A stretch of 64,000 nucleotides of DNA from Jiangella endophytica (GTDB lineage: Bacteria > Actinomycetota > Actinomycetes > Jiangellales > Jiangellaceae). The stretch spans positions 62,001-126,000 of the forward strand of contig NZ_QVAI01000005.1 of the NCBI RefSeq assembly GCF_003427025.1. The letters run 5' to 3'. Below the pieces are notes generated by a model. That model made no database searches, was not told where the DNA came from, and worked only from the letters and a program-made list of their open reading frames with translations. Below are positions 1 through 64,000 of the stretch, in pieces. Within the stretch, counting starts at the first letter, position 1. Every line of letters begins with the position of its first letter. The translations under genes and the position numbers were made by a program.

Positions 1-171
1 CTCGACGCGGGTGCCGCGGCGCTCGTAGCCGCGGGCGTCGAGCAGATCCTGGACGCGCGCGCGGGTGGCCGGCGCGACCTCCGTCCGGCCGTTGAGCACC
101 TTGCTGACCGTGGCCTCCGAGACACCGGCCTCGCGGGCGATCTCCGCGATCGTCACCCGGGTGTTCGTCAC
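1..171 (-). CDS. LacI-family transcriptional regulator, N-terminal part (cut by window edge)
   Basis: Only the first 57 codons are in the window. They form a LacI-type helix-turn-helix: V-T-I-A-E-I-A-R-E-A-G-V-S, then TVSKVLNG with the hinge-proximal R-G-Y-E segment. The GTG start overlaps the stop of the upstream FAH gene (GTGA), so the regulator is the last gene of a dehydratase-FAH-lacI operon. By position it is the likely reader of the paired palindromes at 2861-2873 and 2981-2993 that separate this operon from xylose isomerase. The effector is probably a pentose or its aldonic acid, which is inference because the ligand domain lies outside the window. Confidence 0.85.
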   Translation of the reverse strand, partial: MTNTRVTIAEIAREAGVSEATVSKVLNGRTEVAPATRARVQDLLDARGYERRGTRVE

Positions 172-1091
172 GGCGCCGGCCTGCCCGAGACCCGCAGCCG
201 GACGTCGTCGCGGGCGTCGACCAGCCACGACATCGCCTCGACGCCCTCGACGACCGGGTTGGCCAGCTCGCCCACGCCGCCGATCTCGATGCGGACGACG
301 TCGCCGGAGCGCAGCGTCCACGGCGCCGCCGGCACCAGGCAGGTGCCGGTCGACAGCACGGCGCCGTCGGGGAAGGCGTCGGCGCGCACGAGGAACGAGA
401 CCAGCTCGTCGAACCGGCGGCGCAGCTGGCTCGTGCTCGCCGTTCCCGACCAGTCGTCCGCGCCGTCGCGCTCGATGCGCATCGACACCGGCAACGCGTA
501 CGGGTCGGGCACCTCCCACGCCGGCCGGACGCCCGGGCCGACGGCGCACGCGCCGAGGTAGGCCTTGGCCTGTGGCAGGTAGAGCGGGTTCTCGCCCTCG
601 ATGGTGCGCGAGGAGACGTCGTTGCAGACGGTGTACCCGGCGATCTCGCCGTGGGCGGTGACGACGACCGCGACCTCGGGCTCCGGCACGTCGATGCGGG
701 AGTCGGCGCGGACGGCGATGGGCTCGCCGTCGCCGACCACCCGCCAGGCGACGGACTTGAAGAACAGCTCCGGGCGCTCGGCGTCGTAGACCAGCTCGTA
801 GACCGACGCGGCCCGTTCGCTCTCCTCGACCCGTGCCTCCTCGGACACCTTGTACGTGACGCCGCAGGCCCAGACCTCGGTGGCGGCGTCGACGGGCGGC
901 AGCAGCGAGACGTCTGCCACGGGGAACGACGGCCCCGACGCGCCCTCGACCGCCGTGCGCAGTTCGGCCAGCGGCAGCCGCCACAACGACCCGAGCGACG
1001 CGACCCCGTCCAGCGTCGTGACGGTGTCGCCGTCGAGGACGCCGACACTCGCGGCGGGGGACGTCGGGGTGGCGAATCTGACCAGCAGCAC
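168..1091 (-). CDS. FAH-family 2-keto-3-deoxy-pentonate dehydratase-like protein
   Basis: A 307-residue fumarylacetoacetate-hydrolase-fold protein. The metal-site acidic residues occur in the PEPEVAVVV segment, and the signature IEGENPLYLPQAKAY is shared, as I recall it, with the XylX/KdaD branch that dehydrates 2-keto-3-deoxy-pentonates to alpha-ketoglutarate semialdehyde. The GTG start lies 23 bp after the dehydratase stop; reading frames extending further upstream are shadow sequence of that gene. Next to an IlvD/Edd pentonate dehydratase it fits the second dehydration of a non-phosphorylative pentose (Weimberg or arabinose-type) route. A C-C bond hydrolase acting on another acyl-pyruvate cannot be excluded. 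Confidence 0.8.
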   Translation of the reverse strand: MLLVRFATPTSPAASVGVLDGDTVTTLDGVASLGSLWRLPLAELRTAVEGASGPSFPVADVSLLPPVDAATEVWACGVTYKVSEEARVEESERAASVYELVYDAERPELFFKSVAWRVVGDGEPIAVRADSRIDVPEPEVAVVVTAHGEIAGYTVCNDVSSRTIEGENPLYLPQAKAYLGACAVGPGVRPAWEVPDPYALPVSMRIERDGADDWSGTASTSQLRRRFDELVSFLVRADAFPDGAVLSTGTCLVPAAPWTLRSGDVVRIEIGGVGELANPVVEGVEAMSWLVDARDDVRLRVSGRPAP

Positions 1092-1114
1092 GTGGGGCTC
1101 CGTCCGGACGGGGT

Positions 1115-2845
1115 TCAGTGGGACTCGCGGGGCACGGCGGCGCCGCGAGAGCCGACGAGGAAGTCGAAGTCGGCGCCACGGTCGGCCTGCAGCACGTGCT
1201 GGGTGTACAGCCAGCCGTAACCGCTGCCGTGCGCCGGCTCCGGCGGCTTCCACGTGGCGCGCCGCCGCTCCAGCTCGTCGTCGTCGACGTCCAGGGTGAG
1301 CGTACGTGCGGCGACGTCGAGCGTGACGGTGTCGCCGGTGCGGACGAACGCCAGCGGCCCGCCGACCGCGGACTCGGGCGCCACGTGCAGCACGACGGTG
1401 CCGTACCCGGTGCCACTCATGCGCCCGTCGCAGACGCGCACCATGTCGGTGACGCCGGCGCGCAGCAGCTTCGTCGGGATCGGCACGTTGGCCACCTCGG
1501 GCATGCCCGGGTAGCCACGCGGGCCGGCGCCACGGATGACGATGACATCGTCGGCCGCGACATCGAGCGCGGGATCGTCGCAGACCTCGTGATACGCCTC
1601 CGGGGTGTCGAACACGACGGCCCGCCCGGTGTGCCGCAGCAGCTCGGGCGAGGCGGCCGACTGCTTGACCACGGCGCCGCCCGGCGCGAGGTTGCCGCGC
1701 AGCACCGCGGTGCCGGACCCGGCCGGCTGCAACGGCTCGCCCAGCGGCCGGATCACCTCGCGGTTCCAGCACCGCGCCGCCGCGACGTTCGCCCCGATGG
1801 ACCGCCCGGTGACGGTGAGCGCGTCGCCGTCCAGCAGCCCCGCCTCGGCGAGGTCGCGCAGCACCACCGGCAGCCCACCGGCGTAACAGAAGTCCTCCAT
1901 CAGGAACCGCCCGGACGGCATCAGGTCGACCACCGTGGGCACCGGCCGGGCCAGCTCGTCGAAATCGTCCAGCGACAGCTCCACCCCCAGCCGCCCCGCG
2001 ATGGCCAGCAGGTGGATGATCGCGTTCGTCGACCCGCCGATGGCCGCGTTGGCCCGGATCGCGTTGGCGAACGCCGCACGCGTCATGATCGCGCTCGGCC
2101 GCAGGTCGTCCTCGACCAGCGCGACGATGCGCCGGCCGGCCTCCTGCGCCACCTCGAACCGGCGCATGTCGACCGCCGGCCACGTCGCGGATCCCGGCAA
2201 CTGCATGCCCAGCGCCTCGGCCACGCACGCCATCGTCGACGCCGTCCCCATCGTCATGCAGTGCCCGCTGGACCGGGCCATGCAACCCTCGGCCTCGAAG
2301 ACCTCGTCCTGGGTCATCCGGCCGGCCTTGAGATCCTCCTCGAACTTCCACACGTGCGTGCCCGAGCCGACGTCCTGGCCGCGGAACTTGCCGTTGAGCA
2401 TCGGCCCGCCGGTGACCATGACCGCCGGCAGATCGACGCTGGCCGCGCCCATCAGCAGACCCGGCGTGGTCTTGTCACACCCCGACAGCAACACCACCCC
2501 GTCGAGCGGGTTGGCCCGGATCAGCTCCTCGGCCTGCATGGCCAGCAGGTTCCGGTAGAACATCGCCGTCGGCCGGATCAGCGTCTCGCCGGTCGCCATC
2601 ACCGGGAACTCCAACGGGAACCCACCGGCCTGCCAGACGCCGCGCTTCACCGCCTCGGCGACCCGGTTCAGGTGCGCGTTGCACGGCGCCAGCTCCGACC
2701 ACGTCGACGCGATGCCGATGACCGGCCGCCCGTCGAACACCTCGGCGCCGAAGCCCTGATTGCGCATCCAGGAGCGGTAGATCATGCCGGACCGGCCGGC
2801 CGCGCCGAACCAGGCCCGGCTACGGCGAATGTCGTCGTGCGTCAC
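1115..2845 (-). CDS. IlvD/Edd-family dehydratase, probable L-arabinonate/D-xylonate dehydratase
   Basis: A 576-residue dehydratase with the three Fe-S-cluster cysteines of the pentonate-dehydratase branch: C55 (LAPCNAH), C123 (SGCDKTTPG) and C196 ([11 protein letters not shown]), plus K125 for Mg2+/carbamate. The [10 protein letters not shown] block near the C terminus carries the presumed catalytic serine. The N terminus ([19 protein letters not shown]) resembles arabinonate/xylonate dehydratases rather than the biosynthetic IlvD. It is first in an operon with the FAH protein and LacI regulator. A palindromic operator lies 15 bp upstream of the start, so expression should be substrate-inducible. 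Choosing arabinonate or xylonate as substrate is inference; the xylA neighbour favours a xylose/arabinose context. Confidence 0.88.
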
Positions 2846-2860
2846 GAATCACTCCAACGG

Positions 2861-2873
2861 CCGAAAGTTTCGG
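2861..2873. promoter_or_regulatory. Operator 1 of the divergent pentose locus
   Basis: CCGAAAGTTTCGG is a 13-bp palindrome, perfect apart from its central base, lying 15 bp upstream of the dehydratase start. A near-identical copy sits in front of xylA. Odd-length CGAAA-N-TTTCG palindromes suit a LacI-family dimer; the LacI gene at the end of this operon is the natural candidate. Confidence 0.7.
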
Positions 2874-2980
2874 AACAGCCACCGTAACGAGCGTCACAGT
2901 CTCACGTCAATGGCGACACATCAACCCACGTCCGACCCTTGCGGCCCGCTCGACACGGGCCTAGTGTGGCGACGTATCTC

Positions 2981-2993
2981 AAGAAACTTTCGG
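2981..2993. promoter_or_regulatory. Operator 2, in front of xylA
   Basis: AAGAAACTTTCGG matches the reverse complement of the upstream operator at 11 of 13 positions. It directly abuts the xylA Shine-Dalgarno sequence (GGAGG at 2996-3000), so bound repressor would block transcription of xylA. The two sites are 107 bp apart, compatible with a DNA loop. Confidence 0.65.
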
Positions 2994-3008
2994 CTGGAGG
3001 CCGCGCGC

Positions 3009-4166
3009 ATGAACGACTACACCCCCACCCGTGAGGACAGGTTCTCCTTCGGCCTCTGGACGGTCGGCTGGGAGGGCGTGGACGTCTTCGGCGGCGCCGT
3101 CCGGCCGCGGCTCGACCCCGCGGTCGCCGTGCACAAGCTCGCCGAGCTGGGCGCCTACGGCATCACGTTCCACGACAACGACGTCATCCCGTTCGGCGCG
3201 TCGCCGTCCGAGCGCGACGCCGCGCTGAAGCCGTTCCGCGCGGCCCTCGACGAGACCGGCCTGCAGGTCCCGATGGTCACCACGAACCTGTTCTCGCACC
3301 CGGTCTTCCGCGACGGCGGGTTCACCAACAACGACCGCGACGTGCGCCGCTTCGCCATCCGCAAGGCCGCCGACCAGCTCGACCTCGGCGCCGAGCTGGG
3401 CGCCAAGGTGTTCGTCGCCTGGGGCGGCCGCGAAGGCGCGGAGTCGGGCGCGGCGAAGGACGTCAGGGCCGCGCTGGACCGCTACAAGGAGGCGTTCGAC
3501 CTCCTCGGCCAGTACATCCTCGACCGCGGCTACGACATGAAGGTGGCCATCGAGCCGAAGCCGAACGAGCCGCGCGGCGACATCCTGCTGCCGACCATCG
3601 GCCACGCCATCGCGTTCATCAACGAGCTCGAGCACCCCGAGCTGGTCGGCCTCAACCCCGAGGTGGGGCACGAGGAGATGGCGTCGATGAACTACGCGCA
3701 CGGCATCGCCCAGGCGCTCTGGCACGGCAAGCTCTTCCACATCGACCTCAACGGCCAGACCGGCCCGCGCTACGACCAGGACTTCCGGTTCGGCGCCGGC
3801 AACGCGCGCGGCGCCTTCTGGACCGTCGACGTCATCGAGTCCGGCGGCTACGACGGCCCGCGCCACTTCGACTTCAAGCCGCCGCGCACCGAGGACCTCG
3901 ACGGCGTCTGGGCGTCGGCCGCGGGCTGCATGCGCAACTACCTGATCCTGCTCGAGAAGACCGCCGCGTTCCGCGCCGACCCGGAGGTCCAGGAGGCACT
4001 GGCCGCGGCCCGGCTGGACCAGCTCGCCACGCCGACCGCGGCGCCCGGCGAGACCGTCGACTCCCTGCGGGCCGACGAGTTCGACCCCGAGGAGGCGGCG
4101 CAGCGCGGCATGGCGTTCGAGCGGCTCGACCAGCTGGCGCTGGACTATCTGTACGGCGTGCGCTGA
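3009..4166 (+). CDS. xylA: Xylose isomerase
   Basis: A 385-residue protein of the short actinobacterial xylose-isomerase class, cytoplasmic, converting D-xylose to D-xylulose. Metal and substrate residues are in place: the catalytic-site His in TFHDND, Glu and Lys in [11 protein letters not shown], Glu/His in [11 protein letters not shown], the DQD pair in PRYDQDF and Asp in FDFKPP. The ATG is chosen because GGAGG lies 8 bp upstream and the family N terminus ([15 protein letters not shown]) begins there; the longer upstream reading frame crosses the operator region. It is divergent from the oxidative-type dehydratase operon, so isomerase and dehydratase routes appear to share one regulator. 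No xylB kinase follows. Confidence 0.96.
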
Positions 4167-4176
4167 GATCGGTGGG

Positions 4177-5061
4177 GTGAGCTGGTTCCTGCTCGGCGCT
4201 CCGTGGGACTGTTCGGCGTCCCGCCGGGGTGAGGCCGCGGCGCCGGCCGCGCTGCGGGCGGCCGGGCTGGCGGAGCTGGTCGAGGCCGATCTGGGCGACG
4301 CCGGCACCGTCATCGAGGGCGCGACGCGCGACCCGGAGACCGGGGTGCTGGCGTTGCCCGCGACGGTGGCGGCGGCGCGCGCCCTGACGGCGTCCCTGGT
4401 CGCCGCGCTGCGGGACCGGCCAGGGTCACGGCCGCTGGTCGCGGGCGGCGACTGCAGCCTGCTGCTCGGCGTGGTCCCGGCGCTGCTGGCGGTCGCCGGC
4501 CCGGTGGGGCTGTGGTTCGCCGACGGCCACCCGGACTACCTCGACGGCGCGGCGTCCGACACCGGCGAGACCGCCGACATGGAACTCGCGATCCTCACCG
4601 GCGACGGCGCGCCGGCGCTGGTGTCGCTGGGCGGGACGGTCCCGATGGTCGAGCCCTCCGCCGTCGTTCTGCTCGGGCACCGGACCACCGGTCTGGACCC
4701 GGGCTCCGCGGCCGAGGTCGACCGGCTACCCGCGGCGCTGCACCGCATCGCCGCGCCGGAGCTGCTGGCCGATCCCGCGGCGGCCGGGCGCGGCGCACGC
4801 GACCTGCTCGACGACGCGGGCGGCACGGCCGGCGGCTGGCTGCACGTCGACCTCGACGTGCTCGATCCGTCGGCGCTGCCGGCGGTGTCGTACCCGCAGG
4901 CGGGCGGGCCGACGTGGGAGCAGCTGGCCGCGGCGCTGGCCCCGCTGGCGGCGTCGCCGCGGCTCCTCGGCGTCAGCGTCGCCGACTTCCGCGCCGATCT
5001 CGACCCGTCCGGTGAATACGCCGAACGCATCGTGGAGCTGCTGCGCGGGATCGTACGATGA
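4177..5061 (+). CDS. Arginase/agmatinase-family (ureohydrolase) protein
   Basis: A 294-residue ureohydrolase-fold protein starting with GTG 10 bp after xylA. The three metal motifs are recognisable: GGDCSLLLG (normally GGDHS), FADGHPDYLD (DxHxD kept) and HVDLDVLDPS. The first Mn2+-ligand histidine is a cysteine, so either metal binding is altered or this is a divergent branch. Substrate (arginine, agmatine, guanidino acid or formiminoglutamate) cannot be read. The close spacing to xylA suggests co-transcription, but no functional link to pentose use is evident. It ends just before the tRNA-like sequence. Confidence 0.8.
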   Translation: MSWFLLGAPWDCSASRRGEAAAPAALRAAGLAELVEADLGDAGTVIEGATRDPETGVLALPATVAAARALTASLVAALRDRPGSRPLVAGGDCSLLLGVVPALLAVAGPVGLWFADGHPDYLDGAASDTGETADMELAILTGDGAPALVSLGGTVPMVEPSAVVLLGHRTTGLDPGSAAEVDRLPAALHRIAAPELLADPAAAGRGARDLLDDAGGTAGGWLHVDLDVLDPSALPAVSYPQAGGPTWEQLAAALAPLAASPRLLGVSVADFRADLDPSGEYAERIVELLRGIVR

Positions 5062-5071
5062 GCGCGCGCCT

Positions 5072-5146
5072 CATGGCGTAGATCAGTGGCAGATCGCCCG
5101 GCTGCTTACCCGGAGGGCGCGGGTTCGATTCCTGCCTCCATGTCCA
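5072..5146 (+). tRNA. Atypical tRNA-like gene, anticodon position reads GCU, CCA encoded
   Basis: The sequence folds as a class-I cloverleaf. The acceptor stem is 5072-5078/5136-5142 (6 of 7 pairs, C-U mismatch) and is followed by U73 and encoded CCA (5144-5146). U8-A9 are present. The D-stem GATC/GATC has loop AGTGGCA with A14, G18, G19 and A21. The anticodon stem is CCCGG/CCCGG with one C-C mismatch and loop CTGCTTA. The variable loop has five bases, and the T-stem GCGGG/CCTGC has loop TTCGATT. The anticodon position reads GCU (Ser), yet there is no long serine variable arm, and base 37 is U rather than a purine. An 8-nt-loop fold with four perfect pairs is also possible. It may be a non-canonical or decayed tRNA; its charging identity cannot be stated. 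Confidence 0.55.
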
Positions 5147-5553
5147 CGTCAGCCGGACCGGACGGAGTCCTCGTGGCCGACGAGCACCAAGCCTCGCCCG
5201 GGTACGCCTTCGGTCAGCTGGAACGCGCCCTGCGCATGGCCGCCGAACACGACGACCCGGCGGCACGAGAGCGGGCCCGGGCCAAGGCGGCCCGCTGGCG
5301 CACCGTGCTCGACGGCATGGCCGACGGCCGGTTTGACGGTCAGGTCGCGCACACCGGTGGCCGGCTGCGGGAGCTGGCCGACGACGCCGCGCTGACCCGC
5401 TTCCGTCCGGCCGTCGACGGGTTCGCCCACGTGGCCGGCGGCGGCCGGATCGAGCCGGGCGGCACGGTCCGCGGCGGCACCGGGCGACGCCTGCTCGGCT
5501 GGGCCGCCGGCCCGCACTGGTACCTCACCGGTGCTCCGGCTCGCGAAGGCTGA
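5140..5553 (+). CDS. Hypothetical protein overlapping the tRNA-like 3' end; possibly frameshifted
   Basis: The ORF begins with an ATG inside the acceptor stem of the tRNA-like gene; no Shine-Dalgarno precedes it. A GTG at 5173, behind GGACGGAG, is a better-supported start. Residues from LVADEHQASPGY through ARAKAARWRTVLDGMADGR are rich in Ala/Arg/Glu and helical. From memory, this segment opens a longer conserved actinobacterial protein whose next residues resemble LTVGSRTPVA. Such a stretch (LTVRSRTPVAG) is present here in the other frame from about 5331, so a single-base shift may have broken the gene. The remaining C-terminal 65 residues are unrecognised. Confidence 0.4.
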   Translation: MSTSAGPDGVLVADEHQASPGYAFGQLERALRMAAEHDDPAARERARAKAARWRTVLDGMADGRFDGQVAHTGGRLRELADDAALTRFRPAVDGFAHVAGGGRIEPGGTVRGGTGRRLLGWAAGPHWYLTGAPAREG

Positions 5554-5566
5554 CGACGCCGACCCG

Positions 5567-5827
5567 CTACTCCTCCAGGTCGTCGTCGCGCGAGTCGACG
5601 GTCATCCTGCCGTACGGCTCGACCGGGTCGACCCCGCGACCGTCGGGCAGCAGCGGCGGTGCGACCGAGTCGCGGTCGGGATCGATCACTCTGAGGACCA
5701 CCTGGAGTTCGCCGGCCGGAGGCACGGGCGGGGAATCGGCGCCGGACGGCGCCGTGGCCGCGAGCGCCACCGTGGAGCCGGCGATCGCGACCACCGGCAC
5801 CGCCAGCCGGATGACCAACCGTCGCAT
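5567..5827 (-). CDS. Small exported hypothetical protein
   Basis: An 86-residue protein with a clear Sec signal: MRRLVIRLAV, hydrophobic core VVAIAGSTVALA, and an Ala-rich cleavage region near residue 25. The mature part is short, proline- and aspartate-rich, with no cysteine pair or recognised domain. It is transcribed away from the preceding gene and lies 39 bp downstream of the decarboxylase stop in the same direction. Function unknown. Confidence 0.55.
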   Translation of the reverse strand: MRRLVIRLAVPVVAIAGSTVALAATAPSGADSPPVPPAGELQVVLRVIDPDRDSVAPPLLPDGRGVDPVEPYGRMTVDSRDDDLEE

Positions 5828-5866
5828 CGTCCGCCTCTCCTCCGTCGCGCCGGGCCTCGAGCCTCG

Positions 5867-7246
5867 TCAGTCCGCGGCGGCGCGGGCCAGGGCGTCGAGG
5901 CCGCGGGCGACGTCGGTGTCGGTCGTGGACCAGTTGCTCACCGAGATCCGCAGCACCTCCCGGCCCCGCCACCGTGAGCCGGTCATCCACACCGTGCCGT
6001 CGGCCATCAGCCGCCGGCCCACCTCGCGGGTGCGGTCGTCGTCGCCGAAGGCGAGGCAGACCTGGGTGAACACGACGTCGTTGAGAACCTCGGCGCCGGG
6101 GACGTCCCGGGCTCCGGCCGCGAAGGCGGCCGCGTGGCGGCACAGCCGGTCGACCAGCGCGGACAGGCCGGACCGGCCGAGTGATCGCAGCGCCGCCCAC
6201 ACCGGCACCGACCGCGCCCGCCGCGACGTCTCGGGCACCCGCTCGTACGGCTCCAGGTACGCCGCGTCGGTGAGCAGGTAGTCGCCGTGATAGCTCATGG
6301 CCGACCGCATCGCCGCCGGGTCGCGGACCGCGACGACGCCGCTGTCGTACGGCACGTTCAGGGTCTTGTGCGCATCCGTCGCCCAGGAGTCGGCCGCCGC
6401 GGCGCCGTCGAGCAGCCCGCGGGTACGGGGTGAGGTGGCCGCCCAGAGGCCGAACGCGCCGTCGACGTGGACCCAGGCGCCGGCGGCGTGCGCGGCTGGG
6501 ATCGCCGCGGCGAACGGATCGAAGCCGCCGGAATGGACGTTGCCGGCCTGCAGGCAGACGATCGTCGGCCGGCCACCGTCATCGGCCAGCGCGACCTCCA
6601 GCGCCGCGGCGCTCAGCCGCCCCTGGTCGTCGACGTCGACGGGTTCCGGCGCGCCGAGCCCGAGGTAGCGGAGGGCGACGTCGACGGAGTCGTGCCGCTC
6701 GGCGCCCACCAGCACCCGGACGGACGGCGCCCCGCTGAGCCCACGCGAGCCGGCGTCCCAGCCGGCCCGGGCCAGGACGGCGTCGCGAGCGGCCGCGAGC
6801 CCTGCGAAGTTCGCCATCGTGGCGCCGGTGACGAACCCGACCCCGGCGTTGCCCGGCAGCCCCAGGACGTCCAGCAGCCAGGCCGCCGCGATGTCGTCGA
6901 CGGCGCTGCCGGCCGGGCTCGCCGCCCGCAGTGCGGCGTTCTGATCCCACGCGCTGACCAGCCAGTCCGCCGCCAGCGCCGCCGGCAGCGTGCCACCGAT
7001 GACGAATCCGAAGAACCGCCCCGACGGCGTCGCCACCAGTCCCGGTTCCGCGGCGTCGGCCAGCAGCCGCACCACGTCGGCCGGGTCGGCGGGGCCGTCG
7101 GGCAGGTCGGCGCCCAGTGCCGCCCGCACGTCGTCGGCGCTCGCCTCGGCGCGCACCACCCGTTCGTCCAGCCGGTCCAGCCAGGCCCGGGCCCGCGTAC
7201 TGGCGACGTCCAGTGCGGCATCGAAGTCATCGCGTGGAGCACTCAT
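5867..7246 (-). CDS. PLP-dependent group II amino-acid decarboxylase family protein
   Basis: A 459-residue fold-type-I PLP enzyme. The Schiff-base lysine is in TDAHKTLNVPYD; the cofactor-binding Asp-x-Ala/His neighbourhood is AWVHVDGAFGLWA; FVTGATMANFAGL is the phosphate-binding turn. This layout is that of the aromatic-amino-acid/glutamate/DABA decarboxylase family. Substrate is not readable; many actinobacterial members are annotated simply as aspartate-aminotransferase-superfamily proteins. It stops 9 bp short of the BTAD regulator gene's end on the same strand, so it is downstream of that gene and may be co-transcribed with it. Confidence 0.85.
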   Translation of the reverse strand: MSAPRDDFDAALDVASTRARAWLDRLDERVVRAEASADDVRAALGADLPDGPADPADVVRLLADAAEPGLVATPSGRFFGFVIGGTLPAALAADWLVSAWDQNAALRAASPAGSAVDDIAAAWLLDVLGLPGNAGVGFVTGATMANFAGLAAARDAVLARAGWDAGSRGLSGAPSVRVLVGAERHDSVDVALRYLGLGAPEPVDVDDQGRLSAAALEVALADDGGRPTIVCLQAGNVHSGGFDPFAAAIPAAHAAGAWVHVDGAFGLWAATSPRTRGLLDGAAAADSWATDAHKTLNVPYDSGVVAVRDPAAMRSAMSYHGDYLLTDAAYLEPYERVPETSRRARSVPVWAALRSLGRSGLSALVDRLCRHAAAFAAGARDVPGAEVLNDVVFTQVCLAFGDDDRTREVGRRLMADGTVWMTGSRWRGREVLRISVSNWSTTDTDVARGLDALARAAAD

Positions 7247-7255
7247 CCCGACCCC

Positions 7256-9214
7256 CTACCCCCGAGGTGACACTCCAGTGTCCAGCGCGGCGAGGTGGAA
7301 GGCCACGGGGCCGGCGGTGAGCACACCGCTGCCGGCCCCGGCCAGCTCGCCGGCCGCCGGCGTCAGCGCGTCCCGGGCCCGTGCCACCAGCCCGTGGTCG
7401 CCGACCGCCAGGGCGGCCCGTCCGGTCAGGCACCACGACGCCTCGAACAGCAGGTCGCGCGGGGGTTCGGGCGCTCGCCGCAGCGCCGCGGCAGCGTCGT
7501 CGCGGCGGCCGCGGGCCAGCAACAGCAGCGGCCGGGCCCACGGTGCGTACGGGCCCCAGTCGGTGTCGTCGGGGAACTCCAGGGGCCGGCCGTGCCAGAC
7601 CCGCAGGCAGAGCTGCGCCAGCGGCAGCAGCCCGCGCTCCAGGCCGGGCATGCCGGCGCCCTCGAGGCGGTCCGCCGCGGCACGGTAGGCGGCCTCGGCC
7701 TCCTCGGCCGCGTCGGCGCCGCCGACCGCCGCCAGCCGCAGTGCCCGGTACCACCGGGTGAGCACGTCGACGAGCGGCCGGTCGTGCCGCCTGGCCAGGT
7801 CGTCGGCAGCGGCGGCGTGCTCGTCCGCGGCGACGAAGTCGCCCAGCGCGGCGTGCGCCTGCATGCGGACCAGCCGGCCGAGGATCTCGAACGTCGACAG
7901 ACCGTGCGCCGCGGACAGCGCGACCAGTTCGGCGCCGACGCCGTCGCGCTCCGGCGCGAGCCCGGCCCGCTGGAAGGTCTGCAGGAACCTCGCGTTCAGC
8001 GCGAAGGCCAGCAACGCGGGGTCGTGGGACCGGCGAGCGATCGACTCCGCCTCGGCGGCGGCCTCCGCAGGATGCGGCGAGCGGGTCCCGCGCGACTCCA
8101 TGGCGACGGTCGCCAACAGCCGGGCACGGGTCGCGGGCGGGGCGGACGGGGGGAGTGCGCCCAGCGTCCGCTCGGCTGCCGCGACGACGAGGGCCGAGCG
8201 GTCCGGATGGTCCGACCGCGTCCAGACGCCGGGCACGTCATAGCTGCCGATGACTCGTGCCGTCAGCTCCGGATCGCCCAACTGCTCGGCCGCCGCGATC
8301 GCGGCGACCCGCTGCTCCTGGGCCGCCGCGAGCCCGCGCCCGCCGGTCAGCGCGAGGATCCGCAGCAGCCCGACGGTCGACTCCAGCCGGCCGGGGGCGC
8401 CGGTGGCGACCGTCTGGTCGTAGGCAGCGGCGGCGTCCGCCCACACCTGCCCGACGGCGTCCACCGGCAGCTCCTGCCGGAGCAGGTCGGTCTCCAACTG
8501 CCGCAGCCGGGGTCCGGGGTCGACGCCGAGCTGGTCGCCGAGCAGGGAACGGGCCCGGCGCAGGACGTCCAACGCGTCGGCCTGCCGTCCGGTGCGGTAG
8601 AGCGCGAGCACCAGCAACCGCCACGCGTCCTCCCGCCACGGATGCTCGGCGACGTGCGCGTCCAGGTCCGGGACGGCGTCGGCGGCGCGGCCCAGGGTCA
8701 GCAGCGTCTCGGCCCGCCGCTCCACCGCCGTCAGCCGCAGCTCCGTCAGCCGGGACCGCTCCGCGGCCGCCCACCCGGCCGCGGCGAAGTCGGCGTAGGC
8801 CGGGCCGCGCCACAGCGCGAGCGCGTCGTCGAGCAGCCGCAGCGCCTCCGCCGGGGCCGCACCGCCGACGGCCTCGACCGCGGCCGCGAACCGCCACGCG
8901 TCGACGGCGTCCGTCCCGGCCCGCAGTGCGTAGCCCGGACCGTCGGTGACCAGCAGCCGGGCCGGCTCGCGCGGCGCGCGGTCCGGCTCCAGGGCCCGGC
9001 GCAGCGCGGCGACGAATGTGCGGACGGCGACGACGGCGCCGTCCGGCGGCGACTCCCACAGGTCGGCGACGATCCGCTCCACCGGGACGACCCGGCCGCG
9101 CGCCGCGATCAGCCGGGCCAGCACCTCGCGGTGCCGCGGCCCCTTGAGGTCGACGCCGGCGCCGGCGCCCGTCCACGCGACGACCGGGCCGAGCACGCCG
9201 AAGTGCGTGCTCAT
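7256..9214 (-). CDS. BTAD-domain (AfsR/SARP-like) transcriptional regulator
   Basis: A protein of about 652 residues. Residues 1-100 form an OmpR-type winged helix (FGVLGPV, GPRHREVLARLIA, VAVRTFVAALRRALEP). Residues 105-250 form a bacterial transcriptional activation domain (HPWREDAWRLLVLALYRTGRQADAL, LGVDPGPRLRQLE). The rest is a TPR-like alpha-helical region without an NB-ARC ATPase, so it is a medium-size SARP-type regulator. The ATG at 9214 is preferred because the winged helix begins there; an alternative start at 9247 adds eleven residues. It is divergent from the alpha/beta hydrolase gene, which is a plausible target. Confidence 0.85.
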   Translation of the reverse strand: MSTHFGVLGPVVAWTGAGAGVDLKGPRHREVLARLIAARGRVVPVERIVADLWESPPDGAVVAVRTFVAALRRALEPDRAPREPARLLVTDGPGYALRAGTDAVDAWRFAAAVEAVGGAAPAEALRLLDDALALWRGPAYADFAAAGWAAAERSRLTELRLTAVERRAETLLTLGRAADAVPDLDAHVAEHPWREDAWRLLVLALYRTGRQADALDVLRRARSLLGDQLGVDPGPRLRQLETDLLRQELPVDAVGQVWADAAAAYDQTVATGAPGRLESTVGLLRILALTGGRGLAAAQEQRVAAIAAAEQLGDPELTARVIGSYDVPGVWTRSDHPDRSALVVAAAERTLGALPPSAPPATRARLLATVAMESRGTRSPHPAEAAAEAESIARRSHDPALLAFALNARFLQTFQRAGLAPERDGVGAELVALSAAHGLSTFEILGRLVRMQAHAALGDFVAADEHAAAADDLARRHDRPLVDVLTRWYRALRLAAVGGADAAEEAEAAYRAAADRLEGAGMPGLERGLLPLAQLCLRVWHGRPLEFPDDTDWGPYAPWARPLLLLARGRRDDAAAALRRAPEPPRDLLFEASWCLTGRAALAVGDHGLVARARDALTPAAGELAGAGSGVLTAGPVAFHLAALDTGVSPRG

Positions 9215-9273
9215 CGAACGCTCATCGGCGGGCCGGAACCTGGACATACCTCAGCTTCGCCCAAGGAGAAGTC

Positions 9274-10152
9274 ATGACACCCACCATCCCCGAATTCGAG
9301 TACCGGCGCGTCGCGGTCGCCGACGGCGTCACGCTGAACGTCGCCGTCGGCGGCACGGGCAGCCCGGTCGTGCTGCTGCACGGGTTCCCGCAGACACACC
9401 TGATGTGGCGGCACGTCGCGGCCGATCTGGCCGCCGACCACACCGTCGTCGTCCCGGACCTGCGCGGCTACGGCGACAGCGGCCAGCCCGCCGCCACCAG
9501 CGACGACACCTACTCCAAGCGGACCATGGCCGCCGACGTCGTCGCGCTGGCGCGCCGGCTCGGCCACGAGCGGTTCGCGCTGGCCGGCCACGACCGCGGC
9601 GCGCTGGTGGCGGTCCGGGCCGGGCTCGACCACCCGGACCGCGTGACCCACCTCGCGATCCTCGACGTGCTGCCGACGCTGGACATGTGGGACGTGCTGC
9701 ACGGCGCGTCGGCGGCGGTCGCGTTCCATCTCTACCTGATGGCGCAACCGCCCGGTCTGCCGGAGCGGATGATCGCCGCGTCGGCGGACGAGTTCTTCGG
9801 CTACTTCCTCGACCAGTGGGGCGCCGACCCGGACGCGATCCCGGCCGACGTGCGGACGGAGTACCTGCGGGCCTCCGCGGCCGCCGTCTCGTCCATCGTC
9901 GCCGACTACCGCGCCTCCGCCGGCATCGACGTCGAGCACGACGCCGCGGACCGGGCGGCCGGCCGGCACCTGACGATGCCGGTCACCGTCGTCCAGCAGG
10001 ACTGGGGCGCGGCGCTCGGCTACGACGCGGCCGGGCTCTGGCGCGCGTGGGCGCCGGATCTTCGGCACACGACGACGACGGCCGGTCACTTCATGGCCGA
10101 GCAGGACCCGGCCGCGATCATCGCCGAACTACGGGCACTGCTGGACCGCTGA
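9274..10152 (+). CDS. Alpha/beta hydrolase, haloacetate dehalogenase/epoxide hydrolase-like
   Basis: A 292-residue alpha/beta-hydrolase with the features of the dehalogenase/epoxide-hydrolase branch: the oxyanion motif HGFPQTHLMW, DLRGYGDS, and an aspartate nucleophile in GHDRGALVA (Asp instead of Ser). The catalytic histidine is in TTAGHFMAEQDP. An AAGGAG Shine-Dalgarno stands 8 bp before the ATG. The Asp nucleophile argues for C-halogen or epoxide hydrolysis rather than ester hydrolysis. Divergence from the BTAD regulator suggests it is controlled by it. Confidence 0.88.
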   Translation: MTPTIPEFEYRRVAVADGVTLNVAVGGTGSPVVLLHGFPQTHLMWRHVAADLAADHTVVVPDLRGYGDSGQPAATSDDTYSKRTMAADVVALARRLGHERFALAGHDRGALVAVRAGLDHPDRVTHLAILDVLPTLDMWDVLHGASAAVAFHLYLMAQPPGLPERMIAASADEFFGYFLDQWGADPDAIPADVRTEYLRASAAAVSSIVADYRASAGIDVEHDAADRAAGRHLTMPVTVVQQDWGAALGYDAAGLWRAWAPDLRHTTTTAGHFMAEQDPAAIIAELRALLDR

Positions 10153-10189
10153 GCCGGCGTTGTCGGTGCCGGCGACTACGGTGCGGGCC

Positions 10190-10918
10190 ATGACGAGCGA
10201 CCTGTGCTGCCCCATCGTCGAACTACGGCAGTACACCGTGCACCCGGAGCGCCGCGACGATCTCGTCACGCTGTTCGACGGCGAGTTCGTCGAATCGCAG
10301 GAGTCGCTGGGCATGCGGCTGATCGGTCAGTTCCGCGACCTCGACGCGCCCGGCCGGTTCGTCTGGATCCGCGGCTTCGCCGACATGGCGACCCGGCACG
10401 AGGCGCTGACGGCGTTCTACTCCGGGCCGGTCTGGAAGCGATACGGCCAGGCCGCCAACGTCACCATGATCGACGTCGACGACGTCTACCTGCTGCACCC
10501 CGCCGACGCCGGGTCGGGTTTCCCGTTCCCCGGCGTCGGCGGCGAGGTCCCGGCCCGGCCGCCCGCGGGGGCGACCCTGACGCCGTCGTCGGTGGTGGGT
10601 GTGGTGGTCTATCCGGTCGCCGGCGACCTGCGCGAGTTCGGCCGGTTCTTCGCCGCCGAGGTCGAGCCGACGCTGGGCGTGTCCCCGCTGGCCCGGCTCG
10701 AGACCGACCCGTCGCCCAACACCTTCCCGGCGCTGCCGGTGCGCGAGAGCGCCAACGCGTTCGTGTGGGTCGCCCGCTTCGACGACGCCGCCGCGCATGC
10801 GACCCACCGGATCGCCTGGGAGCGGCTCCCGCACCTGCACGCCGACCTGCGGCGGCGGCTGTCCGCCACGCCCACCGAGCTGCGGCTGGCGCCCACGGCG
10901 CGGTCGCTGCTGCGCTGA
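10190..10918 (+). CDS. NIPSNAP-family protein
   Basis: A 242-residue protein beginning with the NIPSNAP ferredoxin-like signature (IVELRQYTVHPERRDDLVTLF...FVESQE, then FVWIRGFADMATRHEAL..FYSGPVWK). The fold appears duplicated: a second, weaker half runs from VVGVVVYPV. Start ATG 10190 is chosen because the conserved domain follows immediately; an upstream GTG is in frame. NIPSNAP proteins are small dimeric alpha+beta barrels often acting on or sensing small hydrophobic molecules. No specific reaction can be assigned. Confidence 0.8.
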   Translation: MTSDLCCPIVELRQYTVHPERRDDLVTLFDGEFVESQESLGMRLIGQFRDLDAPGRFVWIRGFADMATRHEALTAFYSGPVWKRYGQAANVTMIDVDDVYLLHPADAGSGFPFPGVGGEVPARPPAGATLTPSSVVGVVVYPVAGDLREFGRFFAAEVEPTLGVSPLARLETDPSPNTFPALPVRESANAFVWVARFDDAAAHATHRIAWERLPHLHADLRRRLSATPTELRLAPTARSLLR

Positions 10919-10998
10919 ACCCTCGTTTGGACCAGTTGCGGCCTGCCTGCACACAAAAGCCCGTGGCCTGCGGCATCGCCGCCGGAAAGGCGCGGCCG

Positions 10999-11010
10999 AC
11001 TGGTCTAGTC
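10999..11010 (+). promoter_or_regulatory. Half-site resembling a DasR-responsive element
   Basis: ACTGGTCTAGTC matches the left ten bases of the known DasR element consensus (ACTGGTCTAGACCAGT); the right half is lost. It lies about 80 bp upstream of the broken SIS-domain gene. A GGACCAGT element occurs nearby at about 10928. If genuine, the SIS gene once belonged to an N-acetylglucosamine-type regulon. Confidence 0.3.
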
Positions 11011-11092
11011 GAGCTTCGCCGACGCTCTGGTGCGGTCCACCGCAACGGACTATCAAGGTGCGCACCTCACCTCACGTCGAGGAGCTCACGAC

Positions 11093-11490
11093 ATGGCGAA
11101 CGACGTTTTCGGGTCGGCGACCGGCAAGGTCGCACAAGTGCGCGGCCGCCTGCTGGAGCTCATCGACCACGGCACTCCCGCTCGATCACCGCCGAGATCG
11201 TCGGCCGGGCCGGCGGGCTGGTGCCGGCGAACGCGCTGTCGATCAAGGACCTCGTCATGTACGGCGGCGCCGACCCGCGGGAGATCCTCGACCCCACCGT
11301 CGAGCGCGACCCGGCGCTGGCCCAGCGGATCCTCGACCTCGCCGAGATCCACCCCAGCGACGTCTTCGTCATCACGTCGAACTCCCGCGGCAACGGCTCC
11401 GTCGTCGAGCTGGCCCGGCTGACCAAGGCCGGCGGGCACCCCGTCATCGCGATCACGTCGGCCGAGCACAATCAGAACCCCGCGACAGCC
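11093..11490 (+). pseudogene. Remnant of a SIS-domain sugar isomerase (UPF0309-like)
   Basis: An ATG 8 bp after a GAGGAG-type ribosome site opens a normal-looking N terminus (MANDVFGSATGKVAQVRGRL). After about 30 codons the frame changes. From about 11190 the +1 frame shows SIS-domain sequence: GGLVPANALSIKDLVMYGG, ERDPALAQRILDL, then the hallmark DVFVITSNSRGNGSVVELA and GHPVIAITS. The N-terminal SIS strand with the ligand loop and the C-terminal third are missing, and coding ends where the convergent beta-lactamase begins. The gene is therefore both frameshifted and deleted, and non-functional. Confidence 0.75.
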
Positions 11491-11508
11491 CGTCCGCGGC
11501 CCGGCCGT

Positions 11509-12450
11509 TCACTCCAGCGCGCCGATGACGATCTCGGTGGCGGCGGCGATGAGCGCGGGGTCGGACTCGGCCTCCGGGTCGAGCCGGTTGGAGTAGACGG
11601 CGATGACGATCGGCGCGGCGCCGGGCGGCTCGATGACGGCGACGTCGTTGCGGCCGCCGTGCGTCGCCGAGCCGGTCTTGTCCGCGACCACCCAGCCGTC
11701 CGGCACACCGGCCCGGATGAGCTCGTCGCCGGTGGTGTTGGCGCGCATGGTGTCGTGCAGCAGCGTCCGGTCCTCCTCGGCCAGCAGGTCGCCGAGCAGC
11801 AGACCCTGGACGTTCGCCGCCATCGCCCGCGGCGTCGTCGTGTCGCGCGTCTCGCCGGGCACCCAGTCGCTGAGGCCGGGCTCGATGCGGTCGAACGACG
11901 TGGTCTCGTCGCCGAAGCCGCGCACCACGGCCTCGAGCCCGTCCGGCCCGCCGAGCTGCTCGAACAGCAGGTTCGCCGCGGTGTTGTCGCTGACCGTGAC
12001 GGCCGCGTCGATGATCTCCAGCAGCGTCAGCCCGGCACCGGCGGCCGGCTCGGTGACCGGCGAGTACCCGACCAGGTCGGCGGCGTCGATCGGGATCACC
12101 TGCTCCAGGTCCGCGGTCTCGGTGGCCTGCAGCATCGCGGCGGCGGACAGCATCTTGTGGGTGGACGCGAACGCGAACCGCTCGTCCGCGCGGTGCTCCA
12201 CGATCTCGCCGGTCCCGGTGTCGACCGCGTAGACACCGAGCCGGGCGTCGTAGTCGCCCTCCAGCGCGGTCAGGGCGGCCACCGCCGCCGGATCCGTCGT
12301 CGGCGGCGTCGTCTCGGCCGGCGCGCTCGTGCTCGCCGTCGTCCCGGCCGGCGCGGTGCCGGCCGGCGTCGAGGGATCGTCGTCCGAGCCGCAGCCGGCG
12401 AGGACGACGGCGGTGACGGCGGCAAGGACCGGAAGGCTGGTGAATCGCAT
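11509..12450 (-). CDS. bla: Class A beta-lactamase, predicted lipoprotein
   Basis: A 313-residue protein with a signal sequence ending in the lipobox VLAGC (Cys20) and a Thr/Pro/Ala-rich linker to about residue 55. Active-site motifs are complete: S96-T-H-K99 (SxxK), S154-D-N156 (SDN), E190 in RIEPGLSDW (the general base, with Ser at the usual Asn170 position) and K258-T-G260. RDTTTPRAMA is the class A helix after the omega loop. Cell-surface anchoring is expected. It is transcribed divergently from a LysR gene 84 bp away, the usual inducible arrangement in Streptomyces. Confidence 0.93.
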   Translation of the reverse strand: MRFTSLPVLAAVTAVVLAGCGSDDDPSTPAGTAPAGTTASTSAPAETTPPTTDPAAVAALTALEGDYDARLGVYAVDTGTGEIVEHRADERFAFASTHKMLSAAAMLQATETADLEQVIPIDAADLVGYSPVTEPAAGAGLTLLEIIDAAVTVSDNTAANLLFEQLGGPDGLEAVVRGFGDETTSFDRIEPGLSDWVPGETRDTTTPRAMAANVQGLLLGDLLAEEDRTLLHDTMRANTTGDELIRAGVPDGWVVADKTGSATHGGRNDVAVIEPPGAAPIVIAVYSNRLDPEAESDPALIAAATEIVIGALE

Positions 12451-12534
12451 GCCGTCAGCCTCGCCGTCCCGGATCATGCGCGCAAAGACGGATCCCGGCG
12501 GTTTCATGCGAATCAGGCATAGTACGGTGCCGGT

Positions 12535-13407
12535 GTGGATCTGGTTGCCGCGTGCGCCGCGTTCGTCGCCGTCAGCGAGCGCGGCAGCTTCACGCAGGGT
12601 GCGGCCGCCATCGGCATCCCGCAGCCGGTCGCGAGCCGCCGGGTCGCCGCCCTCGAGGAGCACCTGGGCGGGGTCGTCTTCGACCGCACCACCCGCCGCG
12701 CGGCCCTCACCGACTTCGGCCGGGCCATGCTGCCCGCAGCGCGCCGCGTCCTCGACGCCGCCGACGACCTGCGGACCGGCGCCGCCCGTGCCGGTGCCGC
12801 GCCGGTCGGTCTCGCGCTGCCGGTCGACCTGCCGCTTCCCGCTCTCGTCGACCTCGTGGCCGACGCCCGCGACGCCGGCGTCGCCCTCGTCGTCGACCAC
12901 GCCGAGCCCGACCGCCGCCGCGAACTCGTCCGCGACCGCGCGGTCCGAGCCGCCGTCCTGCCGGTGCCGGAGCCGGAGGCGCGGTGGACGGTGCCGCTCG
13001 GGCTGGCCACGCTGCATCCGTCCGACGCCCGGCGGGTGTTCCTCGCCGAGTTCAGGCCGCGGCGCGATGCCGGGACGCCCGACCGGCGCATCTGGCTGCG
13101 GCCCGAGGACGACGTGCCGCACGTCGGCGACACTCTGGCCCGGCTCGCCGTCGCCGCCGGGCTGCGTCCGTCGCAGCTGCGGGTGTCGTCACTGGCCGGC
13201 GCCGTCGCCGAGGTGATCCGCACCGACGACGCCTTGCTGTGTACGCCGCGCGAGGCGGCCGGCACCGGGCTGACCTGGCGACCGCTCGGCGACGCGCCGC
13301 TGGTGCGCGGGTACGCCGTCGCCGCCGCGTCGATCCTCGACGCCGACCGCACGACGGCGACACTCGGGCCGCTGCTGGCCCGCTGCCTCGGCGCGGAGCC
13401 GTCGTGA
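12535..13407 (+). CDS. LysR-family regulator of the beta-lactamase (BlaA-like)
   Basis: A 290-residue LysR-type regulator. The N-terminal winged helix reads FVAVSERGSFTQGAAAIGIPQPVASRRVAALEEHLGGVVFDR. The effector domain is rather degenerate and Ala/Arg-rich, as in Streptomyces BlaA. The GTG start is used because the domain begins at once and no upstream start is available. It lies between bla (divergent) and the penicilloyl-serine protein (overlapping, GTGA), which is the blaL-blaA-blaB order described in S. cacaoi. By that precedent it activates bla on beta-lactam exposure. Confidence 0.82.
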   Translation: MDLVAACAAFVAVSERGSFTQGAAAIGIPQPVASRRVAALEEHLGGVVFDRTTRRAALTDFGRAMLPAARRVLDAADDLRTGAARAGAAPVGLALPVDLPLPALVDLVADARDAGVALVVDHAEPDRRRELVRDRAVRAAVLPVPEPEARWTVPLGLATLHPSDARRVFLAEFRPRRDAGTPDRRIWLRPEDDVPHVGDTLARLAVAAGLRPSQLRVSSLAGAVAEVIRTDDALLCTPREAAGTGLTWRPLGDAPLVRGYAVAAASILDADRTTATLGPLLARCLGAEPS

Positions 13408-14288
13408 CGTCGCCGCGCGAGTGGCGCGAGCGCCTCGACGACGCCGGCCTGGCCGGGTCGTTCCTCGTCCGCGACCTCGACGACGGCTCCGAGCTGGCCC
13501 TCGACGCCGACGTCGAGCTGCCGATCGCGTCGCTGGTCAAGCTGCCGCTGGCGCTCGCGACGCTGGAGCGCGTCAGACGCGGCGAGCTGGACGGCGCGGA
13601 GCCGGTCGAGGTCGCGCCGGGCCGCGTCGACACGCCTGGGCCGACCGGCATCACGCGGTTCCGGCACCCGGCCCGCGTCGCCGTCGACGACCTCGTCTAC
13701 CTGAGCACGTCACTGAGCGACAGCACCGCCACCGACGCCCTGTTCGACCTCACGCCGCCGACACAGGTGAGCGCCGTGCTGCGGGAGCTGGGCGTCGACG
13801 GATTCACGCTGCGGCACCGGATGGACGTGCTCATGGCGACGCCGGCCGAGGCGCTGGACGGCGGGTTGCGGCACGACCTCGCCATCGGCGTCACCGGGCG
13901 CGGCGGCGGCAGCCCGATCGCGGAGCTGGACGTCGCACGCGCCAACACCGCGACGGCGCGCGCGCTGGCCGGCCTGCTGACCGCGATCTGGACCGGCGAC
14001 GCGATCGACCCCGGTGTGACGGCCCGGCTCAGGCAGCTGCTGGCCGCCAACGTGCACCGCAACCGGCTCGCGCCGGAGTTCGTCAGCGACGCCTCGGCTT
14101 GGTCGTCCAAGACCGGCACGCTGCTCAACCTGCGTCACGAGGCCGGTGTCGTCGAACACGCCGACGGCGGCCGGTTCGTCGTCGTCGCGCTGACCCGGTC
14201 GCGGGTCGCGGCGGCCGCCCAGCCGGCCGCGGAGATCGCGATGGGCCGGATCGCCCGCGGCCTGCACGACGAACTACGCGGGCGCTGA
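13404..14288 (+). CDS. Serine beta-lactamase-like protein (BlaB-like)
   Basis: A 294-residue cytoplasmic protein with no signal peptide. It keeps serine-penicillin-recognising motifs S43-L-V-K46 (SxxK), S105-D-S107 (in place of SDN) and K236-T-G238, but has no class A Glu166 motif. It overlaps the LysR stop by four bases. In S. cacaoi the equivalent BlaB is required for induction of beta-lactamase and is not itself a working beta-lactamase; the same sensor or co-regulator role is inferred here. A peptidoglycan-fragment-binding function is an alternative. Confidence 0.78.
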   Translation: MTSPREWRERLDDAGLAGSFLVRDLDDGSELALDADVELPIASLVKLPLALATLERVRRGELDGAEPVEVAPGRVDTPGPTGITRFRHPARVAVDDLVYLSTSLSDSTATDALFDLTPPTQVSAVLRELGVDGFTLRHRMDVLMATPAEALDGGLRHDLAIGVTGRGGGSPIAELDVARANTATARALAGLLTAIWTGDAIDPGVTARLRQLLAANVHRNRLAPEFVSDASAWSSKTGTLLNLRHEAGVVEHADGGRFVVVALTRSRVAAAAQPAAEIAMGRIARGLHDELRGR

Positions 14289-14299
14289 GCGTCGCGGCC

Positions 14300-15250
14300 T
14301 CAGCTCCAGCCGAGGCCGGACCGCGTGGCCCAGTAGGCCTTCGGATCCTCGGCGAGGTCCGGCAGCGCCACGGGAGCGGTCGCGGTGGCCCTGAGGTTGC
14401 TCCGCAGCTGGTCGACCGTGGTGGCACCGCTGAGGGCGACGTCGGTGAACGGCTGGTCGAGGACCGCGGCCAGCGCCAGCACGTCGGGCGCGACGCCGGC
14501 GGCGCCGGCCGCGGCGCGGAACCCCGTGACGTCGCCCCGGCCGGTGAGCCGCCCGTTCGCCACCGCCTCCTTGACGACGACGAACCAGCCGGCGTCGTGG
14601 ACCCGGGCCAGCGCCGGACCGGCCGACGGCTCGAGCACGTTCCACGTCGCCTGCACCGCGCGGAACGGCGCCAGGCCGGCCGTCGTCATGGCCAGTGCGC
14701 GATCGATGACGGCGCCCTGGTTCGGGCCGCTGGCCGAGAACCCGACGGCGACACCGTCGTCAGCGAGAGCGGTGAGCGCGGCCAGCAGGCCGGCGTCGTC
14801 GAGAGCCGGGCTGTCCGAGGTCAGGCTGTGCACCACGTACACGTCGGGCGGCCCGCCCAGCGCGTCGAGGGTCTCCTGCCACTGCCGCTCGAACGTCGCG
14901 ACGGAGTGGTCCTTGACCTCGTGCACGTCGGCGTCGATGCGCCAGTCGGCGGTGTACGTGTAGCCCCACTTCGAGCCGACCGTCAGCTCGTCGCGGCGCC
15001 CGGGATGCGCGGCGAGCCACTCGCCGAGGAACCGCTCCGCCAGCCCGTACGACCGGGCGGCGTCGACGTACCGCACGCCCGCCGCCCACGCCGCGTCGAG
15101 GACCGCGTGGGCGCGCTCGCGCAGGTCGTCCACCGTCGCGCCGTCACCGAAGTCGCCGCCGTGACCGAGGGTGATGTACCCGGGCCGGCCCAGTGCCGCC
15201 AGCCCGAGCCCGATGCCCCGCACCGCCGGCCGTTCTCCCCGCGTCGTCAC
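14300..15250 (-). CDS. Aldo/keto reductase
   Basis: A 316-residue (alpha/beta)8 NADPH oxidoreductase. The catalytic tetrad is visible: Asp in YVDAARSYG, Tyr in SYG, Lys in VGSKWGY and His in YVVHSLTSD. The C-terminal NADP-binding Ser/Arg region lies around LSGATTVDQLRSN. The GTG start at 15250 avoids overlap with the upstream histidine kinase; a longer in-frame version starts inside the kinase's end. It is convergent with the BlaB gene, 11 bp apart. Substrate unknown, and no neighbours define it. Confidence 0.85.
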   Translation of the reverse strand: MTTRGERPAVRGIGLGLAALGRPGYITLGHGGDFGDGATVDDLRERAHAVLDAAWAAGVRYVDAARSYGLAERFLGEWLAAHPGRRDELTVGSKWGYTYTADWRIDADVHEVKDHSVATFERQWQETLDALGGPPDVYVVHSLTSDSPALDDAGLLAALTALADDGVAVGFSASGPNQGAVIDRALAMTTAGLAPFRAVQATWNVLEPSAGPALARVHDAGWFVVVKEAVANGRLTGRGDVTGFRAAAGAAGVAPDVLALAAVLDQPFTDVALSGATTVDQLRSNLRATATAPVALPDLAEDPKAYWATRSGLGWS

Positions 15251-15273
15251 CGGGCCAGCGTAACGACGCGGCC

Positions 15274-17268
15274 TCACCCCGCCCGCAGGGGCAACGCGAC
15301 CTCGATGCGCGTGCCGCCGCCGCCCGGGCTGCTCACCAGGATCGTGCCGCCGAGCGCCTCGACCCGGTCGTACAGGCCGGTCAGCCCGGTGCCGCCGGTC
15401 GGGACGGCGCCGCCGACGCCGTCGTCGACAACGAGCAGGCGCAGCTCACCGTCGTACTCCTCGACGGCCAGCTCCGCATGCGTCGCGTTCGCGTGTTTGA
15501 CGGTGTTGGTGAGCGCCTCCGCGGCCACGTAGTACGCGGCGACCTCCACCGCGTCGGCGTAGCGATGGTCGAGGCGAAGCGTCAGCTCGACCGCGACCGG
15601 TGAGCGGCGGGCCAGGGTGCGCAGCGCCGGGCCCAGTCCGCCCTCGGAGAGGATCGCCGGGTGGATGCCGCGCGACAGCTCGCGCAGCTCGTCCAGCACC
15701 GCGGTGACGTCAGCGGCCAGCCGGCCGAGGCCCGCGCTCAGTCCGGACAGCTCGTCCGGCACCTCCGCCTGGACGTTGCGCAGCTCCAGCGCGAGCGAGA
15801 CCAGCCGCTGCTGCGCGCCGTCGTGCAGGTCGCGTTCGAGCCGGCGGCGGGTGGCGTCGCCCGCGGCGATGACCCGTGCCCGCGACGCCGCCAGCTGCGC
15901 CCGGCTCTCGGTGTTGGCGATGGCGGTCGCGACGATCTCGGTGAACGCGACCAGGCGATCCTCGGTGTCGGGCGGCAGCGGCCCGGTCCGTGACGCCACG
16001 CCGATGCTGCCCCACAGCCGCGACTCCACCACGATCGGGCTGGCCACCGTCGACGTGACGTCCTCGCCGTCCAGGCTGGGCGGTTGCTCGCCGAGACTGG
16101 CGTAGTCCAGCCGGGCGGACCGGCCGGTGCGCTGCACCTGCTCGATCACCGACGGCGTCTCCGGCCGCCAGCGCGCGCCCGGCCCGCGACGCCGTGTGTC
16201 GCGCCAGCCGTGCGCCGCGAGATACGTCGCCGTCCGGTCGCTCTCGAACCGCAGCACCGACGTGCAGTCCGCGCCCAGGAGCCCACCCACCTGGTCGGCG
16301 ACCGACCGGAACACCGGACCCGGATCGGCGCCGCCGCGCGCCGCCAGGGTCGCCACCCGGCGCAGCGCGGCCTGCTCGTCCGCGTTCCGCAGCAACGCCG
16401 CGCTGGCCTCGGCATTGGTGACGGCCGTGGCCAGCAGCTCGGTGAAGTGCAGGATCCGCTCCTCCGTCTCCGGCGGGAAGGCCCGCGGATTCCGCGACGA
16501 CACCACGACCACGCCCCACAACCTGCCCCCGGCCACGACCGGACAGCCGATCGACGAGCGGATGCCCAGCTCACGGGCGAGCGGCCCGCCCGCGCCGTTG
16601 GTCGCGTCGGTGCCGGAGACCCGGACCGGCGCCCCCGCGCGCAGCACGTCGCGCGCGACCCGCGTCTCCTCCACGGGCACGCGCCCGCCGATCGGCAGCC
16701 GCGCCGGCATCCGGGTCCAGGCGGCCACGCGGATCACCGTCCCGCCGTCCTCGTAGCGTCCCAGCCGGGTGAGGTCGGCCCCGCACAGCTCGCCGACCTC
16801 GCGCGTCACCGCCACGAACAACTCCGTCGCCGGCACGCCCTCGGCCGCGAGCGTCGCGACCCGCCGCAGCGCCGACTGTTCCGCGGCCAACTCCTGCGAC
16901 CGCCGGACGCTGCGCCGCAACCCCGCGGCCAGCCCGGCGACCACCAGCGCCGTCGCCACGAACACGGCGAACGCCACCACCGAGGTGCCCTCGCTCTGCG
17001 GCGGCGCGATGAGCAGCACGAACGTGATCACGCTCGCTGCCGAGATCAGCGCCGCCGGACCCGCTCCCCACCAGATCGCCACCGGCACGACGGCCAGCAG
17101 GTACAGGATGAGCAGCCCACGCGGCGGGAGGTGCAGGTTCAGGATCGCGACCAGCCCGGTCACCAGGCCGATGAGGCCGGCGCCGATGAGGGCTCCACCC
17201 ACCCACCGCTGCAGCGGCGGGCCGGTCAACGGTCCTGAGGCCTCACTGCTCTCCGGCCGCCACCACAT
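15274..17268 (-). CDS. Membrane sensor histidine kinase with two GAF domains (NarL-type partner)
   Basis: 664 residues. Four hydrophobic segments in the first 115 residues resemble a DUF4118-type membrane module (GALIGAGLIGLVTGLVAIL, LLILYLLAVVPVAIWWG, and so on). Two consecutive GAF domains follow at about 130-290 and 295-450, then a HisKA_3 dimerisation domain with the phospho-acceptor in ERDLHDGAQQRL and an HATPase_c domain (N-box EALTNTVKHA, G boxes DDGVGG and GGTGLTGLYDR). The start overlaps the receiver-protein gene by 26 bp, so the two are translationally linked. Signal unknown. Confidence 0.9.
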   Translation of the reverse strand: MWWRPESSEASGPLTGPPLQRWVGGALIGAGLIGLVTGLVAILNLHLPPRGLLILYLLAVVPVAIWWGAGPAALISAASVITFVLLIAPPQSEGTSVVAFAVFVATALVVAGLAAGLRRSVRRSQELAAEQSALRRVATLAAEGVPATELFVAVTREVGELCGADLTRLGRYEDGGTVIRVAAWTRMPARLPIGGRVPVEETRVARDVLRAGAPVRVSGTDATNGAGGPLARELGIRSSIGCPVVAGGRLWGVVVVSSRNPRAFPPETEERILHFTELLATAVTNAEASAALLRNADEQAALRRVATLAARGGADPGPVFRSVADQVGGLLGADCTSVLRFESDRTATYLAAHGWRDTRRRGPGARWRPETPSVIEQVQRTGRSARLDYASLGEQPPSLDGEDVTSTVASPIVVESRLWGSIGVASRTGPLPPDTEDRLVAFTEIVATAIANTESRAQLAASRARVIAAGDATRRRLERDLHDGAQQRLVSLALELRNVQAEVPDELSGLSAGLGRLAADVTAVLDELRELSRGIHPAILSEGGLGPALRTLARRSPVAVELTLRLDHRYADAVEVAAYYVAAEALTNTVKHANATHAELAVEEYDGELRLLVVDDGVGGAVPTGGTGLTGLYDRVEALGGTILVSSPGGGGTRIEVALPLRAG

Positions 17269-17635
17269 CTCGCACGGCCCTCGCCGACAGATCGGCTTTC
17301 CAGACGAACCCGGCTGCGGGGCTGGCCGACACCAGCTCCGCGACGTCGTCTTCCCTGCGCGTCGAGATGAGGACCACGTGCGGACGGGCGGACGACTCGG
17401 CGACGATCCGGTGGACGAGATCGAAGCCGCTCTCGGTGCCGAGCGCGATGTCCACCAGCACGACGTCCGGTCGCAGGGCGCCGATCAGTTCGAGGGCCTG
17501 TGTCGTCGTGGTCGCGGTCCCCACCACCTCGAGGCCGCCGCGTTCGAGGCTGGAACGCGCCACGGCCAGGAATCTCTCGTTGTCATCAACGATGACACAA
17601 CGCCGCACCACAGCACCAGCATTGCACCAGAGCAT
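17243..17635 (-). CDS. Stand-alone response-regulator receiver protein
   Basis: A receiver domain only (about 120 residues): the acidic pair in CVIVDDNERF, phospho-acceptor Asp in VVLVDIALG, Thr/Ser in VLISTRRED and Lys in FVWKADL. There is no DNA-binding output. Two adjacent GTG codons at 17611 and 17608 are alternative starts closer to the domain; no good ribosome site distinguishes them. It overlaps the downstream histidine-kinase gene, suggesting a phosphate sink or protein-interaction regulator for that kinase, or a partner of the NarL-type regulator encoded nearby. Confidence 0.82.
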   Translation of the reverse strand: MLWCNAGAVVRRCVIVDDNERFLAVARSSLERGGLEVVGTATTTTQALELIGALRPDVVLVDIALGTESGFDLVHRIVAESSARPHVVLISTRREDDVAELVSASPAAGFVWKADLSARAVRDVVAAGEQ

Positions 17636-17651
17636 CAGCCAGGCATTACTG

Positions 17652-18077
17652 CTAACCGGAAACCCGGCCAGGGCCGAAGGTCCGCACCGACAGGAACTCG
17701 CGCATCGCCGCGGCAGCGTCGTGCAGCCGCTGCGACAGCTGCAGCGCCTGTTCGACGTCCAGGTCGTACTCCGCCACCTCGCCGCCGTCCCCGGTCAACC
17801 GAACCCGCAGCAGACCGGTGTGGTGTTCGCCGTTCACGGTCGCCGACAGGCGAGGGTCGGCCGTGGGGACGGCGGCAAGTGGGCCGGCATCGAGGGGGGC
17901 GCCGGCCAGTGGCGAGCCGGCGCGGGGGGTGCCGGCTGCGGAGTCGTGGCGCCAGGGGTCAGCGTCGGGGGATTCCGGCCTCCGGCCGGGCACCACGACA
18001 TCATGGGGGTGGTCCGGCCGGGCGTGGGTCGCGACGGCCGTCGCCGGGCCATGGAATGCGTAGACCACTCGGCTCAT
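17652..18077 (-). CDS. Hypothetical protein
   Basis: A 141-residue protein. The ATG at 18077 is supported by GAGGAGG 9 bp upstream. The N-terminal half is low-complexity (Pro/Ala/Asp). The C-terminal half (from ATVNGEHHTGLLRVRL) looks like a small beta-sheet followed by an amphipathic helix (EQALQLSQRLHDAAAAMREFL). No known domain is recognised. It lies 16 bp upstream of the receiver gene in the same direction, so it may be part of the signalling operon. Confidence 0.5.
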   Translation of the reverse strand: MSRVVYAFHGPATAVATHARPDHPHDVVVPGRRPESPDADPWRHDSAAGTPRAGSPLAGAPLDAGPLAAVPTADPRLSATVNGEHHTGLLRVRLTGDGGEVAEYDLDVEQALQLSQRLHDAAAAMREFLSVRTFGPGRVSG

Positions 18078-18268
18078 CGCCGGACCTCCTCGCACACTCG
18101 AACGAACGCTTCCAGTGAGCCTCGCTCCGTTCGGCCGTCCGGCACATCGCGGCCAGCAGGAGTTCCGGGCTTCCTGCTAGCCGGTAGACGGGTCACCCGC
18201 TGGCGTCGACGACAGGCCGGCCGTCCGGAGCGATGCTCGAAGAACCGGGGGGTGAAAGGAGCCGAATC

Positions 18269-18430
18269 ATGCTGGCCCACCGCGAGGACCTGTCGACCCG
18301 CGATCTCGCCTCGATGCTCAACGTGCCGCTCGAGGCCATGCCCTCCGTCGTCGAGGAGGCCGGACGGCTACTGGCCGCGCGTCTCCCCGTCCGGACCGCC
18401 GTGGACGTCACCGCTGCTCGAGAAACGTGA
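18269..18430 (+). CDS. Small helical hypothetical protein
   Basis: 53 residues, start chosen by AAGGAG 8 bp upstream of the ATG. The sequence LSTRDLASMLNVPLEAMPSVVEEAGRLLAARLP resembles a small helix-turn-helix-like or helical-bundle protein. Its last 23 bp overlap the end of the convergent NarL-type regulator gene. Function unknown. Confidence 0.4.
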   Translation: MLAHREDLSTRDLASMLNVPLEAMPSVVEEAGRLLAARLPVRTAVDVTAARET

Positions 18431-19061
18431 GCACCGCCAGCACCCGCCGGTGATCCTCGTCGGTCTCCGGCAGGTCGAGCTTGGTGAGAATGCTGCGCAC
18501 GTGCTTCTCGACGGTGCCCTCGGTCACCCAGAGCCGCCGGGCCACCCCGGCGTTCGACCGTCCCTCGGCGACCAGCGCCAGCACCTCCCGCTCGCGTTCC
18601 GTCAGTACCGCCAGCGGATCGTGCCGCCGGTGCGCGCCGACCAGCTCCTGCACCAACGCCGGGTCGACGACGCTCGCGCCGCGGGCCACCCGCTCCACCG
18701 TGTCGACGAACTCCGCCACGTCGGTCACCCTGCTCTTCAGCAGGTAACCGATGCCCTCGCCGCTGGCCAGCAGCTGCATCGCGTGCTCCACCTCGACGTG
18801 CGCCGATAACACCAGAATCGCCGTCGCCGGGTGGTCGCGCCGGATCGCGTGCGCCGCCTCCAGCCCTTCCGTCGCATGCTCCGGCGGCATCCGGATGTCG
18901 ACGATCACGAGGTCGGGCGCCAGGTCGTTGACCAGGTCGATCAGCTCGGGCGCGTCGCCGGCCTGCCCGACGACCGCGAAGCCGGAGCGATCGAGCAGGC
19001 TCGCCAACCCTTCCCTCAGGAGAACATCGTCGTCCGCGATGACGACCCGTGTCTCGCTCAT
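18408..19061 (-). CDS. NarL/FixJ-family response regulator
   Basis: A 217-residue two-domain regulator. The receiver has DDD near the N terminus, phospho-Asp in LVIVDIRMP, Ser in LVLSAHVE and Lys in YLLKSRV. A LuxR-type HTH follows a short linker (LTEREREVLALVAEGRSNAGVARRLWVTEGTVEKHV, of which the core is ERE..VL...A.G..N). The ATG directly before SETRVVIADDD is used; the longer frame upstream is Arg-rich non-coding sequence. With no kinase adjacent, the GAF-domain kinase 1.8 kb away is the likely partner. Confidence 0.9.
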   Translation of the reverse strand: MSETRVVIADDDVLLREGLASLLDRSGFAVVGQAGDAPELIDLVNDLAPDLVIVDIRMPPEHATEGLEAAHAIRRDHPATAILVLSAHVEVEHAMQLLASGEGIGYLLKSRVTDVAEFVDTVERVARGASVVDPALVQELVGAHRRHDPLAVLTEREREVLALVAEGRSNAGVARRLWVTEGTVEKHVRSILTKLDLPETDEDHRRVLAVLTFLEQR

Positions 19062-19241
19062 CCGGTCACCTCGGCCCCCTCGGGCCCGCACGCGGGCCCT
19101 CACCCCCAGTTTGACAGCGAACCGGCGGATCCGGTCGTCCTGCTTTTCGGAGGGCCTGCCTGGTCGCGGGCGCAGACCTGATGCGCTGCGCACCTGGCGC
19201 CGCTACGGTCGAGACGACGTGGTAGCGAAGGGGGATCCATC

Positions 19242-19451
19242 GTGAAGCTCTCGACCCGTAACCAATTGGCCGGAACGGTCGTGTCCGTCACCACCGGCGA
19301 GGCCATGGCCGTCGTCAAGATTCGCCTCGACGGTGGCCAGATCCTCACCTCCTCGGTCACCAAGGAGGCCGCCGAGGATCTCGAGCTCGCCGAAGGCAGC
19401 GCGGTCACCGCGCTCATCAAGTCGACCGAGGTCGCCCTCGCCGTCGAGTGA
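19242..19451 (+). CDS. TOBE-domain (molbindin-like) protein
   Basis: A 69-residue single TOBE/Mop domain: KLSTRNQLAGTVVSVTTGEAM, then VVKIRLDGGQILTSSVTKEAAEDL and GSAVTALIKSTEVALAVE. Molbindins of this size bind molybdate or other oxyanions as oligomers in the cytoplasm. The GTG start is preceded by GAAGGGGG. There is no Mo-transport gene next to it, so storage or homeostasis is inferred. It is followed at once by a hydrolase gene on the same strand. Confidence 0.88.
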   Translation: MKLSTRNQLAGTVVSVTTGEAMAVVKIRLDGGQILTSSVTKEAAEDLELAEGSAVTALIKSTEVALAVE

Positions 19452-19492
19452 CACCACGCCCGCGAGTCGCTCTGGACAAGGCGGATCAACAC

Positions 19493-20323
19493 ATGCAGGG
19501 TGACCCGATGGCCTCTGGCGAAGCGAATGAGACCGCTCGGGTGGTGCTGGGCGACTCCCGTGTCCTCGCCTACTCCGACATCGGCGACCCCGACGGCGTG
19601 CCGGTGCTGTCCTGCCTCGGAACTCCGCACTCACGGATCCCGCATCCCGACGACCACGAGGTCGCGCTCGCCCTGGGCGTACGCGTCATCGCGCCGGAAC
19701 GTCCCGGCTTCGGGCTGTCCGACCCCCTGCCGGGCCGGGCGGTCGTCGACTGGGCCGACGACGCGCGGCAGCTGCTCGACGCCCTGGACCTGCCGGCCGT
19801 CGCGGTCCTGGGCTCGTCGGGTGGCGGGCCCTACGCCGTGGCGACCGCCGCCACGCTGCCCGACCGGGTCGCGGGCCTGGCGCTCGTCGCCTCCGGAGTG
19901 CCGTCCACCGCTCCCGTGCATGGCGACGTCGTGCCGCTCGACGAAGAAGGGCTCGTGGCCCGAGGCCGGCAGTTCGAGCAGTGGCTGCGCGACGATCCCG
20001 ACGCGTTCTTCGCCGCGGTCGGCATCACCCGGTCCGACTGGTGGCTGCGGATGCTCGCCGAGGCGTTCCGTCAGGGTCACGCCGCCTACGTCGAGGACCA
20101 CCTCCTCAACCACAGCGACTGGTCGCCCGCGCTCGGCCGGGTCGCCGCGCCCACCCGCATCTGGCACGGCGAGCTCGACGACAACATCCCGCTGGCAGCG
20201 GTCACCTGGATGGCGCAGCGGATACCCGGCGCGACCGTGACGGTGATCCCAGAGGCCGGCCACGACATCGCCGCGCAGTGGCCCGACGTGCTGACCTGGC
20301 TGCGCGACGTCCGCCCCACCTGA
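19493..20323 (+). CDS. Alpha/beta hydrolase
   Basis: A protein of about 276 residues with a Ser nucleophile elbow GSSGGGPYA, acid Asp in WHGELDDNIPL and His in EAGHDIAAQ. N-terminal sequence ARVVLGDSRVLAYSDIGDPDGVPVLSCLGTP leads into the fold. ATG 19493 is chosen because AAGGCGG precedes it; ATG 19508 and a GTG overlapping the TOBE stop are alternatives. Substrate unknown. It is the last intact gene before the left end of the island. Confidence 0.82.
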   Translation: MQGDPMASGEANETARVVLGDSRVLAYSDIGDPDGVPVLSCLGTPHSRIPHPDDHEVALALGVRVIAPERPGFGLSDPLPGRAVVDWADDARQLLDALDLPAVAVLGSSGGGPYAVATAATLPDRVAGLALVASGVPSTAPVHGDVVPLDEEGLVARGRQFEQWLRDDPDAFFAAVGITRSDWWLRMLAEAFRQGHAAYVEDHLLNHSDWSPALGRVAAPTRIWHGELDDNIPLAAVTWMAQRIPGATVTVIPEAGHDIAAQWPDVLTWLRDVRPT

Positions 20324-20343
20324 TCACGGGCGGCGCCCCACGA

Positions 20344-20747
20344 TCATCGCGCCGGCCGACCGGACGGCGTGGCCGAGGACCACACGCCGAACCACTGCTC
20401 GGCGCCGAACGCCTGGAACCGCTCCGCCTCGGTGAACCCCAGCCTCCCCGCCAGCCGCGTCGAGCGGTCGTTGGCGGTTGGGTACAGAGCGCCGGGCAGC
20501 GCCCCGGCGCACCAGTCGAGTGCCGCCGTGCACGCTTCGGTGGCGTACCCGCGACCCCAGACCTCCGGCAGGAGCAGGTAGCTGAGCTCGACTTTCCCGT
20601 CGACCTGGCGGGGGCGGCCCTCCACGTAGCGCCGTTCGATCGTGACGATCCCGCGCCCTCGGGCTCGCGGAGCACGAGCCGCTCGGTCCGGATCGGGGCA
20701 GGCGGCCAGGCGAAGGGTACGAGCTCGCTCGTGCCGGTCAACCCCAT
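20344..20747 (-). pseudogene. Decayed GNAT acetyltransferase
   Basis: The N terminus (PFAWPPAPIRTERLVLREPE) reads in one frame. The C-terminal two-thirds (GIVTIERRYVEGRP, ELSYLLLPEVWGRGYATEA, LYPTANDRSTRLAGRLGF) reads in another. The first part of the normal GNAT fold between LREPE and GIVTIE (about 50 residues, strands 2-3 and helix 1) is absent. An internal deletion with frameshift therefore inactivated the gene. The acetyl-CoA pyrophosphate loop (VWGRGYATEA) survives. It sits next to the island's left boundary. Confidence 0.75.
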
Positions 20748-20835
20748 CAGCAGGCTCGACGGCGGTCAACGGGCCCGCACCGATCAACCCACCGACCCGA
20801 CGTCGGGCCGCCGAGACACCCAGAAGACACGGAAG

Positions 20836-20855
20836 GAGCCCTCCGCAGAGGGCTC
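20836..20855 (-). terminator. Intrinsic terminator of the displaced tRNA-Pro 3' end
   Basis: GAGCCCTC-tetraloop-GAGGGCTC forms an 8-bp GC hairpin, followed on the minus strand by a pyrimidine-rich tract. It lies 22 bp beyond the tRNA 3'-half copy, in the direction a tRNA-Pro would be transcribed. This is the position of the original chromosomal tRNA terminator. Confidence 0.7.
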
Positions 20856-20879
20856 GTGAGCTGCGATGTTGGCTGGTCG

Positions 20880-20921
20880 GGGGTGACAGGATTCGAACCC
20901 GCGACCTCTTCGTCCCGAACG
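20880..20921 (-). repeat. attL: copy of the tRNA-Pro 3' half
   Basis: These 42 bp match the anticodon-loop-to-acceptor portion of the intact tRNA-Pro (58408-58449) at 40 positions, in the same orientation; differences are at 20894 and 20900. Beyond 20921 the sequence no longer resembles a tRNA, so no 5' half exists. Together with the terminator just downstream, this is what integration into a tRNA 3' end leaves at the far end of an element. Confidence 0.85.
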
Positions 20922-21043
20922 CTGTGACGACGTGTTGGCTGCTGTCGTCCGTTGCACTGGGATGACATCTGCGCAGGTCACGTCCGTCATCTCGTGGTGC
21001 TCGCACCGGAAAGCTTGCTACTCATCTGGGGTGCTGACAGTCC

Positions 21044-21907
21044 TCAGGATGCGGCCGAGGGTTTGCGCATGCGGTTGAAGGCGACCTTGGCGTTGACAGT
21101 AATGCCGCCGCTGGCGTGGATGTTTTCGAGCCCTGCGAACATCCGAGTCTTGAACTCCGAAGCGAGTTCAGGGCCGAGAGATTCGACGAATCCTCGGAAG
21201 CCGTGGGACATGTTCCATTCCCAGTGATGCTGGGCGTCTCGCATCTCGAAGGACGCCCGGGCGGTGCGTTGCTCAATGTCGATGAACCCGGCTTCCGCGC
21301 AGAGGTCGGGCAAGGGGCGCGGTGGCGGGGTGAACGGGTCGGGCCTCCTGGTCGGGCTGGACCGTCCGGCCATGTCACGCATGAGCTCGCCGTAGAAGTC
21401 CCACCGTTCGTCCCGTGGCTTTCTGGATCCTTCGGCCTCATCATCGACGACGTGATTGCTCGGCGGACCTGAGAAGGCCAGCAGGCCGCCCGGGCGGAGC
21501 ACCCGGTATGCCTCGGCGATGGCCTGCGCGGGATCGTCGAGGAAGTGCAGGGTGAACCCGCACGTCACGGCGTCGAAGCTTGCGTCTGGGATGTCGAGTT
21601 GGTGGGCGTCCATGACTCGGTTGGTTAGCTGCGGGAGATCCTGATGGTCGGCGGCCAGGGCATCGAGCATGTTCGGGGCGTTATCGATGGCGACGACCTC
21701 ACCGCGATCTCCGACTGCCCAGGCGGCCGGCCCGGCGATGGCGCCACGTCCAGCGGCGATGTCCAAGACTCGCTGACCGGGCTGCAGGCCGCACCAGGCC
21801 ACGAGATCACGGCCGAACGTGGCGAAGAACGGGATGTGCTGGTCATACTCGTGAGCCAGTTCATCGAACAGGTCCTGCACCAGCCCGGTGTCCGTCACGG
21901 GCTGCAC
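21044..21907 (-). CDS. Class I SAM-dependent methyltransferase
   Basis: About 287 residues. The SAM-binding motif I is VLDIAAGRGAIAGPAA, acidic residue VVAIDNAPNMLDAL, post-motif DASFDAVTCGFTLHFLDDP and EAYRVLRPGGLLAFSG, typical of UbiE/Methyltransf_11 proteins. The start is uncertain: GTG 21907 or 21898; the long open frame upstream is non-coding. Codons are less GC-biased than in the flanks. It is the first gene inside the island's left end; substrate unknown, no link to the catabolic genes visible. Confidence 0.8.
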   Translation of the reverse strand: MQPVTDTGLVQDLFDELAHEYDQHIPFFATFGRDLVAWCGLQPGQRVLDIAAGRGAIAGPAAWAVGDRGEVVAIDNAPNMLDALAADHQDLPQLTNRVMDAHQLDIPDASFDAVTCGFTLHFLDDPAQAIAEAYRVLRPGGLLAFSGPPSNHVVDDEAEGSRKPRDERWDFYGELMRDMAGRSSPTRRPDPFTPPPRPLPDLCAEAGFIDIEQRTARASFEMRDAQHHWEWNMSHGFRGFVESLGPELASEFKTRMFAGLENIHASGGITVNAKVAFNRMRKPSAAS

Positions 21908-22106
21908 AGTGACAGCTGCTAGCAACCGGATCAACCGAAATTGACGCTCGACCCGACGTCGGCGAGCTCGAGCAGGGTCAGCGCGAGCCACCGTTCCGTG
22001 GCGGACCCGAACGCCGCGATCGCCAGGCTCCATTGGGTGACGGCGCCGATCACGACCCGCCCTGTCGCGCACCGACGCCACCCAGCCGGCTCTAACGCTC
22101 GGGTAC

Positions 22107-22134
22107 TTGACACCGATGATGAATCCATTAATCA
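22107..22134 (+). promoter_or_regulatory. Shared island promoter/operator, copy 1
   Basis: TTGACA (22107-22112), four bases, then TGATGAATCCATTAATCA. The same layout occurs on the minus strand at 40597-40623 and 44003-44031. The TGAT.AAT..ATT.ATCA core is an imperfect palindrome covering the spacer and the expected -10 (TAATCA-like), so a bound repressor would occlude RNA polymerase. It points toward the broken beta-helix gene and the lyase at 22759. The stretch from 21908 to 22281 otherwise contains no gene. Confidence 0.65.
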
Positions 22135-22281
22135 TGGCTCGAGATGGCCAGATCTGGGAGGACATTGTGGCCTTCGGGAGACCTCGGGCACGCAGCGGGT
22201 GCTGCTCGTCGGTGGCTGGCATCGAGACGGTGGTCATCGCTGATCCGGTCAACCAAACCGATCACCAGTCAAGGAGGACCC

Positions 22282-22662
22282 GTGACCACTCGTCGTACCA
22301 AGTTGTCCACAGCCGCCACCACCGGCCTCGACGTCCTGGCTCCCGCACAGGCGATGCCGGAGTAACACCGTCGCCGCGACTGCGGCTGGTCCTCCTCGCT
22401 CGCCACCGAGACCGCCAGCGAGTTGACCTACGTCCGAGACTCCGAAGGCAACCGACTGATCGACTTCTCCCGGGCCGGCTACCTGGCGGACCGCCTGTAT
22501 CCCCGCCCGCCTGGCGTGATCAAGGTCGCACCCGTGGCAGGCGACAACACAGACCATCCGCAGGCGGCGATCGACGCCGCGAGGGCGTTGCCGCTGGACG
22601 ACCATGGCTGGCGCGGCGGTTCCAAGCGGCGCGGCCGCGAGGTCATCAACGAATTTGCCTGA
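22282..22662 (+). pseudogene. Truncated paralogue of the beta-helix protein at 34092-35711
   Basis: Starts with GTG behind AAGGAGG and a signal-peptide-like N terminus (TTRRTKLSTAATTGLDV...APAQA), then an in-frame stop at 22363. The frame continues as LTYVRDSEGNRLIDFSRAGY...VAPVAGDNTDHPQAAIDAARALP, clearly similar to TLAYVRDSEGNRVPDFSRAGY...VQPVAGDNAAHLQAAIDSVGALP in the intact gene. It ends after the first tenth of the domain. It is a dead duplicate still carrying the shared operator upstream. Confidence 0.8.
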
Positions 22663-22758
22663 GCCTCTGGAGGTGACCGTGACGAATCGGTCTCAACTAC
22701 CTCTGGCCCGCATCCTAGACGACATACAACCGGCGATAAGTGAAGGAGACCTACGGTA

Positions 22759-23802
22759 ATGACGCTCACCGCCGACCAGGCGTTAGCGCTGCCTCTTTTC
22801 GCGATCACCGACCGCACGCCATCTGAATGGCGCGGTCACCCCCGCGACTACTATTCGGTGGGCTTCTACTCCTGGCCGAACCCGGATACGCCGGATGGAC
22901 TGCCCTATGTCAGGCGCGATTGCCAACGCAACGTGGCGACGCTGAGCGACCGCTACGACAAACACCGGTTTTGGCAGACCATCGCCGCGGTCAACACCCT
23001 CGTGCAAGCCCACATCCGAACCGGTGAGGATCGGTTTGCTGACTCGGCAGTCAGGCGCCTCGAACGGTGGTTCCTCGACCCAGAAGTAGCGATGCGGCCC
23101 AACTTCGTCCACGGCGCCGCTCAACCCGGAGTTCACGACGGGGCGTCGATCGGTCTGATCGAGGCGGTCTACCTGATCGACCTACTCGATCACGTCGAAC
23201 TGCTGTTGAAGTCCGGTTGGTTCACCGGACAGGTGGACAACCTTCGATCGTGGTTCGCCGACCTGATGAGCTGGATGCGGACAAGTGACCTCGGTCGGAA
23301 GGAGGAATCGTCAACCAGTAATCACGGCGTCTGGTGGGATGCCCAGGTGCTGCGCTACGCCTCCTTCACTGATGATCAGCGCACCATCGAGGACATCACC
23401 GGCCTGTTCGACCGCCGACTCCGACAGATCGCCCCCGGCGGAACGCTGCCACGCGAGCTGGCTCGACCAAGCTCATTGCACTACACGATCTACGGCCTGC
23501 GCGCCTTCGCCGTCTGTAGCCGTGTGGCCGCCGGTTATGGGGCGGACCTGTGGAACTCTGCGGCGGCGCCCGGTCGCGGACGCCTGGTTGACGCTTACCG
23601 ATTCTGGGCAGACCATGCCCGAGACGAACGGAACTGGACCTGGCCGAGAATCCCAAATGATCTTGACCGAACCGCCTACTGGCTGGCGATCGAAGCAGCC
23701 TCCGCCTACAACGACGAGGCGCTTTCGTCCTTCGCACTGGAGTTGCGAGAGCGCGAACTCCCTCTTCCCGAGGTCCCGCTGGCGGCCGCCCTCAACGAAT
23801 AG
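22759..23802 (+). CDS. Alginate-lyase-family polysaccharide lyase (PL5/PL38-like)
   Basis: A 347-residue (alpha/alpha)-barrel lyase. Family-like motifs are YYSVGFYSWPNP near the N terminus, an Asn-His pair in STSNHGVWWDAQ (neutraliser/base region) and the Tyr-containing RPSSLHYTIYGLRA. It has no signal peptide, so it probably acts in the cytoplasm on imported oligouronides, unless it is released in another way. AAGGAG precedes the ATG by 11 bp. PL5 enzymes cleave mannuronan and PL38 enzymes cleave glucuronan; the surrounding glucuronate/glucarate genes favour a glucuronate polymer, which is inference. Confidence 0.75.
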   Translation: MTLTADQALALPLFAITDRTPSEWRGHPRDYYSVGFYSWPNPDTPDGLPYVRRDCQRNVATLSDRYDKHRFWQTIAAVNTLVQAHIRTGEDRFADSAVRRLERWFLDPEVAMRPNFVHGAAQPGVHDGASIGLIEAVYLIDLLDHVELLLKSGWFTGQVDNLRSWFADLMSWMRTSDLGRKEESSTSNHGVWWDAQVLRYASFTDDQRTIEDITGLFDRRLRQIAPGGTLPRELARPSSLHYTIYGLRAFAVCSRVAAGYGADLWNSAAAPGRGRLVDAYRFWADHARDERNWTWPRIPNDLDRTAYWLAIEAASAYNDEALSSFALELRERELPLPEVPLAAALNE

Positions 23803-23979
23803 TCCCAACGACTGTTGCCAGGGTCGCGGCACGGGAACAGCGGTCGAGAGTGCCGCGGAAGCTGAATCACCGAGTCGGCGCCGGGCGGCCGCTCCCGTCC
23901 GCCGGCAGCCGGCCACGGGGCCGGGGTGACGTCAGCCTATCAGCGGCCAGAACTTCGCCGGTGTGCGGCGACGGACCGG

Positions 23980-24290
23980 AGATCGTCAGGCCGCAGGTCC
24001 TGCGTCACGTTCCGGCACCTGCGGCCCCAAGGTGCTGCCGTCGGTCATCGCCGTCAGCACGTTGCTGGTCTCCGACATGATCATGACGGAGGCGGCCCTG
24101 TCCTTCCTCGGCCTCGGCATCCAGCCGCCCCACGCCGTCGTGGGGCGGCCTGATCGCCGAGCGCCGACCTACCTCTACACAGGCTGATGTGTGGCCACCA
24201 TGCCGGGGGTCATGCTGATGGCGACACTGGCCATCAACCTGCTCTGCGGCTGGCTCCGCACCGTGCTCGATCCGCGTACGAGCAGAACGG
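23980..24290 (+). pseudogene. C-terminal fragment of a peptide/oligosaccharide ABC permease (DppC type)
   Basis: Membrane-permease sequence reads LPSVIAVSTLLVSDMIM, TEAALSFLGLGIQPP in one frame, breaks at the GGLI..R.YLYT segment, and resumes as ATMPGVMLMATLAINLL..WLRTVLDPRT in another. These are the last two helices of DppC-like permeases. Upstream only a VLRH fragment remains. The rest of 23803-24352 holds nothing recognisable. It is the trace of an oligopeptide-type importer once present in the locus, now replaced by the LplB-type importer. Confidence 0.75.
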
Positions 24291-24352
24291 CCGGACAACG
24301 CACTCGGTCGCCTGCTGACGCGCACCCGATCGGCGGTACGCCGCCATTGCCC

Positions 24353-25456
24353 TCACGAGTCCGCTCGAGGGCCGGGTGCTACCGGACCCGCACCACCGGA
24401 GTATCGATCCGCCGCGTGGGGTGCCTCAACTTTGACCGGCGATAGGAGGATGCAGCTGGGGCTCGGGGTATCCAGCGTGCCGGTCAATCGCTCCGGGATG
24501 CCGCTGCCCTCGTCGATCCGGAATGACGTGATGGTGTCGGAGAATTGGTTCGCCACGTAAAGGTGGTGTCCGTCCGGGCCCAGAACCATGTCGCGTGGGT
24601 GGGTCCCGCCACAGTCCACGGTCGCCTGAAGACGCACGTCCGCGCCGTCGACCGAGAGAACCGCTATGTCATCGTCGCCACGGTTGGCCACATAGAGATG
24701 CCGTCCGTCTCCGCTCAATCGGATCGCCGACGGCTGACTGGCACCCTGCTCGTCGCCGACATAGGTCGGCACGGTGCGGAGAACCTCGGGGATCGTCAGG
24801 TCGACGATCGACACCGTCGACGCGAGCTCGTTGGCCACATAGGCGAATCCGTTGCGGACGACGAGGTGTCGCGGACCAGCGCCCGCGGGAAGGCGAATCT
24901 CGTCGCGGAGTGTCAAGGAGCCGGATGCTTCGTCCAACGCATACCTGTACACCGTGTCCGTTCCGAGATCGGGGACGAGGATGTCACCCGAGGTCGTGTC
25001 CACGACGACCATGTGCGGGTGTGGGCCTGCCTGCCTGGCCGCATCAGGACCGGAGCCGACATGGTGAGCGGTGTCGGTGCGCTCCCCCAGCGACCCGTCG
25101 CCGCGTAGTGGATGCACGCTCACCGTGCCGGACGCGTAGTTGGCCGTGAGAAGATGGCGGCCGCTCGGGTCGAGCGAGAGATGGCATGCCCCTGAGCCTC
25201 CGGTTGATCGTTGCCGCCCGAGCCGTCGGAGCGTGGTCCCGTCGACAGCCCACGCACTGACGTGTGCGCCGGCGACCGCGTGCGACATGTAGACGACCCG
25301 CCCGTCGGCCGACGACGCAAGGTACATCGGGTTCTCGACTCCGCGGGCGCCGATGCCAAGAGGAGTGACCGTGTCGCTGTCGATGTCGGCGATCACGACG
25401 CCGTCGGCCCGACCGCCCCTTTCGCTGGACGTAGCCGCACCGATATACACGCGCAT
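24353..25456 (-). CDS. Lactonase-family beta-propeller protein (Pgl/YbhE-like)
   Basis: About 367 residues with repeated propeller blades (NPMYLASSADGRVVYM, ACHLSLDPSGRHLLTANYASGTVSV, HPHMVVVDTTSGDILVPDLG, PRHLVVRNGFAYVANE, QPSAIRLSGDGRHLYVANRG). This is the seven-bladed 6-phosphogluconolactonase/muconate-cycloisomerase-like family. In this setting it most likely opens an aldarate or aldonate lactone, for example the glucarolactone made by Udh. ATG 25456 is preferred over a GTG three codons upstream. The last about 20 residues are low-complexity. It lies downstream of the RraA-like gene on the same strand. Confidence 0.82.
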   Translation of the reverse strand: MRVYIGAATSSERGGRADGVVIADIDSDTVTPLGIGARGVENPMYLASSADGRVVYMSHAVAGAHVSAWAVDGTTLRRLGRQRSTGGSGACHLSLDPSGRHLLTANYASGTVSVHPLRGDGSLGERTDTAHHVGSGPDAARQAGPHPHMVVVDTTSGDILVPDLGTDTVYRYALDEASGSLTLRDEIRLPAGAGPRHLVVRNGFAYVANELASTVSIVDLTIPEVLRTVPTYVGDEQGASQPSAIRLSGDGRHLYVANRGDDDIAVLSVDGADVRLQATVDCGGTHPRDMVLGPDGHHLYVANQFSDTITSFRIDEGSGIPERLTGTLDTPSPSCILLSPVKVEAPHAADRYSGGAGPVAPGPRADS

Positions 25457-25604
25457 GCTGTTCACAGTTCAGCCCATCGCCGTTCGGAGAGTAAGGGGGT
25501 TCAGGTGCTTCCGGTCCTGATCGAACGCACCGCGAGGAACGCGTCAGGAGCACAGGGGCCGGGGCGGTCATGCTCGTCGGGCAACATCCCGCAGTCCGCG
25601 ACGC

Positions 25605-26294
25605 TCACATGATCCCGTAGATGTCGTAGGCCTGACGGGCGGACATTCCCGCCTCGATCGCCGCACGCACCCGCTTCTCGCCGCGGACCTTCTTGAGCGC
25701 CGCCGCCAGGATGTCAGCCTCGTGGGCGCGAGGCACGATCAGCACGCCGTCGACGTCGCCGAAAATCAGGTCGCCGGGACGCACGACTGTCCCGTTGGAA
25801 AAGCGCACCGCGCACCGATAGTCCACGACGCGTCCACGTACGCCCTGATCCTGGGCGTACGGGCCCCGAGAGAAGGTCGGGAAGCCGGGCATCGCCAGGA
25901 TGTCCCGGGTGTCCCGGGAGTAGCCGTCGACGACCGCCCCCACCGCGCCGAGCCGCATGGCGCGCGTCGTCATCAAGCCGCCCCACAGCGCATAACGTGG
26001 CGATGCGCCGCTGCAGACGTAGACCTCGCCAGCCCGCAGATCGTCGAGCGCGTCGAACATCAGCCCGAACGGCTCGGCCCGCCCCTCGTGTGCGACGTAG
26101 GTGTCCGCACAATCCGCCTCCAGCACCGGCATGGCGCGCCCGACGACCACCATGTCGTCACGGAGGGGGCGCACCTGCGGCGGCAGGAACTGGCTGGTGA
26201 GACCGGCGGCGTCCATCACATCGCCGACCACGGCGGTGAACAGCTCTCGGCGCATCACCTCAACGTCTGACAACGGCTCGTCCCTGATGGCCAC
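25605..26294 (-). CDS. RraA-like / HMG-aldolase-family protein
   Basis: 229 residues: FTAVVGDVMDAAGL at the N terminus, the central VCSGASPRYALWGGLMTTRAMRLGAVGAVVDGYSRDT region with the metal/pyruvate-binding Arg-Asp, and PGDLIFGDVDGVLIVPR. Enzymes of this family are class II pyruvate aldolases (4-hydroxy-4-methyl-2-oxoglutarate aldolase, 4-carboxy-2-hydroxymuconate pathway); others lack aldolase activity. As no KDG kinase or KDPG aldolase is seen, it is a candidate to cleave a 2-keto-3-deoxy sugar acid. GTG start, divergent from gntR 80 bp away. Confidence 0.82.
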   Translation of the reverse strand: MAIRDEPLSDVEVMRRELFTAVVGDVMDAAGLTSQFLPPQVRPLRDDMVVVGRAMPVLEADCADTYVAHEGRAEPFGLMFDALDDLRAGEVYVCSGASPRYALWGGLMTTRAMRLGAVGAVVDGYSRDTRDILAMPGFPTFSRGPYAQDQGVRGRVVDYRCAVRFSNGTVVRPGDLIFGDVDGVLIVPRAHEADILAAALKKVRGEKRVRAAIEAGMSARQAYDIYGIM

Positions 26295-26338
26295 ATCGAG
26301 CTCCTCACTGTCCTCATCGAGCCAATCTATCAAGCTGT

Positions 26339-26366
26339 TTGACAGGTTAACAGCTGCGGCTATGCT
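26339..26366 (+). promoter_or_regulatory. gntR promoter with possible GntR operator
   Basis: TTGACA (26339-26344) and TATGCT (26361-26366) are spaced by 16 bp, 8 bp before the gntR ATG. CTGTT-N9-AACAG overlaps the -35 and is a candidate autoregulatory half-site pair. The short leader makes a leaderless or near-leaderless transcript likely. Confidence 0.5.
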
Positions 26367-26373
26367 GTCCAGC

Positions 26374-27120
26374 ATGCCGACGACCAGCGACGTACCCCCT
26401 CTGGAGAAGGTGCGGGTGCACACGCGCGCAGACCAGGTCGCAGCCCAGCTCATGCGGTACATCGAGCACGCGGGCCTGGGGCCGGGCAGCCGGCTACCGA
26501 GCGAGGTGCAGCTCGCCAAGGACTTCGGCGTCAGTCGGCCCGTGGTCCGCGAGGCCATCCGCGAACTCACCGGGAAAGGCATCGTCCATGTCGTCAATGG
26601 GCAGGCCGGGGCGATCATCAGGCCGGTGGAGATCGATCCGCTGCTGGGCTTCTTCGATCGCGCCACGCTCGTCGGCGCCGACGACACCGTCTTGGAACTC
26701 TTGGAGGTCCGGCGCGGCCTGGAGATCACCTCCGCCGCGCTCGCCGCTCGCCGACGTGGCGACGACGACCTGGCACGCCTCACCGAGGTCACGCGGGCGA
26801 TGGCCGATCACCTCGACGACGAGGAGCACTACATCGATCTCGACGTCGAGTTCCACGTCCAGCTGGCGCGGGCCACCGGCAACACCATGATGGCCCTCCT
26901 GGTGGAGTCGATCCGCGGCGCGCTGCGCAACGCCGTCCGCCGTGGCCTGGAGACACGCGACCAGCCGGCCGCGCGCAAGGTGGTCCAGGCCATCCACGAC
27001 GACATCCTGCACGCTGTCGCCGCGGGCGACGCCGACGCCGCCGAACGAGCCATGGCTCGGCACTTCGATGTCGCCATCACGACCATCACCGCCCGACGCT
27101 CCGCCGAGGAGGACCTGTGA
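26374..27120 (+). CDS. GntR-family (FadR subfamily) regulator
   Basis: A 248-residue regulator. The winged HTH is RADQVAAQLMRYIEHAGLGPGSRLPSE, QLAKDFGVSRPVVREAIREL; an FCD ligand domain follows with metal-site His residues (DVEFHVQLARATGN, HDDILHAVAAGD, ARHFDVA). It starts the operon gntR-GH105-kduI-kduD with four-base overlaps and is divergent from the RraA and lactonase genes. By analogy with KdgR/UxuR-type FadR regulators, the ligand is probably a uronate catabolite. Confidence 0.88.
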   Translation: MPTTSDVPPLEKVRVHTRADQVAAQLMRYIEHAGLGPGSRLPSEVQLAKDFGVSRPVVREAIRELTGKGIVHVVNGQAGAIIRPVEIDPLLGFFDRATLVGADDTVLELLEVRRGLEITSAALAARRRGDDDLARLTEVTRAMADHLDDEEHYIDLDVEFHVQLARATGNTMMALLVESIRGALRNAVRRGLETRDQPAARKVVQAIHDDILHAVAAGDADAAERAMARHFDVAITTITARRSAEEDL

Positions 27121-28184
27121 CCGCCATCGACGCGGTGGCCAAGCGCTGCATGTCGCGAGACGTCAGCGAGCTCAACACCGGCTGGGAGGACACGCTGGTC
27201 CCACTGGGGCTGACGCTCGCCGGAGGCGCCTTGCACGACGAGGCGATGGTGTCCTGGGCTCGGCAGTGGGCCGACCACCACCTCGACGCTCAACCAACGA
27301 CGCGACCCGAGACCGGCTTCAGCGGGCAACACTCCGGCGAGGACAGGCAGGGCATCTACCTGACGACGTACTGCGGCGACTGGGGTGTCGCCATGGCTCT
27401 TGCGGCCCTTCACCGACATGAGCCGGACGAGCGCCTCCTCGATGCTGTCCGCCTGGTCGCCGACCACATCCTCGACGGAGGCCTGCGGCTCGACGACGGC
27501 ACGATCGCGCACGGACATTGGGCGCCGGCTCCTTGGGTCGACACTCTCTACTACGCGGCAGCACCGCTCGCCTGGGCCTACGCCGTCCTCGGAGATCGCA
27601 GGTACGCAACCGAGGCCGTCCGGCAATGCCTCCTGCACGCCAGGCACCTGCGCGACCCGCTGACCGGGTGCTTCTTCCACGAGACCGATCCCGCCACGGG
27701 CGTACACACGGGCTCGCTCTGGTCGCGAGGCAACGGCTGGGTTGCGATGTCATTCGCCGACGTCCTGCGACACACTGCCGCCGACACACCCGGCTGGTCC
27801 GAACTCCTGGAGCTGTACCGGTCGCTGGTCACCGGGCTGCTCCGTTTCCAGCACCCGACCGGCCTCTGGCGAATCACACCCGACGACGACGAGTCCCACC
27901 TCGAGACCAGTGGCTCGACGATGATCGCCACGGGCATCGCGGTCGGTTTGGCCGAGGGTTGGCTGAACCGCTCCGCCGCTACCCGGGTCATCCGCACCTG
28001 GCACGAGGTCGTGACCTGGGTCGACGGCGCCGGTGCCGTCCGGGGCTGCCAGACGCCGGCCGGACGCGGCGGTTGGGAGAGCCACAAGCGCTCCGGCATG
28101 GGTGAGCGGACGTACGGCAACGGCGCCTTCCTCCGCCTCGCCGCCGAGCTGCGGGCAGCCGGACTCCTCGGTACCACGGCATGA
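27117..28184 (+). CDS. Glycoside hydrolase GH105/GH88-like, unsaturated uronyl hydrolase
   Basis: A 355-residue (alpha/alpha)6 barrel. The acid/base Asp is in APWVDTLYYAAAPL, the substrate-binding SLWSRGNGWVAMSFADVL and LETSGSTMIATGIAVGL stretches follow the YteR/GH105 pattern, and the C-terminal GYG-like strand is ERTYGNGAFL. The GTG start overlaps the gntR stop. These enzymes hydrate the C4-C5 double bond left by lyases, releasing 4-deoxy-L-threo-5-hexosulose uronate, exactly the substrate of the next gene product. Cytoplasmic (no signal). Confidence 0.85.
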   Translation: MTAIDAVAKRCMSRDVSELNTGWEDTLVPLGLTLAGGALHDEAMVSWARQWADHHLDAQPTTRPETGFSGQHSGEDRQGIYLTTYCGDWGVAMALAALHRHEPDERLLDAVRLVADHILDGGLRLDDGTIAHGHWAPAPWVDTLYYAAAPLAWAYAVLGDRRYATEAVRQCLLHARHLRDPLTGCFFHETDPATGVHTGSLWSRGNGWVAMSFADVLRHTAADTPGWSELLELYRSLVTGLLRFQHPTGLWRITPDDDESHLETSGSTMIATGIAVGLAEGWLNRSAATRVIRTWHEVVTWVDGAGAVRGCQTPAGRGGWESHKRSGMGERTYGNGAFLRLAAELRAAGLLGTTA

Positions 28185-29011
28185 GCAGCGCGTACTTCGA
28201 ACGGCTCGAGGCGCGGCCCGGCGTCACGACGCTCGCGCACAACACGTGCCGGGTCCTGGACTTCACACTGATCACACTGCGCCCCGGCGAGCAGCACCAC
28301 TTCGCCACGACTGATCGCGAGTACGCGGTCGTGGTGCTCACCGGGACCGCCTCGCTCGAGGTCGGCGACCGGACGTTCGCCGACGTCGGTGGCCGATCCG
28401 ACGTGTTCGCCGGGAAGCCGTCGATGGTCTACGCACCGTGCGGTCAGGACGTCACGATCACTACCGCCGTCGGCACCGAGCTCGCACTGTGCTCGGCACC
28501 GAGCGCCACCGTCATCGAGCCGTACGTCGTCGCTCCGGACGACGTGCACTCCGGCACCTGGGGCGTCTTCAACACCACCCGCGACTACGACTTCCTCCTC
28601 GACGCCAGCCGGCCGAGCGAGCGGCTGTTCGTCGCCGAGGTCACCGTGGCCAGCGGCAATTGGGCCACGTACCCGCCGCACCGCCACGAGGTAGACGACC
28701 CCGAGACCGGCGAGGTCTTCCAGGAAGAGATGTACTTCTACCGCGTACAGCCCTCCACCGGATTCGGTCTCGCGGCGCTCTACGGCGACCGCGTCGGCGG
28801 CGACAACGCCTTCATCGTCCGGCACAACACGATCCACAAGATGCCCGCGGGTTACCACACCGTCACAGCCGCGCCCGGTTACCGGGTGTGGTACCTCGCC
28901 CTGTTCGCCGGCGACCGGAAGCAGGCCGGCCCACTCACCGATGCCGACCACGCCTGGTACCACCAGGCGGAGACCACCATCGGCCACCTGCGCCGGACGA
29001 TCGGACGGTGA
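28181..29011 (+). CDS. kduI: KduI/IolB-family uronate isomerase
   Basis: A 276-residue double-cupin. The metal histidines and glutamate are in YPPHRHEVDD, FQEEMYFYRV and AGYHTVTAAPG, as in the KduI/IolB family (5-dehydro-4-deoxyuronate isomerase; 5-deoxyglucuronate isomerase). The overall pattern is closer to IolB, but position between an unsaturated-uronyl hydrolase and KduD argues for conversion of 4-deoxy-L-threo-5-hexosulose uronate to 3-deoxy-D-glycero-2,5-hexodiulosonate. Overlaps GH105 by four bases and precedes kduD by 6 bp. Confidence 0.82.
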   Translation: MSSAYFERLEARPGVTTLAHNTCRVLDFTLITLRPGEQHHFATTDREYAVVVLTGTASLEVGDRTFADVGGRSDVFAGKPSMVYAPCGQDVTITTAVGTELALCSAPSATVIEPYVVAPDDVHSGTWGVFNTTRDYDFLLDASRPSERLFVAEVTVASGNWATYPPHRHEVDDPETGEVFQEEMYFYRVQPSTGFGLAALYGDRVGGDNAFIVRHNTIHKMPAGYHTVTAAPGYRVWYLALFAGDRKQAGPLTDADHAWYHQAETTIGHLRRTIGR

Positions 29012-29017
29012 CCTGGC

Positions 29018-29800
29018 ATGGGCCTGGAGTCGTTCCAGCTCACCGATAGAGTCGCACTGATCACCGGTGCCGGAAGCGGCATCGGACAGGCCATCGCCGT
29101 CGCTCTCGCCGAGGCCGGCGCCGACGTCGTCGGCGTCTACCGCCGGGATGCCGACGACACCGCCGAGGCGGTCGAGAGCACCGGACGCCGCTTCGTGGGG
29201 ATCCAAGCCGATCTGGCCGATGTCGACGCCCACGGAGGCACCCAGATCATCGGCACCGCGGTCGCTCGGGCCGGGCACCTGGACATCCTGGTCAACAACG
29301 CCGGCATCATCGCCCGCTCTCCCGGTCTCGATCTGACCCTGCGCGACTGGCGGACGGTGCTCGACACGAACCTGACCGCGACGTTCCTGCTGTCCCAGGC
29401 GGCCGGCCGCCACTTCGCCGCCCGCGACGTGCCGGCGGGCCAGTGCCGCGGCAAGATCGTCAACATCGCGTCCCTCCTCTCCTTTCAGGGCGGCATCAAC
29501 GTCGCCGGATATACCGCCAGCAAGAGCGGCCTCGCCGGCCTCACCCGGGCCCTCGCCAACGAATGGGCCTCACTGGGCATCAACGTCAACGCCATCGCTC
29601 CCGGCTACATCGAGACCGCCGCCACTCACGATCTCCTCGCCGACCCGGACCGCTCGTCCGCCATCGGCAGCCGCATCCCCGCCGGCCGCTGGGGCCGGCC
29701 CGGCGACGTCGCCGGTGCCGCCGTCTTCCTCGCCTCGGCGGCATCGGCCTACGTACACGGAGTCGTCCTGCCGGTCGACGGCGGCTGGCTCAGCCGTTGA
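29018..29800 (+). CDS. kduD: 2-dehydro-3-deoxy-D-gluconate 5-dehydrogenase
   Basis: A 260-residue classical SDR. TGAGSGIG cofactor loop, NNAGI, catalytic Ser in NIASLLSFQGGINV, YTASK and the KduD-type GINVNAIAPGYIET. KduD reduces 3-deoxy-D-glycero-2,5-hexodiulosonate to 2-keto-3-deoxygluconate with NADH. It is the last gene of the gntR operon and its stop touches the stop of the convergent uronate-dehydrogenase gene with no gap. Confidence 0.9.
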   Translation: MGLESFQLTDRVALITGAGSGIGQAIAVALAEAGADVVGVYRRDADDTAEAVESTGRRFVGIQADLADVDAHGGTQIIGTAVARAGHLDILVNNAGIIARSPGLDLTLRDWRTVLDTNLTATFLLSQAAGRHFAARDVPAGQCRGKIVNIASLLSFQGGINVAGYTASKSGLAGLTRALANEWASLGINVNAIAPGYIETAATHDLLADPDRSSAIGSRIPAGRWGRPGDVAGAAVFLASAASAYVHGVVLPVDGGWLSR

Positions 29801-30658
29801 TCACCGGCTCCGGCCGAGCGCGGGCCGGTTCCGGTGCATCGGGACGCCGAGGGGCGCATCGCAGAACCCCGCGCCCAGACGCCGGAGCGCCGGGTCGGTG
29901 GCGAAGTCGGGCTCACCGAACCGGGCGATGAGGGCGTCGGCATAAGCTTCGGCGTCGTCGCGAGGTTCGTACCCGATACGCCGGCCCTCGGTGAGGGTGA
30001 ACCAGCGGCGGGTGTTCCTGCTGATGCCCCAGACCAGATGAAACCCCGGCGCCGTCGTGGTGAGAGCCGCCTCGACCAGCCGGGCGCCGTCGTCCGGCGA
30101 CAGCCACACCGCCAGGTCGCGGAGCGACTCCGGGACGGCGCGTAACCCGCCCAGGCGCAGGCCGATGACCTGCATGCCGAATCGGTCGGCATACAGGCGT
30201 CCCAGCGACTCGGCGGCGACCTTGCTCCAGCCGTAGAGCGTGTCGGGCCGGCCCACGGCGTCGGCCGGAAGTCCGGCATCGGCGTGGTCGTCATGTACGT
30301 GGAAGCCCGCGGCATGGTGGGACGAGGCAAGGACGACGCGAGGCGCTCCAGTGCGGCGGGCGGCCTCCAGGACTGTGTGAGTGCCCCGGATGTTCCGGTC
30401 GACGACGACGTCGAAGGTGGACTCGTCGGCCTGCCCGGCCAGATGCACGACGGCGTCCACCTCGGAACAGGCGGCGGTCATGGCCTCGAGGTCGGTGACC
30501 GAGGCGATCACGACGTCGGCACCGGCGGGGACGATCTGCGGCGACGGTGCCTCCAGGTCGAGCAGGCGCAGGCTGCGGGCCGGCCTGCTGAGGCGGGGTA
30601 CGAGGAGCCGGCCACCTCGGCCCGACACGCCTGTGATCAGAACGCGTTGCGCGGTCAC
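29801..30658 (-). CDS. udh: Uronate dehydrogenase (NAD-dependent epimerase fold)
   Basis: A 285-residue extended-SDR protein: VLITGVSGRGGRLL, catalytic SSHHAAGFH, YGWSKVAAESLGRLYADRFG. This is the pattern of uronate dehydrogenase, oxidising D-glucuronate or D-galacturonate to the aldarolactone. GTG start behind GGGGGAG. It ends the series kdgD-gudD-udh, whose products convert uronate to alpha-ketoglutarate semialdehyde. The semialdehyde dehydrogenase is not in the window. Confidence 0.85.
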   Translation of the reverse strand: MTAQRVLITGVSGRGGRLLVPRLSRPARSLRLLDLEAPSPQIVPAGADVVIASVTDLEAMTAACSEVDAVVHLAGQADESTFDVVVDRNIRGTHTVLEAARRTGAPRVVLASSHHAAGFHVHDDHADAGLPADAVGRPDTLYGWSKVAAESLGRLYADRFGMQVIGLRLGGLRAVPESLRDLAVWLSPDDGARLVEAALTTTAPGFHLVWGISRNTRRWFTLTEGRRIGYEPRDDAEAYADALIARFGEPDFATDPALRRLGAGFCDAPLGVPMHRNRPALGRSR

Positions 30659-30689
30659 GTGTGGGTCTCCCCCGTCGCTGTCGCCGCCG

Positions 30690-31958
30690 TCACCAGCGCG
30701 GCCGCCGACGGTCATACGCGGGATCGATGGACCGCATGTAGCCGGTGTCGTCCCGCGTCGTGATCCCGGCTTTGAGATAGTTCTCGTGCAACCGGCTGAG
30801 TGCGTCGTGGTCGAGTGTGACGCCGAGGCCGGGCGAGCCCGGCACAGTGACGGCGCCATCGGCGAAGGCGAGCGGGTGCTCGACGACGTCGACACCGAGT
30901 TGCCACGGCGTGTGCGTGTCCGCGGCGTAGGTCAGGGCGGGCATGGCCGCGCCGAGATGCGTCATCGCCGCGAGGCTGATCCCGAGGTGACTGTTGGAGT
31001 GCATGGACACCCCGACCCCCCAGGTCTCGCAGATCGTGGCGACGTGCGTCGACTGCATGAGCCCGCCCCAGTAGTGATGGTCGGCGAGCAGGACACCGAT
31101 GGCCGCTGTGGTGAAGGCCTCGGGGATGTGATCGAGTTCGACGACGCACATGTTGGTGGCCAACGGCATCGGCGCCTGGGCTGCGACCTCGGCCATGCCG
31201 GGAATGGTGGCGGTGGGGTCCTCGAGGTATTCGAGGAGGCCGTCGGTCTCAGCGCTGACCTCGATCGAGGTCTGCACGGTCCAGGCGGCGTTCGGGTCCA
31301 GCCGGAGCGGATGGTCCGGGAAGGCATCCCGGAGTGCGCGGATGGCCGCGATCTCCTCGTCGGGGTGGAAGACGCCGCCCTTGAGCTTGATCGAGCCGAA
31401 GCCGTACTGATCGATCATCGCCCGGGCCTGGGCGACGATGCCGGCGGGATCGAGCGCCTCGCCCCATTCGTCGGGCTCGGCGCCGGGATGGGCGGCCCAC
31501 TTGTAGAACAGGTACGCCGAGAACGGGACTCGGTCGCGGACCTTCCCGCCGAGAAGATCGCACACCGGACGGCCGACGACCTGGCCCTGAAGGTCCAGGC
31601 AGGCGACCTCGAACGACGCCAGCACGCGCTGTCTGGTCTTGCTCCGGCTGGACGCCCCGATGAGCCCATGACGGTCAGCGGCGTCGGCCGATCCGAGTGC
31701 CGCGGCGATGCGGGATCGGAGGTCGGAGAGGTTGAAAGGGTCGAGCCCGGTGAGGGCCGGAGCGACCCGATCGAGCAGAGCGAGGTGCGCGGCATCTCCA
31801 TATGTCTCGCCGAGGCCGACCAGCCCGTCGCGGCTTCGGACCTGGACGATGGCTCGCAGCGCCCAAGGCTGGTGGACGCCGGCGGCGTTGAGCAACGGCG
31901 GATCGGGGAACGCGATCGGCGTGACCTCGACGTCGGTCACGCGCAGATCGCCGGTCAT
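30690..31958 (-). CDS. gudD: Glucarate dehydratase (enolase superfamily)
   Basis: 422 residues, mandelate-racemase/enolase fold. The Lys of strand 2 is in GSIKLKGG, metal acids in LRLDPNAAW and EYLEDP, and the His-Asp region in HSNSHLGISLAAMTHLGAA, the glucarate-dehydratase type. Removes water from D-glucarate to give 5-keto-4-deoxy-D-glucarate. Its ATG overlaps the kdgD stop by four bases. Confidence 0.88.
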   Translation of the reverse strand: MTGDLRVTDVEVTPIAFPDPPLLNAAGVHQPWALRAIVQVRSRDGLVGLGETYGDAAHLALLDRVAPALTGLDPFNLSDLRSRIAAALGSADAADRHGLIGASSRSKTRQRVLASFEVACLDLQGQVVGRPVCDLLGGKVRDRVPFSAYLFYKWAAHPGAEPDEWGEALDPAGIVAQARAMIDQYGFGSIKLKGGVFHPDEEIAAIRALRDAFPDHPLRLDPNAAWTVQTSIEVSAETDGLLEYLEDPTATIPGMAEVAAQAPMPLATNMCVVELDHIPEAFTTAAIGVLLADHHYWGGLMQSTHVATICETWGVGVSMHSNSHLGISLAAMTHLGAAMPALTYAADTHTPWQLGVDVVEHPLAFADGAVTVPGSPGLGVTLDHDALSRLHENYLKAGITTRDDTGYMRSIDPAYDRRRPRW

Positions 31959-32941
31959 TTCGTCGCCTCCGCGACCTCGGGGTTCAGCGACTTGGCACGC
32001 AGCACAGCGCGGCCCTGGTCGATGATCCGGCCGAGCCGGTCGATGTGCTCCGGGGTCGCCTCGACCAGCGGCGGGCGAACCGAACCGACGGGCACGCCGT
32101 CGAGCCTGGCGCCGGCCTTGACCAAGGCGACCGCATATCCCGGGACCTGGTCACGCAGCCGGGTGAGCGGCAGGTAGAACGCCTCGAGCAGTTGCTCGCG
32201 TACGTCCGTAGCGCCCGTGACCAAGGCGTCGTAGAAGGCCAGGGCGATGTCGGGAGCGAACGACAGGACCGCGGAAGAGTAGCTGTCCACCCCGATCGCC
32301 CGATAGGCCGGCGCGGACACCTCAGCGGTGGGGAGTCCGTTGAGGAATCCGAAGGTCGCGGCACGGGCATGTCCGCTCGTGCGTGCAGCGGCCACGAGCC
32401 GAGACATCGCGTCGATGTCGCCGACGCCGTCCTTGATGCCGACGACGTTCGGGATGTCCATGAGCGTTATCGCGGCGGCCGGATCGATGACGGCGTTGGC
32501 CCGCCTGTACACGACGATCGGCAACGGCGTGGCCGCGGCGACGTAGCGCACGTGCTCTACCACGCCCGCAGGCGTTGACGAGACCAGGTATGGCGGTAGA
32601 AGAAGCAGGCCGTCCGCCCTGCATTCGGCCGCTATACGGGCGAACTCCCGTGCCAACTGCGGGCCTCCTCCCGCTCCGGCGTAGACCGGCGCTCGGCCGT
32701 CGACCACCTCGACGGCCGTGCGCACGAGCTCGCGATACTCGGCGATCGACAACGCGCTGAACTCACCCGTCCCGCACGCCACGAACCAGGCCGACGGGCT
32801 CGACGCCTCGTCGCCGATCGGCCTCCGCGCGTCCAGCTGACGCTCCAGGTGTCGAGCGAAGACGTCAGACGCGACAGTGTCGTCGTCGGCGAACGGTGTC
32901 AGGGGGAAGGCGAGCAGCCCCGGCGGAAACATCATCATCAC
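31955..32941 (-). CDS. kdgD: 5-dehydro-4-deoxyglucarate dehydratase (DHDPS family)
   Basis: A 328-residue TIM barrel of the DapA family. The Schiff-base lysine is in VVGIKDGVGD; YRRAN and AGAGGG are the carboxylate-binding parts. The branch converting 5-keto-4-deoxyglucarate to alpha-ketoglutarate semialdehyde with CO2 loss has the N-terminal FPLTPF and PSAWFVACGTGEFSAL seen here. The start is one of four consecutive Met codons. First in kdgD-gudD-udh, immediately after a strong palindrome. Confidence 0.88.
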   Translation of the reverse strand: MMMMFPPGLLAFPLTPFADDDTVASDVFARHLERQLDARRPIGDEASSPSAWFVACGTGEFSALSIAEYRELVRTAVEVVDGRAPVYAGAGGGPQLAREFARIAAECRADGLLLLPPYLVSSTPAGVVEHVRYVAAATPLPIVVYRRANAVIDPAAAITLMDIPNVVGIKDGVGDIDAMSRLVAAARTSGHARAATFGFLNGLPTAEVSAPAYRAIGVDSYSSAVLSFAPDIALAFYDALVTGATDVREQLLEAFYLPLTRLRDQVPGYAVALVKAGARLDGVPVGSVRPPLVEATPEHIDRLGRIIDQGRAVLRAKSLNPEVAEATK

Positions 32942-32978
32942 GTCCCAAGATCGAATACGGGTGTGGCCGCCGGTCGCT

Positions 32979-33016
32979 ACGAACCGCTCGACGATCGCGA
33001 TCGTCGAGCGGTTCGT
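32979..33016. terminator. 38-bp perfect palindrome between GH gene and kdgD
   Basis: Two 19-base arms meet with no loop (ACGAACCGCTCGACGATCG and its complement). It begins 3 bp after the stop codon of the GH5-like gene and ends 38 bp before the kdgD start. RNA from either strand would form a very stable hairpin with a tight tip. There is no U-tract, so it could act as a partial terminator or RNA-stability element that lowers expression of kdgD-gudD-udh relative to the transporter genes. A dimer-binding site is the alternative. Confidence 0.6.
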
Positions 33017-33019
33017 GGC

Positions 33020-34036
33020 TCAGGCGAAACGGTTGAAGGCGTCGTGGCCGCGGCGCAGCGAACCGTCCGGGTTGATGAAGTGCATGGTCTCCGGCTCGCC
33101 GACCGGTCCGTATTCGGGCCCGTGCAGGTCCGCGACGAGACTGTGGTGCAGCGCGTGGACGATGAATCCAATGTCGCGAGCCTGGAGTTGTCCGAGCGTG
33201 TACTCGATCAGCGCCGAGCGCACCGCATCGTCCGTGGCACCCCAGATGGTCTCGGTGACCACCAGGTCCTTCCCGCTGTCCTTCGCCAGCGAGACCGCTT
33301 CATCGAGCCTGTCCTCCCACGCGGCCGTCCTCTCCCGGTCCGTGAGGTCGCCTCGGTAGTAGGCATGGACGGAGATGACGTCACTGATCGCTTCGGTGAG
33401 GCGCATCGAGATCGGAGTGAAGAGGTTGCTGATCGTGAGCGGTTGAGTGGGAGCCAGGGATCTGATCACGTCGTGGCACCAGGTCAGCCAGCGCACTTCG
33501 GCCGCACGGACTTCGGAATCGTCGTCCTTGAGATACGGTCCCGAGAACGGTTCGTTGCAGATGTCCCAGGCCACGATGCGCGGATCATCGACGTGCGCCC
33601 CGACGACCCGCGTCAGGTACCGGCCGAAGAGCATCTGGACTCGCGGCACATCGACCCGGGACGGATCGGGGTCCGTCCACATGTCCGGCGTGTTGCCGTG
33701 CCGGTAGCCCGGCACGATGTGCTCCAGCGAGACCCCGCCGAAGTCGCAGGTCGGATCCCGCCAGCGGTTGAAAACCACGGGCATCACCTCGATACCGTGC
33801 TGGGCGAAGACGCCGAGACCCGCGTCGAAATTCGCAAGGAACCGCCCCGGATCGCGTTGGAACGCCTCGTAGGAGAGCCACCATCGCGCAACATTCCACT
33901 GCGGAAAGTACCGCTTGCCGCGTGCGACTTCGGTGGCCATCAAGCCGTGGTCGTGGTGCTGCCACAGATCGAGACCACTGGTTCCCCATGAGCCCGAATA
34001 GTTGAAGCCTCGATAGTCCCGTGCCTCGAGTGCCAC
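33020..34036 (-). CDS. GH5-like (cellulase-clan) glycoside hydrolase
   Basis: A 338-residue (beta/alpha)8 barrel. Acid/base Glu in IVAWDICNEPFSG, nucleophile Glu in LVVTETIWG, and the aromatic N-terminal strand RGFNYSGSWG. No signal peptide. The GTG start is chosen because GAAGGAG lies just upstream; longer frames run back into the beta-helix gene. Cytoplasmic hydrolysis of an imported uronate-capped oligosaccharide is inferred. GH family assignment within clan A is uncertain. Confidence 0.75.
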   Translation of the reverse strand: MALEARDYRGFNYSGSWGTSGLDLWQHHDHGLMATEVARGKRYFPQWNVARWWLSYEAFQRDPGRFLANFDAGLGVFAQHGIEVMPVVFNRWRDPTCDFGGVSLEHIVPGYRHGNTPDMWTDPDPSRVDVPRVQMLFGRYLTRVVGAHVDDPRIVAWDICNEPFSGPYLKDDDSEVRAAEVRWLTWCHDVIRSLAPTQPLTISNLFTPISMRLTEAISDVISVHAYYRGDLTDRERTAAWEDRLDEAVSLAKDSGKDLVVTETIWGATDDAVRSALIEYTLGQLQARDIGFIVHALHHSLVADLHGPEYGPVGEPETMHFINPDGSLRRGHDAFNRFA

Positions 34037-34091
34037 CCATGTCTCCTTCGCATCTGCATGGCCATGTGCTCCTGTGCCGGGTGACCGCCGC

Positions 34092-35711
34092 TCAGGCGAA
34101 CGGCCGGCGACCGGCGCCCCGCGACCTGGCCGCGGCCGCCGTCTGGGCCGCATACAACGACTCCGGGCACAGACCGGGCTGGTTGACGCCCTCGATCCAG
34201 CCGGCCGGCTGGACGAACGAACCGACGCCGGTCACGTTGCCTTGGCAGCCGATCGCGTAGTTCTGTGCGGTAGGCGGCTTCTGCACGACCAGCGTCGTCC
34301 CGGCGACGTCGCAGTTCCAGGCGACGGAGTGCGCGGTCGTCCAGCCGTGGCCGGTGCCGAAGTCCCCCCGGTTGTGCAGCGTAAGCGTCACCGAGAACAC
34401 CGGGTCGACCTCCCTGTGCTGGTCGTACAGCATGCCCTGGCTCCACTGCCGGTGCGGCTGGCTCGCGTTGAGGCTTCCCTCGGAGACGCAGCGCTGGAAG
34501 ACGATGCCGGACACCGTGCTCGTTCCGTTCGAGACGTACGAATGGCGGCCGGCGCGGGCGTGGCAGTCCCGGAACAGGATCAGCTGGGAATTCCGCGCGA
34601 CGTTGAAGTTGTACCGATCGCCGCCGGTGATCGCCGAGGCGGGATCCAGTGCCCGGCACCTCTCGATCGTCGACCTGGTCGCCTCGATCGTCTCCACGCC
34701 GGCGAAGCCGAAGTGGACCATGGTGCAATCACGAACCCAGGCGTTCTCGGCGCCATGGAGCCGGATGGCGACCTTGGCGTGAGCGCCGTTGACGTCCGGA
34801 TCCGTGTAGATCTCCACATCGACCCGGAGATTCTCTACGCCGACCTCCCGCACGACGCTCGGATCGGCGAGCTGGTAGACGCTGCACTGGCTGAGGCTCC
34901 GGTCGAGGTGGTTGAACACCGGCGCATCGAGGCGAACGGTCGTGCCGTCAAGGTCCTCCACGTAGCGGTGGAAGCGGATCGGCAGCAGCCCGACCGACCA
35001 CGGCGCATCCGTGGCGGTGCCCCCGCCGCCGATCGCGTCGAGCCACGCCTGAGTGCAGGGGTGCTCGACGATGATCTGCGACCCCGGCACCAGCGAGCCC
35101 GCGGAGGCGAGGGTGAACGTGTCCTCGGCGACCTGGACGAGGTCGCTGGTGATGTCGATCCGCGATCCGCTGAGCACGTCCTTCCACTCGGCTCCGGGGC
35201 CTTTGCCGACCATGACGACCACCCCCCGGGCGGGATCGACGCCGACGGCCCTGAGGATCGTGTTCTCGGCGGGATCGTCACCGTCTCCGCTGCCCCGGAG
35301 CACGACGCCGCTGTGCCGCAGCCGGAGCGTGCCGGCGAGCTCGTACACTCCCGGCGCGAGCTGAACCGCGCCGCGGAAACCGTCCGGCCCCACGGGCAGG
35401 GCACCCACGGAGTCGATCGCGGCCTGCAGATGCGCGGCGTTGTCGCCTGCCACCGGCTGGACCGTGATGGCCGCCGGAACGTGAGCCGGCTCGGCCGGCC
35501 CGCTGCGATAACCCGCCCGGGAGAAGTCAGGTACCCGGTTGCCCTCGGAATCGCGGACGTACGCCAGGGTGCCGCCCGACCTGCTCACGATCGACGACTG
35601 CCACATGCCACGCGGCGAGCGCCCGGAGACCGACGCACTGCCGCCGGCCGGGGTCGCGACCGTGACCGCCGCTGCTCCGACCCCGGCGAGGAACGACCTG
35701 CGATTGATCAT
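34092..35711 (-). CDS. Tat-exported right-handed beta-helix protein (putative polysaccharide lyase/hydrolase)
   Basis: 539 residues with a twin-arginine signal (NRRSFLAGVGAAAVTVA). A DSEGN-R-PDFSRAGY segment then precedes a pectate-lyase-superfamily beta-helix (AITVQPVAGDNAAHLQAAID, GVYELAGTLRLRHSGVVLRGSG, VENLRVDVEIY, NAWVRDCTMVHFGFAGVETIEATRS in repeated coils). An RGSG turn is typical of pectate lyase 3/PL6-like folds. No known family is confidently matched. It is probably the secreted depolymerase that feeds the importer encoded just upstream. A dead paralogue lies at 22282. Confidence 0.7.
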   Translation of the reverse strand: MINRRSFLAGVGAAAVTVATPAGGSASVSGRSPRGMWQSSIVSRSGGTLAYVRDSEGNRVPDFSRAGYRSGPAEPAHVPAAITVQPVAGDNAAHLQAAIDSVGALPVGPDGFRGAVQLAPGVYELAGTLRLRHSGVVLRGSGDGDDPAENTILRAVGVDPARGVVVMVGKGPGAEWKDVLSGSRIDITSDLVQVAEDTFTLASAGSLVPGSQIIVEHPCTQAWLDAIGGGGTATDAPWSVGLLPIRFHRYVEDLDGTTVRLDAPVFNHLDRSLSQCSVYQLADPSVVREVGVENLRVDVEIYTDPDVNGAHAKVAIRLHGAENAWVRDCTMVHFGFAGVETIEATRSTIERCRALDPASAITGGDRYNFNVARNSQLILFRDCHARAGRHSYVSNGTSTVSGIVFQRCVSEGSLNASQPHRQWSQGMLYDQHREVDPVFSVTLTLHNRGDFGTGHGWTTAHSVAWNCDVAGTTLVVQKPPTAQNYAIGCQGNVTGVGSFVQPAGWIEGVNQPGLCPESLYAAQTAAAARSRGAGRRPFA

Positions 35712-35753
35712 CTGGGCACCTCTTCCTGGACGGTTGCGGCGTGGATTCGCAGC

Positions 35754-37382
35754 TCAGCCATTCGCCATGGCCTCCTGGTACTCGTCGCGGGCGGCGTTGC
35801 CCCCGCGGTTCTTCCAGTTCTCGACGATCTCCGGCCAGGCAGAGACCGGCCGGCGGCCGAGGAGGACCTCACCCACGCCATCGGTGATGAGTTTGGTCAG
35901 CTGCGCTCCCTTTGCTACCTGCGTCTCCGAGTACAGGCCAGTGGTCGGGTTATCCTTCAGGAGGCCGATCGCCTGCTCCTGGTAGTCGAACTGCGCCCGC
36001 GTGACGTCGGGCTTGCCGGGGTTGTACAGCACCCACGGTCCAGAGCTGATGGACCAGAACGGGACCAGTCGCTGGTTCTCGCCGACTGAGTTGAGGACCG
36101 GCTCGGTCCCTTGCCAGGAGAAGGTGGTTCCTTCGATCCCGTACTGCCGCAACAGGTACTCGTTGGTTCCGAATGGCGTGGCCAGCCAGTCCAGCAGCGG
36201 GAGGATCTTCTCGACCGGGCTGCCCTTGGCGATCGCGGTGATCGTTCCGGCGACCTGGCCACCGATGATGTCGGGCTGGATTCCCGCGTTCCGCCCGAAG
36301 GGCGCCATGCCGCCCATCCGGTAGCCGGGAATGCCCTCGCCCCACATTGGATACTTGCTCCACCCCGAGTACCCAGCCAGCGTCATCGCCACTGTCCCGC
36401 TGGTGAACCAGTCGTTGCGCTGGTTGTTGGACGACCCCACGCCGTCCGGGTGGAACACGCCCGCCTCGACCAGCGCCCGGCCGTCGGCGAGCGCCTCCTG
36501 GTACTGCGGCGTCTCGATGCTGTGCACCAGCTTGCCGTCGATCGAGTGCCATGGCACGGCGACGCCGTACGTCGAGGCAAGGAAGGCCAGCATCGCCGTC
36601 GGCTCCGCGACGGCCCAGCGGCGCGCGCGCTCGTCGGTCATCCCGATCAGCACCGCACGAAACTCGTCGAAGTCCTTGGGCTGCTCGGGCAGGCCGCGGG
36701 CGGCCAGCAAGTCGGCCCGAATGTACAGCGTGTTGCCCAGAGGCGAACGAGTGATCGGAACTCCCCAGATCCTGCCGTCCACCATCGCCGACTGCCAGGC
36801 CTCGGCAGGCAAGCCGGCCAGACTCGGGTACTTCGTGACGGCGTCGCCCGACAAGTGCTCGCTGAGGTCGCTGAACTTGGCCTTCAGCAACGACGGCAGC
36901 TGTTGCACCGAGTTGACCTGGATGCTGACCATGTCCGGCAGGTCACCGCCGGCGATCAGGGTGGCGAACCGCTGCGGATAGTCGGCCGACGGCGTGTAGA
37001 GCACGTCGATCTCGCCGCCGGCTGCCTCGTTGATCGCCTGCCACATGACGTTCTTCTCCAGCGGCGGCGCGACTGGGTCGGACGTGTACGTCTGGACCCG
37101 CACCAAGTCGCCGTTCAGCGGCGGCTTGGAGTACACCCACTTGCGATCGCTCGGGTAGGTGAGGAAGGCGCCGGAACCCCGCGCGTGCTTGCTGGTGAGG
37201 TCCGGTACCGGGCCGGCGCCCGGCTGGTACGTCGGCAGTTCCACCGAGCCGGCGGCAGGGGCGGACGAACTCGGTCCGTTCGAGCACCCCGCGAGGGGTC
37301 CTCCCACCAGGGCTACTCCAGCCGTAGCGCCCATGGCTCTGAGGAAGGTGCGCCGAGACAGCGGCGCGTCGAGAAACATCAT
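35754..37382 (-). CDS. ABC sugar-binding lipoprotein (LipO-like, aldouronate type)
   Basis: A 542-residue extracellular solute-binding protein, long like the LipO/aldotetraouronate-binding group. The signal combines an SRRTFLRAMG twin-arginine start with the lipobox GGPLAGC. Mature parts include GDLPDMVSIQ, PLGNTLYIRADLLAARGLPEQPKDFDEF and YSGWSKYPMWGEGIPGYRMG. Two permease genes encoded upstream complete the importer; the ATPase is absent and is presumably the shared MsiK type. A negatively charged oligosaccharide is the inferred ligand. Confidence 0.88.
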   Translation of the reverse strand: MMFLDAPLSRRTFLRAMGATAGVALVGGPLAGCSNGPSSSAPAAGSVELPTYQPGAGPVPDLTSKHARGSGAFLTYPSDRKWVYSKPPLNGDLVRVQTYTSDPVAPPLEKNVMWQAINEAAGGEIDVLYTPSADYPQRFATLIAGGDLPDMVSIQVNSVQQLPSLLKAKFSDLSEHLSGDAVTKYPSLAGLPAEAWQSAMVDGRIWGVPITRSPLGNTLYIRADLLAARGLPEQPKDFDEFRAVLIGMTDERARRWAVAEPTAMLAFLASTYGVAVPWHSIDGKLVHSIETPQYQEALADGRALVEAGVFHPDGVGSSNNQRNDWFTSGTVAMTLAGYSGWSKYPMWGEGIPGYRMGGMAPFGRNAGIQPDIIGGQVAGTITAIAKGSPVEKILPLLDWLATPFGTNEYLLRQYGIEGTTFSWQGTEPVLNSVGENQRLVPFWSISSGPWVLYNPGKPDVTRAQFDYQEQAIGLLKDNPTTGLYSETQVAKGAQLTKLITDGVGEVLLGRRPVSAWPEIVENWKNRGGNAARDEYQEAMANG

Positions 37383-37411
37383 TGTCTCCTCCGATTCTCA
37401 GCGATCCTTGT

Positions 37412-38308
37412 CTAGCCTTTGACTCCCCCGACCAGCAGTCCTGCCCTGAAGTGCTTTTGCAGGAATGGATAGATCACCAGCACCGGAATGACGGACAGCG
37501 CGATGATGGCGGTCTGGATGGCTGTTTGCGGCGGCAGCGCGGTGCTGCCCGCCGATAGTTCGTCGGCGCCGATGGGCGTCTGGTCGACGACGAAGGTCCG
37601 GAGCACGAGGGACAGTGGCCACTTCTCCGGGGACTGGATGTAGAGCAATGCCGTGAAGAACGCGTTCCAGTACGCCACTGCGTAGAAGAGTCCGACGACG
37701 GCGACCACCGCACGCGACAGCGGCAGGACGATCCGGACCAGCGTGGCGAACTCGCTGGCGCCGTCGATCTTCGCCGCCTCGATCAGCTCGCCCGGCATGT
37801 CGAGGAAGAACGATCGCATCACGATGACGTTGAAGGCGTTCACCATCACGGGCAGGATCAGCGCGGCCCACTGGTCGATCAGGCCGAGATGCTGCACCAG
37901 GAGATACATCGGGATGATGCCGGGGGTGAAGAAGAGCGTGAACAAGGTGACGCGCAGCATGAGCCCGTGGCCCAGCGATCCCGGCCGCGACAGCCCGTAC
38001 GCCAGGCCGATCGTCGACAGCAATGACACCGCGGTGCCGACGGCCGTCACTCCGATCGAGACGATCATGGCCTGGGTGACCACCCCACCGGACAGCACCG
38101 CCCGGTAGGCATTCAGGGTGGGTTCCGCCGCCCAGAGAACGAACCCTCCGGCCTCGTTGATCTCCTCCTGACCGGCCAGGCTCGTCATGACGACCGACAG
38201 GAACGGCAGCAACACGGCAAGGCACGCGACGAGGAGTACGGCCGCACGCAGGACAACCGCCGGCCAGGAGACGGGTCCCATCCAGACGGGACGTTCGGTT
38301 CGCCTCAT
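37412..38308 (-). CDS. Carbohydrate ABC permease (YtcP/MalG-like)
   Basis: A 298-residue, six-helix permease. The EAA loop that contacts the ATPase reads ELIEAAKIDGASEFATLVRIVLPLS. NAYRAVLSGG near the N terminus and the C-terminal end GLLVGGVKG are the YtcP pattern. Four-base overlap with the first permease. Confidence 0.9.
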   Translation of the reverse strand: MRRTERPVWMGPVSWPAVVLRAAVLLVACLAVLLPFLSVVMTSLAGQEEINEAGGFVLWAAEPTLNAYRAVLSGGVVTQAMIVSIGVTAVGTAVSLLSTIGLAYGLSRPGSLGHGLMLRVTLFTLFFTPGIIPMYLLVQHLGLIDQWAALILPVMVNAFNVIVMRSFFLDMPGELIEAAKIDGASEFATLVRIVLPLSRAVVAVVGLFYAVAYWNAFFTALLYIQSPEKWPLSLVLRTFVVDQTPIGADELSAGSTALPPQTAIQTAIIALSVIPVLVIYPFLQKHFRAGLLVGGVKG

Positions 38309-39297
38309 CGCTGATACACCCCGCGCTCGCCGAACACATGAGCGACGCGGTTCGCGGCCAGCACCAGGATGACGCCCACGATGCCTTTGACCAGACCGAT
38401 CGCCGCCGCGACGCCCCAGTTCTGACCGACGATTCCGTTGTTGTAGACGTAGGTGTCCAGTACCTCGCTCACGGACGTGCCCACCGGGGCCTGCTGCAGC
38501 AGGATCTGCTCGAATCCGACACTCAGCGCGTCACCCAGCTTCAGGATCAGCAGCAGGATGATCACGGGCCTGATCGCCGGCAGCGTGACATGCCACAACC
38601 GCTGCCAGGGCCCCGCGCGGTCGAGCGCCGCGGCCTCGTACAGATTCGTGTCCACCCGTGAGAGCGCCGCGAGATAGATGATCGCCGACCAGCCCGTGTC
38701 CTTCCAGATCACCTGGCTCGTAATCACGGCCTTGAACAGCTCGGGCACCCCCATGATCGTGACCCCTGGGAGACCCGTCGCCGCGAGGATGCTGTTGAAC
38801 TGACCGGTCGCTCCGAACATGTTCTGGAAGAGCGCCACCACGATCACCCAGGACAGGAAGTGAGGCAGGTAGAGAACCGACTGGACCAGCACCTTCACGC
38901 GGTCGTTCATCAAGGAATTGAGGAGCAGCGCCAAGCAGATCGGCAGCGGGAACACGAGAACCACCTGGATGAAGGTGATGACCAGCGTGTTACGCAGGGC
39001 GTTCAGGAACTCGGCATCGCCGGAGATGATGATGTCGAAGTTGTCGAAACCGATGAACTGGGAGCCGGCGACGCCGAGATAGGGCTGGAAGTCCTGGAAC
39101 GCGACGACGTTGCCCAGCAGTGGCACATAGTTGAACAGAACGACTGCCAGGAATCCCGGAGCCGCGAGCCCGATCAGGACCCGGTCCTTCCGCCAGCGGG
39201 ATCGCCGGTGCCCGGACACTGTCGTCGCGTCATTCGGCCGAGGGGCCGGCGCTCTGGGTTCCACGGAGCGCTTGCGCACCAGCAGGCCCGGCTTCAT
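38305..39297 (-). CDS. Carbohydrate ABC permease (LplB-like)
   Basis: A 330-residue permease with an Arg-rich cytoplasmic N terminus and six helices. The EAA loop is NLYEAAALDRAGPWQRLWHVTLPAI. QPYLGVAGSQFIGFDNF and SEVLDTYVYNNGI are features of the LplB family used for aldouronates. The ATG at 39297 overlaps the pyruvyl-transferase-like gene stop. Confidence 0.9.
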   Translation of the reverse strand: MKPGLLVRKRSVEPRAPAPRPNDATTVSGHRRSRWRKDRVLIGLAAPGFLAVVLFNYVPLLGNVVAFQDFQPYLGVAGSQFIGFDNFDIIISGDAEFLNALRNTLVITFIQVVLVFPLPICLALLLNSLMNDRVKVLVQSVLYLPHFLSWVIVVALFQNMFGATGQFNSILAATGLPGVTIMGVPELFKAVITSQVIWKDTGWSAIIYLAALSRVDTNLYEAAALDRAGPWQRLWHVTLPAIRPVIILLLILKLGDALSVGFEQILLQQAPVGTSVSEVLDTYVYNNGIVGQNWGVAAAIGLVKGIVGVILVLAANRVAHVFGERGVYQR

Positions 39298-40568
39298 TGC
39301 CGTGATCCCTTGGGCATGGTGCGCACGGCAGTGGCCTGTACGGACTCCACCATGCCGGCGAGCCTCCGCCAGGCCCGGCTGCGCGCTTCGTCCGCACGCG
39401 CCCGGGCCGCGCTCGGGTCGGCGCCGACCGAACTGACCCATGTGGCCACCGCCGCGGGCGTCATGAGGTCGTCGATCTCGTGCACCTCGTCCACCAGACC
39501 CAGGTCGTGATACATCTGGCCCTTGATCGTGTCGGTGGGCTGCCGGATGTAGATCGCGGGTGTGCCGACCGCCGTCGCCAGCAGCGGCGAGTGGCACTCC
39601 ATGCTCACCACCGCCGCAGCCCGCTCGTAGACGGCAACCGCCTCGGTCACCGACCAGAACCGCGGGAGGACGTGGATCGAGTCCGCGACATCGGCGGCGA
39701 GCGTGTGGTCGAAGAACCGCGCGGAGAGCGCGACGGCGTAGGTCATCTCCGGGACCACGAATGCCGGCCGGCCGGTCTCACGCACCCAGGAGGTGGCGAC
39801 GTCCGCGAGGAAGGCCATGTCGCGATCCAGATGGAACTGCGTGATGGCCGACTTCCGGTGGTCCTCGGTGTCCAGCGGGCGTTTCCGCCGGTCGTGGTAC
39901 GGGCTGTACCGCATCCGCGGCACCAGGCACAGGTAGTTTCCCGGTGCCAATCCGTAGGTCGCCAGGATCTCCTCCGCCGCGGCGTCGTCGGCGCTGGTCA
40001 TCATCACCGTCGCGTCCGGGCCGAACTCGATGATGGGCGCCCCGACTTGCTGGCGCTCGAGGAAGTCCACGGAGAGCGAGTCCCGGCAGTAGATGAACTC
40101 CGCCCCCGCCAGCAGTGCCTGGTCCGTCGGACTCAGGATCTGCCCGTCGATCCGGGCCACCATCTCGGCCAGATCGGTGAGCGTCGCCGGGTAGGGCGCG
40201 ATCGGGTCGAAGGTGACACCGAAGATGCCGTAGGGCTTCTTGGTCCTTCCTCGCCAGGCGAGCAGTGCGTCACGGGCGACCAGCAGCGGGCCCGGGCCAT
40301 GGACGAGGATGTCGGCACGCTCGAACTCCTCGAGAAGTTGCGGCGACGGGCGGCCGGTCGCGTCGAGCCCGCCGTCGATCACGGTGACGTCCGGAAAGTG
40401 CTTCGCGAACATCGCCCGTTCCCGGTCGTCGACCTCGCCCCAGAGCCACAGCCGGATCTCGACGTCGTCACCGAATTCCTGGAACGCGTGGAGGGCGCCG
40501 GGGGTGTGCGCCACGTCGCCGATGTTGATGACCTGCCATCCGCAGACCAACAGGAGCCGAAGGGTCAC
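39294..40568 (-). CDS. Polysaccharide pyruvyl transferase-family protein
   Basis: 424 residues. The family's N-terminal GWQVINIGD, HGPGPLLVARDALLAW, YGIFGVTFDP, a central FIYCRDSLSVDFLE and GPDATVMMT, and the C-terminal substrate half (YERAAAVVSMECHSPLLATAVGTPAIYI) match WcaK/CsaB-like proteins. These usually transfer or bind ketal pyruvate on sugars. It is first in the import operon, and the SD GGAGG precedes its GTG. In a catabolic operon it may act on a pyruvylated sugar or modify an intermediate; biosynthetic use is less likely from context. Confidence 0.8.
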   Translation of the reverse strand: MTLRLLLVCGWQVINIGDVAHTPGALHAFQEFGDDVEIRLWLWGEVDDRERAMFAKHFPDVTVIDGGLDATGRPSPQLLEEFERADILVHGPGPLLVARDALLAWRGRTKKPYGIFGVTFDPIAPYPATLTDLAEMVARIDGQILSPTDQALLAGAEFIYCRDSLSVDFLERQQVGAPIIEFGPDATVMMTSADDAAAEEILATYGLAPGNYLCLVPRMRYSPYHDRRKRPLDTEDHRKSAITQFHLDRDMAFLADVATSWVRETGRPAFVVPEMTYAVALSARFFDHTLAADVADSIHVLPRFWSVTEAVAVYERAAAVVSMECHSPLLATAVGTPAIYIRQPTDTIKGQMYHDLGLVDEVHEIDDLMTPAAVATWVSSVGADPSAARARADEARSRAWRRLAGMVESVQATAVRTMPKGSRQ

Positions 40569-40596
40569 GCCTGTCCTCCAAATTCGATTTCCAGCA

Positions 40597-40623
40597 GATT
40601 AATGGATTTATCAACTCTGTCAA
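40597..40623 (-). promoter_or_regulatory. Shared island promoter/operator, copy 2
   Basis: Read on the minus strand: TTGACA, four bases, TGATAAATCCATTAATC. It drives the long operon from the pyruvyl-transferase-like gene through the importer, and lies 83-109 bp upstream of the divergent lacI gene, so autoregulation is possible. It is the copy nearest to the predicted repressor. Confidence 0.75.
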
Positions 40624-40705
40624 GACGTCATCGCAGCAGCTGACACAACTCGGGCCGGTCCCGGGCGGAGGACGCATCGACTGGGCGCCGCAGTATCATC
40701 CGAGG

Positions 40706-41755
40706 GTGGTGACGATGCGTGAGGTAGCCGCGAAGGCCGGCGTTTCCGTCGCCGTGGTCTCGGCGGTGGTCTCCGGCGGGTCGGGCAACGTGCGCCTCAG
40801 CGAGGAGACCAGGCAGCGCGTCCTGCGCACCGTCGAAGCCACCGGCTACCGCCGCAACCACGCGGCGCGCGCCCTGCGCTCCTCGCACGCCGGTGTCATC
40901 TCGGTCGTGATCCCGAGGGTGACGAACGCGGTGCTCGCCCGGGCGATGGAAGGGATGCAGCAACTGGCCCAGGACGAGGGTCTCGTCCTGATGCTGACCG
41001 ATGCGAACTGGATCGTCGCCGACGGGAAGGTCAGCAACCTGATGACCCGGCTCTCGGGGACGGGCATCGTCGACGGCTTCATCGTCCGCACGACCTCCGT
41101 GGGCAACGAGGCTGTGGCCGACCTGACCGCACGCGGGGTTCCACTCGTCATCCTGCACGAACCGTTCCCGGGCCACGACCATGTCTGTGTCTGGGTCGAC
41201 GACGAGCCCGGCGTGCGCGCCGCGGCCGAGCATCTGATCGAGTTGGGCCACGAGCACATCGCGATGATCGGCGGGCCGCGCCACGATATCCCCGATGACG
41301 CTGCTCGATCCCGAGGCTTCCGCGCCGCACTGGCAGAGCACGACCTCCCACTTACCTCGCAGAGCATCCTCGCCGTGGGCTACGGCGAAGCGGAGATCGC
41401 CGCCGCGATCCGGAAGCTCTTCCAGGCAGCGACGCCGCCCACCGGGATCGTCGTCGACAACGTCGTCGCAGCTCCTGCTGCGATGGCCACCGTGGTCGAC
41501 CTCGGCCTGCGGGTACCTGACGACGTGTCCGTGATCGCCTACCACGACATCGACGCTGCAGGCCTGACGCGCCCGTCCCTGTCCACCGTCAAGATGCCCG
41601 TCGAGGAGGCAGGACGGAAGGGACTCGAGACCCTGTTGCGTCTCATCGCCGGCGAGCCGGCCGAGTCCGTGCTCGTATCGGATCCTCCTCCCGTGGTGAT
41701 CCAGCGTCAATCGACCGCACCGCCGAGCAGAACGCGGCACCGTCGTCGCACGTGA
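40706..41755 (+). CDS. LacI-family transcriptional regulator of the island
   Basis: About 349 residues. The HTH is MREVAAKAGVSVAVVSAVVSG with the hinge helix at NHAARALRSSHAG; the periplasmic-binding-protein-like domain continues to VVIQRQS. Starts GTG 40706, GTG 40709 and ATG 40715 are equivalent by context. It is divergent from the import operon and is the obvious protein for the three TGATRAATCCATTAATC sites. The inducer is probably a uronide-derived mono- or disaccharide. Confidence 0.9.
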   Translation: MVTMREVAAKAGVSVAVVSAVVSGGSGNVRLSEETRQRVLRTVEATGYRRNHAARALRSSHAGVISVVIPRVTNAVLARAMEGMQQLAQDEGLVLMLTDANWIVADGKVSNLMTRLSGTGIVDGFIVRTTSVGNEAVADLTARGVPLVILHEPFPGHDHVCVWVDDEPGVRAAAEHLIELGHEHIAMIGGPRHDIPDDAARSRGFRAALAEHDLPLTSQSILAVGYGEAEIAAAIRKLFQAATPPTGIVVDNVVAAPAAMATVVDLGLRVPDDVSVIAYHDIDAAGLTRPSLSTVKMPVEEAGRKGLETLLRLIAGEPAESVLVSDPPPVVIQRQSTAPPSRTRHRRRT

Positions 41756-41800
41756 CCTGCGAACAGTGGTGCCATCGCGGATCGCCGATGCCCGCTCAGC

Positions 41801-42703
41801 TCAGAGCAATGAGGCGTACCCGAACGCGACAAGGCGATCGCGCGAGTCGGCGAGGCAGTCGAAGATGTCGCGACCGTACAGCTCGTCCTGCTCGATCAGC
41901 AGGTGCTGGGCGCCGCTGGCCAGCGCCTGATCGATGATCGCGGTGAAGTCGAGGTTGCCCGCTCCGACCTCGGCGAACTGAACGATCGTGGACCAGTGCT
42001 CGTTCCAGCGTGCCCGGTCGCCGGCCGACAGGGCGGCGAACGCCTCCGCTGGAGGAATCGAGACCCGGTAGTCCTTCAGGTGCACGAGGTCGACCACGCC
42101 CGCATAGTCGGCGAGCACCCGGACCGGGTCCATGCCGCCACGGTGGATCCAGTGGACGTCGAGCTCGAACCGCAGGCTGGGCGCCTCCGTACGAATGATC
42201 TCGAGCAGGTGCCGGCCCTCGATCCGGGCGAACTCAATGTGGTGGTTGTGGTAGCAAAGCCCGATGCCTTCGTCCGCCAGTGCCCGCGCCTTCTCCTCGG
42301 TCGCGCGGCTGAAGGCGAGGAGGGCGTCGAGCGACTCCAGAGCCTCCATCGGCATCATCCCGATGCGGATCATGTCGGTGCTCAGCGCCCGCGAGTCGGC
42401 GACGACCTTGTCGAACTGCTCGATCAACGAATCGTTCGGCCCTCCGGCCGGCCCCATGCGCGCCGACATGGCGGCGACCCGGATCCCGAGCTCGTCGACA
42501 CCGCGCCGGATGTCGCGCACGGTGTCCGGCGTCAGCGGGATCTGGGAGACCTCGACCGAACGGAAGCCGAGATCGGCCAGGCGCTTCCACACGGGGAAGG
42601 CGCCCTGCTCCCGGACCTGCTCGCGCAGCATCATCGCCTGGACGCCGATCGTGGGCGATCCCACGGGCGCCCGGCTGAGTGCGTCACCGCCGGCGGCGCT
42701 CAT
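41801..42703 (-). CDS. Sugar phosphate isomerase/epimerase-like TIM-barrel protein
   Basis: A 300-residue AP-endonuclease-2-type barrel. Metal ligands appear in IGLCYHNHHIEF, FELDVHWIHRGG, VHLKDY and LIEQDEL. GVQAMMLREQV..GAFPVWKRLADLGF begins the fold. The ATG overlaps the Gfo/Idh stop by four bases, and the gene pair shares the operator at 44003. Such pairs act in oxidation-coupled isomerisation or lyase steps (for example 3-keto-sugar, inositol or apiose routes); the exact reaction is unknown. Confidence 0.82.
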   Translation of the reverse strand: MSAAGGDALSRAPVGSPTIGVQAMMLREQVREQGAFPVWKRLADLGFRSVEVSQIPLTPDTVRDIRRGVDELGIRVAAMSARMGPAGGPNDSLIEQFDKVVADSRALSTDMIRIGMMPMEALESLDALLAFSRATEEKARALADEGIGLCYHNHHIEFARIEGRHLLEIIRTEAPSLRFELDVHWIHRGGMDPVRVLADYAGVVDLVHLKDYRVSIPPAEAFAALSAGDRARWNEHWSTIVQFAEVGAGNLDFTAIIDQALASGAQHLLIEQDELYGRDIFDCLADSRDRLVAFGYASLL

Positions 42704-43830
42704 CGGGTCGACCCCGCGTTCAGCGGCTCGAGCTCGGAGTCGAAGGTGATGCTGTTCCCGCTCTCCGCCGCCCGATAGATGGCGCGAGTGAGTGCCAGTG
42801 ACTCGAGTGCGTCGAGCACGTCGACGCACGGCGTCGTGCCGGTGTCGATCGCCCGGGCCAGATCGTCGTACTGCCGCAGATGGCCGCGAACGTACGCATC
42901 GTCGTGCCGGCCGGCAGAGGTGAGCTCGTCCGCCGGCACCAGGGTCGCCGCCTTGTCGTCGGCCTTGGCCGCCGCGACGGCTTCCTGACTGTTGTCGGTC
43001 GACCAGTGCACAGAGGCGAGCCGGTCGTCTTCGATCACGGCCGTACCGTGCGTGCCATGGATCTGGATCCGAACCGGTGATCCGGGGAAGGCCGACGTCG
43101 TCAGATGCAGCGTCGCCAGGGCTCCGGTGGCGAACTCGACGATGGCGACCGCGGTGTCCTCGACCTCGATTCCGCCGTGGCCGACCAACGCCGTGTAGGC
43201 ACTGATCCTCCTCGGCCGGCCGACCAGCCATCGGAGCAGGTCGATGGTGTGCACCCCCTGGTTCATCGCGGCGCCGCCACCGTCGAGCCGCCAGGTGCCT
43301 CGCCAGCCCGCTTTGTCGTAGTACTCCTGGCTGCGGTACCAGCCCATGGTGGCCGTGGCCGAGGTGACCCGGCCCAGAGCACCGTCCTCGATGAGCTTCT
43401 TGACGGCCGCGCTGGCCGGATCGAAGCGGTGCTGGCTGACGACGGCGAGCACCTGGCCCGACCCGGAGCGCGAGCGTGCGTAGTCGACCAGATCGGCGGC
43501 CGCGGCCACCGTGACGTCGAGTGGCTTCTCGATGAGGACATGGAGACCCGCTGAAGCCGCCGTCAAGGCCTGCTCGGCGTGGAGTCCGCTCGGCGTGCAG
43601 ATGACGACGACGTCGGCTTCGCGACTCGCCACCGCGCTCTCGAGGTCGGCGAAGCATGCCGGTGGCGCTCCGGCGGTCTCGCGGTCGGCGATGAACGCCT
43701 CGAGAGATGCGGGATCCCCGTCGACGAGCGCGGTGATGTCGAAGCGTGGATGACGTTCGATGACCTTCTGGTGGTGTCTGCCGACGACACCACCGCCGAC
43801 GATCATCACTCGAAAGGGTTCGTTCCTCAT
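42700..43830 (-). CDS. Gfo/Idh/MocA-family oxidoreductase
   Basis: 376 residues. Rossmann loop VGGGVVGRHHQ, VVVICTPSGLHAEQAL, catalytic Lys in LIEKPLDV, and the WRGTWRLDGGGAAMNQGVHTIDLLRW segment with the conserved Asp and His. NAD(P)-dependent oxidation of a sugar is expected. It is the first gene after the minus-strand operator at 44003-44031 and is coupled to the TIM-barrel isomerase. Confidence 0.9.
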   Translation of the reverse strand: MRNEPFRVMIVGGGVVGRHHQKVIERHPRFDITALVDGDPASLEAFIADRETAGAPPACFADLESAVASREADVVVICTPSGLHAEQALTAASAGLHVLIEKPLDVTVAAAADLVDYARSRSGSGQVLAVVSQHRFDPASAAVKKLIEDGALGRVTSATATMGWYRSQEYYDKAGWRGTWRLDGGGAAMNQGVHTIDLLRWLVGRPRRISAYTALVGHGGIEVEDTAVAIVEFATGALATLHLTTSAFPGSPVRIQIHGTHGTAVIEDDRLASVHWSTDNSQEAVAAAKADDKAATLVPADELTSAGRHDDAYVRGHLRQYDDLARAIDTGTTPCVDVLDALESLALTRAIYRAAESGNSITFDSELEPLNAGSTR

Positions 43831-44002
43831 GAAGTCTCCGCTCTGTAGCCCTGATCAGAACAAGCAGGAACCGCTGGAGCGCACGGCGGGCTCGATCGAG
43901 TCGGGCCGTTCGGCGCCTGGCACACGCGGTCCTGTCGTCGGCATCGCCACCGGCGCCGCCTCCCGGGTCACACCGGTCCTCCGAACGCGCTATGCTGCGG
44001 AC

Positions 44003-44031
44003 ATGATTAATGGATTTATCACCGCTGTCAA
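44003..44031 (-). promoter_or_regulatory. Shared island promoter/operator, copy 3
   Basis: On the minus strand: TTGACA, four bases, TGATAAATCCATTAATCAT. It lies 173 bp upstream of the Gfo/Idh start and about 75 bp upstream of the divergent SMP-30 gene, so one bound repressor could affect both directions. The intergenic space 43831-44103 holds no other recognisable element. Confidence 0.75.
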
Positions 44032-44103
44032 GCGGATCGCGACTCCCCCACCACGGTCCCGCGGTGTCCCCGGCCCGCGCCCGACACGCTCTGAGGCAAG
44101 ACG

Positions 44104-45015
44104 TTGAGCACGTCTCTGCCAGCGGCGATCGCAGTCCAGGTCGGCGCGGAGCATGCGGAGGCGGTCGTGTGGGACGCGATCGCGCAACGACTGCTCTTCG
44201 TGGACATTCCGACCGGCCGGCTGTTCAGTCACGATCCGCGAAACGGTCGCACCTCCACGACCGAATTCCAGCATGAGCTGAGCTACGGGCATCCGGCCGT
44301 CGGCGGCGGTCTGGTGGTCGCGGTCAGGGAAGGTGTGGCGATGGTGCGCGACGGGTCATTGCGGATGCTCGCCGCGCCGCTGGCCGAGTCTCCGGGGGCG
44401 CGGATGAACGACGCCAACGTCGACCCGCGCGGCCGGCTCCTCGTCGGCACCATGGCCTACGACTTCGCCGACGGCGCGGGCAGGTTGTACCGACTGGACA
44501 CGGACGGGCAGCTGACGACTGTCCTCACCGACGTCACGATCAGCAACGGCATCGACTGGTCTCCGGATGGAGCAACGGCGTATTACGTGGACAGCCCGAC
44601 CCTCAGGATCGATACCTTCGACTACGACCTCGACGCCGGAGAGCTGTCGAGGCGCCGCGAGTTCGCCACTATCGAGGACGGGGCGGGTCTGCCGGACGGA
44701 CTCACGGTCGACGCCGAAGGCGGGGTGTGGGTCGCTCTGTACGGCGGCGGGCAAGTGCGCCGCTTTACCGCGGCCGGCGCGTTGGACCTGATCGTCGAGG
44801 TTCCCGGCGCGCGCCTGGTCACGTCGTGCTGTTTCGGCGGGCCCGAACTCGATCAGCTCTACATCAGTACCTCGCGGGAGAACCTCACGGCGGAACAACT
44901 CCGCTCCCAGCCGGGCGCCGGTCACATCTTCTCCGCCAGGACGGGCCACCGCGGCAGACCGGTGACCCTGTTCGGCGCATCGGCGTCGGGTCCGACCATC
45001 CAGGAGGGCGTGTGA
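44104..45015 (+). CDS. SMP-30/gluconolactonase-family protein
   Basis: 303 residues, six-bladed propeller. The metal-binding Glu is in HAEAVVWD, Asn in GARMNDANVDPRGRLL, Asn in ISNGIDWSPDG and Asp in PDGLTVDAEGGVWVALYGGG. These enzymes hydrolyse aldonolactones. No ATG or GTG precedes the domain, so the TTG with GAGG 8 bp upstream is used. It starts a five-gene operon with an SDR, MDR, 2-hydroxyacid dehydrogenase and esterase. Confidence 0.85.
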   Translation: MSTSLPAAIAVQVGAEHAEAVVWDAIAQRLLFVDIPTGRLFSHDPRNGRTSTTEFQHELSYGHPAVGGGLVVAVREGVAMVRDGSLRMLAAPLAESPGARMNDANVDPRGRLLVGTMAYDFADGAGRLYRLDTDGQLTTVLTDVTISNGIDWSPDGATAYYVDSPTLRIDTFDYDLDAGELSRRREFATIEDGAGLPDGLTVDAEGGVWVALYGGGQVRRFTAAGALDLIVEVPGARLVTSCCFGGPELDQLYISTSRENLTAEQLRSQPGAGHIFSARTGHRGRPVTLFGASASGPTIQEGV

Positions 45016-45716
45016 ACGCGCGTGTCGTCGTCGTCACCGGTGCCGTGGGAGGCATCGGCACGGAGATCACCAAGGCGTTCGAGGAGTTGGGTGACGTCGT
45101 CGTGGGGCTCGACATCGCCTCCGGATTCGACGTCACCGACCCCGCCGCCTGCCGACAGGCCACTCGCGAGATCCTCGATCGGCACGGCCGGGTCGACGTG
45201 CTCTGCAACAACGCCGGCGTCGGCGCGGCGGGCGATGTGGTGTCGGCCGAGCCGGAGGATTGGCAGCTCGTATTCGCAGTCAACGTACTCGGCGCCGCGC
45301 ACATGACGGCTGCTGTGCTGCCCAGCATGCGGGCGGCGGGGAGCGGCGCCATCGTCAACACGTGCTCGATCGTCGCGAGTGTCGGCTTCGCCGACCGAGT
45401 GGTCTACAGCGCGTCCAAAGGTGCGTTGCTCGCCATGACCCGCGCCATCGCGGCCGACGAGGCGCGACGCGGCATCCGTGTCAACAGTGTCTCCCCGGCG
45501 ACGGTCGACGGCCCGTGGGTTCGACGCAACGCCGGTCTGAGCAGCGATCCCGAGCAATTCCTGCGATCGATGCGTCGCCGCCAGCCACTGGGTCAGTTGA
45601 TCTCCGCCGGTGCTGTCGCGCGAGCCGTCACCTATCTAGCCGACCCCGATCTCGAGGTGTCCGGTATCGATCTGCCGGTCGACGGCGGCCTGTCGGGCAT
45701 CCGGCTCACCGACTGA
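45012..45716 (+). CDS. Short-chain dehydrogenase/reductase
   Basis: A 234-residue classical SDR: TGAVGGIG, DVTDPAACRQA, NNAGVG, Ser in NTCSIVASVGF, YSASKGA and SPATVDGPWV; the C-terminal IDLPVDGG is complete. It is coupled to the lactonase by a four-base overlap, so oxidation of a sugar to its lactone (aldose 1-dehydrogenase type) is the likely job. Confidence 0.85.
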   Translation: MNARVVVVTGAVGGIGTEITKAFEELGDVVVGLDIASGFDVTDPAACRQATREILDRHGRVDVLCNNAGVGAAGDVVSAEPEDWQLVFAVNVLGAAHMTAAVLPSMRAAGSGAIVNTCSIVASVGFADRVVYSASKGALLAMTRAIAADEARRGIRVNSVSPATVDGPWVRRNAGLSSDPEQFLRSMRRRQPLGQLISAGAVARAVTYLADPDLEVSGIDLPVDGGLSGIRLTD

Positions 45717-45768
45717 CGCCGGCACGCCAGGACGAGTCCCGCGTGAACGACGGACAAGGATGTGAACG

Positions 45769-46785
45769 TTGATTCGGCAGCTTCAGGTCAGCTCGGCGGG
45801 GTCGGCAGCACTGATCCGGTCCGGATCGCAGCCGGCGCGACTCGGCGCGGAAGAGGTGGTCGTCGCGCCGGAGGCCGTCGGGATCTGCGCCACGGACCTC
45901 GAGATACTGGACGGAACGCTGATCTACCTGCGCACCGGCGCTTCGCGTTACCCGGTTGTGCCCGGGCACGAGTGGACCGGCAGGGTCCTCGCAGTCGGCC
46001 AGGAGGTCGCAGAAGTCCGGCCGGGTGATCGCGTCGTCGGCGAATGCTCGATCGGCTGCGCGGTGTGCGGCATCTGCAGGGCCGGTGCGTACCACCAGTG
46101 TCCGAGCCGGCGTGAGACCGGGATCCTCGGTCTCGACGGTGCTCTCTCGACCGAACTGCGGCTGCCGGCCCGCGCTACGCACGTCATAGCTCCCCACGTC
46201 GACCCACTCGATGCAGCGCTGATCGAGCCGCTCGCGGTCGCCTACCGAGCAGTCAGGCGGGCCGGGATCCCGCCCGGGGAATCGGTACTCGTCGTGGGCG
46301 CCGGCACGATCGGCGCGCTCGCCATCGCGGTCCTGACGCGATCCCTGAACTGTGACGTCTCCGTGGCGGACAGGCGAGCCGATCGGGTCGAGCGAGCGAC
46401 CGCCCTCGGCGCGCGTCCGCACGATCCGGGACGCACCTACGTCTGGGTGGTCGAGGCGACCGGATCGGCCGGTGGCCTCGAGCTGGCACACGCCTCGCTG
46501 TCACCCGGCGGCACGCTCGTCGTCGTCGGGCTCACCGGGCACGAGACAGTGGCGATGGATGTCGACGCCCTCGTCGTCAATGACCATCGGCTGCTCGGCT
46601 CGCTGGGAAGCCCGGGTGTCTGGCCCGACGTGATCTCGCTGGTCGAGTCCGGACGGGTCAGGCCCGGTTCGCTGGTCACCGATGTCTTCACCCTCGACGA
46701 GTGGGAGGCGGCGTTCGAGCGTGTACGCGGCGGATCCGCCGGAGGAAAGGTCGTTATCCGGCTCGACTCAGCGCAAGGAGCATGA
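45769..46785 (+). CDS. Zinc-dependent medium-chain dehydrogenase
   Basis: A 338-residue MDR. Catalytic zinc residues are GICATDLE (Cys), GHEWTG (His-Glu); the structural cysteines are in GECSIGCAVCGICRAGAYHQC; Rossmann loop VVGAGTIGALA. Sorbitol/threonine-dehydrogenase type. The TTG start is supported by AAGGATG. Sugar-alcohol or sugar-acid oxidation is likely. Confidence 0.85.
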   Translation: MIRQLQVSSAGSAALIRSGSQPARLGAEEVVVAPEAVGICATDLEILDGTLIYLRTGASRYPVVPGHEWTGRVLAVGQEVAEVRPGDRVVGECSIGCAVCGICRAGAYHQCPSRRETGILGLDGALSTELRLPARATHVIAPHVDPLDAALIEPLAVAYRAVRRAGIPPGESVLVVGAGTIGALAIAVLTRSLNCDVSVADRRADRVERATALGARPHDPGRTYVWVVEATGSAGGLELAHASLSPGGTLVVVGLTGHETVAMDVDALVVNDHRLLGSLGSPGVWPDVISLVESGRVRPGSLVTDVFTLDEWEAAFERVRGGSAGGKVVIRLDSAQGA

Positions 46786-46786
46786 C

Positions 46787-47737
46787 GTGTCTCACCGTGG
46801 AACCGTGGCGATCCTCGACTGCGACTTCGGTCGAGGCGAGATCGAGAGCGAGATCCTGGCCGGCGCCGGCTACGCCTGCCGAATCGCGTCCGCCAACAGC
46901 GAGGACGATGCGATGTCGGCTGCGGACGGTGCCGTCGGCCTCCTGACGCAGTACGCACCCGTGACCGCTGCGGTTCTCGACGCAGCGCCGACAGTTCGAG
47001 CCGTCGTCCGATACGGGGTGGGACTCGATGTCATCGACCTGCACGCCGCGAAGCGCCGAAGTGTCGCGGTGTCGGGCGTCGCCGACTACTGCACGGACGA
47101 GGTGGCCGATCACGCGCTCGCCCTCATCCTCTCGGTCACACGAGACGTGGCTGGCGCGGCCGCGCTCGTTCGAGCCGGAACGTGGCCGCCGCCGGCCGAT
47201 CTGCGCATACTGGCGACGCTGTCGTCGATGACGGCCGGAGTCGTCGGGTTCGGGCGCATCGGCCGGGCCGTTGCTCAGCGCCTCAGTGCCTTCGGCGCCC
47301 GCGTCGTCATCTGTGATGCGCAGATCGATGATCAGGCCATCCGTGCCGCAGGGTACAAGCCGATGTCGCTGGACGACACCTTCCGGGCCTCGAACATCGT
47401 GTCCTTGCACCTCCCGGCGACGACGGAGACCTGGCACCTCGTGAACCGCAGCCGCCTGGCCCTTATGCCGCCGGGAGCGGTCGTCGTCAACACCTCCCGG
47501 GCCGCGCTGATCGACGAGCCCGCCCTGCAGGAGTCCCTGGTGTCCGGGCATCTCGCTGCGGCAGCCCTGGATGTCGTGGAGACGAACGAGCACAGCAGCA
47601 TCGCCCACCTCGACCAGGTGATCGTCACTCCACACGTCGCCTACTACAGCCCTGACTCGCTTCGGCAACTGCGGTCGCGTGCGGCATCGACGCTCGTGGA
47701 CCTCCTCGATGCGAGGCCGAGCGCGAAACAGGCCTAG
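46787..47737 (+). CDS. D-isomer-specific 2-hydroxyacid dehydrogenase
   Basis: 316 residues. The cofactor domain has VVGFGRIGRAVAQRL; catalytic Arg in VVNTSRAALIDEPAL, Glu in DVVETNEHS and His in VIVTPHVAYYS. Acts on 2-hydroxy/2-keto acids. GTG start behind AAGGAG, 1 bp after the MDR stop, so tightly coupled. It may reduce a 2-keto acid produced from the sugar-acid branch. Confidence 0.87.
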   Translation: MSHRGTVAILDCDFGRGEIESEILAGAGYACRIASANSEDDAMSAADGAVGLLTQYAPVTAAVLDAAPTVRAVVRYGVGLDVIDLHAAKRRSVAVSGVADYCTDEVADHALALILSVTRDVAGAAALVRAGTWPPPADLRILATLSSMTAGVVGFGRIGRAVAQRLSAFGARVVICDAQIDDQAIRAAGYKPMSLDDTFRASNIVSLHLPATTETWHLVNRSRLALMPPGAVVVNTSRAALIDEPALQESLVSGHLAAAALDVVETNEHSSIAHLDQVIVTPHVAYYSPDSLRQLRSRAASTLVDLLDARPSAKQA

Positions 47738-47777
47738 CTCGACCCATCAGGTACTCGATTCCGGAACGGAGACTGCT

Positions 47778-48839
47778 GTGCGCAGCGGACATCAGGGGTT
47801 CGACCTCGATCCGAGCAAGCGACCAGAGTTCTGGCGTGGTGCGGTGGCGTGGACGATCCACGGCGATCGCTCGCAGCCGTGGCGGTTGCTCCCCGAGGAG
47901 GAGCGTTACGCGTACGCCGAACCGTTGTACGACAAGGCTCGCATGGCGGCGGGTGTGCGCCTGTCTGCCGTGATCCATGGAGGCACCCTGGAAATCGAAC
48001 TGGAGACGGGCGAGGGGCCCTGCGCTCCCGTGGACATCCTGGCGGACGGTGAACTGCTCACTCGACACCCCGTTGCGGGCCCGACCAACGTGATAGCCGA
48101 TCTGCCGCGGCGCCGATCGGAAGTCGACGTCTGGCTCCCCCATCACGGCACCGTCACCGTCGCCGCGGCCGGCGTGGTCGGTGCGGCCGCAGTCGAGCCG
48201 CCTCCCCGAGCCGGGACACGGTGGATCACCTACGGGAGCTCGATCACCCAATGCGCGGCGAGCGACGGCCCCAGTGAGACCTGGCCAGCTCTGGTCGCGC
48301 GCGAACTGGGCTGGGATCTGACCTGCATGGGATTCGGGGGCAACTGCCACCTCGACCCCGCGGCGGCCAGGACGATCGAGAGCCTCGACGCCGACGTGAT
48401 CAGCCTCTGCCTGGGGATCAATATCTACGGAAGAGCCACCTACGGTGCGCGCACACTTCCAGGACAGATCGCCGAACTCCTACGCCGAGTCCGGCTCGCC
48501 CATCCAACCGCCGACATCGTCGTCAGCTCGCCGATCCACTCCCCCCGCCGCGAGACATCGCCGAACCCAGTCCAGCTGACGCTCCGCGACATCCGGGAGA
48601 TGGTCCACACCGTGGGCGGCGATCTTCGTGCGCACGGCGACACCCGACTCCACGTCCTCGACGGCCTCGCCCTCATAGGAGAGCAAGACGCCCACCTCCT
48701 CCATGACGGACTCCATCCGGACGCCGACGGATATCGGCAGATGGCGGCGAGAACCGCTCACTACCTGCGCCTGCGCGGACTCGCGGCACGGGATGCCCAC
48801 GCCGCAACATCCGTGGCCGCGCCCGAACAACGACCCTGA
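47778..48839 (+). CDS. SGNH/GDSL hydrolase, probable carbohydrate esterase
   Basis: 353 residues: an N-terminal beta-sandwich (residues 1-150) and a C-terminal SGNH domain with block I TYGSSIT (Ser), block II GFGGNC (Gly), block III LCLGINIYG (Asn) and block V HDGLHPDADGY (Asp-His). No signal peptide. Removal of acetyl or other acyl groups from imported oligosaccharides is inferred from position at the end of the operon. 48840-49131, to the next gene, contains no recognisable gene. Confidence 0.82.
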   Translation: MRSGHQGFDLDPSKRPEFWRGAVAWTIHGDRSQPWRLLPEEERYAYAEPLYDKARMAAGVRLSAVIHGGTLEIELETGEGPCAPVDILADGELLTRHPVAGPTNVIADLPRRRSEVDVWLPHHGTVTVAAAGVVGAAAVEPPPRAGTRWITYGSSITQCAASDGPSETWPALVARELGWDLTCMGFGGNCHLDPAAARTIESLDADVISLCLGINIYGRATYGARTLPGQIAELLRRVRLAHPTADIVVSSPIHSPRRETSPNPVQLTLRDIREMVHTVGGDLRAHGDTRLHVLDGLALIGEQDAHLLHDGLHPDADGYRQMAARTAHYLRLRGLAARDAHAATSVAAPEQRP

Positions 48840-49131
48840 TGCCCCCGAACTATCACCGGGAACGCACATGGACGCGCTGGTCTGCCAGATTGACCCCTAC
48901 GACCCGCTCTCGACGCCCAGAAGCTCAGCGGGCCGCGCCGGCTCAAGCACGAGGGTGGCGCGACCACAACGCTGACGGCGGACGGCCAGGTCGCGGCCCA
49001 ACGGGCGACGAGCGGTTCGAGTACTCGTCCAATCTCGTCTCGTCCGGCGCCCGGGGCCCCTTCGCATCCCCCGCCCCGCCGATTCTTAGAGCGCTGTCCC
49101 GCCATCCCGCAACCGATCAGGAGGAACGTGG

Positions 49132-50064
49132 ATGAACCTCGGCTGCGTGCACGACATCGGGAGGTCGGTGACCGTCACCCACGACGGGGCCGAGCTGGTG
49201 CGCTACGTCTACGGGCCAGGCGACCCGCAGCGGGAGGCGCCGCGGCCGTACTTCCACCCGCTGCGGACCCTCACCGGCGAGCTGGTCACCGTCAACCGCC
49301 CGCACGACCATGTGTGGCACAAGGGCCTGGCGTGGTCGCTGCCCCACGTGGGTGCGGACAATTTCTGGGGCGGTGGCACCTACGTGCGCGACGAGCAGCG
49401 CTACGTCCAGTTCCCGAACAACGGGGCGATGCGGCACCGGCGGTTCAGCACGCTGGACTCCCAGCCCGGCGGGGTGACGTGGCGGCACGACCTCGCCTGG
49501 ATCACCGAGCCCGGCCGGCACATCGTCGACGAGGACAGGGATGTCACCGTCGCCACGCGGCTCGGCCAGGACGCCTGGACGCTGCGGTTCGGCACCGCCA
49601 TGACCAACCGCACAAACGCCACAATCCTGCTTGGCAGCCCCACCACCGCCGGACGCGAGAACGCCGGCTACGGCGGACTGTTCTGGCGCGGCCCGCGCGC
49701 ATTCACCGGCGGGACTGTGCTGGCGCCCGGCGTCGCCGGTCGCGACGACCTGCGCGGGCAGCGGGCGCCATGGATGGGATTCACCGGGCCGCACGACGAG
49801 ACCGGCGGCGCGTCCACCATCGTCATCGTCGACCACGCGGACAACCCGGCGCACCCGCCGCAGTGGTTCGTGCGCACCGAGGCGTTCGCGGCGCTCTGCC
49901 CGGCGCCGTTCTTCAGCGAGGAACTGCCGTTCGAACCTGGCGCCACGCTGCGTTTCGCCTACACCGTTGTTGTCGCCGACGGCGCGAGCGACCCGGACCG
50001 CGCGGCGGCACTGGCCGCCTTGGCACAGCCTGCTGGCAACCGCCTCGAGGAGGTGGGCCGATGA
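49132..50064 (+). CDS. DUF6807 (PmoA-like) protein
   Basis: 310 residues, mostly beta, with YFHPLRTLTGELVTVNRPHDHVWHKGLAWSLP and NFWGGGTYV, the conserved core of this family, often found with Gfo/Idh oxidoreductases and LacI regulators in sugar loci. Function unknown; the fold resembles galactose-mutarotase-like sandwiches. The ATG follows AGGAGG at good spacing. It overlaps the cupin gene by four bases. The GC-rich codon use is more like the chromosome than the genes to its left. Confidence 0.78.
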   Translation: MNLGCVHDIGRSVTVTHDGAELVRYVYGPGDPQREAPRPYFHPLRTLTGELVTVNRPHDHVWHKGLAWSLPHVGADNFWGGGTYVRDEQRYVQFPNNGAMRHRRFSTLDSQPGGVTWRHDLAWITEPGRHIVDEDRDVTVATRLGQDAWTLRFGTAMTNRTNATILLGSPTTAGRENAGYGGLFWRGPRAFTGGTVLAPGVAGRDDLRGQRAPWMGFTGPHDETGGASTIVIVDHADNPAHPPQWFVRTEAFAALCPAPFFSEELPFEPGATLRFAYTVVVADGASDPDRAAALAALAQPAGNRLEEVGR

Positions 50065-50849
50065 CGGCGCCGCGGTCCGGCTTTCCCGGCGGGACGGCGG
50101 TCAGCCACCTCACCGTCTACGACTGGCCGACGCCCGACGGGCTGGCCGGCGGCTCGCCACACCTGCACACCGCGTCCGGCGAGGGCTACGTCGTCGTCGG
50201 CGGCAGCGGCCGCCTGCAGACCCTCAGCGCCGCCGGGGCCTCGGAGCATCCACTGGCCGCCGGGACCGTCCTGTGGTTCACGCCGGGCACGGTGCACCGG
50301 CTGGTCAACGACGGCGGGCTGGAAATCGTCGTCGTCATGCAGAACGCCGGGCTGCCCGAGGCCGGCGACGCGGTCTTCACCTTCCCCGACGACGTGCTAG
50401 CCGACCCGGAGCGCTATGCCGCGGCCGCCGCGCTGCCCCGCAGCGACGCCGACGAGGACGGCGTCGAGACCGCGGTCCGGCGCCGCCGCGACCTCGCACT
50501 GGAGGGGTTCGCGCACCTGCGCGACCGGGTCGCCGCGGAAGGGCCGGCCGCCCTAGACCGGCTGCACGAGCGGGCCGGCGCGTTGGTTGCCGCAAAGGTG
50601 CCTGGCTGGCGTCGCACCTGGGAGCAGACTGTCCGGACCGGCGTCGACGATACCGAACGGGTCCTCGCGAACCTAGCCGGAGGCGACGCCGGCCACCTGC
50701 GTACGGCGTCGGTCCACGTCGGCGAGCGGCGGGAGCGGACCTACCGGTACGGCATGTGCGGCCTGCTGCGCACCTGGGACGTCGCGGCCCAGTCCCCTGT
50801 TGCCTTGTCGGACTCCCTCGCTGTCCGGACCTCCGGCCGACGCCATTAG
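50061..50849 (+). CDS. Cupin-domain protein
   Basis: 262 residues. A cupin barrel at about 35-105 (PHLHTASGEGYVVVGGSG, LAAGTVLWFTPGTVHRLVNDG) is followed by a helical C-terminal half of unknown role. The last 15 residues look like read-through and the true C terminus may have been lost at the junction with the phage-like segment. Partner of the DUF6807 gene; function unknown. Confidence 0.72.
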   Translation: MTAPRSGFPGGTAVSHLTVYDWPTPDGLAGGSPHLHTASGEGYVVVGGSGRLQTLSAAGASEHPLAAGTVLWFTPGTVHRLVNDGGLEIVVVMQNAGLPEAGDAVFTFPDDVLADPERYAAAAALPRSDADEDGVETAVRRRRDLALEGFAHLRDRVAAEGPAALDRLHERAGALVAAKVPGWRRTWEQTVRTGVDDTERVLANLAGGDAGHLRTASVHVGERRERTYRYGMCGLLRTWDVAAQSPVALSDSLAVRTSGRRH

Positions 50850-50895
50850 ATTCCCCTCACAGCGTGGATGAGTGACTCTGCGGGCGCGGCGGCAG

Positions 50896-51156
50896 CTACC
50901 ACCCCGGCCTCCGGTCCCCGTTAGCCATGCTCAGCAGCACGTCGGTGTGGCATGGCCTGTCGAGTGGGCACCAGCAGGCGAGGTCGCGGCCGCCGAGTCC
51001 GCGGTGGGCGGCTCCTGCCCAGGCAGGCCGGGTCACCGTTGGCCTTGACGAAGACCGCGACTGCTCCAGCCCGGTCGGCGACGACCTCGTCGGTGAATGG
51101 TCGACGTCACCGACTCGGAACGGGTTGCCCCAGGCAGTCGGGCGAGCGACGACCAT
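50896..51156 (-). pseudogene. DUF4326-domain phage protein, frameshifted
   Basis: The ends read VARPTAWGNPFRVGD and GRDLACWCPLDRPCHTDVLLSMANGD, hallmark segments of the DUF4326 family common in actinophages. The middle is out of frame; the expected stretch (TDEVVADRAGAVAVFVKANGD) is present one base shifted. Two compensating shifts leave an open but scrambled frame, so it is probably inactive. It is the leftmost phage-derived sequence of the module. Confidence 0.65.
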
Positions 51157-51186
51157 AGCGTCGGGGTGCTCGGTGCGCCAGGGCCG

Positions 51187-51729
51187 CTAAGGCTTACCTA
51201 GACCCGCCGCGGCTCGCGGGTCGCAGCTTCGACCTCGCCGAACAGGTCGAGCTGCAGCGGCGCTCCCGCGACTACCGTGTCGGTTGAAGTCGCTGTAGAG
51301 CCACCCGACATCGGCCCGGAGTGGCACACTCCACTCGCGGTTCGCCCACTCGGCGAAGTCGGCGAGGTCGTCGATCGCCTCGCTGTCCAGCTCGGACACG
51401 GGGAGGTGGCCGCGTTGCTCGGCGAGGCGCTCGTCGCTGTAGGCGATGATCTCGACCTGCAGGGCGTCCTCGGTGTTGGTCTCGACGCCGCCGGGCTCGT
51501 TGCGCAGCGCCCGCGAGGACCGGTTGCACGGGAAGTGCTGGCGCCACTGGTGGATCAGCGCGTGGTAGGTCAGCGTCGGAGCAGAGGCGCCGCCGCCGTA
51601 GCCGGGCCACCCACCGGTCTCCGTGGTGTGCCAGACCACCTTGTCCGGGTCGACGAGCGAGCCCGTATACGCGTTGCCGAACCACTGAGCGGTGCGGTTC
51701 GCCCGCGGGTAGTACAGCGCGTTGGCCAT
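51187..51729 (-). CDS. Truncated phage endolysin (N-acetylmuramoyl-L-alanine amidase domain)
   Basis: About 180 residues. The N-terminal amidase core is recognisable: PDKVVWHTTETGGWPGYGGG with the zinc histidine, APTLTYHAL, SSRALRNEPGGVETNTEDALQVEIIAYS and LADFAEWANREWSVPL. After about residue 145 the sequence turns into Ala/Arg-rich frame-shifted coding, so the peptidoglycan-binding part and possibly a zinc ligand are missing. Probably inactive. No holin gene is adjacent. Confidence 0.7.
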   Translation of the reverse strand: MANALYYPRANRTAQWFGNAYTGSLVDPDKVVWHTTETGGWPGYGGGASAPTLTYHALIHQWRQHFPCNRSSRALRNEPGGVETNTEDALQVEIIAYSDERLAEQRGHLPVSELDSEAIDDLADFAEWANREWSVPLRADVGWLYSDFNRHGSRGSAAAARPVRRGRSCDPRAAAGLGKP

Positions 51730-51817
51730 GCCATAAGCGTACAAGCTACGAAGTGCTATGCCGAGCTATAGCGCGGTCGCGCAGTAACACTCTTGGTCCG
51801 ACAGGCGCACAAACAAA

Positions 51818-51844
51818 AACGGCCTCTCACGAGGAGAGGCCGTT
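51818..51844. terminator. Bidirectional hairpin terminator
   Basis: AACGGCCTCTC and GAGAGGCCGTT form an 11-bp stem with a five-base loop, preceded by an A-rich run (51811-51819) that gives a U-run on the minus strand. It separates the endolysin remnant from the NYN gene. The remaining bases from 51745 to 51981 hold nothing else visible. Confidence 0.75.
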
Positions 51845-51981
51845 GGGCCAACAGCCTTTCGGCCGTGGCGAGGTACCTGGAGTGTATGACGTTTCAGCGT
51901 CAGATGTCTAGCGTTCAGTGCGTAGTGGATCTACAGTTTTAGCCACTCTGGCGGGGAGCATACGGGCGAGAGGCTCACATC

Positions 51982-52602
51982 TTGGACAAGCTCATCATGT
52001 ACGTCGACGGCTTCAACCTCTATTACGGCCTGCACGACGCCGCCCGGTGCCGCCTTCTCTGGCTTGACCTCGTCGCACTCGCCCGGTCCTTGCGCCCGCG
52101 CAGCCAGTTGGCGGCCGTGAAGTACTTCACGGCGCCTGTCCTGGGTGAGCCTCAAGCCGCATCTCGTCAGGGCATGTACCAGTCTGCGCTCCTCGCTCAG
52201 AACGGCGACAAGATCGCCATCATCCAAGGGCGCCACCAGAGCGACACCGTGACTTGCCGTGGATGCGGCAAGAGTTGGACCAAGTACGAAGAGAAGGAGA
52301 CCGACGTCAACATCGCGTCCACGCTCGTGTTGGACGCCGCCAAGGGCAACATGACCTCAGCTCTGATCTTGAGCGCCGACAGCGACTTGGTGCCAGGCAT
52401 TAAGGCCGCTCGCGAGCTGGCCCCGCGCAGCTTCTTCGCCGCGGCGTTCCCGCCGAAGCGTCACTCCGACGAGTTGAAGAAGCTCATGTCCGCGTCGTTC
52501 CACATCAACTTGCCGAGAATCAGGGCCGCGCAGCTGCCTGATGTCGTGAAAGACCCTGATAACGGCCGCGAGTACAAGAGGCCGAGGAAGTGGACCATGT
52601 AG
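51982..52602 (+). CDS. NYN-domain (PIN-like nuclease) protein
   Basis: 206 residues. The four-acid PIN-type centre is distributed over LIMYVDGFNLYYG, EKETDVNIASTLVLDA and LILSADSDLVPGI. A CRGCGKSW knuckle suggests one half of a metal site. These LabA/NYN proteins are putative RNases; a C-terminal basic tail (EYKRPRKWTM) could bind RNA. TTG start behind GAGAGG; ATG 52000 would lose the first strand. In a prophage-like context a defence or RNA-processing role is possible but unproven. Confidence 0.78.
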   Translation: MDKLIMYVDGFNLYYGLHDAARCRLLWLDLVALARSLRPRSQLAAVKYFTAPVLGEPQAASRQGMYQSALLAQNGDKIAIIQGRHQSDTVTCRGCGKSWTKYEEKETDVNIASTLVLDAAKGNMTSALILSADSDLVPGIKAARELAPRSFFAAAFPPKRHSDELKKLMSASFHINLPRIRAAQLPDVVKDPDNGREYKRPRKWTM

Positions 52603-52636
52603 GTGCCGGCCGGTTCCAAGCCGCCGGGGCACGCGT

Positions 52637-52798
52637 CTACTCCTCCTCGTCGGCAGGAGTCTGGTCGTCGACGGCGCGTGGCCCAGTCAGGTCGATCACC
52701 TCGAAGTCCTCGGGCTCGAGCTCGTCAGCCCACTTCTCGAATCGCTCAGCGGCGGCCTGGATCTCCTCGTCCGTGTGCCGCTTCCCGTCACCGCTCAT
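52637..52798 (-). CDS. Small acidic protein
   Basis: 53 codons, ATG to TAG: MSGDGKRHTDEEIQAAAERF at the N terminus, then ADELEPEDFEVIDLTGPR and an acidic tail. It has the look of a short phage early or antitoxin-like protein with one amphipathic helix. Convergent with the NYN gene, so not obviously co-transcribed. Function unknown. Confidence 0.5.
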   Translation of the reverse strand: MSGDGKRHTDEEIQAAAERFEKWADELEPEDFEVIDLTGPRAVDDQTPADEEE

Positions 52799-52879
52799 AC
52801 GACCCAGTGTTGCGCGCTATCGGTACCTGCGCGAGAGCAAATGGGGCGGGTTGATCGCCGCCGGGCCGGAGGGGGCCGC

Positions 52880-53110
52880 TCACGCGTCGGGGTGGTCGAT
52901 GGGGAGGCGGTCGGCGTACGCCTTGAGCGACTTCACGACGACCATCCGCCGGTAGCCCTGGTAGACCGACGCGATCTTCTGCTCTTTCACCAACTGGTGC
53001 GCGAAGGCGTACGTGCGGCCCAAGTAGACGGCGGCGTCCTTGATGGCGCAGAACCTCTGGCGCTCAAGCTCCTCGAGGGTCATGCCGCGGGGCTCTCGTG
53101 GCGGTGTCAT
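52880..53110 (-). CDS. Small helix-turn-helix-like protein
   Basis: About 76 residues. RFCAIKDAAVYLGRTYAFAHQLVKEQKIASVYQGYRRMVVVKSL has the pattern of a MerR/excisionase-type winged helix: helix, turn, recognition helix, then a hairpin. It could be an excisionase or transcriptional modulator of the element. ATG 53110 is preferred to the GTG two codons upstream. Confidence 0.55.
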   Translation of the reverse strand: MTPPREPRGMTLEELERQRFCAIKDAAVYLGRTYAFAHQLVKEQKIASVYQGYRRMVVVKSLKAYADRLPIDHPDA

Positions 53111-53176
53111 CAACACGCCATTCTGTCCGGGGTGGTGCGTACGGTGCGGACTCCACCAACCCGAGGGGGGAACCGC

Positions 53177-53485
53177 GTGGCAGAGCTCTGGGCGTTCCAG
53201 GCGAACGAGATCGAGTACTTCGAGGACGACATCGACTTCAAGCAGGACGAGCTCGTGGAGAGCAAGGTGGACGTCGAGCTGCCGTCAGGCGAGATACACA
53301 GGTACCGGGGCGTGAACGGTGGCGGGACGGTCGGCTACACCGTCGGCGACAGCGGCACGCTCATCATCAAGGCGATCAGCCGGGCACAGGCGGTCTACGG
53401 TCCTGCTGGCTGGATCAGGGTGACGGGCGACTCGGTCCAGGCCGGTCCGCCGGGATCTGGCCGCCGATACCTTCCGACGCGCTGA
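53177..53485 (+). CDS. Hypothetical protein
   Basis: A 102-residue protein behind a GGGGGG ribosome-binding stretch. EIEYFEDDIDFKQDELVESKVDVELPSGEIHRYRG suggests an all-beta domain; the C terminus is basic. No domain recognised. Its transcription is ended by the hairpin at 53492-53526. Confidence 0.5.
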   Translation: MAELWAFQANEIEYFEDDIDFKQDELVESKVDVELPSGEIHRYRGVNGGGTVGYTVGDSGTLIIKAISRAQAVYGPAGWIRVTGDSVQAGPPGSGRRYLPTR

Positions 53486-53491
53486 CAATGG

Positions 53492-53526
53492 TGGTGCCCC
53501 GGCCGTTTCGGGCGGCCGGGGCACCA
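53492..53526. terminator. Bidirectional hairpin terminator
   Basis: A 14-bp perfect stem TGGTGCCCCGGCCG with a seven-base loop lies between convergent genes, 6 bp after the stop of the plus-strand hypothetical and 26 bp after that of the minus-strand phage operon. Confidence 0.75.
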
Positions 53527-53552
53527 TGATGTTCTGGCCAAGAAGCTCGTGG

Positions 53553-53714
53553 TCAGACCTGGAGCTTCTTGGCGTGCGCCTCGCGCACCATCACCATGAC
53601 GCGGCCGGCGTGCTTCATGCACAGCAGGATCTCGCCGTCGGGGTCTAGGGCCTCGCCGGTGCACTGCTCGCCGTTGAGGCGCATGTACCGGCACTGGATG
53701 AACGCTGCGGCCAT
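53553..53714 (-). CDS. Small Cys/His protein, possible zinc ribbon
   Basis: 53 residues; Cys8, Cys18, Cys32 and His35 are spaced like a zinc-knuckle (QCRYMRLNGEQCTGE...LLCMKHAG). It is the last gene of the minus-strand replication operon and starts on the previous stop (ATGA). Typical small actinophage protein; function unknown. Confidence 0.55.
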   Translation of the reverse strand: MAAAFIQCRYMRLNGEQCTGEALDPDGEILLCMKHAGRVMVMVREAHAKKLQV

Positions 53715-54100
53715 CAGCGCACCGCCTCGAGAATCCCCAGCGCCGCGATCACGGCGCCGATGCCGCACGCCGCGCCGACCCAAAGACCGAGCAGGTAGTC
53801 GTCGGGGCGGCGCTTGGTGGGGACGAGCACCTTCGTGGGCGTGGTGCCCATCGGGGTCGTGTCGACGGGCGGCGTCACGCCGGCCCGCCCCTCGAGCGCG
53901 GTCACCCGGCGGTCGAGGGCGACGATCAGCTCGGCCTGGTCCTTCTGGCCGGCGTCGAGGTCGTGGATGTCGTCGATGTGACGGTCGACCGTCATGCCGA
54001 GGCTGCCCCACGGAGTGAGCGTGACACCGTCGGGCTCCAACCAGGACGCGGGCAGCTCGTCGGACAGCTGGGCCGGGGTCGGCTTGGTGGGTTCAGTCAT
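53714..54100 (-). CDS. Membrane-anchored coiled-coil protein
   Basis: 128 residues. A short N-terminal domain, a heptad-like helix (IDDIHDLDAGQKDQAELIVALDRRVTALEGR), a linker, and one transmembrane segment (DYLLGLWVGAACGIGAVIAALGIL). Holin-like or DUF2746-like proteins of actinophages share this layout, but no specific family is certain. Second from last in the minus-strand operon. Confidence 0.5.
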   Translation of the reverse strand: MTEPTKPTPAQLSDELPASWLEPDGVTLTPWGSLGMTVDRHIDDIHDLDAGQKDQAELIVALDRRVTALEGRAGVTPPVDTTPMGTTPTKVLVPTKRRPDDYLLGLWVGAACGIGAVIAALGILEAVR

Positions 54101-54114
54101 GCTGAAGTCGTCTC

Positions 54115-54648
54115 CTAGATGGTCTTGACGACATCGCCCAGGGCGGACATGTCGCGGGGCTTGAGTTCTTCGATGGCGGCGACGGGCTCCGCGCCGGGCC
54201 ACGGTGCGAGGGTCTGCGCCCAGATGCCGTCACCGGCGGCCTGGACCTCGTCCATGTCGCGCAGTAAGACGTCGGTCGGCGGGTCTGGCACGAGTTGCCC
54301 ATCGGCGATGGCGCGCAGCGTCTCGTCGCGCCACTCCACGTAGGCGCGCCACTTCTCGGCGTCCTCGGGGATCGGGTAGCCGGAGCCGTCGACGAGCTCA
54401 GGTGGTGCGGCCGGCAGGGGGATCCGCGCCCGCCTGGTGCGTCGCAGCAGGGTGACGAAGTCGACGATGTCGGCGGGCATGAGCCAGGCACGCGACTTGC
54501 GGTAGTGGCCGAGGACGGCGGCCTTGGCGTCGTCGAGCCGGATGTCCGTGAGTACGGCCTCCCACGCGGCGATGTCGGCCTCACCGACCGTGCGACGGTC
54601 GAAGCTCTGGACCATCGCAAGGATGGTCGCGGTCTCGGACTTGTTCAC
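54115..54648 (-). CDS. Phage replication-associated protein (helicase-loader-like)
   Basis: 177 residues. AMVQSFDRRTVGEADIAAWEAVL, DDAKAAVLGHYRKSRAWLMPADIVDFV corresponds to the N-terminal domain of a family found next to DnaD-like initiators in actinophages, probably loading replicative helicase. GTG start with AGGAGGG, overlapping the upstream initiator stop by four bases. Confidence 0.65.
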   Translation of the reverse strand: MNKSETATILAMVQSFDRRTVGEADIAAWEAVLTDIRLDDAKAAVLGHYRKSRAWLMPADIVDFVTLLRRTRRARIPLPAAPPELVDGSGYPIPEDAEKWRAYVEWRDETLRAIADGQLVPDPPTDVLLRDMDEVQAAGDGIWAQTLAPWPGAEPVAAIEELKPRDMSALGDVVKTI

Positions 54649-55466
54649 TGTCCCTCCTGGGCGTACCTCGCGGCGAGCGCGAGGGTGTCGCTGACGCGCT
54701 GGTCGGTGGTGCTTGGGCGGCCGCGGGTGGGGCCCGGCGCGCCGGCCTGCTGGACGAAGCTGTGGAGCGTCGACGGGTGCGGGCGCTTCTCGTCCCACAA
54801 CTGGAGGCCGCGACGGACGCGGTCGTACGGGATGCCCTCGGCGAGGAGGTTGCCGACGTTCTTGGCGATCTGGCCCTTGGTCCGACTGTCGGGCTTGTCG
54901 TCGACGCTGCGGTGGTCGATCCATTCGGCGATGAGGTCCCGGGCAGTCGGTTCGGACTCGACGATCTCGGCGTCGACGACGTCGGCCGGGAGCGCCAGCT
55001 CCGAACCGGACGGTTCCTTGGACGGTTCTATGGACGGTTCCAAGGACGGTTCTTCCTTATATGGGGCGTCGTTCGCTGCGGGGTCGGCTGTCGTTTGCTG
55101 CGGGGTCAGGGCGTCGTTTGCTGCGGGGTCCGACGTCGTTTCCTGCGGGGGCGCAGAATCTGCGGGGGGCACATCCTGCGGGGTCGAGGGCGCAGCTTCC
55201 GCGGGGTCCATGACGACGCGATAGCGGTTGTGGCGGTACGGCCCGGTGCCGTACTCGACCACCAGCTCGCCGATCTCCACGAGCCTCTTGATGGCGCCCT
55301 GGACGGCTCGCTCGGACATGCCGGCCTTCTGGCGGAGCTCGGCGATGCTGGGCCAGGCGTTGCCGCCGTCGGCGCTCGCGCAGTCCGCGATGGAGAGCAG
55401 CACCAGCCGCTCGCCCATACGGCTGCGGGAGTGCTGGAGCACCCAGGACATGACCTTGATGCTCAC
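54645..55466 (-). CDS. Helix-turn-helix phage replication initiator (DnaD-like)
   Basis: 273 residues. A winged helix at residues 15-70 (ADGGNAWPSIAELRQKAGMSERAVQGAIKRLVEIGEL), then a low-complexity Pro/Glu/Ser linker with repeated DPAAND and PSLEPSIEPSKEPS units. The C-terminal helical domain runs from TARDLIAEWIDHR. The repeated DPAAND/QQTT units in the linker suggest tandem duplication. It is coupled to the loader gene, together a small phage replication module. Confidence 0.72.
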   Translation of the reverse strand: MSIKVMSWVLQHSRSRMGERLVLLSIADCASADGGNAWPSIAELRQKAGMSERAVQGAIKRLVEIGELVVEYGTGPYRHNRYRVVMDPAEAAPSTPQDVPPADSAPPQETTSDPAANDALTPQQTTADPAANDAPYKEEPSLEPSIEPSKEPSGSELALPADVVDAEIVESEPTARDLIAEWIDHRSVDDKPDSRTKGQIAKNVGNLLAEGIPYDRVRRGLQLWDEKRPHPSTLHSFVQQAGAPGPTRGRPSTTDQRVSDTLALAARYAQEGQ

Positions 55467-55669
55467 GACCTGGTGACCCGCGTCTGCTGCTCGATGTACG
55501 CCAGCAGGTCATCGCTGCGAATCCGGAGCTTGGACCGCCGCGAGCCCGGTCGCGAGATGTCAACGGCGCGCAGCACGCCGTCGGCGACCAGCCGATAGAC
55601 CGAGTTCTCGGAGCAGCCGAGGACGTCGGTGCCGGCGGCCTTGGGCGTGTACAGCCGGATGGTCGTCAT
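55463..55669 (-). CDS. Excisionase-type helix-turn-helix protein
   Basis: 68 residues with a MerR/HTH_17 fold: YTPKAAGTDVLGCSENSVYRLVADGVLRAVDISRPG, RSKLRIRSDDLLAYIEQQTR. Excisionases and small DNA-binding phage proteins share this. With an integrase on the same element it is the best excisionase candidate. Overlaps both neighbours by four bases. Confidence 0.7.
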   Translation of the reverse strand: MTTIRLYTPKAAGTDVLGCSENSVYRLVADGVLRAVDISRPGSRRSKLRIRSDDLLAYIEQQTRVTRS

Positions 55670-55947
55670 CGGACCGTCACCGCCTCGCCGTCGGCCACGA
55701 GCTCGAACACATCCTCGTGCCGCCAGTGCCGCGGGAGCTGGCACAGGATGGCCGCCATCAGCCGCTCCCCAGGCGCTGTCTGGCCGGTGACGGCCCTCGA
55801 CAGCGTCGTGTTGCTCACGCCGAGCGCGGTGGAGGCCGCGTAGTAGCTCGGCCACCCCATCTCCTCGGCGATGCGTTCCCAGGCACCAGCGCGGAACCGG
55901 AAGTGGACCGCCGTCTGCGTCTGGCGCAAGGTGTGCTCTGCGCTCAT
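55666..55947 (-). CDS. Cro-like helix-turn-helix protein
   Basis: 93 residues; WERIAEEMGWPSYYAASTALGVSNTTLSRAVTGQTAPGERLMAAIL is an XRE-type HTH. It is the first gene of the minus-strand early operon, divergent from the XRE repressor across a 215-bp space, the layout of a phage cro/cI switch. Confidence 0.72.
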   Translation of the reverse strand: MSAEHTLRQTQTAVHFRFRAGAWERIAEEMGWPSYYAASTALGVSNTTLSRAVTGQTAPGERLMAAILCQLPRHWRHEDVFELVADGEAVTVR

Positions 55948-55998
55948 GCAGACCAGTAGACCATGCGCCGATGCAGATCACAAACTGGCAGATCCTGC

Positions 55999-56018
55999 AT
56001 GAGTGCACGAACACTCAT
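55999..56018. promoter_or_regulatory. Candidate operator in the repressor/Cro intergenic region
   Basis: ATGAGTG-CACGAA-CACTCAT is a 7-bp inverted repeat; two GCAGATC direct repeats lie just to its left, and GCAGA/TCTGC partly extends the symmetry. Its position about 50 bp upstream of the Cro-like start suits an early-gene operator for the repressor at 56163. Confidence 0.5.
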
Positions 56019-56162
56019 CTGCCTCCTGCCTCGATAGATATCGCATTGCGCGTGAGCAGGATTAATGTGCACTGATGCATTCGATCGACCCGAGTGCTTG
56101 CGCATGCACGGCCGGGCGCTGTACGTTGTGCGTGGACGCAATGTCGAGGACAGGGAGCGAGT

Positions 56163-56702
56163 GTGGCCAGGCAGCCGGACCCCGCAGTCACGTTCAGCCA
56201 GTGGCTGGCCGTGCAGATGCGCGCCTTCGGCTACGAGAGTGATCTGGCCCTGGCGAGCGAGCTCGAGGTGAACGGGTCCACGGTTGGCCGCTGGCGGCAC
56301 GGCAAGGCCACGCCCGACGTCGCTCAGCTGCGCAAGCTGGCTGACCTCTTCCGGACCCCGCTGCCGCGCCTGTTGGTGCTCGCCGGCCACATGACGTCCG
56401 AGGAACTGGGCGGCGCTGAGCCGCCAGAGGTCGAGCAGGTCGTCGATCCGACCGTCGAGCTGATCAGCCGTGCGACGATCGCGCCGGAGATGCGCCGCGT
56501 GCTGCTACAGGAGTGGCACCGACAGCTGCACCGCAGCCGCGCACAGATGAAGCAGCTTGTGAACGTCGCCGAGGGACGCCTCGATGTCGACTGGTACGAC
56601 CCTGAGCACGAGCACGACGAATTCATCACAGTCCTGATGGCCGCGGCGCGGGAGTTCGGACGCCTGCGCCAGGCCGACACGCATGGGGGAGGCAATGCGT
56701 AA
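56163..56702 (+). CDS. XRE-family phage repressor-like protein
   Basis: 179 residues. N-terminal HTH (FSQWLAVQMRAFGYESDLALASELEVNGSTVGRWRHGKATPDVAQLRKLADLF) and a helical C-terminal domain; no Ser-Lys LexA-type peptidase pair is seen. GTG start behind GGGAG. It is divergent from the Cro-like gene and lies upstream of a membrane protein gene and the integrase, so it likely controls lysogeny or maintenance. Confidence 0.75.
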   Translation: MARQPDPAVTFSQWLAVQMRAFGYESDLALASELEVNGSTVGRWRHGKATPDVAQLRKLADLFRTPLPRLLVLAGHMTSEELGGAEPPEVEQVVDPTVELISRATIAPEMRRVLLQEWHRQLHRSRAQMKQLVNVAEGRLDVDWYDPEHEHDEFITVLMAAAREFGRLRQADTHGGGNA

Positions 56703-57243
56703 GCTCGACAGCACCTACCGTATCCGGTACGAGATCGCACACAGCCTGCGAGCGGCTCTCCAGGTCTATCGTCGCAACCTGCCGCTGTGGATCGCGATCT
56801 ACGTGCTGATGGGTGCACTGACATTCGCAGGAATCTTCTTCCTGGGGACCGGCTGGCAGCTCATCTACGTATTCGTCGCCGCTGTATCCACCTCGTTCCT
56901 GGCGGGGACGATCATGCACGGGGTCGTCCGGGAACGCGTGCGGCGCACGGGCTGGCGCCACGGCTTGAGTGACATGGCGTGCGGCCGCGACTTCAACCCG
57001 GCCCCCGGTGCCCGACTGCCGCGCCGATACCTGGCTGGTCCGCTCGCGATGCCGAGTGCGTCGAGGGTGTACAAGGCTGCGTACGCGTCAGCGATCCTGG
57101 ACCTCCACCGCGGGAAGGAGCCCGAGGAGCTCGACGGCGACGACCTGGCGCGGGCGAACTACTACTTCGAGAACGCCGACCGCATGATGGCCGAGATCAA
57201 GGCCGAGCGTCGCCAGCGGGACGGCCAAGATGTACATCCGTAA
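56695..57243 (+). CDS. Two-helix membrane protein between repressor and integrase
   Basis: About 182 residues with two adjacent hydrophobic helices (PLWIAIYVLMGALTFAGIFFL, WQLIYVFVAAVSTSFLAGTI) and a soluble basic C-terminal domain (DLHRGKEPEELDGDDLARANYYFENADRMMAEIK). The start is ambiguous (56683 or 56695). It overlaps the repressor at its 5' end and the integrase at its 3' end. Position in the immunity region suggests a superinfection-exclusion or maintenance factor; function not known. Confidence 0.55.
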   Translation: MRKLDSTYRIRYEIAHSLRAALQVYRRNLPLWIAIYVLMGALTFAGIFFLGTGWQLIYVFVAAVSTSFLAGTIMHGVVRERVRRTGWRHGLSDMACGRDFNPAPGARLPRRYLAGPLAMPSASRVYKAAYASAILDLHRGKEPEELDGDDLARANYYFENADRMMAEIKAERRQRDGQDVHP

Positions 57244-58381
57244 GCTGCCGTCGGGGAAGTGGCAGGCCACCGTCCGGATGCCGAACGGGAAGAAGGTCAC
57301 CTCGACCGACCCGTTGAAGAGCGTCGCCAGGAAGTGGGCCACCGAGCTGGAGGCGCAGTACAACCGCGGTGAGGTCCGGGACCCCCGAGTCGGCGAGATC
57401 CGCGTGGAGGAGTGGCACGACCGCGTCAGTGCGGCCCGCGTGCTCGATACCCCCACGAAGAAGAACGCCTCCCTCTGGCGCACGCACTGCGAGGACCGCT
57501 GGGGCACCTGGCCAATGAACGCGGTGACGCGGATGGAGGCCCAGGAGTGGGTCAACGACCTGGTGGAGACTCGCCGCGCCCGCCACAAAGGGCGCGACGT
57601 CTCGATCGACGATGACGATGTCCCTACGCTCTCGGCGGCGACGGTCCGTGACATCGTGTTCCTCATGGGCGGGCTGTACAAGGCCGCGATGAAGGAGCAC
57701 CCGCCCATCGTGCTAACCAACCCGTTCGCGGACCTCGAGCTGCCGAAGCGGTCCGCCTGGGCCATCGAGTTCTACGAGCGCGACGAGGCCGGGGCCCTGT
57801 ACGACGCATTCACGGATGTCGCCCACCGCACCCTGGTGGAGTTGGGCATGGACGTCGGCCTGCGGCCCGGCGAGATCTACGGTCTGCACGGGCACCGGGT
57901 GGACTGGATACGCGGCAAGATCCACGTCACGCACGTCATGACCCGCGACGGCCTTCGCGAGTACCCCAAGTCGATGATGTCCCGGCGCACCGTACCGGTC
58001 CCGCCCGGGACGCTGGAGCGCATGAGCACGCTCATGGTCGGCCGACCGCGCACCGCGCTGGTGTTCACCGCGCCGGCCGGTGGCCCCATCGACGACGGCG
58101 ACTTCCGGAACCGCATCTGGTACCCGGCCGTCGAGGCGTCCGGCATCCGCCGGTTCCCGCCGCGGATCATGCGGCACACGGCCGCCAGTTGGCTCGTGCA
58201 GGACGGTGTGCCGCTGTACGACGTGCAGGCGTTGCTGGGCCACGAGGACTACGCCACGACGCAGCGGTACGCCCATCTGCAGCCGGATGCCCACAGCCGC
58301 GTGGCGGAGTCCTGGGCGCGCCGTTCTGGCGCTCCTGGCGCACGTGGGGCGCACGAGCAGCAGGAAGGCGGCTCCCGATGA
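57230..58381 (+). CDS. int: Tyrosine-family site-specific integrase
   Basis: 383 residues: an N-terminal AP2-like arm-binding region, core-binding domain, and a catalytic domain with R212 (VGLRPGE), K247 (YPKS), R315 in RIMRHTAAS, H338 (LLGHEDY) and nucleophile Y347 (RYAHL). The first box-II residue is R312 rather than His. It reads toward the intact tRNA-Pro and ends 25 bp from its 3' end, so it is the enzyme that recombined attP with tRNA-Pro. Confidence 0.92.
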   Translation: MYIRKLPSGKWQATVRMPNGKKVTSTDPLKSVARKWATELEAQYNRGEVRDPRVGEIRVEEWHDRVSAARVLDTPTKKNASLWRTHCEDRWGTWPMNAVTRMEAQEWVNDLVETRRARHKGRDVSIDDDDVPTLSAATVRDIVFLMGGLYKAAMKEHPPIVLTNPFADLELPKRSAWAIEFYERDEAGALYDAFTDVAHRTLVELGMDVGLRPGEIYGLHGHRVDWIRGKIHVTHVMTRDGLREYPKSMMSRRTVPVPPGTLERMSTLMVGRPRTALVFTAPAGGPIDDGDFRNRIWYPAVEASGIRRFPPRIMRHTAASWLVQDGVPLYDVQALLGHEDYATTQRYAHLQPDAHSRVAESWARRSGAPGARGAHEQQEGGSR

Positions 58382-58404
58382 ACCGGAAACCGCCTCTGAC
58401 CTGC

Positions 58405-58479
<75 letters not shown>

Positions 58480-58554
58480 AAGTGCTGAGTCAGCATATCC
58501 GAGCCGGGCGCAGGATCGAAATCCGGTTCAGCACTCGGTCAGGCCGGCAGGAGG

Positions 58555-59475
58555 TCAGCGCTCGCCGGTCAGTGTCAGCAGGGTCGCCTCGGGTGGGCAG
58601 GCGAACCGGACCCGCGCGTACGGCGACGTGCCGAGGCCGGCCGACACGTGCATCCAGGCCGCTCCGGCCCCGCCGACTCGGGGATGCCGGGAGACGCCCT
58701 TGACGCGGGCGGTGTCGAGGTCACAGTTGGTGACCAGCGCGCCGTAGCCGGGCACGCACAGCTGGCCACCATGGGTGTGACCGGCGAGCAGCAGCTGGTA
58801 CCCGTCGCGGTGGAAGGCGTCGAGGACGCGCTGGTAGGGCGCGTGCGCCACGCCGACCGTGAGGTCCGCCGCGGAGGCCGGCCCGGCGACGTCGTCGAGG
58901 CGGTCGCGGCCCAGGTGCGGGTCGTCGACACCGGCGAAGGCGAGCCGGCGGCCGTCGATGGTCAACGAACCGCGGGTGTTGGTGAGGTCCAGCCAGCCGG
59001 CGGAGCGGAACTCGTCGCGCAGTTCCTTCCACGGCAGGTCGACGGCGGAGGCGTGGGTGCGGGCGTTCTGCTCGCGGATGCGTTCCAGCGGCAGCAGGTA
59101 CCGGGCCGGGTTCTTCGGCTGCGGCCCGAAGTAGTCGTTGGAGCCGAAGACGAACGCCCCGGGCAGGTCCAGCAGCGGCCCGAGAGCGTCGAGCACCGTC
59201 GGGACGGCCTCCGGATGAGCGAGGTTGTCGCCGGTGTTGACGACGAGGTCCGGCTCCAGCGCCGCGAGCTTGCGCACCCAGGCCGCCCGGCCGCGGTGAC
59301 CGGGCGTGAGATGCAGGTCGGACAGGTGCAGCACGCGCAACGGCCGGCTGCCCGGGGCCAGCACCGGGACGTCGAAACGGCGCAGCCGGTAGGCCCGCAC
59401 CTCATAGCCGGCCGAGTAGACGAGCCCGGCGGCGGCCGTCGCCGCCAGCGCGAGCGCCACCCGATTCACGACCAT
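58555..59475 (-). CDS. Metallophosphoesterase
   Basis: 306 residues with an N-terminal membrane anchor (VALALAATAAAGLVYSAGYE) and the calcineurin-like metal motifs DLHLTPGH, NTGDNLAH, GSNDYFGP and GHTHGGQLCVPG. The ATG at 59475 is used; the longer frame upstream overlaps the divergent MFS gene. In actinobacteria this gene commonly neighbours a tRNA-Pro and GatB/YqeY gene, as here, which supports the right flank being original chromosome. Confidence 0.9.
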   Translation of the reverse strand: MVVNRVALALAATAAAGLVYSAGYEVRAYRLRRFDVPVLAPGSRPLRVLHLSDLHLTPGHRGRAAWVRKLAALEPDLVVNTGDNLAHPEAVPTVLDALGPLLDLPGAFVFGSNDYFGPQPKNPARYLLPLERIREQNARTHASAVDLPWKELRDEFRSAGWLDLTNTRGSLTIDGRRLAFAGVDDPHLGRDRLDDVAGPASAADLTVGVAHAPYQRVLDAFHRDGYQLLLAGHTHGGQLCVPGYGALVTNCDLDTARVKGVSRHPRVGGAGAAWMHVSAGLGTSPYARVRFACPPEATLLTLTGER

Positions 59476-59521
59476 GTCTCCAGAGTCCCACAGTCGGACC
59501 CCGCGAGTACTCTCCTTCACC

Positions 59522-61030
59522 ATGACGGACGGTGTACGACTCGCCACTCCCCGCGGTCGCGCCCTGCTCGCGGCGACCGCGCTCGGGTCCGGCATGGCGT
59601 TCCTCGACAGCACGGTGGTCAACGTCGCTCTCCCGACCATCGGGCGCGAGCTCGACGCGAGCCTCGCGGCACTGCAGTGGACCGTCAACGCGTACACCCT
59701 CACGCTCGCGGCGCTGATCCTGCTGGGCGGCTCCCTGGGCGACCGTCTCGGCCGGCGGCGCGTCTACCTCATCGGTGTCGTGTGGTTCACGGCGGCGTCC
59801 GTGCTGTGCGCGCTGGCCCCGACGGTCGAGGTGCTGATCGCCGCGCGGGCGTTGCAGGGCATCGGCGGTGCGCTGCTCACACCCGGGGCGCTCGCCATCC
59901 TGCAGACCGCCATGCACCCCGACGACCGGCCGCGGGCCATCGGCGCCTGGGCCGGGCTGACCGGCGTGGCCGGCGTCATCGGCCCGCTGCTCGGCGGCTG
60001 GCTGCTGGAGTTCGACTGGCGCTGGGTGTTCGCCATCAACGTCCCGCTGGCGGCCGTGACGGTGTGGCTGATCCTCGTCAGCGCGCCGGAGAGCCGCGAC
60101 GAGGAGGCCGGCGGCCGGTTCGACGTCGCGGGGGCGTCGCTCGGCGCCGTCGCGCTTGGGGCCAGCACGTACGCGCTGATCAGCTGGCCCGAGGGCGGCG
60201 CGTCCGCGCTGAACGTCGGTATGGCCGTGCTGTCCGTCGCCGCGGCGGCCGGGTTCCTCTACCGCGAGCGGGTGGCCGAGCACCCGATGGTGCCGCTGTC
60301 GCTCTTCTCCGACCGCACGTTCAGCGGCATCAACCTGATGACGTTCGCGGTCTACGCCGGGCTGTCCGGCGTCATGTTCTTCATCGTGCTGCAGCTGCAG
60401 GTGTCGCTGGGCTGGAGTCCGCTCGAGGCGGGCATCGCGACCATCCCGACGACCATCCTCATGCTGCTGTTCTCCGGCCGCTCGGCCGACCTCGCCAAGC
60501 GGTTCGGCGTCCGGCCACCGCTCGTGGCCGGCTCGTTGTGCGGCGCCGTCGGGGTCGGGCTGCTCGTGTCGGTCGGCGAGGGCGACACCTACCTGGCCGA
60601 CGTCCTGCCGGGCGTCACTCTGCTCGGCATCGGCCTGACGACGCTGGTCCCGACCCTGACGGCGACGGTCATGGCGTCGGCGCCGCAGCACCTGGCCGGC
60701 GTCGCGAGCGGCGTCAACAACGGCGTCGCCCGCGCGGCCGGGCTGCTGGCCGTCGCCGCCCTGCCCACCATCGCCGGGCTGTCCGGCGCGGCGTACGAGA
60801 ACCCCGACCTGCTCACCGACGCCTACCGCATCGCGATGGGCGTCTGCGCCGGCCTGCTGGCCGTCGGCGCCGTCGCGGCCCTGACGCTGCGGCCGCGCGC
60901 TCTCACCGAACCGCCGGCCACGGCGCCGGCCGCCGAGGAGCCGGCGACGGTTTCCGCCGCCGCGATCCGGACGTCGCCGGCGCCCGCACCGTGCTCGGCG
61001 CCGGGGCTGCCGCCGTCGCACGGCTGCTGA
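59522..61030 (+). CDS. DHA2-type (EmrB/QacA) MFS exporter
   Basis: 502 residues, 14 predicted helices. FLDSTVVNVALPTIGREL (motif D1), GDRLGRRRVY (motif A), RALQGIGGALLTPGALAIL (motif B) and GPLLGGWLLEFDWRWVFAINVP (motif C) identify a drug:H+ antiporter. The ATG at 59522 is chosen over an in-frame start 48 bp upstream. A Pro/Ala-rich cytoplasmic tail ends the protein. Substrate unknown. Confidence 0.92.
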   Translation: MTDGVRLATPRGRALLAATALGSGMAFLDSTVVNVALPTIGRELDASLAALQWTVNAYTLTLAALILLGGSLGDRLGRRRVYLIGVVWFTAASVLCALAPTVEVLIAARALQGIGGALLTPGALAILQTAMHPDDRPRAIGAWAGLTGVAGVIGPLLGGWLLEFDWRWVFAINVPLAAVTVWLILVSAPESRDEEAGGRFDVAGASLGAVALGASTYALISWPEGGASALNVGMAVLSVAAAAGFLYRERVAEHPMVPLSLFSDRTFSGINLMTFAVYAGLSGVMFFIVLQLQVSLGWSPLEAGIATIPTTILMLLFSGRSADLAKRFGVRPPLVAGSLCGAVGVGLLVSVGEGDTYLADVLPGVTLLGIGLTTLVPTLTATVMASAPQHLAGVASGVNNGVARAAGLLAVAALPTIAGLSGAAYENPDLLTDAYRIAMGVCAGLLAVGAVAALTLRPRALTEPPATAPAAEEPATVSAAAIRTSPAPAPCSAPGLPPSHGC

Positions 61031-61044
61031 GGCAGACTAGGCGC

Positions 61045-61497
61045 ATGGCAGCCCTCAAGGACCGACTCCGTACCGACCTCACCGCCGCCATGCGCGCGAA
61101 GGACAACGTGCGCAAGGCGACCCTCCGCATGGTGCTCGCCGCCATCGGCAACGAGGAGGTGGCCGGCTCCGCCGCCCGTGAGCTCACCGACGACGAGGTC
61201 ACGGCGCTGCTGACGCGCGAGGTCAAGCGGCGGCGCGAGGCGGCCGAGGCGTTCCGCACCGGCGGCCGCACGGACAGCGCCGAGAACGAGGATGCCGAGG
61301 CCGCCGTCATCGCCGAGTACCTGCCGCAGCCGCTCACCGACGACGAACTCGACACCATCGTCACGGCCGCCATCGCCGAGTCCGGCGCTGAGTCGCCGCG
61401 CGACATGGGCAAGGTGATGAAGCTGGTGCAGCCGCAGGTCCTCGGCCGGGTCGAGGGCAGCAAGGTCGCGGCCGCCGTCAAGGCGAAGCTCGCCTGA
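61045..61497 (+). CDS. GatB/YqeY-domain protein
   Basis: A 150-residue helical protein: LKDRLRTDLTAAMRAKD, LRMVLAAIGNEEV, VKRRREAAEAFRTGGR, ENEDAEAAVIAEYLPQPLTDDEL, GKVMKLVQPQVLGRVEGSKV. The domain resembles the tail of GatB (amidotransferase) and may interact with tRNA, but its role is unknown. Confidence 0.92.
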   Translation: MAALKDRLRTDLTAAMRAKDNVRKATLRMVLAAIGNEEVAGSAARELTDDEVTALLTREVKRRREAAEAFRTGGRTDSAENEDAEAAVIAEYLPQPLTDDELDTIVTAAIAESGAESPRDMGKVMKLVQPQVLGRVEGSKVAAAVKAKLA

Positions 61498-61499
61498 GC

Positions 61500-62135
61500 A
61501 TGGCGCTGATCCACCGCGCGACGCTGCGGCCCAGCAAGCTGGAGCTGCTGACCACCTGGCTGCCGGGCCGGCCGTGGGCCGCCGGCGCCGGGGAGGTCCA
61601 GGCAGCCGGCGCCTACCGGTACGACGACCCCGCCGGCGAGGTCGGCCTCGAGGCGCACCTGCTGCGGGCCGACAGCGGCGCGGTGCTGCACGTGCCGCTG
61701 ACCTACCGCGGCGCCCCGGTCGCCGGCGCCGAGCACGCGCTCGTCGGCACCATGGAGCACTCCGTCCTCGGCACCCGCTGGGTCTACGACGGCTGCGCCG
61801 ACCCGGTCTGGGTGGCGGCGCTGGCCCGGGCCGTCCTGGCCGGCGCCCCGCAGGCCGAGGAACTGGTCGACGTCGACGGCGAACTGGTCCCGCGCGAGCC
61901 GTCGGCCCGGGTCATCAGCAGCGGCCGAGGGGCCGGCCCCGACCTGCCCCAGGACACCGCGCTCACCATGCACGACGACGGCCCGACGACCATCGTGCGG
62001 GCCCGCGACCTCGAGCTGGTCGTCGTCCGGGTCGTCGGCGCCGAGGTGGTCGGCGACCACGTGCTGACCGGTACCTGGTCCACCGGCGGCCCCGCCACCC
62101 TGGCCGTCGTGCGTTCGGCGGCTCCTCCGGCCTGA
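61500..62135 (+). CDS. Maltokinase N-terminal-cap-like protein
   Basis: 211 residues, closely following YqeY (2 bp). TLRPSKLELLTTWLPGRPW, YRYDDPAGEVGLEAHLL, VPLTYRGAPVAGAEHALVGTMEHSVLGTRWVYDGC resemble the N-terminal cap of maltokinases without the kinase part; widespread stand-alone actinobacterial protein. Carbohydrate binding is possible. Confidence 0.78.
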   Translation: MALIHRATLRPSKLELLTTWLPGRPWAAGAGEVQAAGAYRYDDPAGEVGLEAHLLRADSGAVLHVPLTYRGAPVAGAEHALVGTMEHSVLGTRWVYDGCADPVWVAALARAVLAGAPQAEELVDVDGELVPREPSARVISSGRGAGPDLPQDTALTMHDDGPTTIVRARDLELVVVRVVGAEVVGDHVLTGTWSTGGPATLAVVRSAAPPA

Positions 62136-62238
62136 CCCCACGTCCCGCGCGGTGTCATCATCCGGCGGGGGTGATGCCGGCGGCCCGGGCGGCCGGGAGG
62201 ATCCGGTGGATCCGCCGATGTCCGTGGAAGGCGAACCG

Positions 62239-63060
62239 ATGGCAGTCGTGCTCCCGGCCTTCACCCCGCTCGAGGACAGCCTGTTCCTGACGTTGTACGC
62301 CAGGGCCCTCGACTACCGCCGCCGGCACCCGATCCTCGGCGACGCCATGGCGGACCGGCTCGTCCGCGAACTCGACTACGACTACGACCAGCTGCGCATC
62401 GACACCAACCTCGTGCTCAACGTCGCTCTGCGGGCCAAAAAACTGGACCAGGTGGCCGCGCGGTTCCTGGCCCGCCACCCCGACGCCGTCGGGGTGGATC
62501 TGGGTGCCGGGCTGGACACTCGAGCGTTCCGGCTGGCGCCACCGCCCACCGCCGACTGGTACGACGTCGATCTCCCGGCGGTCAGCACGACCCGGGACGA
62601 GGTGCTGGAGGAGCGGGCGAACGCGCACGTGATCGCGGCCGACGTGCGGGACCCGGACTGGCTCGACTCCGTCCCCGGCGACCGGCCGGCCGTCATCGTC
62701 GCCGACGGCATGATGGCGTTCCTCAGCGAGGACGAGCTGGTCGCGCTATGGAACCGGCTCGTCGATCATTTTCCCAGCGGTGAGATCGCCTTCAACAGCT
62801 ACACCCGCTTCGCCATCTGGATCGCGCGGCACGCCCGCGGCACCAAGTCCGTCGCCGACCTCGTCAAGTTCCCCGGCATGGACGACCCACGCGCACCCGA
62901 GCAATGGAACCCGAAGCTGCAGCTGATCCGGGAGATCCTGCTCAGCCGCGAACCGGAGGTCGCCGAGTTCCCGCCGGCCTGGCGCCGCTACCACCGGGTG
63001 GCATCACACAGCACCGCCTGGTCCCGGACCGGAACGATCGTCCTGCACTACCGCTTCTGA
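62239..63060 (+). CDS. LCMT-type SAM-dependent methyltransferase
   Basis: About 273 residues. VGVDLGAGLDTRAFRLA is the SAM loop; WYDVDLPAVSTTRDEVL and VIVADGMMAFLSEDEL follow the leucine-carboxyl-methyltransferase/PPM1-like family, often involved in secondary metabolism. ATG 62239 is preceded by GGAAGG; ATG 62218 is the alternative. Confidence 0.85.
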   Translation: MAVVLPAFTPLEDSLFLTLYARALDYRRRHPILGDAMADRLVRELDYDYDQLRIDTNLVLNVALRAKKLDQVAARFLARHPDAVGVDLGAGLDTRAFRLAPPPTADWYDVDLPAVSTTRDEVLEERANAHVIAADVRDPDWLDSVPGDRPAVIVADGMMAFLSEDELVALWNRLVDHFPSGEIAFNSYTRFAIWIARHARGTKSVADLVKFPGMDDPRAPEQWNPKLQLIREILLSREPEVAEFPPAWRRYHRVASHSTAWSRTGTIVLHYRF

Positions 63061-63088
63061 GCTCCGTACGGACGGGCTGCTCACGCCG

Positions 63089-64000
63089 TCAGGCGGTGGT
63101 GAGCTCCGCGGCCAGCAGCTCGGCGATCTGCGCGGTGTTGAGCGCCGCGCCCTTGCGGAGGTTGTCGCCGCAGACGAACAGCTCCAGCGAGTGGGGGTCG
63201 TCCAGCGAGCGGCGGATGCGGCCGACCCACGTCGGGTCGGTGCCGACCACGTCGGCCGGGGTCGGGAACTCGCCGCGGGCGGGGTCGTCGTAGAGCACGA
63301 CGCCGGGGGCGTCGCGCAGAATCTCCCAGGCCCGCTCGGTGGTGACCTCGTTCTCGAACGTGGCGTGCATGGTCACCGAGTGGGTGGTGACGACCGGCAC
63401 CCGGACGCAGGTGGCGGACACCTTGAGACCGGGGAGGTCGAGGATCTTCCGCGACTCGTTGCGGATCTTCAGCTCCTCGGAGCTCCAGCCGTCGTTCTTC
63501 AGCGAACCGGCCCACGGGACGACGTTCAGCGCGAGCGGCGCGGGGAACGGCCCGAGGTCGGAGCCGACCACCCGGCGGACGTCGCCCGGGTGGGTGCCCA
63601 GCTCGCGGTTGCCGGCGACCTTGTTGAGCTGGTCGTGCAGGGTGTCGATGCCGGCCTGACCAGCGCCGGACGCCGCCTGGTACGACGACGCGTGCAGCGC
63701 GGTGAGCCCCAGCTGGGCGTGCAGCGCGCCGAGCACCACGATCATCGACAGCGTCGTGCAGTTGGGGTTGGCGATGATGCCGCGCGGCCGGTTGCGGGCC
63801 ATGCGCGCGTTGACCTCGGGCACCACCAGCGGGACGTCGGGGTCCATGCGGAACGTGCCGGAGTTGTCGACCACGATGGCGCCACGCTCGGCGGCGACCG
63901 GCGCCCACTCGGCGGACACCTCATCGGGAACGTCGAACATGGCGACGTCGACGCCGTCGAAGACGTCGGCGGTCAACTCCTGGACCTCGACCTCCTCGCC
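63089..64000 (-). CDS. asd: Aspartate-semialdehyde dehydrogenase, C-terminal part (cut by window edge)
   Basis: The catalytic cysteine is in ANPNCTTLSM, and VPEVNARMARN, SSYQAASGAGQAG, NVVPWAGSLKNDGWSSEELK and RVPVVTTHSVTMHATFE are characteristic of ASADH, which reduces beta-aspartyl phosphate in lysine/threonine/methionine synthesis. The NADP-binding N terminus lies beyond the window. Confidence 0.95.
   Translation of the reverse strand, partial: GEEVEVQELTADVFDGVDVAMFDVPDEVSAEWAPVAAERGAIVVDNSGTFRMDPDVPLVVPEVNARMARNRPRGIIANPNCTTLSMIVVLGALHAQLGLTALHASSYQAASGAGQAGIDTLHDQLNKVAGNRELGTHPGDVRRVVGSDLGPFPAPLALNVVPWAGSLKNDGWSSEELKIRNESRKILDLPGLKVSATCVRVPVVTTHSVTMHATFENEVTTERAWEILRDAPGVVLYDDPARGEFPTPADVVGTDPTWVGRIRRSLDDPHSLELFVCGDNLRKGAALNTAQIAELLAAELTTA

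Follow-up and report, generated by a model that had tools for sequence, protein, structure and literature searches.

A tRNA-like RNA of Jiangella endophytica is left over from a new type of RNA-protein pair, which many related actinobacteria still carry intact

The closest analogy to the pair of a tRNA-like RNA and a large protein described here is YrlA together with Rsr, an orthologue of Ro60. The published account describes a tRNA-like domain in YrlA, which is also suggested as a possible competitor for an anticodon nuclease, and reports for Deinococcus that Y RNA acts as the tether between Rsr and PNPase (PMC7790460). Both systems comprise a tRNA-like RNA encoded beside a dedicated RNA-binding protein, with binding being only putative in the present pair. 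However, the partner protein of the present RNA has no TROVE hit in Pfam, the RNA as found is a bare cloverleaf of approximately 72 nt on the 5' side of its gene, and the loci share no conserved family of neighbouring genes. Since no TROVE domain was found when 54 members of the protein family were compared with Pfam, we do not count the pair among the Y RNA/Ro60 systems. The thrS operator of E. coli is a tRNA-like translational operator, in which anticodon arms are imitated and the anticodon mimic is fixed. It resembles our element as a tRNA mimic in the leader of a linked mRNA, but the present element is a full cloverleaf with a free anticodon and the linked gene has no synthetase domain. 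Type III toxin-antitoxin systems, for example ToxIN, combine a small endoribonuclease as toxin with a pseudoknot repeat as antitoxin. The present RNA is likewise situated directly 5' of its gene, presumably on one transcript, and sometimes in tandem, whereas it is a cloverleaf, mostly single, and its protein is helical and approximately 750 aa long; a known type III toxin family was detected neither by PADLOC and NCBIfam in two full-length members nor by Pfam in 54 members. The Streptomyces "tRNA-like product" in a reference title of 1987 is reportedly bldA, an ordinary leucine tRNA. For Bacillus cereus, which belongs to a different phylum, a predicted pseudo-tRNA named tRNA-Other has been described as non-translational and as causing a phenotype when deleted, the abstract part of the report mentioning no coupling to a partner gene family (PMC3399842). 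A description of the tRNA-like RNA/protein pair was not found among the listed matches in the open-access literature; subscription papers and preprints were outside that scope, hence an earlier description is possible.

The window, i.e. the whole analysed stretch of 64,000 nucleotides from Jiangella endophytica, contains a tRNA-like RNA (cloverleaf body plus discriminator base) at 5072..5143 on the plus strand, which was called by ARAGORN and Rfam and reached 67.1 bits with the covariance model R1. ARAGORN extends it to 5146 on the same strand including an encoded CCA, and labels it tRNA-Ser(GCT). Written in segments, the letters 5072-5146 are CATGGCG TA GATC AGTGGCA GATC G CCCGG CTGCTTA CCCGG AGGGC GCGGG TTCGATT CCTGC CTCCATG T CCA, with stems of 7, 4, 5 and 5 bp. 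The anticodon-like loop CTGCTTA (5102..5108, plus strand, triplet GCT at 5104-5106) corresponds to the most variable region of the family. The cmscan match to RF00005 amounts to 50.0 bits (E 1e-7) compared to a gathering score of 29, and the element is therefore more than a chance resemblance; with this value the Infernal-type score check proposed in the initial annotation came out in favour of the element. At the gathering score the window has only one further tRNA, an ordinary tRNA-Pro(CGG) on the minus strand (58406-58479; 65.8 bits with Rfam, 57.8 bits with R1), and no other Rfam leader family. The full element is present once in the genome of the window, G000.

The features read from the letters in the initial annotation hold up by eye: the core invariants U8, A14, G18G19, A21, U33, C48, G53, TTC, A58 and C61 are all present, base 37 is U, and the CCA is encoded in this copy, although it is not constant across the family. 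The GCU triplet indeed occurs without the long arm expected of a serine tRNA, the variable loop being only 5 nt long, and two stems carry a single mismatch each (acceptor C6-U67, anticodon C29-C41), which leaves 6/7, 4/4, 4/5 and 5/5 pairs. Moreover, the minimum-free-energy structure of the window copy is not a cloverleaf (z +0.47). The two mismatches and the energy result would suit an ordinary tRNA pseudogene that is functionless everywhere; for the family this is extremely unlikely and refuted by the covariation and the strict gene linkage presented below, while for the window copy it comes close to the truth.

The upstream neighbour of the element is an arginase-family gene (4177-5061, plus strand), whose last codons contain a -10-like box TACGAT at 5054..5059 (plus strand), 12 nt before the element, at a position defined by the rule taken from 62 of 80 relatives. 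The promoter block GATCGTACGATGAGCGCG is kept in the genus genome G004; by eye, the sequence ahead of this block in G004 and G001 differs from that of the window. Downstream, a Shine-Dalgarno-like GGAG (5164..5167, plus strand, by eye), to which a similar block exists in the genus loci L041-L043, precedes a partner-gene remnant at 5173..5553 (plus strand), which comprises approximately 180 nt of the 5' end from a GTG start and approximately 200 nt of the 3' end. At the junction (5346..5365, plus strand) the left side matches G004, whereas the right side resumes approximately 1.9 kb further on in that genome. Identity to G004 amounts to 87% between the promoter block and about 5365, and to 78% after the jump of approximately 1.9 kb. 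Judged from this alignment, the partner gene of the window is a remnant left by an internal deletion of approximately 1.9 kb. The acceptor and anticodon-stem mismatches are not found in the five gene-linked copies of the genus, where these positions are paired; two of these five (G004 and G009) have a D-stem mismatch that is missing in the window. By the same kind of comparison the window RNA appears to be starting to decay. Hence, the initial suggestion of an early pseudogene fits this copy, which lost approximately 1.9 kb of the gene and acquired mismatches in the acceptor and anticodon stems, but it does not extend to the family with its covariation and gene linkage.

The genus set comprises 12 genomes including G000. 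Six of the other eleven (G001, G004, G005, G009, G010 and G011) match the element at E 2.6e-20 or better, carrying it whole or as a remnant, and in the first five it is directly followed by a large reading frame, which is full length with 726-768 aa in G004, G005, G009 and G010. In G001 (G001:C1:2249129-2251467, comprising L043, L055 and L075) the partner gene is split over two frames, while the tRNA-like RNA is fully paired; G001 is either a third genus genome with a damaged gene or the split is an assembly error. G011 retains only scraps of the partner gene and an element of 56.9 bits with R1. The other five genomes (G002, G003, G006, G007 and G008) gave no protein match and no R1 hit above 64.0 bits, and the top R1 hit of G003, the one checked among these five gene-less genomes, is a tRNA-Val. 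Altogether three relics are known in which the RNA is kept and the protein lost, namely G000, G011 and G310, the last of which falls outside the family of the window. In the relic of G310 (L199, G310:C13, about 3,907-4,087, minus strand) an RNA with small defects is followed by approximately the 27 first codons of the gene.

Beyond the genus, a profile search found the partner protein in 25 of 393 genomes of the class, which corresponds to a patchy distribution, and in 4 of 396 genomes drawn over the whole phylum, the window's own being one of the four. One scan of 84,980 species genomes revealed 326 related loci, and since the 80 named loci analysed here are the best 80 of these 326, distant members are under-sampled. 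The 80 loci stem from Nocardiopsis, Streptomonospora, Actinomadura, Thermomonospora, Actinoallomurus, Yinghuangia, Embleya, Streptomyces, Kitasatospora, Wenjunlia and Amorphoplanes. All 80 have a cloverleaf with 20 or 21 of 21 pairs upstream of the gene. In all 25 gene-bearing class genomes R1 detects an element at the gene, with 69.5-96.3 bits for the best hits, and the two highest-scoring R1 hits away from the gene among the matches listed are tRNA-Val with 66.7 and 65.4 bits. The identity as tRNA-Val was settled for four hits, i.e. these two plus the top-scoring ones in G003 and G011. The converse scan of the 393 class genomes at E <= 3e-13 gave 26 matching genomes, consisting of 23 gene-bearing ones, one relic (G310) and two with ordinary tRNA-Val; the elements of G005 and G010 just miss this cutoff. 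A complete gene without the RNA was not seen among the 80 loci and the 25 gene-bearing class genomes.

Some further copies deserve mention. G599, which belongs to another class of the phylum, carries the pair with two elements, the first of them nearly identical to the type of the window's genus. In G331 a truncated second partner gene exists (G331:C145:11780-12721, L076, profile positions 452-745) besides a complete copy on C811, and no R1 element was found at the truncated copy among the matches listed. The element also occurs at plasmid loci of Curtobacterium, where the protein of L159 is 36-43% identical to seven others. The pair is located on large plasmids in L159 and L160 (Curtobacterium, 546 and 567 kb) and L161 (Streptomyces), and may therefore move between replicons. 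No link to phages became apparent, as no match was obtained in 50,697 phage records or viral contigs.

The initial annotation had proposed to look for conservation and covariation in relatives, with random, uncompensated substitution speaking against a functional RNA. Our covariation set comprised 98 distinct elements (93 plus those of the window, L041 and L042, and two of L057), leaving out L043-L046, L194 and Curtobacterium. Standard pairing was found in 99.6% of the pair cells, a value that is inflated because the element finder demands pairing (at least 19 of the 21 pairs), although this bias should be small because all 80 loci yielded an element; spurious finder hits were dropped by requiring GCTC, ACTC or GCCC in the D-stem. 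Controls slid along the sequence were paired to only 33-46%. Changes on both sides occurred in 13 of the 21 pairs and in 164 cells compared to 38 in shuffles, and none of 500 shuffles reached any of five covariation measures. Thus, substitutions in the relatives are compensated in 13/21 pairs and the random pattern was not seen. Minimum-energy folding gave the exact cloverleaf for L095 from Thermomonospora echinospora, L120 from S. bicolor (Streptomyces) and L160, the cloverleaf with one extra anticodon-loop pair for L082 and L194, a partial one for L042 and none for L041. The folding z-scores of eight elements are modest, ranging from -1.93 to +0.47, so that the structure is supported by covariation and not by energy alone. 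The element of L095 was recognized by cmscan as RF00005 with 51.3 bits, and at E <= 1 this was the only match at the element, without a T-box or any other leader family.

We are nearly certain that window 5072-5143 is a decaying member of an actinobacterial family of tRNA-like RNAs. Their genes precede, on the 5' side, the genes of a single family of large helical proteins, and the cloverleaf is kept while the anticodon is free. The family element seems to serve this protein specifically, as RNA partner or as switch, and to be no tRNA for protein synthesis. The latter is especially evident from the anticodon loop. Among 102 seven-nt loops 25 different triplets occur. When 57 distinct elements with standard geometry were compared, variabilities of 1.40, 1.66, 1.67, 1.39 and 1.11 bits resulted for the five loop positions that follow the invariant C-U, the highest values elsewhere being those of one T-loop position (1.34 bits) and one D-loop position (1.29 bits). 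This variability is the reverse of what a decoding tRNA should display, since the anticodon is not conserved among orthologues, unlike that of a translational tRNA. Even within the genus the loops differ, with CTGCTTA besides the 6-nt versions CTGTTA and CTGGGA. The change in charging that had been considered for the window copy is not supported, because GCU is one of many triplets and varies already among the closest relatives. Pairing of the loop with nearby mRNA was rejected, too: neither the 20 nt upstream nor the 90 nt downstream showed excess complementarity, with 104/500 and 429/500 swapped controls as good.

The elbow of the molecule has also been altered in most members. The 103 copies counted in the 80 loci have a T-loop of the GGC type (101) or the UGC type (2) and in no case UUC, whereas the window and its clade have UUCGA. 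In GGC-type elements the G18-U55 contact became A18-G55 while G19-C56 was kept (D-loop reading by eye); the second element of L194 is exceptional with a short D-loop lacking GG. Proteins linked to UUC elbows form a single clade (100/100) apart from those linked to GGC elbows in the midpoint-rooted tree of 34 rows; the protein alignment (A4) contains 54 of the 80 locus proteins. That the elbow type tracks the protein clade would suit a protein recognizing the elbow, but one evolutionary switch is no proof of this; given one switch plus one UGC-type Actinomadura, shared descent explains the match without any contact.

These observations bear on the possibility that the element is a working tRNA after all, which would decode with altered charging or supply the neighbouring protein with an amino acid. 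The tertiary core, U33 and the encoded CCA of the window copy would agree with such a role. However, the anticodon is not conserved, the anticodon loops of G001, G005 and G010 have only 6 nt, the T-loop is non-standard in most members, the CCA is not constant (encoded in L041, L042, L043 and L046, absent in L044, L045, L057 and L194), and no acyltransferase domain was found in the partner protein, which makes a working tRNA very unlikely. Covariation, linkage and anticodon variability led us to reject, for the family, a translational tRNA as well as changed charging and a plain pseudogene. Of the explanations offered at the outset, a dedicated non-translational tRNA describes the family well, given the linkage to one gene, covarying stems, the variable anticodon and in most members the altered elbow, whereas the window copy itself is decaying.

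The partner protein has a length of about 690-800 aa, with 691 aa in the Curtobacterium members. For two full-length proteins Pfam gave no match below E 0.2, and NCBIfam and PADLOC gave none at E 1. An hmmscan of 54 members against Pfam gave 12 families at E <= 1 as scattered weak hits, among which TROVE, aminoacyl-tRNA synthetase, acyltransferase and toxin families are absent. A chemotaxis HAMP domain (E 2.6e-4, 2 members) and a CUB domain (E 0.0045, 3 members) were taken as chance matches. The protein profile found no PDB sequence at E 10. The AlphaFold2 model of the partner is of high confidence and almost wholly helical (pLDDT 89.0, pTM 0.83). Fold searches with the whole model and the C-terminal half yielded no convincing structural relative: the best Foldseek E-values were 0.26 and 1.3, respectively, and VIA gave Z up to 7.2 over 47-49 residues (rmsd 1.6-2.9) for the whole model and 4.5 over 80 residues (rmsd 3.4) for the C-terminal half. 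Many of the weak rows are helical repeat proteins; TROVE/Ro60 is not among the fold-search matches listed, which does not exclude it. Hence, within the Pfam, NCBIfam, PADLOC, PDB-sequence and fold searches made, no known RNA-binding family resembles the partner protein. Its pI has a median of 9.05 and ranges from 6.65 to 10.24 (54 sequences). With dN/dS values of 0.27-0.38 in four close pairs, it evolves under purifying selection, but fairly fast.

A sigma-70-type promoter (TTG-N3, 15-20 nt, TA-N3-T) is found within the 60 nt before the first element in 62 of the 80 loci, whereas random 60-mers from these loci contain it in only 6 of 4000 cases and shuffles in 92 of 8000. In 61 of the 62 loci the distance between the end of the -10 box and the element amounts to 8-13 nt, and the spacer measures 18 nt in 48, where among several fitting spacers the one nearest to 18 was taken. 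Considering this position and the usual distance from a -10 box to the transcription start, the element should be the first thing transcribed. The first in-frame start codon follows 2-4 nt past the acceptor stem in 77 of the 80 loci (exceptions are L081, L089 and L135), and a cut after the discriminator would therefore produce an mRNA with almost no leader. A longer distance of about 20-29 nt, including a Shine-Dalgarno-like run, separates the element from the start in L057, L194 and the genus of the window, and the annotated start in Curtobacterium is 13 nt downstream of the element. Because this distance varies, the constant feature is the RNA and not its spacing to the start codon.

We propose that the RNA is excised and used as the partner of the protein, the likeliest of the mechanisms considered, although this explanation, taken as a whole, falls somewhat short of an even chance. 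In intact relatives, the sigma-70-type promoter would give rise to one transcript starting few nt before the tRNA-like RNA, and the enzymes processing tRNA ends would cut out the tRNA-like part. The mRNA left behind would be nearly leaderless in the group of Streptomyces, Nocardiopsis and Actinomadura, or would have a short Shine-Dalgarno leader in the group of the window. The freed RNA would then be bound by the co-made protein as its dedicated ribonucleoprotein partner. In the species of the window, the protein was probably lost first and the RNA would now be unconstrained. Tentatively, the changing start distance speaks for an RNA product rather than for control of the ribosome site, and the linkage, the tandem copies, the promoter position and the basic median pI of the protein would agree with this proposal. 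The wide pI range, the lack of resemblance to RNA-binding families in the searches made and the truncated G331 gene copy, at which R1 lists no element, speak against it. On the other hand, the UUC motif of the T-loop is read by tRNA-end enzymes and by elongation factor, and excision may not happen given that this motif is absent in the 103 counted copies.

Alternatively, the cloverleaf stays in the mRNA as a cis-acting leader, which controls translation or stability and is bound by the encoded protein (autoregulation) or a tRNA-binding enzyme, comparable to the thrS operator of E. coli. Such a leader is unlikely on balance but has to be taken seriously: strict linkage would also be expected of an RNA regulating only in cis, wherever a promoter is recognizable (62/80) the mRNA would begin almost directly with the element, and the start codon is in most loci so close to the acceptor stem (77/80) that no room exists for a separate ribosome site. 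It is opposed by the starts located 20-29 nt (window's genus, L057, L194) or 13 nt (Curtobacterium) away, which show that the ribosome-site geometry is not conserved, by a partner protein without an aminoacyl-tRNA synthetase domain, and by tandem copies with different loops, which are unusual for a simple operator.

According to the finder, 61 of the 80 loci have one copy, 15 have two and 4 have three. In L081 and L089 the counted copy is situated approximately 190-210 nt upstream, and the finder missed a nearer copy with a short anticodon arm; together with the 19 loci from the finder, at least 21 of 80 are therefore tandem. Neighbouring copies are only 2-6 nt apart in 11 of the 19 tandem loci, which argues for co-transcription. 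The anticodon loops differ between tandem copies within a locus. For example, in six Streptomyces loci (L094, L106, L109, L131, L149 and L156) the upstream copy has G34 (GCA, GTA, GAA) and the gene-side copy C34.

Tandem RNAs directly 5' of a gene are also a property of type III-like systems, and by analogy the protein might be a toxin acting on tRNA or translation, which is neutralised by the co-transcribed tRNA-like RNA as antitoxin. The tandem arrangement in at least 19 of 80 loci, the lack of any complete gene without RNA in the 80 loci and 25 class genomes, the survival of the RNA over the protein in all three relics, the patchy occurrence (25/393) and the rather fast protein evolution would agree with such a function. 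Nevertheless, we regard it as rather improbable, because most loci have a single copy (61/80 by the finder, including two with a missed second copy) and no toxin domain was found. Furthermore, the gene is an approximately 30 times larger target that is expected to break first under any model, and the protein-first order of loss was for this reason set aside as evidence for an antitoxin.

Returning to the excised partner RNA, a more far-reaching version can be imagined, in which the pair represents an undescribed RNA-protein system of tRNA-shaped adaptors. Their U-turn loop would have been freed from decoding and diversified, and they would be used singly or in arrays, co-transcribed with a helical protein that reads the elbow. 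The loop might serve as specificity or bait element, for instance as decoy or sensor for enzymes cutting anticodon loops, with the protein as effector. We consider this version quite improbable as it stands.

If the main conclusion is true, loci called as tRNA genes by ARAGORN, whose labels for the family include tRNA-Ser, -Pro, -Arg, -Gln, -Asn, -Gly and -Pyl, in fact encode RNAs that belong, as partners or leaders, to a single protein family not yet characterised. Actinobacterial tRNA gene counts and claims about suppressor tRNAs should then leave out the family loci. Moreover, the family would represent a natural experiment on the tRNA fold without decoding, in which stems and elbow are selected while the anticodon is free.

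The genes around the pair are not conserved, the commonest next family being present in 14 of the 80 loci at mixed positions, and therefore RNA and protein form a free-standing module; the neighbouring frames were identified simply from the G+C content at third positions, and contig ends truncate several of the loci. A function within an operon or defence island was rejected, as no neighbour family is common to the loci (best 14/80). PADLOC matched 31 families in 70 neighbour proteins (the first half of a random 140 from 289 candidates); among the 25 listed, mads_2 occurs in two members and the others in one each, nearly all of the listed matches being models of type I restriction specificity. 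With Pfam, metabolic families of various kinds were obtained. Since no background set exists for these 70 proteins, nothing is concluded from the PADLOC and Pfam matches. An RlaP nucleotidyltransferase, assigned by Pfam to an RNA repair pathway, is encoded at L079:6251-7045 in N. flavescens (Nocardiopsis; E 9.2e-36; only the frame of L079 was scanned). Related frames exist in 6 of the 80 loci (L079, L081, L083, L086, L087 and L088), all of them from Nocardiopsidaceae, at a distance of one to eight called genes on the upstream side of the pair, a proximity that may be plain synteny.
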